A DNA stretch of 43,532 nt from an uncultured Lachnospiraceae bacterium (GTDB lineage: Bacteria; Bacillota; Clostridia; Lachnospirales; Lachnospiraceae). Positions within the stretch are counted from its first letter, which is position 1; every line of letters begins with the position of its first letter. Position numbers and translations under genes: made by a program. The notes below the pieces were generated by a model. The model did not search any database, was not told the DNA's origin, and saw nothing but the letters and a program-made list of their open reading frames with translations. Positions 1 to 43,532 of the stretch are shown here, piece after piece. Location of the stretch: contig CANQVT010000022.1 of assembly GCA_947627365.1 (NCBI GenBank), positions 1 to 43,532 on the forward strand, in the 5' to 3' direction.

Positions 1-75
1 CTTCGGCTATATCCTTCCCACTACCGGGCGAATTCGGGACTTTCACCCGTTAGAAACGTGCGCCGCCGGGCGCAC
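1..75 (-). mobile_element. 5' end of a group II intron (runs off left edge)
   Basis: Read on the minus strand from position 75, the sequence begins GTGCGCCC and contains GGGTGAAAGTCCCG, the hallmark of the start of group II intron domain I, followed by GGATATAGCCGAAG at the window edge. The intron therefore starts at 75 and extends leftwards out of the window; its reverse transcriptase/maturase is not visible. The exon junction lies about 10 bases past the stem of the GH31 terminator (86-110), which is the target habit of group IIC introns. The subclass cannot be fixed from 75 bases. An intron start is well supported by the motif; activity is unknown. Confidence 0.75.
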
Positions 76-116
76 TACAGAAATACCCGGCTGCTCTTTC
101 GGCAGCCGGGCGTTTT
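76..116 (-). terminator. Rho-independent terminator of the GH31 gene
   Basis: A perfect 9-bp stem (CCCGGCTGC at 86-94 against GCAGCCGGG at 102-110) with a 7-base loop sits about 55 bases after the GH31 stop. The following minus-strand tract TATTTCTGTA is a poor U-run and is cut by the intron at 75; on the plus side CGTTTT follows the stem, so it may work in both directions. Confidence 0.75.
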
Positions 117-164
117 GTACCTTTCCTTCTGTTTAACCTTAGAACTCTTCCAAACAACTGGGAA

Positions 165-2186
165 TCACAGCTTCTCAAACACCGGCATATACTCGATCGG
201 CGCGTCCACGGTCACCGTCGTGCCGCCCGCATAGATCTCGCCCGTGGAGGTCAGCTTCCACTCTCCTGCCGGCAGGTAAACCGTACGGCTGAACTCATTC
301 AGATGGAGGATCGGCGCTACCAGATACCGGTCGCCGAACATATACTGATCCTGCAGCTCCCAGCACTTCGCATCCTCCGGGAACTCATAGAACATCGTGC
401 GGATCAGCGGCGAGCCGTCCGTGTGCGCTTCCTCGTAGAGCTTCTTGATGTAATCATGCATGGAGACGCGCAGCTCGTAATATTTCTTCATGATGGCGTA
501 GTTCTCCTCGCCGTAGCTCCAAAGCTCATTCGGCTGGCCGGTGTGAAGGTATCCGCCGCCCCAGTCACGGTCGTCGAGAGGCGGGATATTGTACGGACCG
601 CGGTCGCCGTGCATACGCAGCACTGCGGAGTATACCGCGAACTGATACCAGCGGATCAGAAGCTGGCGGAAATCCGGATCGTTCACATCGTCCGTCATGA
701 AACCGCCGATATCGGTGGTCCACCACGGGATTCCCGCAAGGCCCATGTTCAGGCCGCACTGTACCTGCTCTGCGAACGCCTCAAAGGTGCTGGGCACATC
801 GCCCGACCATACCACATTGCCATACTTCTGAGAGCCTGCCCACGCACAGCGAAGCAGGTTCACCACCGGCTTGCCAAGCGGCTTCATCTCATCGTAGAAC
901 ACGCGGCTGTACATCTGCGGGTACAGATTGCTGATAGAAAGCGCCGGGCCGTCGCAATAACGGTAATTCTCAAAATCATACACGCCGTAATCCGGCTCAG
1001 AATTATCCAGCCAGAATGCGTCGATGCCGAAATCATAGTAATTCTTCTTGCATACTTCCCAGACATATTTTCTGGTCTCCGGGTTGAACGGGTCGATCTC
1101 CACACAGTCGCCCTGATAATCGTAGGTCTGCGCCGCGCCGCGCTCTGTCTTGATGAGCAGGCCGCGCTCCATCATCGGCCCGAAGTTCTCGCTCTTGCGG
1201 TCCACCGACGGCCAGATAGAGACGATCACACGGATGCCCATGGAATGCAGCTCGTCCACCATCGCCTTGGGATCCGGCCAGTATGTCTTGTCGAATTTCC
1301 AGTCGCCCTGCACCGTCCAGTGGAAGAAGTCGATGACGATCTGATCGATCTTGATGCCCTCTTTCTGATACTGATGCGCAATGCTGAGCACTTCATCCTG
1401 CGTGCGGTAGCGCAGCTTGCACTGCCACAGGCCCATCAGCTCCTCCGGGAACATGTCCGCGCGCCCGGTGACGTCCGTGTAGTTCTTCAGGATCTGCTTC
1501 GGGGCGTCCGCCACGGTGATCCAGTAGTCCATCTCACGCGTGGAGCGCGCAATCCATTCCGTATAGTTCTTGCCGAAGGTCACGTTGCCCACGGCCGGAT
1601 TGTTCCAGAGGAAGCCGTAGCCAAGCGAGGAAACAGCGAACGGCACGGAGATCTGCGAATTGCGCTGCGCCATCTCCAGAGTACAGCCCTTCAGATCCAG
1701 GTACGGCTGCTGATACTGCCCCATACCGAAGAGTTTCTCACCGTCGTTGCTGTCAAACTTCACGTTCAGGGAATACTCGCTGCCGCCGATGATACCCTTC
1801 CACTCGCGGTTGACGACCTTCAGGCAGCGGCTGCCGCGCGAGAGCGTGCCGTCGTACATGCGATAATACTCCCGCAAAATCAGCTTGTCGTCGCGATAGA
1901 ATGAGATGATACCTACGAAATTTACCACAACCTTCAGGCGCCCGTTCTCTATCGTGGCAATCTCCCGTTTGTCGATCGTCCCATCGCCCACCCAGTGATC
2001 CTCCTCCTCGACGCGCACGCTCGCGGTCGACTCAGCGGGCTTCTCTGTGAGCGCCCACACGTTCCCGGTAAATTTCCCGAGCATCGTGGAACGCACGCGG
2101 AAGGAATCCTTCCCCCACGCCTCGATCCTGCACATCTCTCCCTGATGATAGAACACCAGGGCATTGCCCTCGTTCACAAATTTCAT
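165..2186 (-). CDS. GH31 family alpha-glycosidase (alpha-xylosidase/alpha-glucosidase-like)
   Basis: Cytoplasmic glycoside hydrolase of family 31, 673 residues, which would release alpha-linked glucose or xylose from oligosaccharides with retention of configuration. Seen: the catalytic nucleophile block FWLDNSEPD with Asp near residue 394, the acid/base block WSGD with Asp near residue 463, and the family's PWWTTDIGGF stretch soon after; an N-terminal beta domain of about 240 residues precedes the barrel. No signal peptide. The ATG at 2186 has GGGAGGAGG seven bases upstream. It stands alone; its terminator is followed by a group II intron. Substrate cannot be told from sequence: alpha-xylosidase and alpha-glucosidase remain open. 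Confidence 0.88.
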   Translation of the reverse strand: MKFVNEGNALVFYHQGEMCRIEAWGKDSFRVRSTMLGKFTGNVWALTEKPAESTASVRVEEEDHWVGDGTIDKREIATIENGRLKVVVNFVGIISFYRDDKLILREYYRMYDGTLSRGSRCLKVVNREWKGIIGGSEYSLNVKFDSNDGEKLFGMGQYQQPYLDLKGCTLEMAQRNSQISVPFAVSSLGYGFLWNNPAVGNVTFGKNYTEWIARSTREMDYWITVADAPKQILKNYTDVTGRADMFPEELMGLWQCKLRYRTQDEVLSIAHQYQKEGIKIDQIVIDFFHWTVQGDWKFDKTYWPDPKAMVDELHSMGIRVIVSIWPSVDRKSENFGPMMERGLLIKTERGAAQTYDYQGDCVEIDPFNPETRKYVWEVCKKNYYDFGIDAFWLDNSEPDYGVYDFENYRYCDGPALSISNLYPQMYSRVFYDEMKPLGKPVVNLLRCAWAGSQKYGNVVWSGDVPSTFEAFAEQVQCGLNMGLAGIPWWTTDIGGFMTDDVNDPDFRQLLIRWYQFAVYSAVLRMHGDRGPYNIPPLDDRDWGGGYLHTGQPNELWSYGEENYAIMKKYYELRVSMHDYIKKLYEEAHTDGSPLIRTMFYEFPEDAKCWELQDQYMFGDRYLVAPILHLNEFSRTVYLPAGEWKLTSTGEIYAGGTTVTVDAPIEYMPVFEKL

Positions 2187-2337
2187 GTCGTTCCTCCTCC
2201 CTTTGCTCCCTTAGAAATTCAATTTAATTGTCTTCCATCATTTTAACTGCTCCTGCCATTTCTGTCAATCAACAGACATTGTTTTGCCGAGCATAATTCT
2301 GTTGCTTTTCCCATACGTTTTCAATTTCCGACATCCT

Positions 2338-2979
2338 TTACCGTCGCAGCGCAAGCAGCCATGCCGCGATGTGGACCGCCTGCGGGAACTCGCCCTTCGC
2401 GATCATATCGTCAATTTCCTGCGCCGTGTGCTTTTGCACATTCAGGAATTCCGTCTCGTCCAGAGATTGTCCCGACACCTTGCGGCAGTTTTTCGCCACA
2501 AAGAGGTACGCGTAATCGTCGGCGATCGTCGCGTGGGACGGCACCGCAAGCAGATAGCTCCACTCGTCGGACTCATAGCCGGTCTCCTCCCGAAGCTCGC
2601 GTTTTGCCGCCGCAAGAGCGCTTTCCGCAAAAACACCGTCAGAGCCGTACTCCCTGCCATCCTTCCGCTCGATCCCGCCCGCCGGGAACTCCGTCGTCAC
2701 TTCCCGGATCCCCTGCCGGAACTGACGGACACACAGATAGTTTCCTTCTGTGTCGGAAGCCACAATCACCACATAGTCCTTGCGGGTGTAGGTGTAATAC
2801 GGCTCGAAGACGCTCCCGTCCGGCAGACGGTACGCCGACCGCCGAAAGTCGATCCATTCGTCCTGTATGAGATGCTCCGTGCTGACCTCATCCCAGGCGA
2901 GGGGATCACGATTCTCCAGAATCTCTGTCTTCTGCCCTGCTTCAGCTTGAATGGTATCGTTTCTTTTTCTACGTTCCAT
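2338..2979 (-). CDS. Nudix hydrolase (ADP-ribose pyrophosphatase-like)
   Basis: Hydrolyses nucleoside-diphosphate-X compounds; the closest family is ADP-ribose pyrophosphatase/NudF type. The Nudix box is present: a glycine-rich GG before a 20-residue spacer, then AKRELREETGY (about residues 135-145), supplying the metal-binding glutamates. The N-terminal part (DEWIDFRRSAYRLPDG) looks like the beta-sheet dimerisation arm of ADPR-ases. 213 residues, normal to slightly long. A GGAGGAG lies about 12 bases before the ATG at 2979, a little far. It sits alone between the GH31 gene and vapBC, so context gives no further hint of substrate. Confidence 0.85.
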   Translation of the reverse strand: MERRKRNDTIQAEAGQKTEILENRDPLAWDEVSTEHLIQDEWIDFRRSAYRLPDGSVFEPYYTYTRKDYVVIVASDTEGNYLCVRQFRQGIREVTTEFPAGGIERKDGREYGSDGVFAESALAAAKRELREETGYESDEWSYLLAVPSHATIADDYAYLFVAKNCRKVSGQSLDETEFLNVQKHTAQEIDDMIAKGEFPQAVHIAAWLLALRR

Positions 2980-3160
2980 TTTCTATTCTCGCTCCTCCAT
3001 TTTATATTTATTTGCAACTTTTTATCGTTGACACATTCCTATGAGTATGCTATTCTCTCTTTATCCGGAATTCGAGACAGCTCTGTCGCTTTCCCATACA
3101 AATGATAAGAAAACCATTCTCAGCAAAACATCAGATTCAGCATGACTCATAAATTGCCTG

Positions 3161-3200
3161 TTGACACTTCGTTTTCTTATGTATATACTATATGTATATA
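3161..3200 (+). promoter_or_regulatory. vapBC promoter with overlapping operator palindrome
   Basis: TTGACA at 3161-3166 and TATACT at 3184-3189 are 17 bases apart, a near-consensus sigma-A promoter. The -10 box lies inside the inverted repeat TATATAC (3182-3188), spacer TATAT, GTATATA (3194-3200). VapB antitoxins bind such repeats with the toxin to repress their own operon; that it does so here is inferred from position. Confidence 0.7.
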
Positions 3201-3226
3201 TAAAAATATAGAAGGGGGCTTTTGAT

Positions 3227-3463
3227 ATGCTGACAGCAAAAATATTCCAAAGCGGAAACAGTCAGGCAATCCGTATCCCAAAGGAAGCGCACACCGACCA
3301 AAAAGAATTTTATATCCGCAGGCTCGGAAACGGATATGTCCTTTTCCCGACAGATGATCCATGGTTTCCTCTCCGGGAGAGCATTGGCATGGTTCCCGAC
3401 GATTTTATGGAAGACCGCTCGCAGCCGTCTTTCAATGATATAACAGAAAGAGAGGAATTATGA
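3227..3463 (+). CDS. vapB: VapB-type antitoxin (AbrB/SpoVT fold)
   Basis: 78-residue antitoxin. The N-terminal half (AKIFQSGNSQAIRIPKE) has the swapped-hairpin AbrB/MazE-like DNA-binding fold used by VapB proteins; the C-terminal part after about residue 45 is acidic and would wrap the toxin. GAAGGGGG stands about 10 bases ahead of the ATG. Its stop overlaps the toxin start by 4 bases (ATGA), so the two are translationally coupled. The promoter palindrome just upstream fits autorepression by the VapBC complex. Confidence 0.85.
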   Translation: MLTAKIFQSGNSQAIRIPKEAHTDQKEFYIRRLGNGYVLFPTDDPWFPLRESIGMVPDDFMEDRSQPSFNDITEREEL

Positions 3464-3867
3464 AATACCTTTTTGATACAAATATCTGCATTTATGCCTT
3501 AAAAGACAAGTACCCATCTCTGACGCAGAAACTGTTCCGCATCCACCCTGACGAGATCGCGGTCTCTTCCATCACAGTGAGCGAGTTGGAATACGGCGCT
3601 GCCAAAAGCATGTGGAAAGAGCAGACGAGATTTCGCATGCATATGTTTCTTTCCACATTCACAATTCTTCCTTTCACCGAACAGGACGCCATAGCCGCCG
3701 GACAGATCCGGGCTTTTCTTGCGCAGAAAGGCACGATAATCGGTCCTTACGATATCCAAATCGCGGCGCAGGGCATTTCAAGAGATTTGACTGTCATCAC
3801 GCACAACATGTCCGAATTCAGCCGGGTGCCGCAGCTGTCTCTGGAGGATTGGGTGGAAAACGCATAA
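3460..3867 (+). CDS. vapC: VapC-type toxin, PIN-domain ribonuclease
   Basis: 135-residue PIN-domain ribonuclease, which in this family cleaves RNA (often tRNA) when released from VapB. The acidic metal site can be followed: Asp in FDTNICIY (residue 6), Glu in SELEYGA, Asp in GPYDIQIAA and the terminal THNMSEFSR block. Nothing is broken, so the toxin looks active. Starts within the VapB stop codon. The pair sits at the left border of the AT-rich, decayed segment from 5.0 to 7.3 kb, a usual place for such modules. Confidence 0.87.
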   Translation: MKYLFDTNICIYALKDKYPSLTQKLFRIHPDEIAVSSITVSELEYGAAKSMWKEQTRFRMHMFLSTFTILPFTEQDAIAAGQIRAFLAQKGTIIGPYDIQIAAQGISRDLTVITHNMSEFSRVPQLSLEDWVENA

Positions 3868-3879
3868 GCTGTTTCACTC

Positions 3880-5007
3880 TCATCTTTTATTGATTTCCCC
3901 GTTTCCTTTTCTTCCGGCACTCTGCCGCGCTTTGCCCGACGATATCGCCCGGCACATCCCGTGGAGAATCTTCCAGAACTGCTGTCTTCTCTCCTTTTCC
4001 ATCTCCCGAAACTTTTTGATCACTGCCCGCGCCAGAACGATCGGCCGCTGAAGCAGCTCATACACATTCCCGGCTCTGGTCGAGCGGATGAGCTCATACA
4101 AGGTATCAACAAACAGCGCGACTTGTCCTGCCGGAAGCGAACGAATCCACTCATCAAAGCTTTTGCTTCGCCTGCTGCTCTTTTTGCGGAGCTGCTTTTT
4201 ATACCAGAACCGCGAGCCGCGAATCTTCCACTGCATCAAATCATGCTGAACAAATCCGCCCTTATACCCCGCTACCACACGATAATCCCGATAACGCGAA
4301 AACATCATTCCAAACACAGACTGCTCCGGCACAATCTTGCAATACCGGTTCCGAATCCGCAGAAAGCCGGGCGTCTCATAAAAATGCCGCCACAGGCCGG
4401 GCCCGTCGAAGCTGTAGACGCGGCGGATTCTCTCCTGTACCGCTTCCGGAACAAACGAAGCGGAGTATACCGCCAGATTGCCGCCTTTGGAGTGTCCTCC
4501 CACGATCATTCGTCCGCTCGTGTAGCGCGCAACGCCCTTTACATAGTCCAGCGCCCGCTTCTGCGACGGCACCAGACGCATGTAGCTCATGTTGAAATCT
4601 TCTTTCCAGCCCACCAGATGCTCGTCCGTCCCGCGAAACGCCACGAACACACTGCTCTTTCCCAGAAAGAATGTGATCGCCGCGAACTGCGCCTCCCGCT
4701 CCTCGTCGATCCACTCGACAAAATAGTTGACCCGAATGCGGCCGAAGCGCCGGCTTCCCGCGATCAGCGAAAACGCCTCCCGGTATGATGAGCCGTAGAC
4801 CGGATCCGAAAACAGATGCTCCCAGCCCGCTTTCCTCTTAATATCCTCCCAGCTCATCGAAGCGCCGCGGTTGAAGCCCGGCACGATACCGTCGAACTTC
4901 ATATAGACAAGCAGCGCCAGCACCAGCGCGTCCACCTCGGAGAACGGCATCTCGCGAAAGCTGCAATCCCCGTATTCCCGGAGATATTTCATCAGATTAT
5001 TTTTCAA
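3880..5007 (-). CDS. Mbeg1-like / DUF2974 lipase-fold protein
   Basis: 375-residue alpha/beta-hydrolase of the DUF2974 (Mbeg1-like) family, common in clostridia and of unproven substrate. The nucleophile elbow GGHSKGGNLAVYSA is clear near residue 170, and FVAFRGTDEHL supplies the conserved oxyanion-side block. No signal peptide or membrane segment. The start is a TTG at 5007, eight bases after a perfect AGGAGG; the first in-frame ATG is only six codons later and lacks that spacing. The C-terminal 60 residues are Arg/Lys-rich. It ends 12 bases past the convergent vapC stop with no evident terminator. Confidence 0.75.
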   Translation of the reverse strand: MKNNLMKYLREYGDCSFREMPFSEVDALVLALLVYMKFDGIVPGFNRGASMSWEDIKRKAGWEHLFSDPVYGSSYREAFSLIAGSRRFGRIRVNYFVEWIDEEREAQFAAITFFLGKSSVFVAFRGTDEHLVGWKEDFNMSYMRLVPSQKRALDYVKGVARYTSGRMIVGGHSKGGNLAVYSASFVPEAVQERIRRVYSFDGPGLWRHFYETPGFLRIRNRYCKIVPEQSVFGMMFSRYRDYRVVAGYKGGFVQHDLMQWKIRGSRFWYKKQLRKKSSRRSKSFDEWIRSLPAGQVALFVDTLYELIRSTRAGNVYELLQRPIVLARAVIKKFREMEKERRQQFWKILHGMCRAISSGKARQSAGRKGNGEINKR

Positions 5008-5158
5008 GAAGGGATCCTCCTAAAAATATATGGCAGGCAATTTTAATTATAGAAAACAAGAAGCACAGGATACTACCACTTTCAAATTTATTTAACAAAA
5101 CATTTTCCTATACGTTCTATGGAATATACAGCTCGATTGCATCGCAAGAGTTAAACTC

Positions 5159-5310
5159 TTGACTAATTTCAAAAACAAGAACATCAAATTATAGTCAACG
5201 AGAATCCCAAAAATCCTTTAAATTTCAAGTTTCTCGTTGACTAACTATGCCTCATCTTTGACTAATCTTTGACTAAAATCTCATTTCGTTGACTAAATCG
5301 ACATAGTCAA
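5159..5310. repeat. Cluster of TTGACTAA repeats with a 13-bp inverted repeat
   Basis: TTGACTAA occurs at 5159, 5237, 5258, 5269 and 5289, and the reverse form TAGTCAA at 5192 and 5304. Two copies form a perfect 13-bp inverted repeat, TAGTCAACGAGAA at 5192-5204 against TTCTCGTTGACTA at 5231-5243. The tract fills the 285-bp gap behind the AlbA_2 remnant and runs over its stop codon. No gene is seen in the gap. It could be a protein-binding array or decayed repetitive coding sequence. Confidence 0.7.
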
Positions 5311-5820
5311 GTACCACACAGCATGAACCGTACTGCCTTTCACATCAACCGTTCCTTCCTTTTTCATCTTCTGCAGTAAATTTGACAGTTTTTTGTACTG
5401 TTTTTCTTCTGTAAGAACCTCTGGGAATGCGTGTCTCATAGCCACAAATATATCGGCTTTCTTCAGCGGACCATTCTGAAGAGCTGAGATGATAAGCTCT
5501 TTACAAATCTTTTCCTCAAGTCCTCTGTTTCTTATATAACCAGCTTTGTCCCCAACAGCTTCAGCTACTTTATACGACACATATAACGCTGGGTAACGTC
5601 CTTCGACCAGTCCGGCTTTCTTCAGCATTCTATAATCGTCTTTTGAAATAGTCTTTCTTTTCTGAACCTGATCCAAAAGAAATACCGTCCTCAGATCCAT
5701 ATCTCCCTTAGAATGTAGCAGCCGCGTGTAATTTTTATCGAGAACCTTCCCATATATAGTGACGCTGACTCGGTTCATAATGTCAAGATCATAGGATGGA
5801 AGCGGGAAGCATGAGTGCTG
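5293..5820 (-). pseudogene. C-terminal fragment of an AlbA_2/RecG-like regulator
   Basis: The frame from about LPSYDLDIMNRVSVTIYGKV to the stop matches the last third of AlbA_2-type putative transcriptional regulators: the segment after the HATPase-like domain (VQKRKTISKDDYRMLKKAGLVEGR) followed by a winged helix (LEEKICKELIISAL... KKADI). The N-terminal AlbA_2 domain and the ATPase-like domain are missing. An ATG at 5838 opens the frame but its first residues belong, in another frame, to the helicase fragment, so the start is accidental. The 5' part was removed by a deletion whose junction lies near 5815-5830. Confidence 0.65.
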
Positions 5821-6016
5821 TCTTCGTATACTGATCAATGCGAAGTTTTGCCTGGTTGTTCAACTCATCACAATTCGGCGGAAGCTGCTTGTAGCTGGAA
5901 GCGCTGTCAAAATGATGTTCACCGATTTTCAGATAGCCTCTATGAGCATCGTCAGGAATCTCAAATATGTATATTAAATTGTATTGTACCGTTCCCGCAT
6001 ATACATCACGGCTCAT
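5789..6016 (-). pseudogene. N-terminal fragment of a GIY-YIG/helicase-type defence gene
   Basis: 75 codons. The block NLIYIFEIPDDAHRGYLKIG followed by LPPNCDEL and RIDQYT resembles the GIY-YIG-like (T5orf172) start of large helicase/nuclease proteins found beside restriction-type genes. The similarity ends near RIDQYTKTA; the sequence then runs out of frame into the AlbA_2 tail and stops at 5789. The start ATG overlaps the stop of the upstream methylase-like gene (ATGA), which shows that the two were once a translationally coupled pair. The helicase motor domains are gone. Confidence 0.55.
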
Positions 6017-7014
6017 GATTTGCCTCCCTTCATCATTGACAAAAATGTCTTACTTCGTTTTGCGCGCCAGTCCATAATTCTACAGTAGCATCCTGTATGC
6101 CTACAAATATCTCCTCTTGCACAGCCAGGACATTGGCTAGAATCTTCGCCTATATAAAATCCATCATCTCCAAAATAATCGAATAGTGTAAACTGCTGAT
6201 TTTCTTCTGGTTTACAGCTACCAGGAACTACACATTTCAAACCATCCATCTGCCAAATATTCCATGAGATGATTCTAGCTATCTTCCTTAAAAGCAGAAT
6301 CCCAGGCATTTGATAAAATCGCTCATAATAATATTCTATATAAGAATAGAGCAGATTTTCACGCGCCAACAAAAGATTATCTCCTTGATATTCAAAACCA
6401 TAAATACTTTCAAAGGCCCTCTGTGCCCAATCAAGCCATTCTTCAGCGGTGTCTGTATTTTCCCTTACAACACGCATTTTGCGGTCAAGCAATCCAATTC
6501 GCTGATTAAGAGGAATCATTTCACCCGTAACTGTATCATAACGGCTTACAAGATACGGAGCCTCCCCACAAGTTATTTCCAGACGTTGCGCATCAACATA
6601 TTTTTGCCAACCTTTTTTACATCCTTCAAACGAAATCGGTCCGACCGTCGCTATCCACGAATTTCCTTTTTCGACGTTAAAAACATCTTCTCGGCCAAAC
6701 CACTGGCGATCTATCAAGTTATTCTGTTTGTTACAAATCCAAGAGGGAGTGAATACCTCTGCTTTGTCTCTCGTTCTACCAAGACGCATAAATTGCGATT
6801 TTGTGATACGAGGTTGAATCAGTGTCGCGTATTTTCCCGTAATAAGTTCCGGCTTGATTTCACAAAACTCATCAAACGCAGATCCGTAAGATACATAGTC
6901 TGTTGTTGCCCATAATATATTTCTTCTTGTCGTGCGATCATATAACAAAATATTCAAAAGTGTCCTATCCAAGAAGCGGACAGATTCCAGTAAAGACGCG
7001 GTTTGAGACACCAT
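6013..7014 (-). CDS. Restriction/methylase-like protein (restriction subunit M-like)
   Basis: 333 residues when started at the ATG at 7014, which has GGGAGG eight bases upstream. AEVFTPSWICNKQNNLID resembles the FTP block near the start of N6-adenine methylases, and ESIYGFEYQGDNLLLARENLL resembles their cofactor-side YGIE...D...AReNLL block. I see no (N/D)PP(Y/F) catalytic motif, so it may be a specificity or nuclease partner rather than a methylase. The C-terminus has a Cys/His cluster (CPGCARGDICRHTGCYC) that could bind zinc. It is AT-rich compared with its surroundings and its helicase partner is truncated, so the system is probably dead unless the protein acts alone. Confidence 0.5.
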   Translation of the reverse strand: MVSQTASLLESVRFLDRTLLNILLYDRTTRRNILWATTDYVSYGSAFDEFCEIKPELITGKYATLIQPRITKSQFMRLGRTRDKAEVFTPSWICNKQNNLIDRQWFGREDVFNVEKGNSWIATVGPISFEGCKKGWQKYVDAQRLEITCGEAPYLVSRYDTVTGEMIPLNQRIGLLDRKMRVVRENTDTAEEWLDWAQRAFESIYGFEYQGDNLLLARENLLYSYIEYYYERFYQMPGILLLRKIARIISWNIWQMDGLKCVVPGSCKPEENQQFTLFDYFGDDGFYIGEDSSQCPGCARGDICRHTGCYCRIMDWRAKRSKTFLSMMKGGKS

Positions 7015-7181
7015 ATATCCGCCTCCCAACTTGGCACATAGTCCATAATTTCACCAAAATTGCATCCCAGCATAGCACAAATCCTGCCAAGAACGGTTAT
7101 CATAACCAATTTGTCGCGACGTAATTTAGAACGCGATACCAGACACTTTTCTTCGTTTGGCCGCGCCCATGTGGCATTCAT
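6954..7181 (-). pseudogene. Remnant of an XRE-family repressor
   Basis: The stretch SRSKLRRDKLVMITVLGRIC followed by AMLGCNFGEIMDYVP is the second half of a short XRE helix-turn-helix repressor of the type MxKL..DExV...VL.rICe.L.C.igDIMe. The first half, with the recognition helices, is shortened or lost, and the frame runs past its normal end into the start of the methylase-like gene. Such XRE genes commonly precede restriction modules as controllers, which fits the position just upstream. Judged non-functional; a short unrelated frame is the alternative. Confidence 0.45.
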
Positions 7182-7346
7182 CTAACATATTTCAAAATTT
7201 ATAATATGTAACTACCATGCCGTACCTCCTTGTCCTCTCAGCATATAATTTCATTATATGTCATTTCTCTCCTTTCCGCAAGAAATTGCTAGAGCTGACT
7301 TCCTATGTTCAAAAAAGAGAACACCCAAAATGCAAAAATTTCTCTT

Positions 7347-7988
7347 CTATTTCTTCTTCCGCCGCCTTGCCGCATCCTGTCCGACCGGACAGCCCGGATT
7401 CGACAAAAGACAGTTGTGTCCGCAGCCGCCGCAGTGCATTTCGGGCCGCGTGACAAGAAGCCGATCCATGGGCGCGATCACAATATTTCCAGAACCGGTG
7501 ACCAAACAGCCACGCCTGCGGAAACGTTTCCGCAAAATCTTGATAAAGTTCGGGTGGCTGACCAGAATACAATCCTGCCCCTGTTCCTCCAGCAAAGCGA
7601 TCAGCTTCTCGGCGCGGTCAATGCTCTGCTGTCTGCTTTCCGGCTGACGCTCGTTTCCGCGCCGCCACTGTTGCTTCGCCATAAAGCGCCATCGCCAGAG
7701 CGGTAATTCCTCTCCCTTGGCCGTGTCCTTGTAGGAGCGCATCGGAATCTCATCCAGAAGCGCCTCTTTTCTTAACTCCGCCCCGGAAAAAAGCTTTTCA
7801 GCCGTCTGCTGCGCGCTCTTGTGCGTGCTCACATAGACCGGACGGCCGCCCGTCCCTCCCTGCTTACATTGAATCTTTTCTATGCCGCAAGTGCGTTCCT
7901 GCTGAAGCGCCTTGTCAAAGCCTGCGGAATGATAACGCTTTTCCCATTTCATCGATGTCCCTGCGCTGCAGATAATCAGGATCTTCAT
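7347..7988 (-). CDS. Histidine-phosphatase-like protein with Cys-rich tail
   Basis: 213 residues with the phosphoglycerate-mutase-like outline: a nucleotide-like first strand MKILIIC, VSTHKSAQQTAEKLF (normal place of TSPLxRARQTA) and ILVSHPNFIKIL holding the second catalytic-type His. The usual RHG of the first strand is replaced by CSAG, so the phospho-accepting His is absent; it is either a pseudo-enzyme or a family variant. The C-terminus carries CGGCGHNCLLSNPGC, a probable metal site not found in ordinary members. The stop is followed by a short basic end. It lies between the decayed island and the AlbA_2 regulator, 22 bp from the latter, and may share its transcript. Confidence 0.6.
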   Translation of the reverse strand: MKILIICSAGTSMKWEKRYHSAGFDKALQQERTCGIEKIQCKQGGTGGRPVYVSTHKSAQQTAEKLFSGAELRKEALLDEIPMRSYKDTAKGEELPLWRWRFMAKQQWRRGNERQPESRQQSIDRAEKLIALLEEQGQDCILVSHPNFIKILRKRFRRRGCLVTGSGNIVIAPMDRLLVTRPEMHCGGCGHNCLLSNPGCPVGQDAARRRKKK

Positions 7989-8010
7989 CTTCTTCTCATT
8001 CCTCTCGAAC

Positions 8011-9297
8011 TTAATGTCTTACAATCCAATGACCGTTCCGTTTGGATCCTTCTCTGACAACTATATCCATTTCTTTCAGCCTGCGTATTCGCTTTGTAAT
8101 CGCCGTTGTACCCAATCCGGTCTTTTCACTGATCTCATTCACGCGAATATTGCTGTTTCTCTCCATCAGAACGACTATTTTCTTATCCATATCGTCCAGA
8201 TGTCTCATATCTTTCTTTGCCGCAAGACTTTTTCCTCGTCTGTTCAGCGGTATTGTGACGGTAATAAAATTCTCTGTGATATCAAAGACTTCTCTTCCGT
8301 AGCGCGCTACGATCAGCGGCACTCCATGACCGGTCTGTTCAATATAATCCAGTTGAACCATGATCTGTTGTAATTCAAGATTCACCGGTTTGCTTTTTCC
8401 CTCATAGAATTCTTCCAAAGTTAATCCATCCGGCAGTCCTCCGACAGAAACAATCTCGATACGATTCTCGAACAGATATACGGCCGGCGGCGTCTGTCTT
8501 GACCATCGATTATGCAGGCACGCGTTCAACCATGCCTCACGGAAACAGGCAAAATCAAACAGTTTTTGTTCTTTTCTCAAGCTGCCCCCAACATCTACCT
8601 CTGTCTCATTCAAAGCTTCCATATAGTCAAGCACCTGTTTTGCCGCCACTAACATACAACGGTACCCGTACTCGTTTCTTCGGATCAGATCGATCTTGTC
8701 CGTTCCCCGAAACACCGCCACTTTAATAGAATAGCTGTTCGCGTCTGACAGCAGACTTGCCATCAGATTGTAGCTTCCATTGCGCGTCAAAAGGTTCAGA
8801 TTTTGCTTATAAGTATTTTCGCGAAGTGTCATATTCCTGCCGGCATACAAAGTTTTCAACTGTTCAAACGTCAGCTCCTGATTGTTCGCTTCAATATTGA
8901 TAATCGAGTCGGACGCGCTCAGCATCAGATTGCGCAGTTGCTGCGGAGTGATCTCCCTGTCTTCATCCGCAGATCTCATGTAATATTTTCCATACGCGGA
9001 ATAGGGTTTTTCATCCCCTTCCGCCGTAACTTTTATAATATTTTTATTATCGCACAATTCCATAATGATCTCCGGAATAATCTGAGGCTTGATTGCATTT
9101 GCTATGCCCTGCGAAACCTCGCGCATCGTGCGATCCCCAATCTGTTGTCCGATTACTTCCCCATCGTTCCGTATCCCAAAGTACAACACGGCCTTTCCGT
9201 TTTTATTCAACATTGAAGCCAGAGAAATTATCCCTTCTTTCAATTCCCCCGTCGACTTTTTGAACTCGATCAGCTCAGTTTCCATACCAATATTCAT
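8011..9297 (-). CDS. AlbA_2-domain regulator with ATPase-like and winged-helix domains
   Basis: 428 residues from the ATG at 9297, which stands seven bases after AGGAGGT; an in-frame GTG at 9306 lies inside that site and is rejected. The N-terminal AlbA_2 domain (METELIEFKKS... AVLYFGIRNDGEVIGQQIG, residues 5-115) is followed by the region typical of these proteins (FACFREAWLNACLHNRW, about 255-275; PDGLTLEEFYEG... IEQTGHGVPLIVARYG) that resembles a GHKL ATPase fold, then a C-terminal winged helix (IRVNEISEKTGLGTTAITKRI). These are thought to be DNA-binding regulators, often next to mobile or defence DNA. Its promoter is covered by tandem 12-bp repeats, which suggests self-regulation. Confidence 0.8.
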   Translation of the reverse strand: MNIGMETELIEFKKSTGELKEGIISLASMLNKNGKAVLYFGIRNDGEVIGQQIGDRTMREVSQGIANAIKPQIIPEIIMELCDNKNIIKVTAEGDEKPYSAYGKYYMRSADEDREITPQQLRNLMLSASDSIINIEANNQELTFEQLKTLYAGRNMTLRENTYKQNLNLLTRNGSYNLMASLLSDANSYSIKVAVFRGTDKIDLIRRNEYGYRCMLVAAKQVLDYMEALNETEVDVGGSLRKEQKLFDFACFREAWLNACLHNRWSRQTPPAVYLFENRIEIVSVGGLPDGLTLEEFYEGKSKPVNLELQQIMVQLDYIEQTGHGVPLIVARYGREVFDITENFITVTIPLNRRGKSLAAKKDMRHLDDMDKKIVVLMERNSNIRVNEISEKTGLGTTAITKRIRRLKEMDIVVREGSKRNGHWIVRH

Positions 9298-9317
9298 GCC
9301 GGGCACCTCCTGATCAT

Positions 9318-9346
9318 AGTATACCCTTTTTTTGCACTTTATTCAA
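9318..9346 (-). promoter_or_regulatory. Promoter of the AlbA_2 regulator
   Basis: On the minus strand TTGAAT (9346-9341) and TATACT (9323-9318) are 17 bases apart, and AGGAGGT follows at 9311-9305. The -35 box is part of the first 12-bp repeat, so a protein bound to the repeats would block RNA polymerase. Confidence 0.7.
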
Positions 9347-9470
9347 CACTTTATTCAACACTTTATTCAACGCTTATTAAACACCTTCCAATCATATGTC
9401 CGGTCACTTTTCCGCCACTTTTGGCCACTTTTTGGCCATTTTTTAGCCACTATTCAACACTTTATTCAAC
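9335..9470. repeat. Tandem 12-bp repeats and GGCCACTTTTT repeats upstream of the AlbA_2 gene
   Basis: CACTTTATTCAA is repeated three times without a gap at 9335-9346, 9347-9358 and 9359-9370, then in a degenerate form to 9382, and again at 9458-9469 with a partial copy before it. Between them about four GCCACTTTTt-like units run from 9405 to 9450. The 12-bp period is slightly over one helix turn. The tract lies between the gltD terminator and the AlbA_2 promoter. Confidence 0.85.
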
Positions 9471-9480
9471 ACTTTTTGTG

Positions 9481-9508
9481 AAAAAAAGGCGCGACACACG
9501 GCCGCGCC
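9481..9508 (-). terminator. Rho-independent terminator of gltBD
   Basis: On the minus strand GGCGCG pairs with CGCGCC across a 9-base loop and is followed at once by seven T (9487-9481). It lies about 65 bases after the gltD stop. Confidence 0.85.
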
Positions 9509-9571
9509 CAAAGGAATTTTCATCCTTCTTTTTATTCTGTTCCTCTCTCCGGAAACCGCATAAAACACCGC

Positions 9572-11056
9572 TTACAGGTTCGTGTACCCCATCAGATACC
9601 GGTCGACTTCCTTCGCCGCCTCTCTGCCCTCGCGGATCGCCCAGACGACGAGCGACTGGCCGCGGTGCATGTCGCCGGCGGTGAAGACCTTCGGCACGCT
9701 GGTCGCGTACTCGTCCGGCTTCGTCGCCACGTTCGTGCGCGGATTCAGATCCACCTTGAACGCGTCGGTCACGTACTTCTGCGAACCGAGGAAACCCGCC
9801 GCGATCAGCACGAGGTCGGCCTTGACCGTCCACTCGCTGCCCTCGACCGGCACCATCATCATGCGCCCGGTCTTCTCGTCCTTCTTGCTCTCGAGCTTCA
9901 CGAGAACGGCCTTCGTCACCTCGCCCTTCTTGTTCGCGATGAACTCCTTGACCGTCGTGGTGTAGATGCGCGGGTCGGAGCCGTAGAGCGCGATCGCCTC
10001 CTGATGACCGTAGTCGGTCTTGAGCACGCGCGGCCACTGCGGCCACGGGTTGTTCTCCGCGCGCTCCACCGGCGGCTGGGGCATCATCTCCAGCATCGTC
10101 ACGGACGCCGCGCCGAGGCGGATCGACGTGCCGCAGCAGTCGTTTCCGGTGTCGCCGCCGCCGATGATGATGACATGCTTATCCTTCGCAGAGATAAACT
10201 TCTTGTCCTTGAAATCCGAATCCAGCAGGCTCTTTGTCGTCGCCTTCAGGAAATCCACCGCGAAGTAGATTCCCTTGGAATCGCGGCCCGGCACCTGGAT
10301 GTCGCGCGGGTTTGAAGCGCCGCAGCAGAGCACGACAGCGTCGTAGTTCTTCATCAGCTCGTCGGCGCTCACGTTCTCGCCGATGTTCGCGTTCGTGACG
10401 AACTCGATGCCTTCCTCTTCCATCAGCGCGATGCGTCGGTCGATGACCGATTTCTCGATCTTCATGTTCGGAATGCCATAGCGCAGCAGTCCGCCGACAC
10501 GGTCGTTCCGCTCGTAGACCGTCACCTTGTGCCCCCGCTTGTTCAGCTGCAGCGCCGTCGCCAGTCCGGACGGGCCGCTGCCGACCACCGCCACCTTCTT
10601 GCCGGTGCGCACCTGCGGCGGGCAGGCCTTCACCAGTCCGGTCGCAAACGCGTTCTCGATAATCGCGCGCTCGTTCTCCTTCGTCGCCACGGGTTCGCCG
10701 TTTAAGTTACACGTACAGGCCGCCTCGCACAACGCCGGGCAGACGCGCGAGGTAAACTCCGGGAAACAATGCGTCTTTGTCAGGCGCTTGTATGCCTCCT
10801 CCCAGTTTCCGAGGTAGACCAGGTCGTTGCTCTCCGGCACGAGATTATTCAGCGGACAGCCCGAGGCCATCCCCGCGATCATCATGCCGGCCTGACAGAA
10901 CGGCACGCCGCACGCCATGCATCTTGCGCCCTGCAGGCGCTGCTTTTCCAGGGAGAGCGGGATGTGGAATTCGTTGAAATTTTTGATCCGTTCCAGCGGT
11001 GCGATCTCCTGGCTGTTCTCACGTTCATAATCCAAAAATCCTGTCGGTTTTCCCAT
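9572..11056 (-). CDS. gltD: Glutamate synthase, small (beta) subunit
   Basis: 494 residues, normal length. Takes electrons from NAD(P)H through FAD and two [4Fe-4S] clusters to GltB for making two glutamates from glutamine and 2-oxoglutarate. Seen in order: the N-terminal cysteine clusters CMACGVPFC and CPALCEAACTC (residues 45-110), the FAD Rossmann motif VVGSGPSGLA (about 155), the NAD(P)H motif IIIGGGDTGND (about 297) and the C-terminal FAD block FTAGDMHRGQSLVVWAI. It begins 12 bp after the gltB stop and is plainly in one operon with it. A strong terminator follows. It could also serve other oxidoreductases, but the pairing makes GltD sure. Confidence 0.97.
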   Translation of the reverse strand: MGKPTGFLDYERENSQEIAPLERIKNFNEFHIPLSLEKQRLQGARCMACGVPFCQAGMMIAGMASGCPLNNLVPESNDLVYLGNWEEAYKRLTKTHCFPEFTSRVCPALCEAACTCNLNGEPVATKENERAIIENAFATGLVKACPPQVRTGKKVAVVGSGPSGLATALQLNKRGHKVTVYERNDRVGGLLRYGIPNMKIEKSVIDRRIALMEEEGIEFVTNANIGENVSADELMKNYDAVVLCCGASNPRDIQVPGRDSKGIYFAVDFLKATTKSLLDSDFKDKKFISAKDKHVIIIGGGDTGNDCCGTSIRLGAASVTMLEMMPQPPVERAENNPWPQWPRVLKTDYGHQEAIALYGSDPRIYTTTVKEFIANKKGEVTKAVLVKLESKKDEKTGRMMMVPVEGSEWTVKADLVLIAAGFLGSQKYVTDAFKVDLNPRTNVATKPDEYATSVPKVFTAGDMHRGQSLVVWAIREGREAAKEVDRYLMGYTNL

Positions 11057-11068
11057 TCTTCACACCTC

Positions 11069-14000
11069 CTACTCGTCCTGGCCGGCCGCGATCGCGTAGA
11101 ACGCTTCGATCTGCGCCTGCTCGCTGCTTAGGCCCTTCTCTTCCATCTGGACGATCGCCATCTGCATCTTCTTGTACTCGTGCGGGATGATCTTCTTGAA
11201 CTTCGGCAGATACGTCCCGAAATCGTCGAGCACCTTCTTGCCCTTCTCGGAATTCGTGTATTTCACGTGCTCGTTGATGATGTCCTTCAGCTCCAGCACA
11301 TCGTACTTGGAGGTGATCTTCTCAATCGAGACCATGTTCTTGTTGACCTTCGTGTACAGGTCGTTGTCCTCGTCCAGCACGTAGGCGATGCCGCCGCTCA
11401 TGCCGGCCGCGAAGTTCTTGCCGACCTTGCCGAGCACGACCGCGCGCCCGCCGGTCATGTACTCGCAGCCGTGGTCGCCGACGCCCTCGACAACCGTGAC
11501 CGCGCCGGAATTTCGCACGCAGAAGCGCTCTCCGGCCACGCCGTTGATGAAGGCCTTGCCGCTCGTCGCGCCGTACAGGGCCACGTTGCCGACGATGATG
11601 TTCTCATCGTGCGCGAATTTCACGCCTTGCGGTGGGTAGACGATCAGCTTGCCGCCGGAAAGTCCCTTGCCGAAGTAGTCGTTGCTGTCGCCGACCAGCT
11701 CGAGCGTCAGTCCCCTCGGGATGAACGCGCCGAAGCTCTGGCCGCCCGCGCCGTGGCATTTCACGGTGTAGGTGTCGTCCTCAAGCCCCTCCGGATATTT
11801 CCTCGTGATCTCCGAGCCGAAGATCGTGCCGAAGGTGCGGTCCACGTTGGAGACGTCCACCTCCACGCTACGCTTCTGTCCGCTCTCGAGCGCGCTGCCG
11901 AGCTTCGCGAGCAGCACCTTCATGTCCTTTGTCTTCTCCAGACCGAAGTCGAACTCCTGCGCCTTGTCGAAGGTCACCTTCGCCTTCGGATCCAGATACG
12001 GATTGTCGAGAATGTTGCTCAGGTCGATCAGAGCGCCCTTCGGGTTCTCGCAGTTTTCCTTCTTCTTCAGCAAGTCGCTGCGCCCGACCATCTCGTCGAG
12101 CGTGCGGAAGCCGAGCTTCGCCATATATTCACGCAGATCCTGCGCGATGAATCTCATAAAGTTCACAACGTACTCCGGCTTGCCGCGGAAACGCTTGCGC
12201 AGCTCCGGGTTCTGCGTCGCCACGCCCACCGGACAGGTGTCGAGGTTGCAGACACGCATCATCACGCAGCCCATCGTCACGAGCGGCCCGGTTGCGAAGC
12301 CGAACTCCTCCGCGCCCAGAAGCGCCGCGATCGCCACGTCGCGCCCGCTCATCAGCTTGCCGTCCGTCTCGATGCGCACCTTGTTGCGCAGGCCGTTCAT
12401 GATCAGCGTCTGGTGCGTCTCGGCAAGACCCAGCTCCCACGGAAGTCCCGCGTGATGGATCGAGCTTCTCGGCGCGGCGCCCGTGCCCCCGTCGTAGCCG
12501 GAGATCAGGATCACCTGCGCGCCAGCCTTCGCCACGCCCGCGGCAACCGTGCCGACGCCCGCCTCGGAGACCAGCTTCACCGAGATGTCCGCCTGGCGGT
12601 TCGCGTTCTTCAGATCGTAGATCAGCTGCGCCAGATCCTCGATCGAGTAGATGTCGTGGTGCGGCGGCGGCGAGATCAGACTCACGCCCGGCGTCGAATG
12701 TCTCGTCTTCGCGATCCACGGATAGACCTTCTTTCCCGGAAGGTGTCCGCCCTCGCCCGGCTTCGCGCCCTGCGCCATCTTGATCTGGATCTCCTTCGCG
12801 CTCACAAGGTAGCGGGAGGTCACGCCGAAGCGTCCCGAGGCCACCTGCTTGATCGCGGAGCAGCGGTTCTTGCCATCCGGTCCGATCACCAGACGCTCCA
12901 AACTCTCGCCGCCCTCGCCGGTGTTCGACTTGCCGTGCAGCATGTTCATCGCAATCGCCAGCGTCTCGTGCGCCTCCTGCGAGATGGAGCCGTAGGACAT
13001 GGCGCCGGTCTTGAAGCGCTTCACGATCTCGTCCACGCTCTCGACCTCCTCGAGCGGAACGCCCTTTTCCGGATAGTTGAAGTCCATCGTGCTGCGGATG
13101 TAGCCGGACTCCTCTTTATTTACAAGCTCCGTAAACTCCTTGAACATCTGGTAATTGCCGGTCCGCGTCGACTCCTGAAGCAGGTGGATCGTCAGCGGAT
13201 TGTAGCGGTGATGCTCCCCGGCGCTGCGCGACTTGTGCCAGCCCTGGCTGTCGAGCGTCAAATCCTCGCGCAGGCCAAGCGGATCGAAGGCCTTCGTGTG
13301 CCGCTCGTCCACGTCGCGCTCGATATCCTCCATCGTGATGCCGCCGATCCGGCTCACGGTATTCGTAAAATATTTCTCGATCACGTCCGCGCTGATGCCG
13401 ATCGCCTCGAAGATCTGGGATCCCTGATACGACTGGATCGTGGAGATTCCCATCTTGGACGCGATCTTGACAATGCCGTCGATGATCGCCCGGTTGTAGT
13501 CGTCGACAGCCGCGTAATAATCCTTCTCGAGCATGCCGGTGTCGATGAGCTGATGGATCGTGTCGAGCGCCAGATACGGGTTGACCGCACTCGCGCCGTA
13601 GCCCAGCAGCGTCGCGAAATGATGCACGTCCCTCGGCTCGCCCGTCTCGAGGATCAGCGCCAGCGATGTGCGGCGCTTCGTCTTAACCAGATACTGGTTG
13701 ACTGCCGAGATCGCCAGCAGCGACGGGATCGGCACGCGGAACTCGTCGATGCCTTTATCCGTCAGGACGAGAATGTTCGCCCCGTCGCGGAACGCACGAT
13801 CTACCTCGAGGAAGAGATGATCCATCGCCTTCTCAAGCCCGGTGTTCTTGTAGAAGGTGATCGGGATCTCCGCCACCTTGAAGCCCGGCACCTTCATGTG
13901 CTTGATCTTCAGCATGTCGGTGTTCGTCAGGATCGGGTTCTCGATCTTGAGTACCTGGCAGTTCTCCGGCTGCTCCTGGAGCAGATTGCCCTCCATGCCG

Positions 14001-15634
14001 ATGTACATGGTCTTCGACGTTACGACCTTCTCACGGATCGCGTCGATCGGCGGGTTCGTGACCTGCGCGAACAGCTGCTTGAAATAGTTGAACAGCGGCT
14101 GGTGTCTGCCGGAGAGCACGGCCAGCGGCGTGTCGATGCCCATCGCGCTGATGCCCTCGCCGCCGTTTTCCGCCATCGTCAGGATCGAGGTGCGGTAGTC
14201 CTCGTAGCTGTAGCCGAACGCCTTCATCAGGCGCATCCGCATCTCGTCGGAGTACGTCTCAACGCGCTTGTTCGGAATCTTGATCTCCTTCAGCTTCACA
14301 AGGTACTGGTCGAGCCATTCGCCATAAGGCTGGCGGGACGCGTACTTTGTCTTCAGCTCCTCGTCGTCGATCACCCTGCCCTGCACTGTGTCAACCAGCA
14401 GCATCTTGCCCGGATGCAGCCGCTCCTTCAACACGATCTTCGCCGGGTCGATGTCAAGCACGCCGACCTCGGACGAGAGAATCACATAACCGTCGCTCGT
14501 CACATAATAACGGGACGGACGCAGGCCGTTGCGGTCAAGCACCGCGCCCATGATATCGCCGTCCGAGAACAGGATCGACGCCGGGCCGTCCCACGGTTCC
14601 ATCATCGTTGCGTAATACTGATAAAAATCCTTTTTCTTCTGGGACATTACGCTGTTGTTCGCCCAGGGCTCCGGGATCATGATCATGACTGCGAGCGGCA
14701 GGTCCATGCCGTTCATCGTCAGGAATTCCAGCGTGTTGTCGAGCATCGCCGAGTCGGAGCCCTTCGCGTTGATCACCGGGAGCACCTTGTGCATGTCGTT
14801 CTCCATATATTCGGAAGACATCGTCTCCTCGCGCGCGAGCATCTTGTCGGCGTTGCCGCGGATCGTGTTGATCTCTCCGTTATGTACGATGAAGCGGTAC
14901 GGATGCGCCCTCTCCCAGCTCGGATTCGTGTTCGTGCTGAATCTGGAGTGCACGATCGCGATCGCCGACTCGTAATCCGGGCTCTGCAGATCCGTGAAGA
15001 ACGTACGCAGCTGCCCTACCAGGAACATGCCCTTGTAGATGATCGTGCGGCTCGAGAGCGACACCACGTAGGTCGTGTCGTTCGACTGCTCGAACGTCCT
15101 GCGGATCACGTACAGCCTGCGGTCAAACGCAAGCCCTTTCTCCACATCCTTCGGCCGCTCCACGAACGCCTGCTCGATGCAGGGCATCTTCTCGAGCGCC
15201 TTGTGGCCGAGCACCTTCGGAACGGTCGGCACCTGACGCCAGCCGAGGAACCTAAGCCCCTCCTTCGTCACGATGCTCTCGAACATCTTCTTCGCCTGAT
15301 TCCGCTTGAGCACGTCCTGTGGGAAGAAAAACATGCCGACGCCGTAGTCCCGCTCTTCACCCAAAAAAATACCAAGGTCCAAACAGGCTTTGCGGAAGAA
15401 TTTATGTGAGATCTGCATCATGATCCCTACTCCGTCTCCTGTCTTTCCCTCGGCGTCTTTGCCAGCTCTGTGTTCAAGATTTTCTACAATACTGAGTGCG
15501 TTCTCTACTGTCTGGTGAGTCTTGATCCCTTTGATATTGACGACCGCGCCGATACCGCAGTTGTCATGCTCAAACTCGGGCCGGTACAGCCCCGGACTCA
15601 CGCAGGCAGGACTGGAATCCTTTCTTACTTCCAT
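11069..15634 (-). CDS. gltB: Glutamate synthase, large (alpha) subunit
   Basis: About 1521 residues from the ATG at 15634, which has AGGAGG seven bases upstream; an upstream ATG at 15652 overlaps that site. Domains in order: class II glutaminase (DNCGIGAV, the Cys being the N-terminal nucleophile after a short propeptide is removed; HSRFSTNTNPSWERAHP), central domain, FMN-binding synthase domain (GEGGHLPGKKV, ISPPPHHDIYSIEDL, SGYDGGTGAAP), the 3Fe-4S cysteines CVMMRVCNLDTCPVG, and the C-terminal GxGxG beta-helix (GATSGKAFINGVAGERF). It makes glutamate from glutamine and 2-oxoglutarate. Operon gltB-gltD. With the amtB-P-II gene at 25.6 kb it covers ammonia capture in this stretch; regulation is probably by nitrogen supply, though no named operator is recognised. 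Confidence 0.97.
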   Translation of the reverse strand: MEVRKDSSPACVSPGLYRPEFEHDNCGIGAVVNIKGIKTHQTVENALSIVENLEHRAGKDAEGKTGDGVGIMMQISHKFFRKACLDLGIFLGEERDYGVGMFFFPQDVLKRNQAKKMFESIVTKEGLRFLGWRQVPTVPKVLGHKALEKMPCIEQAFVERPKDVEKGLAFDRRLYVIRRTFEQSNDTTYVVSLSSRTIIYKGMFLVGQLRTFFTDLQSPDYESAIAIVHSRFSTNTNPSWERAHPYRFIVHNGEINTIRGNADKMLAREETMSSEYMENDMHKVLPVINAKGSDSAMLDNTLEFLTMNGMDLPLAVMIMIPEPWANNSVMSQKKKDFYQYYATMMEPWDGPASILFSDGDIMGAVLDRNGLRPSRYYVTSDGYVILSSEVGVLDIDPAKIVLKERLHPGKMLLVDTVQGRVIDDEELKTKYASRQPYGEWLDQYLVKLKEIKIPNKRVETYSDEMRMRLMKAFGYSYEDYRTSILTMAENGGEGISAMGIDTPLAVLSGRHQPLFNYFKQLFAQVTNPPIDAIREKVVTSKTMYIGMEGNLLQEQPENCQVLKIENPILTNTDMLKIKHMKVPGFKVAEIPITFYKNTGLEKAMDHLFLEVDRAFRDGANILVLTDKGIDEFRVPIPSLLAISAVNQYLVKTKRRTSLALILETGEPRDVHHFATLLGYGASAVNPYLALDTIHQLIDTGMLEKDYYAAVDDYNRAIIDGIVKIASKMGISTIQSYQGSQIFEAIGISADVIEKYFTNTVSRIGGITMEDIERDVDERHTKAFDPLGLREDLTLDSQGWHKSRSAGEHHRYNPLTIHLLQESTRTGNYQMFKEFTELVNKEESGYIRSTMDFNYPEKGVPLEEVESVDEIVKRFKTGAMSYGSISQEAHETLAIAMNMLHGKSNTGEGGESLERLVIGPDGKNRCSAIKQVASGRFGVTSRYLVSAKEIQIKMAQGAKPGEGGHLPGKKVYPWIAKTRHSTPGVSLISPPPHHDIYSIEDLAQLIYDLKNANRQADISVKLVSEAGVGTVAAGVAKAGAQVILISGYDGGTGAAPRSSIHHAGLPWELGLAETHQTLIMNGLRNKVRIETDGKLMSGRDVAIAALLGAEEFGFATGPLVTMGCVMMRVCNLDTCPVGVATQNPELRKRFRGKPEYVVNFMRFIAQDLREYMAKLGFRTLDEMVGRSDLLKKKENCENPKGALIDLSNILDNPYLDPKAKVTFDKAQEFDFGLEKTKDMKVLLAKLGSALESGQKRSVEVDVSNVDRTFGTIFGSEITRKYPEGLEDDTYTVKCHGAGGQSFGAFIPRGLTLELVGDSNDYFGKGLSGGKLIVYPPQGVKFAHDENIIVGNVALYGATSGKAFINGVAGERFCVRNSGAVTVVEGVGDHGCEYMTGGRAVVLGKVGKNFAAGMSGGIAYVLDEDNDLYTKVNKNMVSIEKITSKYDVLELKDIINEHVKYTNSEKGKKVLDDFGTYLPKFKKIIPHEYKKMQMAIVQMEEKGLSSEQAQIEAFYAIAAGQDE

Positions 15635-15674
15635 CCTGGCTCCTCCTGTCACGGTATGATATGTAACTGTATTG

Positions 15675-15703
15675 ACTATACACCCATTTCCCGTATCTGT
15701 AAA
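15675..15703 (-). promoter_or_regulatory. Probable gltB promoter
   Basis: TTTACA (15703-15698) and TATAGT (15680-15675) on the minus strand are 17 bases apart, about 40 bases before the gltB start codon. A perfect palindrome AATTATCTGATAATT at 15720-15734 lies just upstream of the -35 box and could be an activator site. Confidence 0.55.
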
Positions 15704-15834
15704 TAAAAACTTTTTCTATAATTATCTGATAATTTGAATTTAAGTATATTCTGGTATTATTTTCTGTCCATTTTTAGTGTTATCTTCTTTTTAACTCGAT
15801 TTGAAAACAATTCCAAGTATTTTCTTCTCTTTTA

Positions 15835-16554
15835 TCAGAACCAAATCTGCAAAAAAATCGCTGTCAGATTGCTCCCCATATGGAATAGTACGGGAAAAAC
15901 GAACAATTTCCCATGCTCATAGACAAGCGCAAGCACGACCGCCATCGGAAATGAGAAGATCATCTGAATCGGATTCCCATGATACACGGCAAACAAAAGC
16001 GACGACAGAAGAACCGCCGCCCACAGCGGAAACATCTGCCTCATCCTGCGGTAGGTCAGCCCCCGGAAGATCAGCTCCTCCGCGACCGGCGCTGCGATCC
16101 CGAGCCCAATGGTCTGCAAAAGCAGATTCGCCGCCAACAGCTGCTCCTGCGTCTGATTGGAAAAATGAGCCTGGATACGGAGCAGATTCAAAATGCCGCT
16201 CCAGGCGACGTTAAGCGTACCTCCTCCAACAAAGCAAAGAATCCCAAACAACACCGCCTGCCGCCGTATTACTCCAGGCGCAGATGTCTTCTCCTCGCAT
16301 CCTGCTTCGGGCGAAATCATCTCTCCGGACGTCTTCGCCCCGGACAACGTCTCGCTTTGCCTGTCCCTCCGATAGATCCGCGCCGCAATCGGAAGTACGA
16401 GAAGATTCCCGACCAGAACGGCAAGCGTCGCATTGTATTTCAGTCCATACTGATCCGCGCACACGCGAAACAAAAAGACCGCCGCCAGCGCAGTCGCCTG
16501 GTGCAAAAGCACCGGCGTCAGAAGTGAAATGATTTTCCGCAGATCCGCCCGCAT
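15835..16554 (-). CDS. CPBP-family intramembrane metalloprotease
   Basis: 239 residues from the ATG at 16554 (GGGGAGG six bases upstream; the longer frame to 16668 lacks a ribosome site and reads low-complexity Arg-rich sequence). Polytopic membrane protein with the three CPBP/Abi motifs: PVAEELIFRG, FAVYHGNPIQ and FPVLFHMGSN, the Glu and His residues binding the catalytic metal. A hydrophilic loop lies around residues 70-105. Bacterial members take part in bacteriocin immunity or peptide maturation; no peptide gene is seen next to it, so the substrate is unknown. Confidence 0.8.
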   Translation of the reverse strand: MRADLRKIISLLTPVLLHQATALAAVFLFRVCADQYGLKYNATLAVLVGNLLVLPIAARIYRRDRQSETLSGAKTSGEMISPEAGCEEKTSAPGVIRRQAVLFGILCFVGGGTLNVAWSGILNLLRIQAHFSNQTQEQLLAANLLLQTIGLGIAAPVAEELIFRGLTYRRMRQMFPLWAAVLLSSLLFAVYHGNPIQMIFSFPMAVVLALVYEHGKLFVFPVLFHMGSNLTAIFLQIWF

Positions 16555-16585
16555 AACTTCCTCCCCTGTCTCTGTCTTCCCTAAT

Positions 16586-16611
16586 CGAGTAGGGCGGATT
16601 TTCCCTACTCG
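16586..16611. repeat. Perfect 9-bp inverted repeat ahead of the CPBP gene
   Basis: CGAGTAGGG (16586-16594) and CCCTACTCG (16603-16611) face each other over 8 bases, about 30 bases upstream of the CPBP start. It could be an operator or a leader hairpin. The rest of the 16555-16788 gap holds a run of three 8-bp TTCTGTTN units near 16743-16766 and no gene. Confidence 0.5.
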
Positions 16612-16788
16612 CTGCGCGACCCGCGTGCTGCGACAGCAGCAAATTTTTCCTCTCGCGGGTCTGCGCATAAACGCATCAGCCCAATTGTATCAGATGCATG
16701 CACCTGATGCAACCGGGCCGATCTCAATCACCTTGCGGTTTTCTTCTGTTCTTCTGTTATTCTGTTATAACGCGGAATCTTCCCTGCG

Positions 16789-17958
16789 CTACTCGTTCCC
16801 CTTGATCACCGGAACGTCCGCGGAGGCAATGCTCCACGCTCCCTGCCGATACGCCATCACAAACGTCGCCGTACTGTCGCCGGAGGCCTGTCTGCGCTCC
16901 ATCTCCTGCCCCTGGGCTTCCCCATCCTGCGTATCCTCTCCATCTGCGGCTCCGTCGTCCTGCGAGTCCTCAGCAGCAGTGACGTCTTCGCTCACCAGAT
17001 AATGATATCCGAGCGTCAGCTGCACTGTGATCGCGCCGTCCTCACCCTCTGTGAAAACGGGCATACCGTAGGACGTCACAAATTTTGAGACCGCAGCGCT
17101 CTGAAACGTATGATTTTCTTTGTGGAATTCGCCGCCCTGCTCCTTCACGAACTGCTCCGCCTGCTCCATACAGGACGCGAACAGATCAAGTCCTTCCGCT
17201 TTTTCCTTTACCGCAGCCGCATAAAGCTGCTTGAGTGCCGAGATTCCGAGCTCCATACACTCGCTCTGCGCAGATTTTTTCAAGGTCATCTGCGCGCTGT
17301 AATCCTGATTTCCTTCGTTTGTATCAAGCGTCGTATTCACAGACTCAAACACCGGATGCCGGATGACAAGGCTTTTCTTTCCCGGAAGCATGCCCGGGAT
17401 CCTATAGCAGTCAAGTGAATACGGAACATTATCGCGCACAATCCACGCGGTATCCGCCGGCTGCGTATCCAGATATACCTGAGCGCCTGCCGGAACTGTG
17501 ATCTCCAGATTCTTTACCATGCAGTGCCCTGAGAGCACCTTCCACCGGTCAAAAATCCCAAACGCGGCCTCCGACTGCTTCTTCACGGTAAACTCTTCCG
17601 CAAGCTGCGCTTTGTCTTCGGCGTCCTTGAATTCCACCTGAAAATCCACGTACTCGCTGCCATTGCTGTCCATGCGCTTCTGCGTCTCGTCGAGCGTATA
17701 ACTCGAGCTAAGGCTGTACTGTCTGCCCGTCAATGCCTCTGCATACTCTGCCTCGCTCATCGAAGCCTCTTCCGACTGATCCAGCAATTTATATGCTTTC
17801 TTACTGTCATTCTCAATGAGCGCCGCCAGATACTGATCCATAACATATCCCGGCTTGCTGCGCTGATAGCTTCTCCAGCCGACCGCTCCGCCGGCCGCCG
17901 CCGCGATGACCAGAAGCAGCAAGATCAATTTTAACAGAATCCTGGTAAATGCTTTCAT
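16789..17958 (-). CDS. Membrane-anchored extracytoplasmic protein, last gene of the kinase operon
   Basis: 389 residues, family not recognised. One N-terminal membrane anchor (residues 8-28: ILLKLILLLLVIAAAAGGAV) with the rest outside. The first outer part (YVMDQYLAALIENDSKKAYKLL, then EYVDFQVEFKDAED) is like an NTF2/SnoaL-type fold; a middle strand-rich part (ITVPAGAQVYLDTQPADTAW) looks like a PEGA/TcaA-type module, and a second NTF2-like part follows. An acidic linker of Asp, Glu, Gln and Gly stands near residues 330-365. It begins 14 bp after the YARHG gene and so belongs to the same operon. The layout recalls TcaA/YvbJ-type envelope stress proteins; this is inference. Confidence 0.65.
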   Translation of the reverse strand: MKAFTRILLKLILLLLVIAAAAGGAVGWRSYQRSKPGYVMDQYLAALIENDSKKAYKLLDQSEEASMSEAEYAEALTGRQYSLSSSYTLDETQKRMDSNGSEYVDFQVEFKDAEDKAQLAEEFTVKKQSEAAFGIFDRWKVLSGHCMVKNLEITVPAGAQVYLDTQPADTAWIVRDNVPYSLDCYRIPGMLPGKKSLVIRHPVFESVNTTLDTNEGNQDYSAQMTLKKSAQSECMELGISALKQLYAAAVKEKAEGLDLFASCMEQAEQFVKEQGGEFHKENHTFQSAAVSKFVTSYGMPVFTEGEDGAITVQLTLGYHYLVSEDVTAAEDSQDDGAADGEDTQDGEAQGQEMERRQASGDSTATFVMAYRQGAWSIASADVPVIKGNE

Positions 17959-17972
17959 GTCCTGCCCCTCCT

Positions 17973-18917
17973 TTAGTATCCGCCCAATGCGGCTTCGTAG
18001 TTCATGATGACGTTGAGGTTTGCCTCCTCGTAGTCATTCAGGTAGTCGAACATGTTCGCATCAAACTCTTCCGGAGAGTACATCGGAACATACCATGATT
18101 TCTGACTGAAATAATCGATCAGATCCTGGGATGTAAAGATACGTCCGTGCAGGGCAAAAATCTCATTTCGGATCAGGCGGAGCGTCGCAAGATCATAGTT
18201 ATACAGCTCCTCCTCTCCAATATAGCGGCTGCTGATCCCCCAGAGGATCACATCGTCCGGGGTCGAGGCCTGACTGTTATCACCGGAGCCGCCCCCACTT
18301 CCACCGTCATAGGAATAGTCTCCATTCCCGGGATCCTGAATCTCGATCGACTGGTCTCCCGAGCCGTCCGAATAGCCGTCTCCGTAATAGCTGCCATCGT
18401 CATAATAGCCGCCGCCGTCATCATAATAGCCGTCGTTACCGTCGCCATAGTAACTGCCATCGTCATAGCTGCTGCCGCCGTCGTCATAGTATCCGTCATC
18501 CTCGCTGGAACCATCGTCCTCGTATGAATCACCGTCCTCGTATGAATCATCGTCGGACGAAGCATCACTACCATCCTCCTGATCCTCCGCAGACGTTTCC
18601 GGCTCGATTTCTTCCGTCTCGGACTCTTTCTTCTGCTGCGGCACTTCAGATTCCGCGCCTTTGACCACATTACCCGAGGCCGTAACCGTAAACGGGTCTG
18701 TCTCAAACGTACGGCTTTCGCTCTCTTCCGGCGCCAAGGCCTCTGTCGTGTCTGTCTGCGCAGACTGCTGTGTCTCCGTCTCCTCCTCACTTTGCAGCAA
18801 TGCGGTCAGATCCTTCGTCATGACAGCATCTGCCGTAAAATAAGACGCGCCCGCCGCCAACAGACAGCCGACAAGGAAGCCGCTGTTCCGTCTCAGCACA
18901 TTTTTTTTCTTATTCAT
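17973..18917 (-). CDS. Membrane-anchored YARHG-domain protein
   Basis: 314 residues. A signal anchor (about residues 12-31) is followed by a Ser/Glu/Thr-rich stretch, then by an unusual Asp-Gly-Tyr-Ser low-complexity region (about 115-205, units such as YYDDGG and SYYGDG), then by a C-terminal YARHG domain (about 225-305: LATLRLIRNEIFALHGRIF, SQKSWYVPMYSPEEF). YARHG is an extracellular module of unknown ligand found in Firmicutes and Bacteroidetes envelope proteins. Its neighbours, a transmembrane kinase upstream and a TcaA-like protein downstream, suggest an envelope sensor or scaffold. The Asp-rich repeats may bind calcium; this is a guess. Confidence 0.75.
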   Translation of the reverse strand: MNKKKNVLRRNSGFLVGCLLAAGASYFTADAVMTKDLTALLQSEEETETQQSAQTDTTEALAPEESESRTFETDPFTVTASGNVVKGAESEVPQQKKESETEEIEPETSAEDQEDGSDASSDDDSYEDGDSYEDDGSSEDDGYYDDGGSSYDDGSYYGDGNDGYYDDGGGYYDDGSYYGDGYSDGSGDQSIEIQDPGNGDYSYDGGSGGGSGDNSQASTPDDVILWGISSRYIGEEELYNYDLATLRLIRNEIFALHGRIFTSQDLIDYFSQKSWYVPMYSPEEFDANMFDYLNDYEEANLNVIMNYEAALGGY

Positions 18918-18968
18918 TATTTATACTCACCCCTTCTGGGGCATCATATCATAATTGTCGAAAATTGT

Positions 18969-21557
18969 CTATGAAAAGTCTAATTTTTCTTCTGTCCTTC
19001 TCCTTCGAGAGCCCGGCAAAACATATGCTGCAACCGTTGACGCAAACATGAGAAGTCCCAATGCCAGAAGCGCGATTCCTTGCGCCTTGCCCCGCTTTGG
19101 CCCGTCGTCCTCGGATTCCATACTGGCGGACAACCCCGCCATGCGCGCACTCTTCTTCTCCGTCGTCGTGCGAGCCTCCTCCATTTCTGTCTGGCTCTCG
19201 TCTGCCTTATCCTTTTTCTTGTTCAGCAGTTTTTCGCGAGCGCTGAGCCGTTTCTTTACATATTCCGGCACCTGCTTTGTACGTCTGGAAATATAAACCG
19301 GCGCTTCCTCCGTCCAAAACTCATTTCCGGCCATGTCGCAGAGATACACCTGCAATGTCTGCCATTCCCCCGACGCCTTCAGCGGAATCTCCATTGTTTC
19401 ATCCGAAATCTGGCCCGCCTCTTCCTCCATATATAACTCGCTGTCAAGATACACCCTCACTGTCTTCAGCTCTATATTGTCATATGGCGTGAGATAAGCC
19501 GTAAGAGCCTCTGCCTCATAGATCTGCCGTTCGATCCCGGTCAAAGTACAATCCGGAGCCGTCCAGTCCAGGACAAAGGTCACTTTTTTCTCCTGCATCC
19601 CGGTGTCGCTTTTGTTCTCCGCCGCGTCCTCGGAGGAGAGAAGGATCTCATAGACTCCCTCTTTTGAAAAGAACTCCGCCGGAATGAGATAGCAATACTG
19701 CTTCCAGGAATCCTTGCTCCCCTGCATCGTGACCTGGTAGTCCCGTCCTCTTTTCAGCTCCTCCAACACACCGTCCCGCCTGCAGAAGATTCGTGATTCC
19801 CCAACGTAATCAATGTTCGTCTCGTAGAAGGTCACGTCCTCGGCCTTCGTCAGGTAGCGCTGCTGCAGACTTTGCTTTGTCGACTGGCCAAGATCATATA
19901 CCGACCCGAACCGATTCACCGAAAAACGAATTTCTCTCTCGGCGGTATTGCCGGCCACATCCTCCGCCCTTACGCTCAGATGATAGACGTCGTCATACTC
20001 GCGCTGTCTCGGTATGTCAAGATACTCTGCCTGCGCTCCCGCCTGCGACTCTTCCTGACTTTTGACCGCAGGCGCCTTATTTTCATTTACCCCTGCAAAT
20101 TCTATCTTCATGGAGTCCTTTTTATAATTAATGTCTTCCACGGCGACTCGGATCCGCACCGCCCCGGAATTGGCTGTCTGATCCCCGACGCCCTCAATTG
20201 ACACCTCAGGAGGCTTCCGGTCAATACATATGGGATTGCTCTGCGAAAACGCAAGGTTTCCCACCTGGTCCTCCGTCCTGACAAACACCTGAAAAATGCC
20301 CTCTTCGCGGATCACGAGCTGATCACCGTTCCTGCAGGATGTCCACGACGCTGTTTCAGGATTGCCCTGCAGCGCTCCGTCCGCGCTGCTTGGAAGGACC
20401 GCATATGCGGCTGATCTCAACCCGCTCTTTCCGTCCGGCGCAACCGCCACGGAAACCTCTGCGGACTGCGCCGCGTAATACACGCCGTTCTCAAATGTCC
20501 CGCTCACTGATACTTCTGCCTGCGGAACCTCGCCATCCACGCAGTAAGCCTCCTGAACCATTTCGGATTCCTTCAGAATCATGCCGTCCTTATTTACCGC
20601 TTTCAGGCTGAACATCAACGTTCCATCCTCTGTTATCCCCTGTTTTCCTGTGCCTCCGCTGTATCCGCCGGCTTCCATTGTACTTATGTAAAGATTTGTG
20701 CCATAGCGGATCCACAAACGATCCTCCGCGTCCCGGTACCATGCGCCCGGATCGCCTGTCACCTCATAATGCACGCCCCTTTGGATCTTCTCCAGTATCT
20801 TCTCCGTTTCCGCAGGCGGCTCGCTCTCAGGAGGCAGTTCCGTCTCCGGCTCTCCGCTGCTCTCCTGCTTCTGCTCTGCATCCGGCTCCACGTCTCCCTC
20901 CGGACTTTGCTCCGTCTCCAACTCTCCGTCGCTCTCTTGACCCTGTTCCGCATCCGATTCCGTGGTCTCACTCTCCCCTTCTATTTCCGTCCCATCGGAC
21001 TCTACTGTCTCTGTGTTCTCGCTTTCGTTTTCGCTTTCGCTGTCATTCTCGCTTTCACTCTCGCCCTCTTCTTCGCTCTCGTCTCCGGATTCACTTTCCT
21101 CTTCGCTCCAGGACTCACTCTCACTCTTAGCTTCGCTTTCGTCCCAGAATTCCCTTTCAGATTCACTCTCAGGTTCGCTTTCATCCTGGAATTCGCTTTC
21201 AGATTCACTCTCGGATTCGCTTTCGGATTCGCTCTCAGATTCGCTTTCGAATTCCTCTTCGAATCCGCTTTCTTCCTCCGTTTTCGGCGTCGGCTCCTGA
21301 GCATTCGTTTTCATATTCTCACTGATATCTGCAGCCGTTTCCGCATCTGCAGCCAACGCCGGTTCTTGTTCAGAAGTCAACGCGCTCGCGCCAATACCGG
21401 CCGTTCCTGCGGACAGCACGCATAATACGATAGCCAGACTGCGCGCCAGATATTTTCTGTAATACGCTTTTTTCTTATATTCGGCCTTTCGCCTGTAATC
21501 CTTTCTTCTCTCATCCTTACTCTTCCTTTTCTGTGCCAAGCTCATTTCCCCTTTCAT
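18969..21557 (-). CDS. Large Ser-Glu-rich membrane protein with Ig-like modules
   Basis: 862 residues. A Lys/Arg-rich cytoplasmic start of about 37 residues leads into a membrane anchor (38-60), an outer acidic tract of Ser-Glu dipeptides (about 100-235), at least three Ig/Big-like beta modules (about 345-780; typical ends such as VYYAAQSAEVSVAV, VRTEDQVGNLAF and VRAEDVAGNTAE) and a second membrane segment (about 830-850) ending in RRRRTEEK. It resembles cell-surface proteins with extracellular DNA- or sugar-binding Ig repeats. The start overlaps the kinase gene by 41 bp; ATG 21557 and the ATG four codons on are both possible. Function unknown; probably a surface partner of the kinase. Confidence 0.75.
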   Translation of the reverse strand: MKGEMSLAQKRKSKDERRKDYRRKAEYKKKAYYRKYLARSLAIVLCVLSAGTAGIGASALTSEQEPALAADAETAADISENMKTNAQEPTPKTEEESGFEEEFESESESESESESESESESEFQDESEPESESEREFWDESEAKSESESWSEEESESGDESEEEGESESENDSESENESENTETVESDGTEIEGESETTESDAEQGQESDGELETEQSPEGDVEPDAEQKQESSGEPETELPPESEPPAETEKILEKIQRGVHYEVTGDPGAWYRDAEDRLWIRYGTNLYISTMEAGGYSGGTGKQGITEDGTLMFSLKAVNKDGMILKESEMVQEAYCVDGEVPQAEVSVSGTFENGVYYAAQSAEVSVAVAPDGKSGLRSAAYAVLPSSADGALQGNPETASWTSCRNGDQLVIREEGIFQVFVRTEDQVGNLAFSQSNPICIDRKPPEVSIEGVGDQTANSGAVRIRVAVEDINYKKDSMKIEFAGVNENKAPAVKSQEESQAGAQAEYLDIPRQREYDDVYHLSVRAEDVAGNTAEREIRFSVNRFGSVYDLGQSTKQSLQQRYLTKAEDVTFYETNIDYVGESRIFCRRDGVLEELKRGRDYQVTMQGSKDSWKQYCYLIPAEFFSKEGVYEILLSSEDAAENKSDTGMQEKKVTFVLDWTAPDCTLTGIERQIYEAEALTAYLTPYDNIELKTVRVYLDSELYMEEEAGQISDETMEIPLKASGEWQTLQVYLCDMAGNEFWTEEAPVYISRRTKQVPEYVKKRLSAREKLLNKKKDKADESQTEMEEARTTTEKKSARMAGLSASMESEDDGPKRGKAQGIALLALGLLMFASTVAAYVLPGSRRRRTEEKLDFS
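21010..21280 (-). repeat. Ser-Glu codon repeat tract
   Basis: Within the 862-residue protein gene the coding strand repeats 6-bp units of the form GA(A/G)(T/A)C(N) encoding (Ser-Glu)n with scattered Asp and Trp. On the other strand it reads as TCGCTTTCGGATTCGCTC-like units. Such a tract is prone to slippage and length change between strains. Confidence 0.7.
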
Positions 21558-23505
21558 TTTCCTTCAAACGCTCCAGCGCCTCTTTCGCCGCCTGATATTG
21601 CTCCCGGCATGCCTCCGCCATCTTCTCCGGCTCCGGATTCTCATTCAAAAACAGCTCAATCGACGACAACAGATCCTGCATTTGCTCAATGCCTGTTCCT
21701 TCTTTTTCCAATTCTGCCGACTGCATAATCAGGACGGACAGCAGTTCCCGCGCGACCTCATAACGGATCCCGGGGGAATCCCGGCCCAGACTGTCCAGCT
21801 GCCAAAGCTTCAGCAGATCCTTCCAGTAGATTTCGATCTTCCCCTCTTCGTCTCCCTCCGGGCTCTGCTTTCCGATCGTCCCGTAATAGCTTCCGATCTT
21901 TGCATGGATCTGCGCGGACGCAAGCCACGCCGGAGAATCTCCTTGCAGAGTATCCACATTCTCCTGCGTCCCAATCCCTTCAAATTCCGTTTCCTTCGCA
22001 ATCATCTTTCCTTCTGCGACCTGTCCTTTCTGCCAGGCAAGCGCACGGTCAAACCATTTCGCCGCCGCACTCCTTCCCCCGCTTCCCTCATAAAAATACC
22101 AGTACATGATGCCGATGCGATACGCCAGCTCTCCGTATTCCAAAGCTTCATCTTCCAGCAGCTCCTCCTCCGTCCCCGTCCTCCCCGGCGGCACTGAAAA
22201 CATCAGCTTTTTCAGTGCGCCCTCTTCTTCCAGACTGAACGTATAGTCCTCCTCGATACGGCTGAGAAGCCTATCGCACCAAACGCCGTCCTCCGGGCAA
22301 AGTCCGATCGCCTGTTCATAGCACGAAACAGCCTGTCCGAAACCCAGTCCGTCCGCCTGCTCCAGAAGCGTCTCATAGCTTCGCCGTATCTGCGCCGCCG
22401 CTGCCGCGCCCGGATCATTCCAGCGAAGGTTCGTCCAGGCAAAAGCGGTCGCTGCAAGCAAAAACAGAACCGCCGCGCTGCTCCTGCACATCTTTTCCCA
22501 TGCGAGATACCTCTTCTCCGCTTTCCTCACACTGCGATACAAAGAGACCGTATCCGGGAAGCGTTTTTCCCGATCTTCCCGCATGCAGCGCCGGGTCAGG
22601 GAGGCGGCCTCTCTCTTCCATCCTGCCCTTTTCAAGTCATGATCTGCGTCTTCTCTGCCGGACGTCTTTTTCTCCCGGCTCCTGTCTCCGGATATGCTGT
22701 TCCGCTTTGCTTTCCCCCGGAATCCCGGCACAGAACCGTACAGGCAAAAGTACAGTACCGCGCCAAATCCATAAAAATCCGCCCGGACGTCTGCCTCGAT
22801 ATCCGGATCCCACTGCTCCGGCGCGGCAAATCCCGGCGTTCCGAAGCAGGCTGTCCTTCCGGCTCTCGCGTCTGCCCTGACGGCCGCCCCAAAATCGATC
22901 AGGACGAGCGTCCCATCCGCCTGTATCATGATATTGGACGGTTTGATGTCCAGATGCAGCACCGGCGGCCTTCTGCTGTGCAGATAGACGAGCGCCTCGG
23001 AGAGCTGACGCGCGACAGAAAAGAAACGAAGCGGGCCGATCTTCTCATCCTCGCACAGTTCGGACAATGTCTTCCCGTCGATAAACTCCATGACGATCCA
23101 AAAGTTCCCCTGTTCCTCCAGCACATCATAAATCTGAGGCAGAGCCGGATGTCTCAGACGTTTCATCATGTCCAGCTCATGCCTGCGCCGTCCCGGCGTG
23201 TCTGTCTTCAAAAGCTTTGCGGCGCGAAGCTGTTCGGTCGGGCCATGCTGCACCAGATAAATCGTTCCGTCGCCGCCATGTCCCAGTTTTTTTATCACAC
23301 GATAATCGCGGCCGATCCGTCGTCCGGCCTCCTGTAATCCCTCCTCCGCCAGACCTACTCCTCCTCTCGCTGCATATTCTCTTTTCTGCCGTGCCCTGCA
23401 GGCATCGGGTTTCTCTCTTGTAAAAATGAACTGTAGGCGAAACGCCCGGACAGGAACCGCTCTCTCATGAGCCCGTCCTGTTTGGATAGAAGAAAAGAGA
23501 CGCAT
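21517..23505 (-). CDS. Transmembrane Ser/Thr protein kinase with outer C-terminal sensor
   Basis: 662 residues if begun at the ATG at 23505. The kinase domain (about 66-325) has a glycine loop LGHGGDGTIYLV, the ATP lysine in RAAKLLK (about 97), the catalytic loop HLDIKPSN (about 184-191), IDFG (203-206) and the activation-segment end GFAAPEQ. HRD is HLD here, losing the Arg that reads the phosphorylated loop, so it may not need loop phosphorylation. One membrane segment (about 341-361) leads to a 300-residue outer part with TPR-like helices (YEQAIGLCPEDGVW, KWFDRALAWQKG). No PASTA repeats. The ATG at 23505 lies in a hairpin and has no ribosome site; the true start may be a weaker codon near 23350, behind AGAGGAGG. 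First gene of the operon running to 16789. Confidence 0.85.
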   Translation of the reverse strand: MRLFSSIQTGRAHERAVPVRAFRLQFIFTREKPDACRARQKREYAARGGVGLAEEGLQEAGRRIGRDYRVIKKLGHGGDGTIYLVQHGPTEQLRAAKLLKTDTPGRRRHELDMMKRLRHPALPQIYDVLEEQGNFWIVMEFIDGKTLSELCEDEKIGPLRFFSVARQLSEALVYLHSRRPPVLHLDIKPSNIMIQADGTLVLIDFGAAVRADARAGRTACFGTPGFAAPEQWDPDIEADVRADFYGFGAVLYFCLYGSVPGFRGKAKRNSISGDRSREKKTSGREDADHDLKRAGWKREAASLTRRCMREDREKRFPDTVSLYRSVRKAEKRYLAWEKMCRSSAAVLFLLAATAFAWTNLRWNDPGAAAAAQIRRSYETLLEQADGLGFGQAVSCYEQAIGLCPEDGVWCDRLLSRIEEDYTFSLEEEGALKKLMFSVPPGRTGTEEELLEDEALEYGELAYRIGIMYWYFYEGSGGRSAAAKWFDRALAWQKGQVAEGKMIAKETEFEGIGTQENVDTLQGDSPAWLASAQIHAKIGSYYGTIGKQSPEGDEEGKIEIYWKDLLKLWQLDSLGRDSPGIRYEVARELLSVLIMQSAELEKEGTGIEQMQDLLSSIELFLNENPEPEKMAEACREQYQAAKEALERLKENERGNELGTEKEE

Positions 23506-23531
23506 ATTATTGGTTGTATAATATACGTCTC
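23497..23531 (-). promoter_or_regulatory. Leader hairpin upstream of the kinase
   Basis: 14-bp arms (23497-23510 and 23518-23531, GAGACG...CGTCTC ends) match with one mismatch over a 7-base loop and are followed on the minus strand by CTTTTCTTCT. It lies 10-45 bases after the predicted transcription start. The shape fits a weak attenuator or a dimer-binding operator. Confidence 0.5.
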
Positions 23532-23548
23532 AAATAATATGTGATTGG

Positions 23549-23577
23549 ATTATCACTCATTTTACAGGAAATGTCAA
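23549..23577 (-). promoter_or_regulatory. Promoter of the kinase operon
   Basis: TTGACA (23577-23572) and GATAAT (23554-23549) on the minus strand are 17 bases apart, near the sigma-A consensus. Transcription would start near 23542. Confidence 0.7.
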
Positions 23578-23668
23578 GTAGTTTTTTGCAAATTTTTTAT
23601 TTTTCTTTGCGCCATATCCGCAGGCTTTCCGCGCGTCGGGAAACAGCAGGCCGAGGGTGTTCCGCGCG

Positions 23669-24601
23669 TCAGGCTTCCGGAGCGTCTTTTTCTCCGAAGT
23701 ACGCGTCGATCCCGTCCGCGATCCCCTCCGCCATCAGCTCCTGCACAGCCTCGTCCGCCATGCGCAGATCATCCGCCTCGTTTGTCATAAAACCCATCTC
23801 CAGGATCATGACCGGCAGCCTGCTCCAGTTGATCCCGGTCATATTGTCATAATACTGGACTCCCAGCGAGGCAAAATCCGCTTTCTCACAGTACGCGCTC
23901 AGGATACAGTCTGCGAGCAGGTAAGAGTCCTCCGCCAGATCGCCCACATAGGGATTCTGCAAAGACGGCGCCATGGCAAGCGCTCCGTTCACTCCGGGAT
24001 CGTCCACGCCGTTCGCATGGATGCGGACATAGATCTCTCCGCCCTCCTCATAGGCCATGGTCGCACGCTCCGCGTTGCTGATCGCCGTATCGTTGTCCTC
24101 GCGGGTCAGGATCACCTCATATCCCCGCGCCTCAAGTTCATCCCGAAGCAGCAGTGAGATCTCCAGGTTCAGCTCATATTCCGGCTTTCCGCTGAACCGT
24201 CCTTCCGTCCCCGTAGTCGCCTTCGCCTTCATCTCCGAGGAGCCCGGCGCGCTCGGTTCCAGCTCACTCATATCGACCCAGCTTCCCTGATGTCCGGGAT
24301 CGATCGCGACGACATGCTTTTCCTGCGGCTGCGTCCCAGGCTCCGTCTGCTCCTCCGGCCGCTGAACCTCCCCGAACGTCTCCCGCTCAGCCACAGAGAG
24401 CGTACCTGTCTCCTGCTCCTGACTGTTCTCCGCCTTGCATGCGGATATTCGAAGCTGCGCACTCCGGGCCGGCCCGCCCGGCGAAATGATCGCGCAGACC
24501 GCCAGCACCGACAGCACCACCACCCAACGATATCCTGCCGTCGTCTTCCAACCCCGGTCTGCCGCTTTTCTTGTCGGTCTTTTTCTCTGTGCCATACTCA
24601 A
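23669..24601 (-). CDS. N-acetylmuramoyl-L-alanine amidase (Amidase_3)
   Basis: 310 residues. Cuts the bond between muramic acid and the stem peptide of peptidoglycan. A basic start and one signal-anchor segment (about 26-45, VVVLSVLAVCAII) place it outside. Amidase_3 zinc motifs are complete: VAIDPGHQGSW (His), KPEYELNLEIS (Glu), IRIHANG as YVRIHANGVDD (His) and the catalytic Glu in MILEMGFMTNEAD. An acidic linker precedes the domain. A TTG at 24601 has GGAGGC five bases upstream; the ATG two codons later is further from it, so TTG is preferred. It follows the HD gene by 119 bp and precedes the kinase operon by 163 bp; all concern the envelope or its neighbourhood. Confidence 0.9.
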   Translation of the reverse strand: MSMAQRKRPTRKAADRGWKTTAGYRWVVVLSVLAVCAIISPGGPARSAQLRISACKAENSQEQETGTLSVAERETFGEVQRPEEQTEPGTQPQEKHVVAIDPGHQGSWVDMSELEPSAPGSSEMKAKATTGTEGRFSGKPEYELNLEISLLLRDELEARGYEVILTREDNDTAISNAERATMAYEEGGEIYVRIHANGVDDPGVNGALAMAPSLQNPYVGDLAEDSYLLADCILSAYCEKADFASLGVQYYDNMTGINWSRLPVMILEMGFMTNEADDLRMADEAVQELMAEGIADGIDAYFGEKDAPEA

Positions 24602-24720
24602 ACTTCGCCTCCGTCTGCGCCTTCCGTGCGATACACCCGCCGGAAGCTGCGCGGCACCTCATTCACTTGCAGCCGCAGCAGAATCAGCTTGTAACAGTCC
24701 TCCAGCGCGTGGCGCTCCCT

Positions 24721-25311
24721 TCACTCTGCGATCTCCTGCAGCTCCTTCGCGATGGAGTCTTCACAGGTGCGCATCGCCAGGATCGTCCGCTCCATCAGCT
24801 CCTCAAGCGTCCAGCCAAGCCGCTCCGCCCCTGTGCGGATCACGTCTCTCGAACAGCCCGCAGCAAAACGCTTGTCCTTAAATTTCTTTTTCAGGCTCGA
24901 TACCTCCATGTCCATCACACTTTTCGACGGGCGCATTTTCGCCGCCGCGCCAATCAGCCCGGTCAGCTCGTCCGCCGCAAACAATACTTTCTCCATCTCG
25001 TGTGTCGGCTCAACGTCGCAGCAGATCCCGTAGCCGTGGCTGCAGATGGAATGGATCATGTCCTCGCCCACGCCGCCTTCCCGCAGAAGCTCCGGCGCCT
25101 TGACGCAATGCTCCTCCGGATAGAGTTCAAAATCGATATCATGCAGCAGTCCGACAGTCGCCCAGTAATCCGCTTCATCCCCATATCCGAGCTCCTGCGC
25201 AAACCAGCGCATCACGCCCTCCACCGTCAGCGCATGCTGGATGTGAAACGGCTCCTTGTTGTACTTTTGCAGAAGCGCAAGCGCCTCCGCCCTGGAAATT
25301 GTACTCTCCAT
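24721..25311 (-). CDS. HD-domain phosphohydrolase
   Basis: 196 residues from the ATG at 25311, nine bases after AAGGAG; an earlier ATG at 25338 lacks a site. Metal-dependent phosphohydrolase of the HD family: His in PFHIQHALTVEG (about 24-28), HD pair in VGLLHDIDFE (about 58), His in SICSHGYG and Asp in FAADELTGLIG. This is the YedJ/HDIG-like type often annotated as predicted hydrolase; the substrate is not known. It lies between the amtB terminator and the amidase gene. Confidence 0.8.
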   Translation of the reverse strand: MESTISRAEALALLQKYNKEPFHIQHALTVEGVMRWFAQELGYGDEADYWATVGLLHDIDFELYPEEHCVKAPELLREGGVGEDMIHSICSHGYGICCDVEPTHEMEKVLFAADELTGLIGAAAKMRPSKSVMDMEVSSLKKKFKDKRFAAGCSRDVIRTGAERLGWTLEELMERTILAMRTCEDSIAKELQEIAE

Positions 25312-25516
25312 AACGATCGCTCTCCTTTTCCTGTTCAAGTTCTACATAAATTACAGCGGACGGCAAGGGTCTCGTCCGTTCAGCCTGTCTCCGGCGCCGC
25401 CATTTTCCCTGTTCCGCTTTGTCGTCATTATATACGATTGCTCATACAATTACAAGAAACACATTTTCCCCACAAAATGTTCTGTCCCGTCATAAACCAG
25501 GCTTTTCCGCAAGACG

Positions 25517-25556
25517 AAAAAAGGCTCCGCCCGGCCGAAATTCCCGGCCGAAGCGA
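25517..25556 (-). terminator. Rho-independent terminator of amtB
   Basis: On the minus strand TTCGGCCG and CGGCCG pair across a short loop within 25523-25553 and are followed by CTTTTTTCG (25522-25517). It lies about 100 bases after the amtB stop. The rest of the 25312-25652 gap is AT-rich towards 25450 and holds no gene. Confidence 0.7.
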
Positions 25557-25652
25557 AAGCCCTTTCATGTTTTATCTGTCGTATATCCGGCTTTCCGTAT
25601 TCACCGCCCTTTTCGGACAGAAAGAACGTTTTCCGTCTTCTGCGAGACATCC

Positions 25653-27383
25653 TTAGAAGAAGTCGTCCCCCTGCAGCGCGTCGAAGCCTTCCTCGCCCGT
25701 ACGCACCTTCACAACATTCGCCACGTTGTAGACAAAGATCTTGCCGTCGCCGATATGGCCGGTGTACAGCGCCTTCTTCGCGGCCGCGATCACAGCGGCC
25801 GGAGAAACCTTGCTGACGACAACGTCCACCTGGATTTTCGGAAGCAGATTCAGATCCATCTGAACGCCACGGTAATACTCCGCCTTGCCCTTCTGTGTGC
25901 CGCAGCCGAGCACGTTCGTCACCGTCATGCCCATGACGCCGATCTTGTTCAACGCCTCCTTCAGCTCGTCGAACTTGCTCTGCTTCGCGACGATTGTAAT
26001 TTTCGTGATATTTGTATCGCTCGCGATCGTCTCGGTCGGCGTCTTCACCTGAACCGGAACCGCGTCGTCCACATGGACCGGCTTCTCCGGGAGCGCCGCG
26101 TCAAAGGTATCGCGCACGCCGCCGAAATTGTTGATGCTGGAGGTCTGCGCGAAGTCCGCATACGCCGACGCAAGACCATGCTCGTGAATATCCAGGCCCT
26201 CGATCTCCTCCGTCACGGAAGCGCGCAGGCCGATCGTGTGCTTCAGCACGTTGAAGATGATCGTCATCGTCACAGCCACCCACGCGATCACACACACAAC
26301 GCCGAGGAGCTGCGTGAGGAAGAAGTGGAAGCCGCCGCCGTAGAATACGCCAAGCTTCTCGCCCGTGCCGAAATCATAGTAGGCAAACAGTCCCGTCAGC
26401 AAGGTACCGGTCATGCCGCAGATGCCGTGAACGCCGACCGCGCCCACCGGGTCGTCTACCTTCAGCTTCTGATCCACAAACTCAATGCCGAGCACAACCG
26501 CAAAGCCTGCCACGATGCCGATAATTGCCGCGCCCACCGGAGTCACGGTATCGCAGCCCGCCGTGATCGCCACGAGGCCGGCCAGAGAGCCGTTCAGCGT
26601 CATGGAGACATCCGGCTTCTTATATCTTATCCAGGTGAAGATCATCACCGTCACGGTAGCGACCGCCGCCGCCAGGTTCGTGGTGTAGAAAATCCTTGCC
26701 GCCGTCGCCGCACTGTCTCCGGACATTGCCAGCGTCGAGCAGCCGTTGAATCCGAACCAGCAGAACCACAGGATGAATACGCCGAGCGCCGCCAGCGTCA
26801 TGCTGTGACCGAGGATCGCATTCGGCTTGCCGTCTTTGCCGTACTTGCCGATACGCGGGCCAAGCACCGCCGCGCCTACAAACGCCGCCACGCCGCCGAC
26901 CATATGTACCGCCGTGGAACCCGCGAAATCATGGAAGCCAAGCTGCGCGAGCCAACCGCCGCCCCAGATCCAGTGACCCGAGATCGGATACACAAACAGG
27001 CTGATCAACGCGCTGTAAATGCAGTACGCGGAAAATTTCGTACGCTCCGCCATCGCACCAGAAACGATGGTAGCCGAAGTCGCACAGAAGACCGTCTGGA
27101 AGATCATCGTCGCGTAGTCGTCCGTCTTCATGCAGAACAGGTCAAGTCCGCCGATCAGCGCGCCCGTGCCGCCGAACATGATGCCGAAGCCGATGAACCA
27201 GTAGATCGGGGTACCGATACAGAAGTCCATCAGGTTTTTCATCACGATGTTGCCCGCGTTCTTCGCGCGCGTCAGACCAGTCTCCACCATCGCAAAGCCC
27301 GCCTGCATAAAGAACACAAGCGCCGCTCCGACCAGCACCCAGGTAGTGTCCAGTCCGGTAATCAAGGTTTTCAGTTCATCCAT
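25653..27383 (-). CDS. amt: Ammonium transporter fused to a P-II signalling domain
   Basis: 576 residues from the ATG at 27383 (GAGGAGG seven bases upstream); the frame open to 27563 reads through a repeat and is not coding. The first 420 residues are an 11-helix Amt channel with the signature blocks FFMQAGFAMVETG, DFAGSTAVHMVGG (pore His) and DPVGAVGVHGICG (second pore His). After a linker of about 45 residues comes a full GlnB/GlnK-type P-II domain (about 460-576) with the T-loop GKAEYYRG, in which the first or second Tyr corresponds to Tyr51, and the C-terminal GKIFVYNV block. P-II normally plugs AmtB as a separate protein when nitrogen is plentiful; here the regulator is tethered. Neighbouring gltBD uses the ammonium. 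Confidence 0.95.
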   Translation of the reverse strand: MDELKTLITGLDTTWVLVGAALVFFMQAGFAMVETGLTRAKNAGNIVMKNLMDFCIGTPIYWFIGFGIMFGGTGALIGGLDLFCMKTDDYATMIFQTVFCATSATIVSGAMAERTKFSAYCIYSALISLFVYPISGHWIWGGGWLAQLGFHDFAGSTAVHMVGGVAAFVGAAVLGPRIGKYGKDGKPNAILGHSMTLAALGVFILWFCWFGFNGCSTLAMSGDSAATAARIFYTTNLAAAVATVTVMIFTWIRYKKPDVSMTLNGSLAGLVAITAGCDTVTPVGAAIIGIVAGFAVVLGIEFVDQKLKVDDPVGAVGVHGICGMTGTLLTGLFAYYDFGTGEKLGVFYGGGFHFFLTQLLGVVCVIAWVAVTMTIIFNVLKHTIGLRASVTEEIEGLDIHEHGLASAYADFAQTSSINNFGGVRDTFDAALPEKPVHVDDAVPVQVKTPTETIASDTNITKITIVAKQSKFDELKEALNKIGVMGMTVTNVLGCGTQKGKAEYYRGVQMDLNLLPKIQVDVVVSKVSPAAVIAAAKKALYTGHIGDGKIFVYNVANVVKVRTGEEGFDALQGDDFF

Positions 27384-27405
27384 AATAATTCCTCCTCTCA
27401 GTTTA

Positions 27406-27632
27406 TGATCCGTGCCACCTCGAAAAAGCCTCGCTTTTCCCACCCGGACGCGCTTTGCCACTAGACTCGACATTACCTCGCCAAGTGGCAAATGTGTCGG
27501 TCGCGGGCCCCTCGCCGGGGCGGCATCGCGCTCTTTCAGAGAGCGATTGCTTGGCCCTATCATCCGTTGACATAACGCAGACGTTCGCGGACAAGCTCCC
27601 GCGGCTGGTTAGTCGCCGTTTGGCACGGCTCA
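27406..27632. repeat. Structured repeat element, copy A (amtB leader)
   Basis: 227-bp element with inverted ends TGATCCGTGCC (27406-27416) and GGCACGGCTCA (27622-27632). Inside it are further stems: TTTGCCACT (27454-27462) with AGTGGCAAA (27484-27492), GCCCC/GGGGC near 27507-27521, and CGCTCT (27529-27534) with AGAGCG (27540-27545). The core at 27503-27529 is repeated exactly at 40707-40733. It lies wholly within the leader of amtB, ending 6 bases before the ribosome site. Probably a MITE-like element that has become part of the leader. Confidence 0.75.
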
Positions 27633-27643
27633 TTACTTTCGCG

Positions 27644-27673
27644 AAAAAAGGCGCCGTGGAAATCCACAGCGCC
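27644..27673 (-). terminator. Terminator hairpin in the amtB leader / end of the SOS gene transcript
   Basis: On the minus strand GGCGC and GTGGA pair with TCCAC and GCGCC, one mismatch in a 12-bp stem, and six T follow (27649-27644). It may end the transcript of the upstream gene (27839-28303). Because both candidate amtB promoters lie between that gene and the hairpin, it also sits in the amtB leader and could act as an attenuator. Confidence 0.8.
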
Positions 27674-27690
27674 TTCGCTTGATTGACTGT

Positions 27691-27783
27691 AGTCTACACC
27701 CAATTTTTATCAGGTGTCAACCGCAAATCTAAAAATTTTATAAATTTGGCTCTATTATAGAAAATGCACAAATATTGATTCAA
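27691..27783 (-). promoter_or_regulatory. Two candidate amtB promoters
   Basis: Distal: TTGAAT (27783-27778) and TATAAT (27759-27754), 18 bases apart, start near 27747. Proximal: TTGACA (27720-27715) and TAGACT (27696-27691), 18 bases apart, start near 27684. Both point to amtB and both precede the hairpin at 27673-27644. The leader would be 300-365 bases long. The 27674-27838 interval is AT-rich and holds no gene. Confidence 0.55.
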
Positions 27784-27838
27784 ACTTTGTAAATTATATA
27801 CAATACACTGCAGGCTGAATCTGCAGACGCAAAAAGGA

Positions 27839-28303
27839 TCATGCGGCGGCTCTCTCTGTCCCGCAATCACGTCTCCCGGACGCCGCTTTGCGTGAAACAG
27901 GCGCCGTCTTAGCGCATCTGTACCCTGAGACAGGCTGTGGCGCCGGGCGAAGACCCGCGAGCCGGTCCAGCACACAGCTCGCTCCGATCAGCGCAGCCGC
28001 CGTCAGGATTACAAACAGAACCCACAAAAACGCCAGCACCGGAAGCGGCGACATGCTCACCCGAATCCCGAACGCTGCCAGCACGATGACCTCCTCCAAA
28101 AGTCCCGCTGCCGCGCAGAACCTCCGGCCCTCTTTCGTCAGTTCTCTGTATAGATTCTCACTGTCTGCTCCTGCGGCTTTTCTTCTATCATTTTTCCCAC
28201 AATTCTTCCCGCAGCTTCTTCCGTATTCTCTTCCGCACTCCGCTATGTACTCTCTGCCGTATGCTTCCCTGCTCTCCGGTCTGCAGCTCTGTGTTCTTCT
28301 CAT
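27839..28303 (-). CDS. Small orphan membrane protein under LexA-type control
   Basis: 154 residues, no family recognised. A Cys/Arg/Tyr/Gly-rich N-terminus with GREY...CG units (about 10-37) leads to a helical stretch and a membrane segment (about 86-111, LPVLAFLWVLFVILTAAALIGA), then a basic tail. GGGAGAG stands seven bases before the ATG at 28303. Three GAAC-N4-GTTC boxes and a good promoter lie just upstream and can only serve this gene on this strand. Small single-span proteins under LexA include the division inhibitors YneA, SidA and ChiZ; this one has neither LysM nor their sequence, so the role is inferred from regulation and topology alone. A strong terminator is found at 27673-27644. 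Confidence 0.6.
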   Translation of the reverse strand: MRRTQSCRPESREAYGREYIAECGREYGRSCGKNCGKNDRRKAAGADSENLYRELTKEGRRFCAAAGLLEEVIVLAAFGIRVSMSPLPVLAFLWVLFVILTAAALIGASCVLDRLAGLRPAPQPVSGYRCAKTAPVSRKAASGRRDCGTERAAA

Positions 28304-28335
28304 ATTCGTACTCTCCCAAAATCCCCTTATTTGTT

Positions 28336-28421
28336 CGAACGCAAGTTCAGAACATTTGTTCTGTTTTGCATTCTACTACAGCTTTGGAAATTTTGCAAGC
28401 ACTTTTTCGAACTTTTGTTCG
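28336..28421 (-). promoter_or_regulatory. SOS promoter with three LexA-type boxes
   Basis: Boxes: CGAACGCAAGTTC (28336-28348), CAGAACATTTGTTCTG (28348-28363, perfect palindrome) and CGAACTTTTGTTCG (28408-28421, outer five bases of each half fully paired). All match the Gram-positive LexA form CGAAC-N4-GTTCG. On the minus strand TTGCAA (28398-28393) and TAGAAT (28375-28370) are 17 bases apart; the middle box covers the start site and the distal box adjoins the -35. Bound LexA would shut this promoter. Confidence 0.8.
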
Positions 28422-28478
28422 TTTTTATATCTTCACAGATATCCAGAAACACAATCATGTGATCCGGATGGTAATGCG

Positions 28479-29843
28479 TCAGAACCGGGCAAGACTCTCC
28501 CCGTTGCTTCGGATCACCTCGCGATACCAGTACGCGGTATCCTTCAGGATCCGCTCCTGCGTGCGGTAGTCCACATAGATGAGCCCGAACCGCTTCTCGT
28601 ATCCGGCGGTCCACTCGTAGTTGTCCATGATCGACCAGTATTGATAGCCAAGCACCGGTATCCCCTCGTCCACCGCCTTCTTCAGCGACAACAGATAACG
28701 ATGCACGAAATCCTGCCTGCCCGGGTCGTGTACCTTCCCGTCAAGCGACACAAGATCCGGAAACGCCGCCCCGTTCTCCGTGATCATCAGCGGCTTCCCA
28801 TAGCGCTCATACAGGAATCGGCAACACCAGTACAGCACATCCGGCGTGATATTCCACCCGAGCGCCGTCTTCGGGCTCCCCTGATAAGAGTACCGGTCAT
28901 ACTGATACGGATCGCCCGGACGCGAAACTCCGCTTGCCTCATAGACGTTGAACCCGTAAAAGTCCAGCGGCTGCGCGATCAGGCTCCACTCATCCGGTGT
29001 GATCACAGGCAGCCTGTCTCTGAACACCACTTTCGCCTGATCGGCAAACTTTCCCTTGAAGATCGGATCCGCCCACCAGACATTGCTGAACATATAGCCC
29101 GTCTCGTACATGGAAAAACTCTCCTGCCGCGCCTTCTCGATCCCCTCTTCTGAAAGCTCCGCCGGGATCACACAGCCACCGGTCGGCGCCATTCCGACCT
29201 TCGTCCCGTCCGGGCAGTTCCTGCGGATGATCTCCACCGCCCTTCCGTGGGCGAGAAGCACATGCCTCGTGACCTGCATCAGGACGTCCGTCGGGTTCTG
29301 CTCAAACGGCGCATGAAATCCTTCCGTCAATCCGCCGCCGACAAAAAGCTGCGGCTCATTGAACGTCATCCAGTATGACACCTTGTCCCCGAGCGCCTTC
29401 GTGACAACCTCCGCATACTGCGCAAACCACTCGATGACCTCCGGGTTCTTCCAGCCGCCTTTCTCGTAAAGGGCCGTCGGCAGGTTCCAGTGATAAAGCG
29501 TCACCATCGGCACAATATCCGCCGCGAGCAGCTCGTCGACCAGATTCCGGTAAAACTGCAGCCCCTTCTCGTTCACCTCTCCCACGCCGTTCGGGATCAC
29601 CCGCGGCCAGCTGACGGAGAATCGGTAGCTCTTAAGCCCGATCTCCTTCATGAGCGCCACGTCCTCCTTATAACGATGATAATGGTCGCACGCGACGTCC
29701 CCGTTCTCCCCGTAGGCGATGTGTCCCGGCGTCCGGGTAAAGGTGTCCCATATTCCCGGCCCCTTTCCGTCCTCGTTCCACGCACCCTCGACCTGATGCG
29801 CAGCCGACGCGGCTCCCCACAGAAAATCTTTTGCAAATGCCAT
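28479..29843 (-). CDS. bglA: GH1 beta-glucosidase
   Basis: 454 residues from the ATG at 29843, eight bases after AAGGAGG. Family 1 retaining glycosidase for beta-linked glucosides such as cellobiose. Seen: N-terminal signature FLWGAASAAHQVEGAW, acid/base Glu in TFNEP (about 163), nucleophile Glu in ITENG (about 365-370) and NYEWTAGY near the C-terminus, whose Glu-Trp pair marks enzymes for unphosphorylated sugars rather than 6-phospho-beta-glucosides. Cytoplasmic, no signal peptide. No sugar transporter is adjacent, so its substrate must come from elsewhere. Confidence 0.93.
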   Translation of the reverse strand: MAFAKDFLWGAASAAHQVEGAWNEDGKGPGIWDTFTRTPGHIAYGENGDVACDHYHRYKEDVALMKEIGLKSYRFSVSWPRVIPNGVGEVNEKGLQFYRNLVDELLAADIVPMVTLYHWNLPTALYEKGGWKNPEVIEWFAQYAEVVTKALGDKVSYWMTFNEPQLFVGGGLTEGFHAPFEQNPTDVLMQVTRHVLLAHGRAVEIIRRNCPDGTKVGMAPTGGCVIPAELSEEGIEKARQESFSMYETGYMFSNVWWADPIFKGKFADQAKVVFRDRLPVITPDEWSLIAQPLDFYGFNVYEASGVSRPGDPYQYDRYSYQGSPKTALGWNITPDVLYWCCRFLYERYGKPLMITENGAAFPDLVSLDGKVHDPGRQDFVHRYLLSLKKAVDEGIPVLGYQYWSIMDNYEWTAGYEKRFGLIYVDYRTQERILKDTAYWYREVIRSNGESLARF

Positions 29844-29929
29844 CACACTTCCTCCTTACGCTTTAAATTGCTGTTCGCCTTTTATTGTTCGCTTTCTTCT
29901 CCTCTGTAACAGCACCGCATTCTTCAGCT

Positions 29930-30976
29930 TCAGCCCCCGAGGGACAGAATGCTCAACGCGGTTCCCAGCACATAATGCGGAATGCAAAGCCCCCATATCG
30001 TATTCTGTTTGCGGTACAGCACACCAAGCAAGCCGAGAAGAAGCGCGGCTCCCGCCATATACGCTATGCCGAGATACAGATGCAGAGCGCCGAAAAACAG
30101 CGAGGACACGACAATGGCGACCGTTTCACCCCTCTTGCCGGTAAAGATCCGCCGCATATTCTCATGCACGCCTCCCCTTACCAGAAACTCCTGCAATATC
30201 GCCGTGAACGGATACAGAATTCTGCTGACCTTCAACAAATTTCTCCATTCAAAAAACGGCGCGTCCGACGGAAAATAATCAGGCTTTACTTTCAGCATCA
30301 CTACCTTGACAAGAATGAGCAGCACCACGCCCGCCGCGGCGATCAGAGAGTCCAATCGAATGATGGGTCCAAGCTTCTTCGTGGAAAGACCGATGTCCTG
30401 CCAGGTGAACGAGGTATTTTTCAAAATAAACAGCAGCAGGAGTATTCCGATCAGTTCCACCAGATTCGTCATCATAAACAGAGGCACCGGCCGGCCAAGG
30501 AATTCCCAGATCTGTATAAAAAAGATCCAGCTGCACAGAAGGATCATTGTAACCGCAAAAACCGTCGTCGTATCCCGCTCTTTTCTCCGAAGGCGCACCA
30601 CCTCTGTTATATCGGAAAACTGAATCACGACGCCATCCTTTCTCGTTCCGTCTGAATTGCGCAAAAAGGAAGTGACAATTCGCAGATTTAGTTTTTTTCC
30701 ATCCTCACAGATATACTCCAGTTCGCCCCCGTGTACATTGTCCTTGTCGTATACGGCGTCCAGAAGAAATTGATGGAATCCATCATTGTCATCCTTCTCA
30801 TCGTCCATCACTACAGCGTAATACTTTTGTCCGACACACTCCTTTGTCAGCCCAAGAATCTGGCATCCTCTCGGATTGATGTAACGTACCGTGCCTCCCT
30901 GATCCAGCACCAGAACTCCATCCGTGATGTCTCGCAGGATCCGCGGCAACATTCCCTCTCTAAGCTCTCCATCCAT
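29930..30976 (-). CDS. PAS domain fused to a CPBP-type intramembrane protease
   Basis: 348 residues. A cytoplasmic PAS domain (about 10-118: ITDGVLVLDQGGTVRYINPRG ends with IQFSDITEVV) is joined by a short basic helix to a polytopic membrane part (about 138-348) with CPBP/Abi motifs: ILQEFLVRGGVHENMRR, LFFGALHLYLG and CIPHYVLG. The usual Glu-Glu pair is Gln-Glu here, so one metal-side Glu is missing; the His residues remain. PAS domains usually sit in front of kinases or cyclases; in front of a membrane protease this would be a one-protein sensor with a proteolytic output. Stands alone upstream of the GH1 gene. Confidence 0.7.
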   Translation of the reverse strand: MDGELREGMLPRILRDITDGVLVLDQGGTVRYINPRGCQILGLTKECVGQKYYAVVMDDEKDDNDGFHQFLLDAVYDKDNVHGGELEYICEDGKKLNLRIVTSFLRNSDGTRKDGVVIQFSDITEVVRLRRKERDTTTVFAVTMILLCSWIFFIQIWEFLGRPVPLFMMTNLVELIGILLLLFILKNTSFTWQDIGLSTKKLGPIIRLDSLIAAAGVVLLILVKVVMLKVKPDYFPSDAPFFEWRNLLKVSRILYPFTAILQEFLVRGGVHENMRRIFTGKRGETVAIVVSSLFFGALHLYLGIAYMAGAALLLGLLGVLYRKQNTIWGLCIPHYVLGTALSILSLGG

Positions 30977-31096
30977 TCAAGCTTCCTCCTTTCGCAATGA
31001 TTTTCATTTTATCATAATACAAATACAGAAAAAGAGGAAGAAAAACTTGTGCGTATGAAAAGAGCCGTCAGTGTAAACCGGCAGCTCCGTCCTGCT

Positions 31097-31597
31097 TTAT
31101 TTCTCTAATGTTTTTGTGATAAAACCCTTTACTTCTCCGGGCGCGATCCCCAGCGCGGACGCAAGCTCGTTGTGCAGCATCTCCTCTGCCCGCTTCATGC
31201 TGCGCTCATCCACCTGACTCAGACGGCGTCCCATACGCGCGGCGCGCTTCTCCTTCAGATACACGGCCCGGATCAGCCGAACCAGATCCGTGCAATCGCC
31301 GCTCTTCAAGTATCCCTGATAGCGCTCGTTGAGCACGCGCGGATTCTTGTCCTCGCAGATCTCACTCTCAATCTCCGGAATGTGCTCGATAAAGCTCAGA
31401 GCCTCCTCCTTCGTCATCACCGGCCGGTTGTAGACCGCCGTATCAACCGGAATGAAAAGTCTGCCGCCCTGATAGACCGGGGAGAGCGTATAGTAATCCA
31501 CGTCTTCTCTCGCTCCCTGCATGTCCAGAGGACCGACCGCCTCGACCCGGCACACGCCTGTCATCCCGTAGACAATCTGTTCTCCTACCTGATACAT
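31097..31597 (-). CDS. CarD-family transcription regulator
   Basis: 166 residues, usual length for clostridial CarD proteins. The N-terminal Tudor-like RNA-polymerase-binding domain (about 1-55: YQVGEQIVYGMTGVCRVE, YYTLSPVYQGGRLFIPVD) contacts the beta subunit; the C-terminal helical domain (about 65-160: YLKSGDCTDLVRLIRAVYL, RSMKRAEEMLHNELA) contacts promoter DNA near -10. Family members stabilise or inhibit open complexes. It is monocistronic as far as can be seen; a weak imperfect stem near 31040-31070 may end it. Confidence 0.88.
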   Translation of the reverse strand: MYQVGEQIVYGMTGVCRVEAVGPLDMQGAREDVDYYTLSPVYQGGRLFIPVDTAVYNRPVMTKEEALSFIEHIPEIESEICEDKNPRVLNERYQGYLKSGDCTDLVRLIRAVYLKEKRAARMGRRLSQVDERSMKRAEEMLHNELASALGIAPGEVKGFITKTLEK

Positions 31598-31775
31598 TTC
31601 CCAATCCTCCTTCTGATCCCGCAGTCGTATCCCGCCGACGCCTCACGACGGCCGTCCGGCAGATCTTCTGCGAACGCCCTGCCCGCCCTCTGTTCAAAGA
31701 CAGGAGCCGACAATCCTGCACAAATATCATACCAAATCGCCGTTTTTAAATCAAAGGGAGTTTTGAACAAAATTA

Positions 31776-32102
31776 TTATTTTTTCACCAGATATTTTTTC
31801 ACCATAAGAAGATAGATGATCACGAAAACAACGATCACGGCGCTCGAGATCCACTTCATAACGGGCGGCAGCGGACCTCCGTCGATGCTAAAACCAAATC
31901 CGAGAATACCCAGTCCAAAAAACAGAGAGACGACGCCGGACGGCTTGATGAAGCGTTCAATCGACTCCGGGGTATACCTCTGAACCAAGTTGGAATAATT
32001 AGGCATCTTTCCGGCGAGCAACTGCACCAGACCCTCGATTAAAAAGATTCCTCCCAGGATCACGTCTACCATGACTGCCGGGTTTTCTGTTATAAATTTC
32101 AT
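31776..32102 (-). CDS. Small membrane protein, function unknown
   Basis: 108 residues, not a family I can name. Three hydrophobic segments can be placed: about 12-29 (VDVILGGIFLIEGLVQLL), 55-70 (GVVSLFFGLGILGFGF) and 82-101 (ISSAVIVVFVIIYLLM), ending in a Lys-rich tail. A 25-residue polar loop with YTPESIERFIKPSG lies between the first two. The ATG at 32102 is followed upstream by a purine-rich AAAGGAGGAAGAG tract. The interval to carD (31598-31775) holds no gene. Confidence 0.6.
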   Translation of the reverse strand: MKFITENPAVMVDVILGGIFLIEGLVQLLAGKMPNYSNLVQRYTPESIERFIKPSGVVSLFFGLGILGFGFSIDGGPLPPVMKWISSAVIVVFVIIYLLMVKKYLVKK

Positions 32103-32241
32103 ACTCTCTTCCTCCTTTTCTGACTTCAGATTTCCATAGACTGCTCAACACTACCTCTGCTGCATAAATGTTTCCCGTCCATGTCTGCAATGTTTTTCAC
32201 AGACGGCATGACATTTTGTACATCAGACTTTCCATTTTAGT

Positions 32242-32373
32242 ATAACACCCTCCATCACAGAATAGTTGTACTTTTCGTGTTCCTGAACCGCCCGTTCATG
32301 TCGCGCTTGTCATCCGGGTTCGGGTTCACGTCCACCTATATGAAAATGAACTTCGGCGCGTACAAGCGGTAAC
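32242..32373 (+). pseudogene. Possible C-terminal coding remnant
   Basis: After a TAG near 32239 a plus-strand frame of about 43 codons runs to TAA at 32371-32373. It has no plausible start, but its last 30 codons are GC-rich with ordinary codon choice and read FLNRPFMSRLSSGFGFTSTY, then MKMNFGAYKR, which looks like a genuine protein end. No family is recognised. It may be what is left of a gene deleted from the plus strand; chance is the alternative. Confidence 0.3.
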
Positions 32374-32376
32374 CCC

Positions 32377-34155
32377 TCACTCGAACTGCGACGCGTAAAG
32401 CCGGTAATAGAAGCCCTTCTGCACCATCAGCTCGTCGTGCGCGCCCTGCTCCACCACATCGCCATGGTCGAGCACGAGAATGCGATCCGCGTTCTGAATC
32501 GTCGAGAGACGGTGCGCGATCACAAAGCAGGTTCGCCCGGCCATAAGCGAGCGCATCGCCTGCTGTACCTGCCGCTCTGTGCTCGTGTCCACGTTGCTGG
32601 TCGCCTCGTCAAGGATCAGCATTTGCGTGTCATAGAGCATCGCCCGCGCGATCGTCAGAAGCTGCTTCTGGCCTTTGCTTATGTTCGTTCCATCCTCGCT
32701 GATTACTGTCTGATAGCCGTCTGGAAGCCGCATGATATAGCTGTGGATCCGGGCGGCTTTCGCTGCGGCGACGACCTCCTCCATCGTGGCGTTTTCCTTT
32801 CCGTAGGCGATGTTTTCGTAGATCGTACCACGAAACACCCAGGTCTCCTGAAGAACCATCGCATAAGCACGGCGCAGACTGTCCCTCGTGAGCGTGCGGA
32901 TCTCGTGCCCGTCCACCAGGATCTCGCCCGCGTCAACGTCATAGAAACGCATCAGCAGATTGATGATCGTGCTCTTGCCCGCGCCGGTCGGCCCGACGAT
33001 CGCGACCGTCTTCCCGGCGTCCGCCTGCAGATTCAGATTATGCAGGATCGTCTTGCCCGGCACATAACCGAACGAGACATCTTTCATTTCAACATCGCCC
33101 TGCACGTCCGTGAGCGTCTTCGCGCCATAGATATCCTTCACCTCTTCCGGCTCGTCGAGCAGACGGAACACACGCTCCGCCGCGGCCAGCGCCGAATAGA
33201 TCTCGTTGACGATGTTCGCGATCTCGTTGATCGGCCCGGAAAACTTCCGGGAGTACAACACGAACGAGGAGATCTGCCCGAGATCCACGATCTTCCACAG
33301 GTAAAATACCGCGCCCACCAGCCCGATCAGAGCCAGACCCAGATTGTTGATAAAGCCGACCGTAGGCCCCATCGTCATGCCGAGCGTGTCCGCGTCGCGG
33401 TAGGCGTCCGCGGCGGCGTGGTTGATCGCGCTGAACTCCTCGCAGACCCCGTCCTCATAGGCGTAAGCGAGGATCGTCTTCTGCCCGGTGAACATCTCCT
33501 CGACAAAACCGTTCATGCGCCCGTAGGCCGCGCTTCGCTTCGCGTACAGCGGCCGCGTCCTGCGCCCCATCCGCGAGGTGTACCAAACAGCCATCGGGAT
33601 CGTCACAAGCATACACACCACCATCGGCAGCGAGATCACGCACATCATCAGGAAGGAACCAACCACCGTCACGACGCTCGTAATGATCTGCACAACGTCC
33701 GTCGACAGACTGGTGCTAAGCACGTCGATATCATAGCTGACGCGGCTGATGATATCGCCCGCCTGGTTGCGGTCAAAGAATCCGACCGGCAGCGTCATAA
33801 GCTTGTCGAAAACGTCCCCGCGCATCTTCTGCGCCACGCGCCGGCTGACGCGCATCATCCCGATATTCACAAAAAAGGTCAGAAGACCGCTCGCCACATA
33901 GGCGATCAGCATACAACGCCCGTAATAAAACACGACGCCGAAATCCACCTTCCCGGCACCGGCTCCCGCGGCGTGGATCGCCTGTCCTGCGAAACCCGGA
34001 CCCAGCAGATTCCCGAAATTGCTCAAAAAAGCGCAAGCGGTCAGTCCGGCCACCGCCCAGCGGTAATCCTTCAGGTAGGACAGAATACGCCGAAGCGTCC
34101 CCTTCGTGTCCCTAGGCCGTTCCTTTTTTCCTCCGCGATCCCCTGGTCCCGGCAT
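32377..34155 (-). CDS. ABC exporter half-transporter with consensus Walker B
   Basis: 592 residues: six-helix exporter domain (about 25-310) followed by an ATPase domain. Walker A GPTGAGKST, Walker B MLILDEATS with the catalytic Glu, and His switch VIAHRLST are normal, but the signature is ISKGQ instead of LSGGQ. This complements the partner gene upstream, whose signature is normal but whose Walker B Glu is Asp. Together they form a heterodimer with one working and one degenerate ATP site, as in BmrCD, LmrCD and TM287/288, which export drugs or lipids. The gap to the partner is 26 bp. Confidence 0.9.
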   Translation of the reverse strand: MPGPGDRGGKKERPRDTKGTLRRILSYLKDYRWAVAGLTACAFLSNFGNLLGPGFAGQAIHAAGAGAGKVDFGVVFYYGRCMLIAYVASGLLTFFVNIGMMRVSRRVAQKMRGDVFDKLMTLPVGFFDRNQAGDIISRVSYDIDVLSTSLSTDVVQIITSVVTVVGSFLMMCVISLPMVVCMLVTIPMAVWYTSRMGRRTRPLYAKRSAAYGRMNGFVEEMFTGQKTILAYAYEDGVCEEFSAINHAAADAYRDADTLGMTMGPTVGFINNLGLALIGLVGAVFYLWKIVDLGQISSFVLYSRKFSGPINEIANIVNEIYSALAAAERVFRLLDEPEEVKDIYGAKTLTDVQGDVEMKDVSFGYVPGKTILHNLNLQADAGKTVAIVGPTGAGKSTIINLLMRFYDVDAGEILVDGHEIRTLTRDSLRRAYAMVLQETWVFRGTIYENIAYGKENATMEEVVAAAKAARIHSYIMRLPDGYQTVISEDGTNISKGQKQLLTIARAMLYDTQMLILDEATSNVDTSTERQVQQAMRSLMAGRTCFVIAHRLSTIQNADRILVLDHGDVVEQGAHDELMVQKGFYYRLYASQFE

Positions 34156-34181
34156 CGTCCGCGCCTCCTTTCTGCTCGCCT

Positions 34182-36053
34182 TCAGCCTGCTTCAAGCGCA
34201 CCCATCTGTGTGTGATAGATATCTTTATACTCAGGGCAGGCCGCGAGCAGATGCTCGTGGCTGCCGTACCCGATGCAGCGCCCGTCGTCCATCACCAGAA
34301 TATTCGTCATGTTCATCACGGAGCTGACGCGCTGCGCGATCAGTATTGTCGTCGTGTCCCTGTGGCGGTCCAGAATAGCCTTACGCAGCGCCGCGTCTGT
34401 CTTGTAATCCAGCGCGGACGAGGAATCGTCCAGGATCAGAATCTCCGGATCCGCCGCCAGCGCGCGTGCGATCAGCAACCGCTGTTTCTGCCCACCGGAA
34501 AGGTTCGCGCCCTTGATATCGGCGATGTAGTCCAGTCCCTTCTCCAGGCCGTCGATGTACTCTGCGGCCATCGCATCCTGTACCGCGTCCCGCAAGCCCT
34601 CTTCCGTGACATCCCGGCCGAACGAAATATTCCGCCGCAGCGTGTCGTTGAACACCATATCGTTCTGAAATACCACGCCGAACCTGCGGTGCAGCTCGTC
34701 CTTCGGATAGCTGCGCACGTCGCGTCCGTCCACGAAAATACCGCCCTCCTGCGCATCATAGAAGCGCATCAGCAGATTGATGACCGTCGTCTTTCCACAG
34801 CCGGTCGGCCCGATGATCCCGAGGCTCTCGCCGCGCCGGATCGCGAAGCTGATGTCGTCGAGACACTTCTCCCTGACATCGGCTGCGCCGGTTTCCGCAG
34901 CGCTGTCCCTTCCACCGTTGCCTTCCTTGTTCTCCGTAGCGCTGTCCCCTCTGGCTTTCTGCTTCAATATCATCCGCCCGTCATCCGCCAGCTCTGAACC
35001 TCGCGCAGCAATGTCCTCATCCTCCCCGTAGCGGAAGCTGACATGCTCGAAGCGGATGAACTCGTCCCCGGACGGCCGCTTCGCCTCATCCTCCCCGATC
35101 ACGCAAAGATCCTCCGGCGTCTCCAGCACCTGCGCGATACGGTCCGCAGAGGCCGTCGCCTTGCTCAGCATCGTGAAGATGCGGTTCAGCCCCATGACGC
35201 CCTGCAGCACCATGTTAAAATAGGTGAGAAACGCCAGGATCACGCCCGGCTGCGCCGCCCCGCTGTTCACGCGGACCGCCCCGAGGAAGACCACGAGCGT
35301 CAGCCCGACGTTCAGGCACAGCTGCATGATCGGTCCCGGCAGCGCCATGATCGTTCCCGCCGTGATGTCACTGTCCGCCATCGCGTCGTTGTACCCCGCG
35401 AAGCGACGCTTCTCGTACTCCGTCTTTGAGAGCGCTTTGACCACACGGATCCCGCTGATGTTCTCGCGCATGACGCGCACGACGTCGTCCAGCCTCTGCT
35501 GCACTCTGTTGTAAAGCGGGATCCCATAGCGGGAAACCCCGAAGATCACAAGCAAAAGGATCGGCAGCATCACGCAGAGGATCGAGGCGAGCACCGGGTC
35601 CATCACCAGCGTGACGACAATGCCGCCGAGCAGCATGATGGGAGCGCGCACACAGAGCGTCTGCAGAGTCTGCGCGCAGGACTGTACATTGTAGCTGTCG
35701 CTCGTCATGCGGCTGATCAGGCTGGGAAGCCCGAAGGCGTCAAACTGATTCCCGGACAGATTCGCCGTCCGGGAAAATAGATCCTGTCGGATATGATAGG
35801 AGACATTGTGGGCGTTCTCCACGGCTCTTTTGTTGCCCGCGATGTTCAGCGCGCGCGTCACAAACGCTGTGGCGATCATCAGAAAGCCCCACAGGAAGAT
35901 CTCATGCAGAACTCCTGTGGGAACCGTAACGTCAATGATATGCTCCAGAATGTAAGGGAGCAAAAGCTCCGTCATCGTCGCAAGAAGCTTCAGCAGCACA
36001 ACAATGCTGATCGACTTGCGGTATGGTTTCATGTATTGGAAAAAAAGTCTCAT
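34182..36053 (-). CDS. ABC exporter half-transporter with degenerate Walker B
   Basis: 623 residues: exporter membrane domain (about 1-310) and ATPase domain. Walker A GPTGCGKTT and signature LSGGQKQ are canonical; Walker B ends ILILDDSSSALD, so the catalytic Glu is Asp, and the switch is IAQRVSS with Gln for His. An insertion of about 60 hydrophilic residues (about 340-395, with DEDIAARGSELADDG) sits before Walker A and is unusual for the family. First gene of the pair; the membrane partner follows after 26 bp. The hybrid kinase gene ends 40 bp upstream on the same strand, so all three may be cotranscribed. Confidence 0.9.
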   Translation of the reverse strand: MRLFFQYMKPYRKSISIVVLLKLLATMTELLLPYILEHIIDVTVPTGVLHEIFLWGFLMIATAFVTRALNIAGNKRAVENAHNVSYHIRQDLFSRTANLSGNQFDAFGLPSLISRMTSDSYNVQSCAQTLQTLCVRAPIMLLGGIVVTLVMDPVLASILCVMLPILLLVIFGVSRYGIPLYNRVQQRLDDVVRVMRENISGIRVVKALSKTEYEKRRFAGYNDAMADSDITAGTIMALPGPIMQLCLNVGLTLVVFLGAVRVNSGAAQPGVILAFLTYFNMVLQGVMGLNRIFTMLSKATASADRIAQVLETPEDLCVIGEDEAKRPSGDEFIRFEHVSFRYGEDEDIAARGSELADDGRMILKQKARGDSATENKEGNGGRDSAAETGAADVREKCLDDISFAIRRGESLGIIGPTGCGKTTVINLLMRFYDAQEGGIFVDGRDVRSYPKDELHRRFGVVFQNDMVFNDTLRRNISFGRDVTEEGLRDAVQDAMAAEYIDGLEKGLDYIADIKGANLSGGQKQRLLIARALAADPEILILDDSSSALDYKTDAALRKAILDRHRDTTTILIAQRVSSVMNMTNILVMDDGRCIGYGSHEHLLAACPEYKDIYHTQMGALEAG

Positions 36054-36093
36054 CGGTATCTCTCGGAAGTATTGCTTCCACCGCTTTTACAGC

Positions 36094-38223
36094 TTATATT
36101 TCTTCCAGCAGCTCGATCAGCCGCGGCATGTTCACAGGCTTCGCCATATGCGCGTTCATCCCGCTCCTGATCGACTGCCGCCGATCCTCGTCGAACGCGT
36201 TCGCCGACAGCGCGACGATCGGGATCCCTGAAAGCTCCGGATCCGGAATGCTACGGATCAGACGCGCCGCCTGGTGCCCGTCCACCACCGGCATCTGGAT
36301 ATCCATCAGGACAAGCGCATACTCGCCGGGCAGAGAATTTCGCACGGCGTTGGCCGCCATGTTTCCGTCGGACGCCGTGTCCACAAGAAAGCCCGCGCAG
36401 CGCAACAGCTCCACCTCAATCTCGCGGTTGATCTCATTGTCCTCGACGAGCAGGATCTTCTGACCCTTCCTCAGGCGATCCAGCGTGCTCTCACGGCGTT
36501 CCTGCTCTCTTCCCAGCAGATGATTCAGCCGGAAGCTCAGCGTGACCGTGAAGCGGCTTCCCTTTCCGACCTCGCTGGCAACCTCGATCGTGCCGCCCAT
36601 GCGGTCGATGATGTTCTTCGTGATCGCAAGGCCGAGACCCGTCCCCTGCACGCCGCTCATCGTCGTATTCTTCTCGCGCTCAAACGGTTCAAAGATATGC
36701 GGACGGAAGTCCGCTCCGATCCCGATTCCGGTATCCTCGACGACAAAACGATAAATCGCGTAATTGTCTGAAAGCTGCCGGATTTCCTCCGCCGTGACCC
36801 AGATGCTCCCGCCCTCCCGCGTGTACTTGACCGCATTGAAAAGCAGATGTGACAATACTTGCGAAAGCTTTTCCGCATCTGCAAAAATGTCAAAATGCCT
36901 GACCCCGGACAGGCTGCACGACAGGGAGATGTTCTTTGTGGCCGCGAGCGAATCCACGTCCTCTTTGGCCTTCCCGACGATATCCTCCAGGTTTGCCGCC
37001 GTCTCCTCGATCCGCACCTGCTCCGACTCGATCTTCGTAATCTCCAGCACATCGTCAAAGAGCTGCAGCAGCAGCTTCCCGGACTCCTCGATCCCGTCCA
37101 TACAGCCCCGGACCTTCTCCGGATCCTCCCTGTGCTGCCTGGCCAGCTGCGCGAATCCCATGATCGCGTTCATCGGCGTGCGCAGGTCGTGCGACATGTT
37201 CGCAAGGAACGCGTTCTTGGCGACGTTCGCGGCCTTCGCCTGCTCAAGCGCCTCCTCCAGCACGCGCCTTTGCTCCAGCTCGTGCCGCACCTCGTTGTCC
37301 ACGCTGCGGGTTCCCAGCACGATCTGCGTGGCCTGAACCCCCTGCCCCACATTCACGACATGCATCTGGCGGTACGCCTCGCGGCCCTCCACCAGAATAC
37401 GGTAATGGAGCTGGAACGCGTTTCTGTGCGCCAGCTTTTTCCCGATATTCTCCGGGGCGACCGCTTCCCGGAACAGTTCCCGGTCCTCCGGGTGAACCCA
37501 TTTTTCCATGTAGCGCTCCATGCATGACGCCACACCGGGCAGCTGTTCTTCCTCTCCGAACAGCATCTGGAACTGCTCGCTCAGGCGATAGGCCCAGATC
37601 CAGTCCTCAGCCAGATCTACATAAAGGATCGAAGCATAGTCAATGCTCAATCCTTCGATCACTCTCTTGCGACGGAAATGCTCCTGGCTGATCGACTCAA
37701 GCTCGCGGCTGTACACCTCGGCCTGACTCTTCCACTTTTCCTCTCTTTGCAGGCTCTCCTGCTGCAGGGTGAGCCGTTCCTCCATCAGACGGTTCTTCTT
37801 CTCCGTCGCGTCTCCGATAAACACATAGAAAATGCCGACGCCGCCGTTTTCCAGAAAATGGCCGTAGTCGTCCACCCAGCGCACCTCGCCGTCCCGACGG
37901 ATGATCCGGTACTCGACGTAGTCCAGATCATAGCGGCTGTCCCTGATCTGCTCGGCAATGCTTGTCTCCACTGCCTCCAGGTCGTCCGGGTGCACGATCC
38001 CCCGAAAGGAATTTCCCGTCCAGTCGCGGAATTCCTCCATGGTATCGCAGCCGAAAATGCGAAGCATCGCGTCGTTGGCGTACAGGATGTCCTCATTGCC
38101 GTCCGCGCGGTAGATGAAGAAGCCGCCCGGCATCTCGTCGGCCATATGCCTGACCTGCTCGAAATTCTCCAGTCTGGACAAAATCACTTCGTTTATTTGA
38201 AGCTCTTGTTCGCGGCTGCTCAA
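36094..38223 (-). CDS. Hybrid sensor histidine kinase (PAS-PAS-HisKA-HATPase-REC)
   Basis: 709 residues, wholly cytoplasmic as no membrane segment is seen. PAS (about 25-145, ending YVFIGDATEKKN), coiled coil (145-190), second PAS-like domain (195-310), HisKA with phospho-His near 345 (NMSHDLRTP), HATPase (EDTGIGIG, GTGLGLAITKNI) and a C-terminal receiver (about 582-705; ILLVEDNEINRE, phospho-Asp in LVLMDIQMP). There is no DNA-binding output and no Hpt domain, so phosphate must pass to a partner elsewhere or the receiver works by contact. It is close to the ABC exporter pair and may control it. Confidence 0.9.
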   Translation of the reverse strand: MSSREQELQINEVILSRLENFEQVRHMADEMPGGFFIYRADGNEDILYANDAMLRIFGCDTMEEFRDWTGNSFRGIVHPDDLEAVETSIAEQIRDSRYDLDYVEYRIIRRDGEVRWVDDYGHFLENGGVGIFYVFIGDATEKKNRLMEERLTLQQESLQREEKWKSQAEVYSRELESISQEHFRRKRVIEGLSIDYASILYVDLAEDWIWAYRLSEQFQMLFGEEEQLPGVASCMERYMEKWVHPEDRELFREAVAPENIGKKLAHRNAFQLHYRILVEGREAYRQMHVVNVGQGVQATQIVLGTRSVDNEVRHELEQRRVLEEALEQAKAANVAKNAFLANMSHDLRTPMNAIMGFAQLARQHREDPEKVRGCMDGIEESGKLLLQLFDDVLEITKIESEQVRIEETAANLEDIVGKAKEDVDSLAATKNISLSCSLSGVRHFDIFADAEKLSQVLSHLLFNAVKYTREGGSIWVTAEEIRQLSDNYAIYRFVVEDTGIGIGADFRPHIFEPFEREKNTTMSGVQGTGLGLAITKNIIDRMGGTIEVASEVGKGSRFTVTLSFRLNHLLGREQERRESTLDRLRKGQKILLVEDNEINREIEVELLRCAGFLVDTASDGNMAANAVRNSLPGEYALVLMDIQMPVVDGHQAARLIRSIPDPELSGIPIVALSANAFDEDRRQSIRSGMNAHMAKPVNMPRLIELLEEI

Positions 38224-38356
38224 AGCTCCACCCCCGATATCTCCGAATATTTGGCTTTATCATATCATTTCCGGGCAGATATGTCACCAAAAAATTTCAA
38301 TTGTACACAAAAAATCGGAGCGAACCCGACCGTTCGCGCCGATCTCTCCTGCCTGT

Positions 38357-39055
38357 TCACTCTACCCGCAGCATGCGATAGCCGATGCCGATGTGCGTCT
38401 GGATATACTGCTTCGCGTCCGGTCCGCTCTCCAGTTTCCTGCGCAGTGTAGCCATGAACACGCGCAGGGACGCGACGTCGTTCTCCCAGCTGCTGCCCCA
38501 GACCTGCTGCGTGATATACGTGTGTGTCAACACTCTCCCGATATTCCTGGAAAGCAGGCAGAGCAGCTTGTACTCGATCGGCGTCAGATGCAGTTCTGTC
38601 CCCGCCAGAAAAGCGCATCCGGCCGCATAGTCGATCTTCAGATCTCCGTTTTCAAAGACCGTGTCGTTCTCCTTTTCCTGTCTCATGAGAGCGAAATGGC
38701 GCTGTGTCACCCTCAGGCGCGCCAGCAGCTCCTCTACGGAAAACGGCTTCGTCAGGTAGTCGTCCGCCCCTGCGTCCAGCGCGTCGATCTTGTCCGTGTC
38801 CTCGCTCCTCGCGCTGATCACGATGATCGGCGTATTCGACCAGCTGCGGATCTTCTTTATCACCTCGACGCCGTCCATGTCCGGAAGCCCGAGATCCAGA
38901 AGGATCACATCCGGATTGTGCGAGGTTGCCTGCAGGATCGCGTTTTCCCCGTTCTCCGCGGTCAGATAGCGGTATTCATGTGTTTTCAGCGTCGTCGTGA
39001 TCAGGTTGCGCACCGGCGCGTCGTCCTCGACCACAAGCACAACGAATTTATTCAT
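38357..39055 (-). CDS. kdpE: KdpE-like response regulator (OmpR family)
   Basis: 232 residues: receiver (1-120; VLVVEDDAPVRNL, phospho-Asp in VILLDLGLPDMDG, Lys in YLTKPFS) and winged-helix output (about 130-230; LTPIEYKLLCLLSRNIGRVLTH, VFMATLRRKLE, IGIGYRML). The whole reads as KdpE. The kinase gene overlaps its start by 8 bp. No kdpFABC pump is in the window; instead trkA and trkH lie upstream in the same direction, and direct repeats before trkH are a probable binding site. Confidence 0.85.
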   Translation of the reverse strand: MNKFVVLVVEDDAPVRNLITTTLKTHEYRYLTAENGENAILQATSHNPDVILLDLGLPDMDGVEVIKKIRSWSNTPIIVISARSEDTDKIDALDAGADDYLTKPFSVEELLARLRVTQRHFALMRQEKENDTVFENGDLKIDYAAGCAFLAGTELHLTPIEYKLLCLLSRNIGRVLTHTYITQQVWGSSWENDVASLRVFMATLRRKLESGPDAKQYIQTHIGIGYRMLRVE

Positions 39056-40631
39056 GAAGCTGTACCTCCTTAACCGGCAATGTAAAAGTAAAGACCGCCC
39101 CGTGCGGGACCGCGTCCGACACGCTGATCTCGCCGCCGTGCGCAGTGACGATCGACCTGCACAGCGCGAGCCCGAGACCCATGCTGCGCCGCCCGTCCGT
39201 CACCGGATTCTCTCCCGTGTAGAAAAGTTCAAAAATCTGCGGCTTCATCTCATCCGGAATACCCGGGCCGTCGTCGGCAACCCGAACCACCGCGGTATGT
39301 CCTTCCTCACGCGCAAAGATCGTGATCGTCGAACCGCACTGCGTATATTTTATCGCGTTATTCACAAGATTGATGATCACCTGGACGATCAGTCTGGCGT
39401 CCATCTGAACCAGAAGCAGTTCATTTTCGTTCTCTACCGTGATCGTGTGCTCGGACTGCCTGCGGTCAATATGCCGCAGCGCCTCCGCTATAACCTCGTC
39501 CATCAGCTCCGCGTCCTTGTGGAGCTCCACGCCCTCGCCCTCCATCCTCGTGACCGAGAGAAGATTTTCGACCAGATTGATCAGCCACATGGAATCATCA
39601 TAGATATCCGTGTAGAGATGCCGCTTCGTCGCCTCGTCAAAATCCTCCCCGTTCGTCATCAGATTGCTTGCGTTGCCGGAGATCGAAGTCAGGGGCGTGC
39701 GCAGATCATGAGAGATCGTGCGCAGAAGGTTCGCGCGCAGCTGCTCGTTCTGCGCCAGCACCGCGGCGTCCTCCTTCTCTCTCGCGTTCTTCTCGTTCTC
39801 CATCGCAAGCGCGCACTCGCCAAGGATCGACATCAGGATCCCGTTCTCAAACGCGTCCACCGGATTGTCCTTCACATCGATGCCGGCCACCCCGTAAAGT
39901 ACGCCGCTGAGGCGAATCGGGCAGTACAGCCGCGCATCCGTTTTCCCCGGGGACAGAAGCTGCTCCAGATCGCAATCCTCCGGGAGATAGATCGCCACAT
40001 CCCTGCCGGTCAGCTTCGAGAGCTGGTCCGCCGTCGCGCGGACAATCGCCTCTCTTCCGGCGGCATGCTGCAGGGACTGGTTTGTATCCAGAAGGATCTT
40101 CGTGCGATACGCGTTTATGGCCGACTGATACGCCAGATTTTTCATCCGCGCCGCCAGCGTTCCGGTCAGAAGCGACGCGAGCAGCATGACAAGGAAGGTC
40201 ATCGGGTAGCCGATGTCGTAAGCCAGCAGCGTATAACGCGGATCCGTAAAAAGATAATTGAAAATGAAAACGCTGGCCACCGACGCCAGAACGCCGTAGA
40301 CCATATGCTCCGTCACTACGGAAGTGATCAGGACGCCCAGAATATATACCGTGATGATGTTGGCGTCCGAAAGCCCCCAGCGGTAAAACAGCAGACTCAG
40401 GCTGGTTGCCATCACCAGGGAAAGAAGAAATTTGACCGTATCGGCCAGGGTGAACCAGTGCTTTCCCCGATACGCCTGAGCCATTCGCGCGGCCGCCTGG
40501 ATCCCCTCCGCGTTGGGCCAAGCGGATGACAGATAGCCCGGGATGATCTCCCCGGGCCGATTTCCCGTCAAATCTTCACTGCGGTTTCCAAATCTGCTGT
40601 TTCGGCCCTCTTCCGCCTGTCTTCCACTCAT
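39048..40631 (-). CDS. kdpD: KdpD-like sensor histidine kinase lacking the N-terminal KdpD domain
   Basis: 527 residues. Four clustered membrane helices (about 65-160, DUF4118 type, with the GVLASVASVFIFNYLF block), a GAF-like domain (180-280), HisKA with phospho-His near 308 (RTISHDLRTPLTSISGN) and HATPase (NLVNNAIKYT, ADDGPGIPDE, SMGLGLAL). Full KdpD has some 380 extra N-terminal residues (the KdpD/UspA-like ATP- and turgor-linked part); these are absent, replaced by a 60-residue leader. It therefore probably reads potassium or membrane state by the membrane/GAF parts. Overlaps the response regulator gene by 8 bp. Its first 18 codons overlap the frame of the KdpF-like gene. Confidence 0.85.
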   Translation of the reverse strand: MSGRQAEEGRNSRFGNRSEDLTGNRPGEIIPGYLSSAWPNAEGIQAAARMAQAYRGKHWFTLADTVKFLLSLVMATSLSLLFYRWGLSDANIITVYILGVLITSVVTEHMVYGVLASVASVFIFNYLFTDPRYTLLAYDIGYPMTFLVMLLASLLTGTLAARMKNLAYQSAINAYRTKILLDTNQSLQHAAGREAIVRATADQLSKLTGRDVAIYLPEDCDLEQLLSPGKTDARLYCPIRLSGVLYGVAGIDVKDNPVDAFENGILMSILGECALAMENEKNAREKEDAAVLAQNEQLRANLLRTISHDLRTPLTSISGNASNLMTNGEDFDEATKRHLYTDIYDDSMWLINLVENLLSVTRMEGEGVELHKDAELMDEVIAEALRHIDRRQSEHTITVENENELLLVQMDARLIVQVIINLVNNAIKYTQCGSTITIFAREEGHTAVVRVADDGPGIPDEMKPQIFELFYTGENPVTDGRRSMGLGLALCRSIVTAHGGEISVSDAVPHGAVFTFTLPVKEVQLHE

Positions 40632-41100
40632 GCTTTATTCCTGCCTTAAATACTTTCGACTTTTGAGCCGTGCTATGCCCGAAAAAGCTCGTGATTCGCT
40701 CTGCCCGCGGGCCCCTCGCCGGGGCGGCATCGCTCTCCTGCGTAGAGCGATTGCTTCGCCCTATAGATCCACTGTCCCGTGAAATTGCCTGCAAGCAGGC
40801 ATTTCCCGCTCCAGCGTCTCGGCCTGTCTTATGAGCCGTGCCACGCCCGAAAAAGCTTCGCTTTTCCGGGCTCGCGGGCGTTCGCCCTATCTTCCGTCGA
40901 CCAGACGCGTCCTCCCGGGAGCAAGCTCCCGCGTCCGCGCCTGTCTCCGTCCGGCACGGCTCATTGCTTTCGCGTACATCATACCACATCTTCGGATTTT
41001 TGAAAAAGATTTGTTCCACAAATCCTCCGCTTCTTTTCACCACAAGATACCCTGTTATCAGACAGAGAATAAAAATCCCAACCAGCACCAGATCCGTCAT
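40576..41100 (-). CDS. KdpF-like small membrane protein with repeat-derived extension
   Basis: 174 codons from the ATG at 41100, seven bases after GAGGGGGG. Only about the first 45 residues look genuine: a single membrane span MTDLVLVGIFILCLITGYLV, whose GYLV end recalls KdpF, the peptide that steadies the Kdp pump. From about residue 50 the frame reads through the repeats B2 and B1 and into the start of the kinase gene, giving a low-complexity polar tail rich in Arg, Gly and Ser. The original gene was probably about 45-50 codons and lost its stop when the repeat inserted. Lies between trkA and the KdpD-like gene, all on one strand. Confidence 0.5.
   Translation of the reverse strand: MTDLVLVGIFILCLITGYLVVKRSGGFVEQIFFKNPKMWYDVRESNEPCRTETGADAGACSREDASGRRKIGRTPASPEKRSFFGRGTAHKTGRDAGAGNACLQAISRDSGSIGRSNRSTQESDAAPARGPRAERITSFFGHSTAQKSKVFKAGIKHEWKTGGRGPKQQIWKPQ
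40664..40780. repeat. Structured repeat element, copy B1
   Basis: Begins TGAGCCGTGC (40664-40673) like the ends of copy A, holds the exact 27-bp core at 40707-40733 shared with 27503-27529, and keeps the CGCTCT/AGAGCG stem (40731-40736, 40744-40749) while its loop differs from copy A, followed by the shared GCCCTAT. Its right end is not clear. Confidence 0.7.
40832..40963. repeat. Structured repeat element, copy B2
   Basis: Bounded by perfect inverted ends TGAGCCGTGCC (40832-40842) and GGCACGGCTCA (40953-40963). Shares with copy A the GAAAAAGC-TCGCTTTTCC block near the left end, GCCCTATC, GCAAGCTCCCGCG and the flank TTTCGCG, but lacks the 27-bp core. B1 and B2 together fill the interval between the kinase and KdpF-like coding parts. 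Confidence 0.75.
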
Positions 41101-41136
41101 GTCGATGCCCCCCTCTCTTCGCAATGCAAGTCACGC

Positions 41137-41790
41137 TCATATGCGAAAATACTTTTGTACCTCCTGCCGGTTCCCGAGGATCAGAGCCGTCATCCCGTCT
41201 TCGAAGCAAAGCTGCGGCGTGATGTTCAGATCCAGCTTGCCGCCTCTCTCCCTGCGAACTCCCATGACGTTCATGCCATATTTTTTTCGGATGTCAAGCT
41301 CTCCAATCGTCCTGCCGAACCAGGGTTTCGGCACCTCGACCTCATACACCGCGTACTCCTGGCTCAGCTCGATATAGTCCAGAAGATGATCCGAGCTGTA
41401 GCGGATCGCCGTCCAGGACGCGAGCTGTTTCTCTGGATAGACAACCTCGTCCGCCCCGTTGCGCAGGAGGAATTTCTCGTGAACGTCGCGCGCCGCCCTG
41501 GAGACCACAAGCTTCGCGCCGAGCTCCTTGACGAGGGATGTCGTCTCCAGCGAGCTCTGGAAATCGTCCCCGATCGCCACGATACAGACGTCGAAATCCC
41601 GCACCCCAAGCGTCTCCAGGAACGTCCGGTCCGTGCTGTCCCCGATCTGCGCATTTGTCACATATGGAAGCACCTGATTGACACGCTCCTCCGACTTATC
41701 CACCGCCATCACCTGATGGCGCAGCTCCGAAAGCTTCCTCGCGATATGTCTTCCGAATCTTCCGAGTCCGATCAATAATACGGTTTTCAT
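41137..41790 (-). CDS. trkA: TrkA/KtrA-type potassium channel regulator
   Basis: 217 residues from the ATG at 41790, seven bases after AAGGAG. A single RCK unit: N-terminal Rossmann domain with LIGLGRFGRHIARKL (nucleotide-binding glycines), conserved acidic VDKSEERV and GDSTD, and C-terminal TrkA_C domain (about 135-217: PWFGRTIGELDIRKKYG). KtrA-type subunits form an octameric ring that gates the membrane subunit by ATP/ADP or c-di-AMP. Length fits KtrA (one RCK) rather than enterobacterial TrkA (two). The membrane subunit gene ends 64 bp upstream on the same strand. Confidence 0.93.
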   Translation of the reverse strand: MKTVLLIGLGRFGRHIARKLSELRHQVMAVDKSEERVNQVLPYVTNAQIGDSTDRTFLETLGVRDFDVCIVAIGDDFQSSLETTSLVKELGAKLVVSRAARDVHEKFLLRNGADEVVYPEKQLASWTAIRYSSDHLLDYIELSQEYAVYEVEVPKPWFGRTIGELDIRKKYGMNVMGVRRERGGKLDLNITPQLCFEDGMTALILGNRQEVQKYFRI

Positions 41791-41854
41791 AATATTTCTC
41801 CTTTTCCCTGGTTCTGTTTCCGCCTGCTTACAGCAATCCCCAATCGTTCTGCTT

Positions 41855-43189
41855 CTAGCCGACCGTAATCTTTTCTTTCGGGAAATGCAATGCACCCTTC
41901 TGCGTCTCCGAGACCGCCGCAAAGATCAGCGTCAGGCCGCCGACCCGCCCGAAGAACATCAGCAGGATCAGGATCAGTCTCGACAGCGCGCACAGCTGTG
42001 TCGTGATGCCGAGCGTCAGGCCGACCGTCCCGATCGCCGACGCCGTCTCGAACAGCGTTGTCAGAAGCGGAAGCCGTTCTACATAGCTGATGACGGCCGC
42101 CCCGGAAAGGAACAGCGTCAGGTACATCAGCAGGATTGCCGCCGCGTTGCGAATGCTCTCCGTCGGGATTCTGCGCCCGAAGAAATGCGCCGACTCCTGC
42201 CGCTTGAACACCGCGATCGCCGTGGCCGCCAGCACGGCCGCGGTCGTCGTCTTCATGCCGCCGGCCGTCGAGCCTGGAGAGCCCCCGATCAGCATCAGCA
42301 GAACCATCAGAAGCTTTCCGGAATCGTGCATTCCAGCGAGATCCGCCGTGTTGAAACCAGCTGTCCTCGTCGTCACCGACTGAAAGAGAGACAGCCAGAT
42401 CCGATCCTTGAGCCCCTCCCCGCCATACTCGCAGAAGAAAAAGTAAACGGCCGGGAGCGCGATCAAAATCGCCGTCGTACACAGGATCACCTTGCTCTGC
42501 ATCCTGTATTTTCGAAAATGATATTTGTTCCTCCGAATGTCGTCCCATGTCAGGAAGCCGATACCGCCCACGACGATCAGCGCCATGATCGTGAAGTTCA
42601 CGATCGCGTTGCTGTGGTATGCGGTCAGCGAGGAGAACGGCTCCTTTGCCCCCATCAGGTCAAAGCCCGCATTGCAGAACGCGGAGACTGAATGGAACAG
42701 CGCGTACCAACATCCCCTGCCGATCCCAAATTCCTCTGCGTACACCGGGAGCAGCGCCAGAAATCCGACGCCCTCGATCACGGCGACCGCCCGCAGGATA
42801 AAGCCGGTCAATCGCACAATCCCGCCGACCTGCGGCGCGGAGATCGCCTCCTGCATCGTCTGCCGCTGCATCAGCCCGATCTTTCGTCCGGATGCAATCG
42901 AAAACAGCACCGCCACCGTGATCACGCCCATCCCGCCAATCTGGATCAATAACAGGATCACCGCCTGCCCGAAACCGGACCAGTAGGTCGCCGTATCCCG
43001 CACGACCAGCCCGGTCACACAGACCGAGGACGTCGCCGTAAAGAGCGCGTCCTGAAAAGAAGCCCCGCCGGCCTGTCTCGTGGAAACCGGAAGCATCAGA
43101 AGCAGGCTCCCGAGAAAAATGACCGCCAGAAATCCCAGAATGATGATCTGAAACGAAGAAAAGTGTCTGGTTTTTAATAATGTTTTCAT
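41855..43189 (-). CDS. trkH: TrkH/KtrB-type potassium uptake membrane subunit
   Basis: 444 residues from the ATG at 43189 (AGAGGTGA six bases upstream; a GTG two codons earlier overlaps the site). Four membrane-pore-membrane repeats with the filter strands seen as TSSVCVTGLV (first), SAFCNAGFDL (second), TTRTAGFNT (third) and ASAIGTVGLTLG (fourth), plus the PGSTAGGMKTTT gating loop. Carries K+ (KtrB also Na+) inward. First gene of the run trkH-trkA-KdpF-like-kdpD-kdpE, so its control by the Kdp-like pair is likely. Confidence 0.94.
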   Translation of the reverse strand: MKTLLKTRHFSSFQIIILGFLAVIFLGSLLLMLPVSTRQAGGASFQDALFTATSSVCVTGLVVRDTATYWSGFGQAVILLLIQIGGMGVITVAVLFSIASGRKIGLMQRQTMQEAISAPQVGGIVRLTGFILRAVAVIEGVGFLALLPVYAEEFGIGRGCWYALFHSVSAFCNAGFDLMGAKEPFSSLTAYHSNAIVNFTIMALIVVGGIGFLTWDDIRRNKYHFRKYRMQSKVILCTTAILIALPAVYFFFCEYGGEGLKDRIWLSLFQSVTTRTAGFNTADLAGMHDSGKLLMVLLMLIGGSPGSTAGGMKTTTAAVLAATAIAVFKRQESAHFFGRRIPTESIRNAAAILLMYLTLFLSGAAVISYVERLPLLTTLFETASAIGTVGLTLGITTQLCALSRLILILLMFFGRVGGLTLIFAAVSETQKGALHFPKEKITVG

Positions 43190-43276
43190 GTGCACTCACC
43201 TCTTTGGCTGCAGTCCGTTCCCAGGCAGCAGCCATCTTTTCTCTCTGAGGTCAGTATCGCACAAAATTTATAAAGT

Positions 43277-43318
43277 TGGTGTTAGGAAGCGCGCCGCCGC
43301 GTTAAGATGGCGTTAAGA
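43277..43318 (-). promoter_or_regulatory. Direct repeats upstream of trkH, probable response-regulator site
   Basis: On the minus strand TCTTAACGCCA (43318-43308), TCTTAACGCGG (43307-43297) and TCCTAACACCA (43287-43277) repeat; the first two are exactly 11 bases apart and the third lies 20 further. Direct repeats with an 11-base period are the standard site of OmpR/PhoB-type regulators such as KdpE. GATACT (43256-43251) could be the -10, with no good -35, as expected for an activated promoter. Confidence 0.5.
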
Positions 43319-43339
43319 ATTCGTGTTTAATTCACAAAA

Positions 43340-43532
43340 CCCGGACGCCCTGCACGGGCTTGCAATGTCAGGGCCGTGCGGAAGCGCCCCCTCACGTTCG
43401 TTCAGCGGCATATCGTCGGAAAGCATTTGAGAACGCTTCGCGTTGCTTTCCGACTCCCGCTCGCGCTTAATCGGGCACGCAGCGGTGCATAAGTTCGCTT
43501 GCGCTCACCAAGCACCGGCGGCCCTCAATGAT
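43340..43532. other. Gene-free, hairpin-rich right edge
   Basis: No gene is seen. GTCGGAAAGCA (43415-43425) and TGCTTTCCGAC (43444-43454) are a perfect 11-bp inverted repeat enclosing a smaller hairpin ACGCTTCGCGT (43433-43443). Further right TTCGCTTGCGCTCA and a GGTGC/GCACC pair continue the pattern up to the edge. It looks like part of another extragenic repeat element cut by the window end. Confidence 0.5.

Follow-up and report, generated by a model that had tools for sequence, protein, structure and literature searches.

What is encoded behind a promoter crowded with LexA boxes in an uncultured Lachnospiraceae bacterium, and what might the product do when DNA is damaged? The stretch analyzed (43.5 kb, hereafter the window, always meaning the whole stretch) carries a 154-codon frame, here called X, on the minus strand. 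X is proposed, as the best explanation, to represent an undescribed family of small membrane proteins from one Lachnospiraceae genus and, very probably, repressed by LexA.

LexA boxes, promoter and frame

Exact GAACN4GTTC boxes were found in the window at 28337, 28350 and 28409 only, all within 84 bp, in agreement with the three boxes of the initial annotation. The number expected in the window had a mean of 0.76, and three were reached in 3 of 100 shuffles, a count that ignores the clustering within 84 bp. Genome-wide, exact boxes number 20 and copies of a control pattern (the box read backwards) 62; three within 84 bp are therefore not attributed to chance. The boxes flank a promoter of the form TTGCAA-17-TAGAAT (28398-28370, minus strand), as annotated. 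The box at the start site had been called a perfect 16-bp palindrome; CAGAACATTTGTTCTG pairs at only 7 of 8 positions, with T/T at the centre, and so is not one. The frame opens with ATG and is preceded at 7 nt by GGGAGAG, again as first described, and this putative ribosome-binding site recurs in six relatives (L101, L103, L104, L106, L108 and L110). A terminator had also been assigned to X, and a hairpin does follow the gene; it is weak (6-pair stem, tail TGTATTGTAT). Coordinates are collected in Table 1.

Table 1. Features of the X locus in window coordinates.
Feature	Position	Strand	Basis
Weak terminator-like hairpin	27808..27826	-	After X; 6-pair stem
X gene (154-residue small membrane protein)	27839..28303, stop codon included	-	ORF list; homologues; core dN/dS
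C-terminal Ala-Ala-Ala, possible ssrA-like degradation signal	27842..27850	-	AA enrichment; tmRNA tag
Predicted hydrophobic helix 2, residues 87-117	27953..28045	-	AlphaFold; Trp94 invariant in both alignments
Predicted hydrophobic helix 1, residues 57-78	28070..28135	-	AlphaFold; Glu71 invariant in ten-row alignment
Ribosome-binding site GGGAGAG	28311..28317	-	7 nt before X ATG; sequence
LexA box 3	28337..28348		Exact; adjoins box 2; mainly in closest relatives
LexA box 2	28350..28361		Exact; at expected transcription start; position conserved
-10 hexamer TAGAAT, spacer 17	28370..28375	-	Promoter search
-35 hexamer TTGCAA	28393..28398	-	TTGC[AC][AT] in 21 of 29 members
LexA box 1	28409..28420		Exact GAACN4GTTC, upstream of -35; upstream boxes also in other members

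Conservation of X and of its boxes

Homologues of X were found in 29 of 98 relatives searched, its own genome included, and every one belongs to the same genus. A profile built from these 29 (A1) was run against the full set of 47 genus genomes. A strong homologue was obtained in 29 of them, own genome included (E 3.3e-20 or better), and was missing from 18, three of which gave weak matches (E 4e-4 to 9e-3). Fourteen of the X-bearing genomes fall among the 66 of 98 relatives with a completeness of 90% or more and a contamination of 5% or less; in the genus, 25 of the 47 genomes reach this quality, so the absence of X elsewhere does not come solely from incomplete genomes. In one genome counted as lacking X (G018), the place of X upstream of the phosphatase is taken by a 198-aa frame (locus L170) whose core is hydrophobic and which has three boxes with one mismatch each; this frame may be a 30th, diverged member.

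The frame is conserved at protein level, as its initial description presupposed: besides the spread over 29 of 47 genus genomes, the core (residues 49-118) gave dN/dS of 0.03-0.27 (median about 0.14; 21 pairs from seven close members), and the tails mostly 0.3-1 in the same seven members. These ratios indicate that the core is under purifying selection and the tails much less so, and the frame is judged a real gene. Median pairwise identity was 33% for X, whereas one neighbour reached 80% and the phosphatase 63%. Distances in X correlated with those of neighbours (Spearman 0.58 in 16 genomes, 0.43 in 15; 0 of 999 permutations reached either value), as is expected of a fast-evolving gene inherited together with its neighbours. 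In a family set of 397 genomes from 334 genera, strong matches were limited to two genomes of the same genus. Twelve weak matches were obtained in 11 genomes of other genera; a few of these resemble small two-helix proteins, but none of the 12 has an exact box upstream. Five small proteins of other genera that look two-helical are weakly similar to the X core and have no LexA boxes (L056-L060, from G407, G384, G199, G385 and G165); in L058 and L059 a Cys-containing segment precedes the helices.

Homologues for the most part keep the boxes, as an SOS gene would. An exact box lies upstream of X in 22 of 29 loci. The interval that opens 450 bp ahead of the core and closes at the core start, 13,630 bp in all, contains 48 exact boxes, versus 3 in the remaining 283,918 bp of the same loci (two of the three directly before recA); the density is thus 333 times as high as in the flanks. 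When one mismatch is tolerated, 27 of 29 loci have a box near the start. Three of the seven loci without an exact box (L123, L129 and L130) have X at another locus, and a fourth, L121, has one lone one-mismatch box, near chance. With one mismatch allowed, L034, L041 and L044, which have no exact box, show two or three; L027 and L029 show a single one-mismatch box each, near chance level; and L035 and L036 show none near the start. A similar promoter lies between the boxes of other members, with a -35 of TTGC[AC][AT] in 21 of 29, hexamers that are partly selected because the script chose the best -35/-10 before a box.

One form of the window's promoter, CGAACAAAAGTTCG-N42..52-GAACARRYGTTC, was scanned over 84,980 species genomes (the own genome was possibly left out), and 10 matching stretches were returned, all on contigs of the X family. 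The record of the tenth (L105) is truncated; its contig is as long as G033:C26, where X lies. All ten records are metagenome assemblies, nine labelled Lachnospiraceae and one Clostridiales. None of the 18 genomes lacking a strong X homologue, among them G018 (still a possible member), has a general double-box promoter made of exact boxes.

LexA is encoded in the own genome, with a one-mismatch box upstream of its gene. Exact boxes lie directly before four other genes: recA and uvrB, both of which we take to be such from their sequence, a gene for a hexapeptide acetyltransferase, and a radical-SAM gene that barely passes its Pfam cut-off. Boxes that overlap the promoter and are kept upstream of orthologues, together with LexA and boxed known SOS genes in the same genome, are among the marks of a member of a LexA regulon, and these were found for X. 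Since the boxes are retained with X and the promoter form is confined to contigs of its family, control of X by the SOS system through LexA is very likely. LexA would bind these boxes and, because its sites flank the promoter and are kept by most relatives, X would very probably be induced by DNA damage. The regulatory half of the earlier description of X as a new SOS effector is thus well supported by boxes, promoter and conservation; the effector half is taken up below.

That the boxes belong to a small RNA or to the adjacent beta-glucosidase gene, X being incidental, is highly improbable: poorly conserved tails and 18 of 47 genomes without strong X would suit it, but the X frame begins 32-49 bp past the second box in nine of the ten promoter matches, and the beta-glucosidase gene lies upstream on the same strand, ends before the promoter and gives way to other upstream genes in other loci.

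Two observations concern LexA in the genus at large. In 37 of 47 lexA loci (46 genomes; L045, L179-L224), the 300 bp upstream of lexA contain neither an exact GAAC-N4-GTTC box nor one with a single mismatch, and eight of the 47 have AGAACATATGTGCTA in common; autoregulation of lexA may be weak in this genus or may run via another site. In the own genome (contig C68), L046:534-3032 contains two exact boxes 29 bp apart, followed by a radical-SAM gene and a DUF4130 gene, which may form a repair pair under SOS control.

A predicted hairpin and its relation to known families

X contains two hydrophobic segments, residues 62-80 (mean hydropathy 2.01) and 89-107 (2.71), and two helices were predicted by AlphaFold from a ten-row alignment; the one clear membrane span of the initial annotation is therefore incorrect. 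Confidence in the model was low (mean pLDDT 53.8; block means 64-86 in the helices and about 36-43 in the tails), and structural fold matches would accordingly carry little meaning. The conserved unit is about 65 residues long and comprises a YRELT motif, helix 1 with its Glu and helix 2 with its Trp. The protein had been characterized as Cys/Arg-rich, a description that stresses the tails, its poorly conserved part. Arg and Lys abound in both tails but not in the short inter-helix loop, which suggests, on charge and a low-confidence model, that X is probably a two-helix hairpin with both termini in the cytoplasm (N-in/C-in).

The last two residues are Ala-Ala in 11 of 28 complete X members and not in the other 17; the same ending occurs in 1 of 161 ORFs of conserved neighbours and in 4 of 280 long ORFs. 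These background sets include shadow frames and ORFs truncated at the edge of a locus. The 11 comprise seven close relatives and four more distant members (L119, L120, L132 and L134). The tmRNA tag of the own genome is AEDNLALAA, and ClpXP recognizes tails of this type. The C-terminal -AA of X is thus a possible ssrA-like degradation signal.

No convincing match to X was obtained in Pfam, NCBIfam, PHROGs, PADLOC or PDB, and the family is absent from these libraries, consistent with the earlier statement that the protein has no recognized domain. The best matches were PF07332 in Pfam (E 6e-4), E 0.0086 in NCBIfam, E 0.028 in PHROGs, none up to 0.01 in PADLOC and one designed protein in PDB (E 0.0076). 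In the parts drawn on of the open literature (preprints aside) on LexA or SOS in Lachnospiraceae and on LexA-controlled division proteins with two TM segments, no such hairpin family was found.

Small membrane proteins that respond to damage were compared with X. SidA, DidA, DivS and ChiZ are SOS or damage division inhibitors; they are lineage-specific small membrane proteins, as X is, and are set beside it by description only. TisB-like SOS membrane toxins share LexA control and membrane location with X, whereas TisB is much shorter, has a single helix and is paired with an antisense RNA. The part of PMC6851548 drawn on here describes the Gram-positive SOS brakes, among them the YneA/SosA type, as small single-span membrane proteins, divergent in sequence between clades, commonly encoded beside lexA and in several cases bearing LysM; filamentation of a C. 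difficile lexA mutant is described in the part drawn on of PMC4689574. Like X, proteins of the YneA/SosA type are divergent outside a short core, may carry a C-terminal turnover signal and are under LexA control, which in X appears direct from the boxes. Unlike them, with their single span and external C-terminus, X has two helices, no LysM and a charge pattern suggesting inner tails, and in relatives it lies near recA or a HAD phosphatase. The likeness to single-span SOS inhibitors drawn at the outset thus holds for a small membrane protein behind LexA boxes and fails for the number of spans.

The YneA model (NF010723) scored above its cut-off in 0 of the 47 genus genomes. Sub-threshold matches occurred in 46 of 47, mostly in open frames of more than 200 residues; the two in the own genome are weak and lie on contigs other than that of X. 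X is on contig C22 and lexA on C17 of that genome, so X is not divergent from lexA. A divergent gene with LysM (by Pfam) and a TM segment was found beside lexA in 1 of 47 lexA loci (46 genomes), in a test that needed a LysM motif, placed LysM-free SosA-like proteins outside its scope and had less than 510 bp upstream in four loci. This gene, YneA-like, accompanies a second lexA of G038 (L141:429-1770) that has an exact box upstream (L182); G038 has another lexA on C25 and lacks a strong X, and the contig with the second lexA may be a stray. No similarity was detected between X and this single YneA-like protein. An exchange of X for YneA between genomes was considered and is not established, the G038 gene being the only LysM+TM neighbour of lexA found.

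Proposed role and competing readings

In undamaged cells, LexA dimers bound to the boxes ahead of the -35 and over the start site would keep the promoter shut. Upon DNA damage, RecA would make LexA cleave itself and X would be produced, in many relatives probably together with a phosphoglycolate-phosphatase-like HAD phosphatase. X would insert as a two-helix hairpin with its Arg/Lys-rich tails in the cytoplasm, would most likely delay division or growth until repair is complete, and could then be removed through its C-terminal -AA tail, read by ClpXP much as a tmRNA tag is. Coding, conservation, boxes and promoter are well supported by sequence comparison, and topology and proteolysis are more conjectural; the action of X as a brake is the least certain part, given about an even chance. 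A LexA-repressed hairpin that brakes division or growth is nonetheless the best explanation at that same level, since LexA control, hairpin, fast evolution and possible degradation tag fit, by analogy with known brakes, an SOS-brake role that seems vacant. Against it count the 18 of 47 genomes without strong X, the seven loci without an exact box, the -AA end missing from most members and a position away from lexA. Proposed more tentatively, the genus, seemingly without a lexA-linked YneA, might run its damage checkpoint through this unrelated LexA-box hairpin, with a phosphatase co-produced in many species and a tmRNA-tag-like off-switch.

The neighbourhood of X bears on a second reading. In 16 of 29 loci, a motif search placed a HAD phosphatase next to X, downstream; that of L114, which was scanned, best fits phosphoglycolate phosphatase models, below their cut-offs. 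The gap between the two genes ranges from a 46 bp overlap to 246 bp (15 loci), and in five loci they overlap or are at most 60 bp apart. Farther downstream, many loci carry a gene presumed from its sequence to be ammonium-transporter-like and then a conserved protein of about 200 aa, which has no Pfam or NCBIfam match and in our judgement looks HD-like. recA lies upstream of X in four loci (L126, L131, L135 and L136), and the two are separated by a recX gene (scanned in L126). A DNA-deoxyinosine glycosylase adjoins X in L126, above its cut-off, and its motif occurs next to X in L127. Phosphatase and glycosylase together would favour a small SOS repair operon to which X belongs as an accessory membrane protein, with a part in repair metabolism or in maintaining the envelope and none in a checkpoint. 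This is considered unlikely: in the window, L111, L112, L113 and L115, X and its promoter are retained, and the next conserved gene follows without an intervening phosphatase. Moreover, the HD-like neighbour was located in 13 of the 18 genomes without strong X. Exact boxes are absent from all 13 of these loci, which include L170 with its diverged candidate, and seven of them retain the phosphatase.

A third reading takes X as a damage-induced membrane toxin or holin-like pore that depolarizes or lyses the cell, and is rated as quite unlikely. Class II holins are N-in/C-in hairpins with, like X, two hydrophobic helices, and PF07332 (Holin-X) was weakly matched by 7 of 29 members (best at the E value given above). 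The core of the window protein, however, reaches 19.5 bits against a gathering cut-off of 28.4. An Amidase_3 protein and a Ser/Thr kinase are encoded a few genes downstream in the window (both scanned), and an amidase-related ORF occurs in many loci, which would favour this reading, but no exact box lies near the amidase. An origin of X in phages or plasmids was also considered and rejected: of the phage, plasmid and viral searches, one gave no relative of the window protein and two gave one match each (E 0.4 and 0.6). The holin reading is further opposed by the lack of phage context found and by distances in X that track those of chromosomal neighbours.

SOS division brakes vary widely across lineages, and X, if it acts as the division or growth brake proposed, would add another with a different topology and genomic home, in a genus represented here by metagenome assemblies only. 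The precise promoter, the conserved residues (YREL motif, Glu71 and Trp94) and the proposed off-switch make X directly testable. Elsewhere in the window, the Ser/Thr kinase gene is adjoined by a large ORF (18969-21557, minus strand) that looks secreted and has a long run of repeats rich in Glu and Ser.
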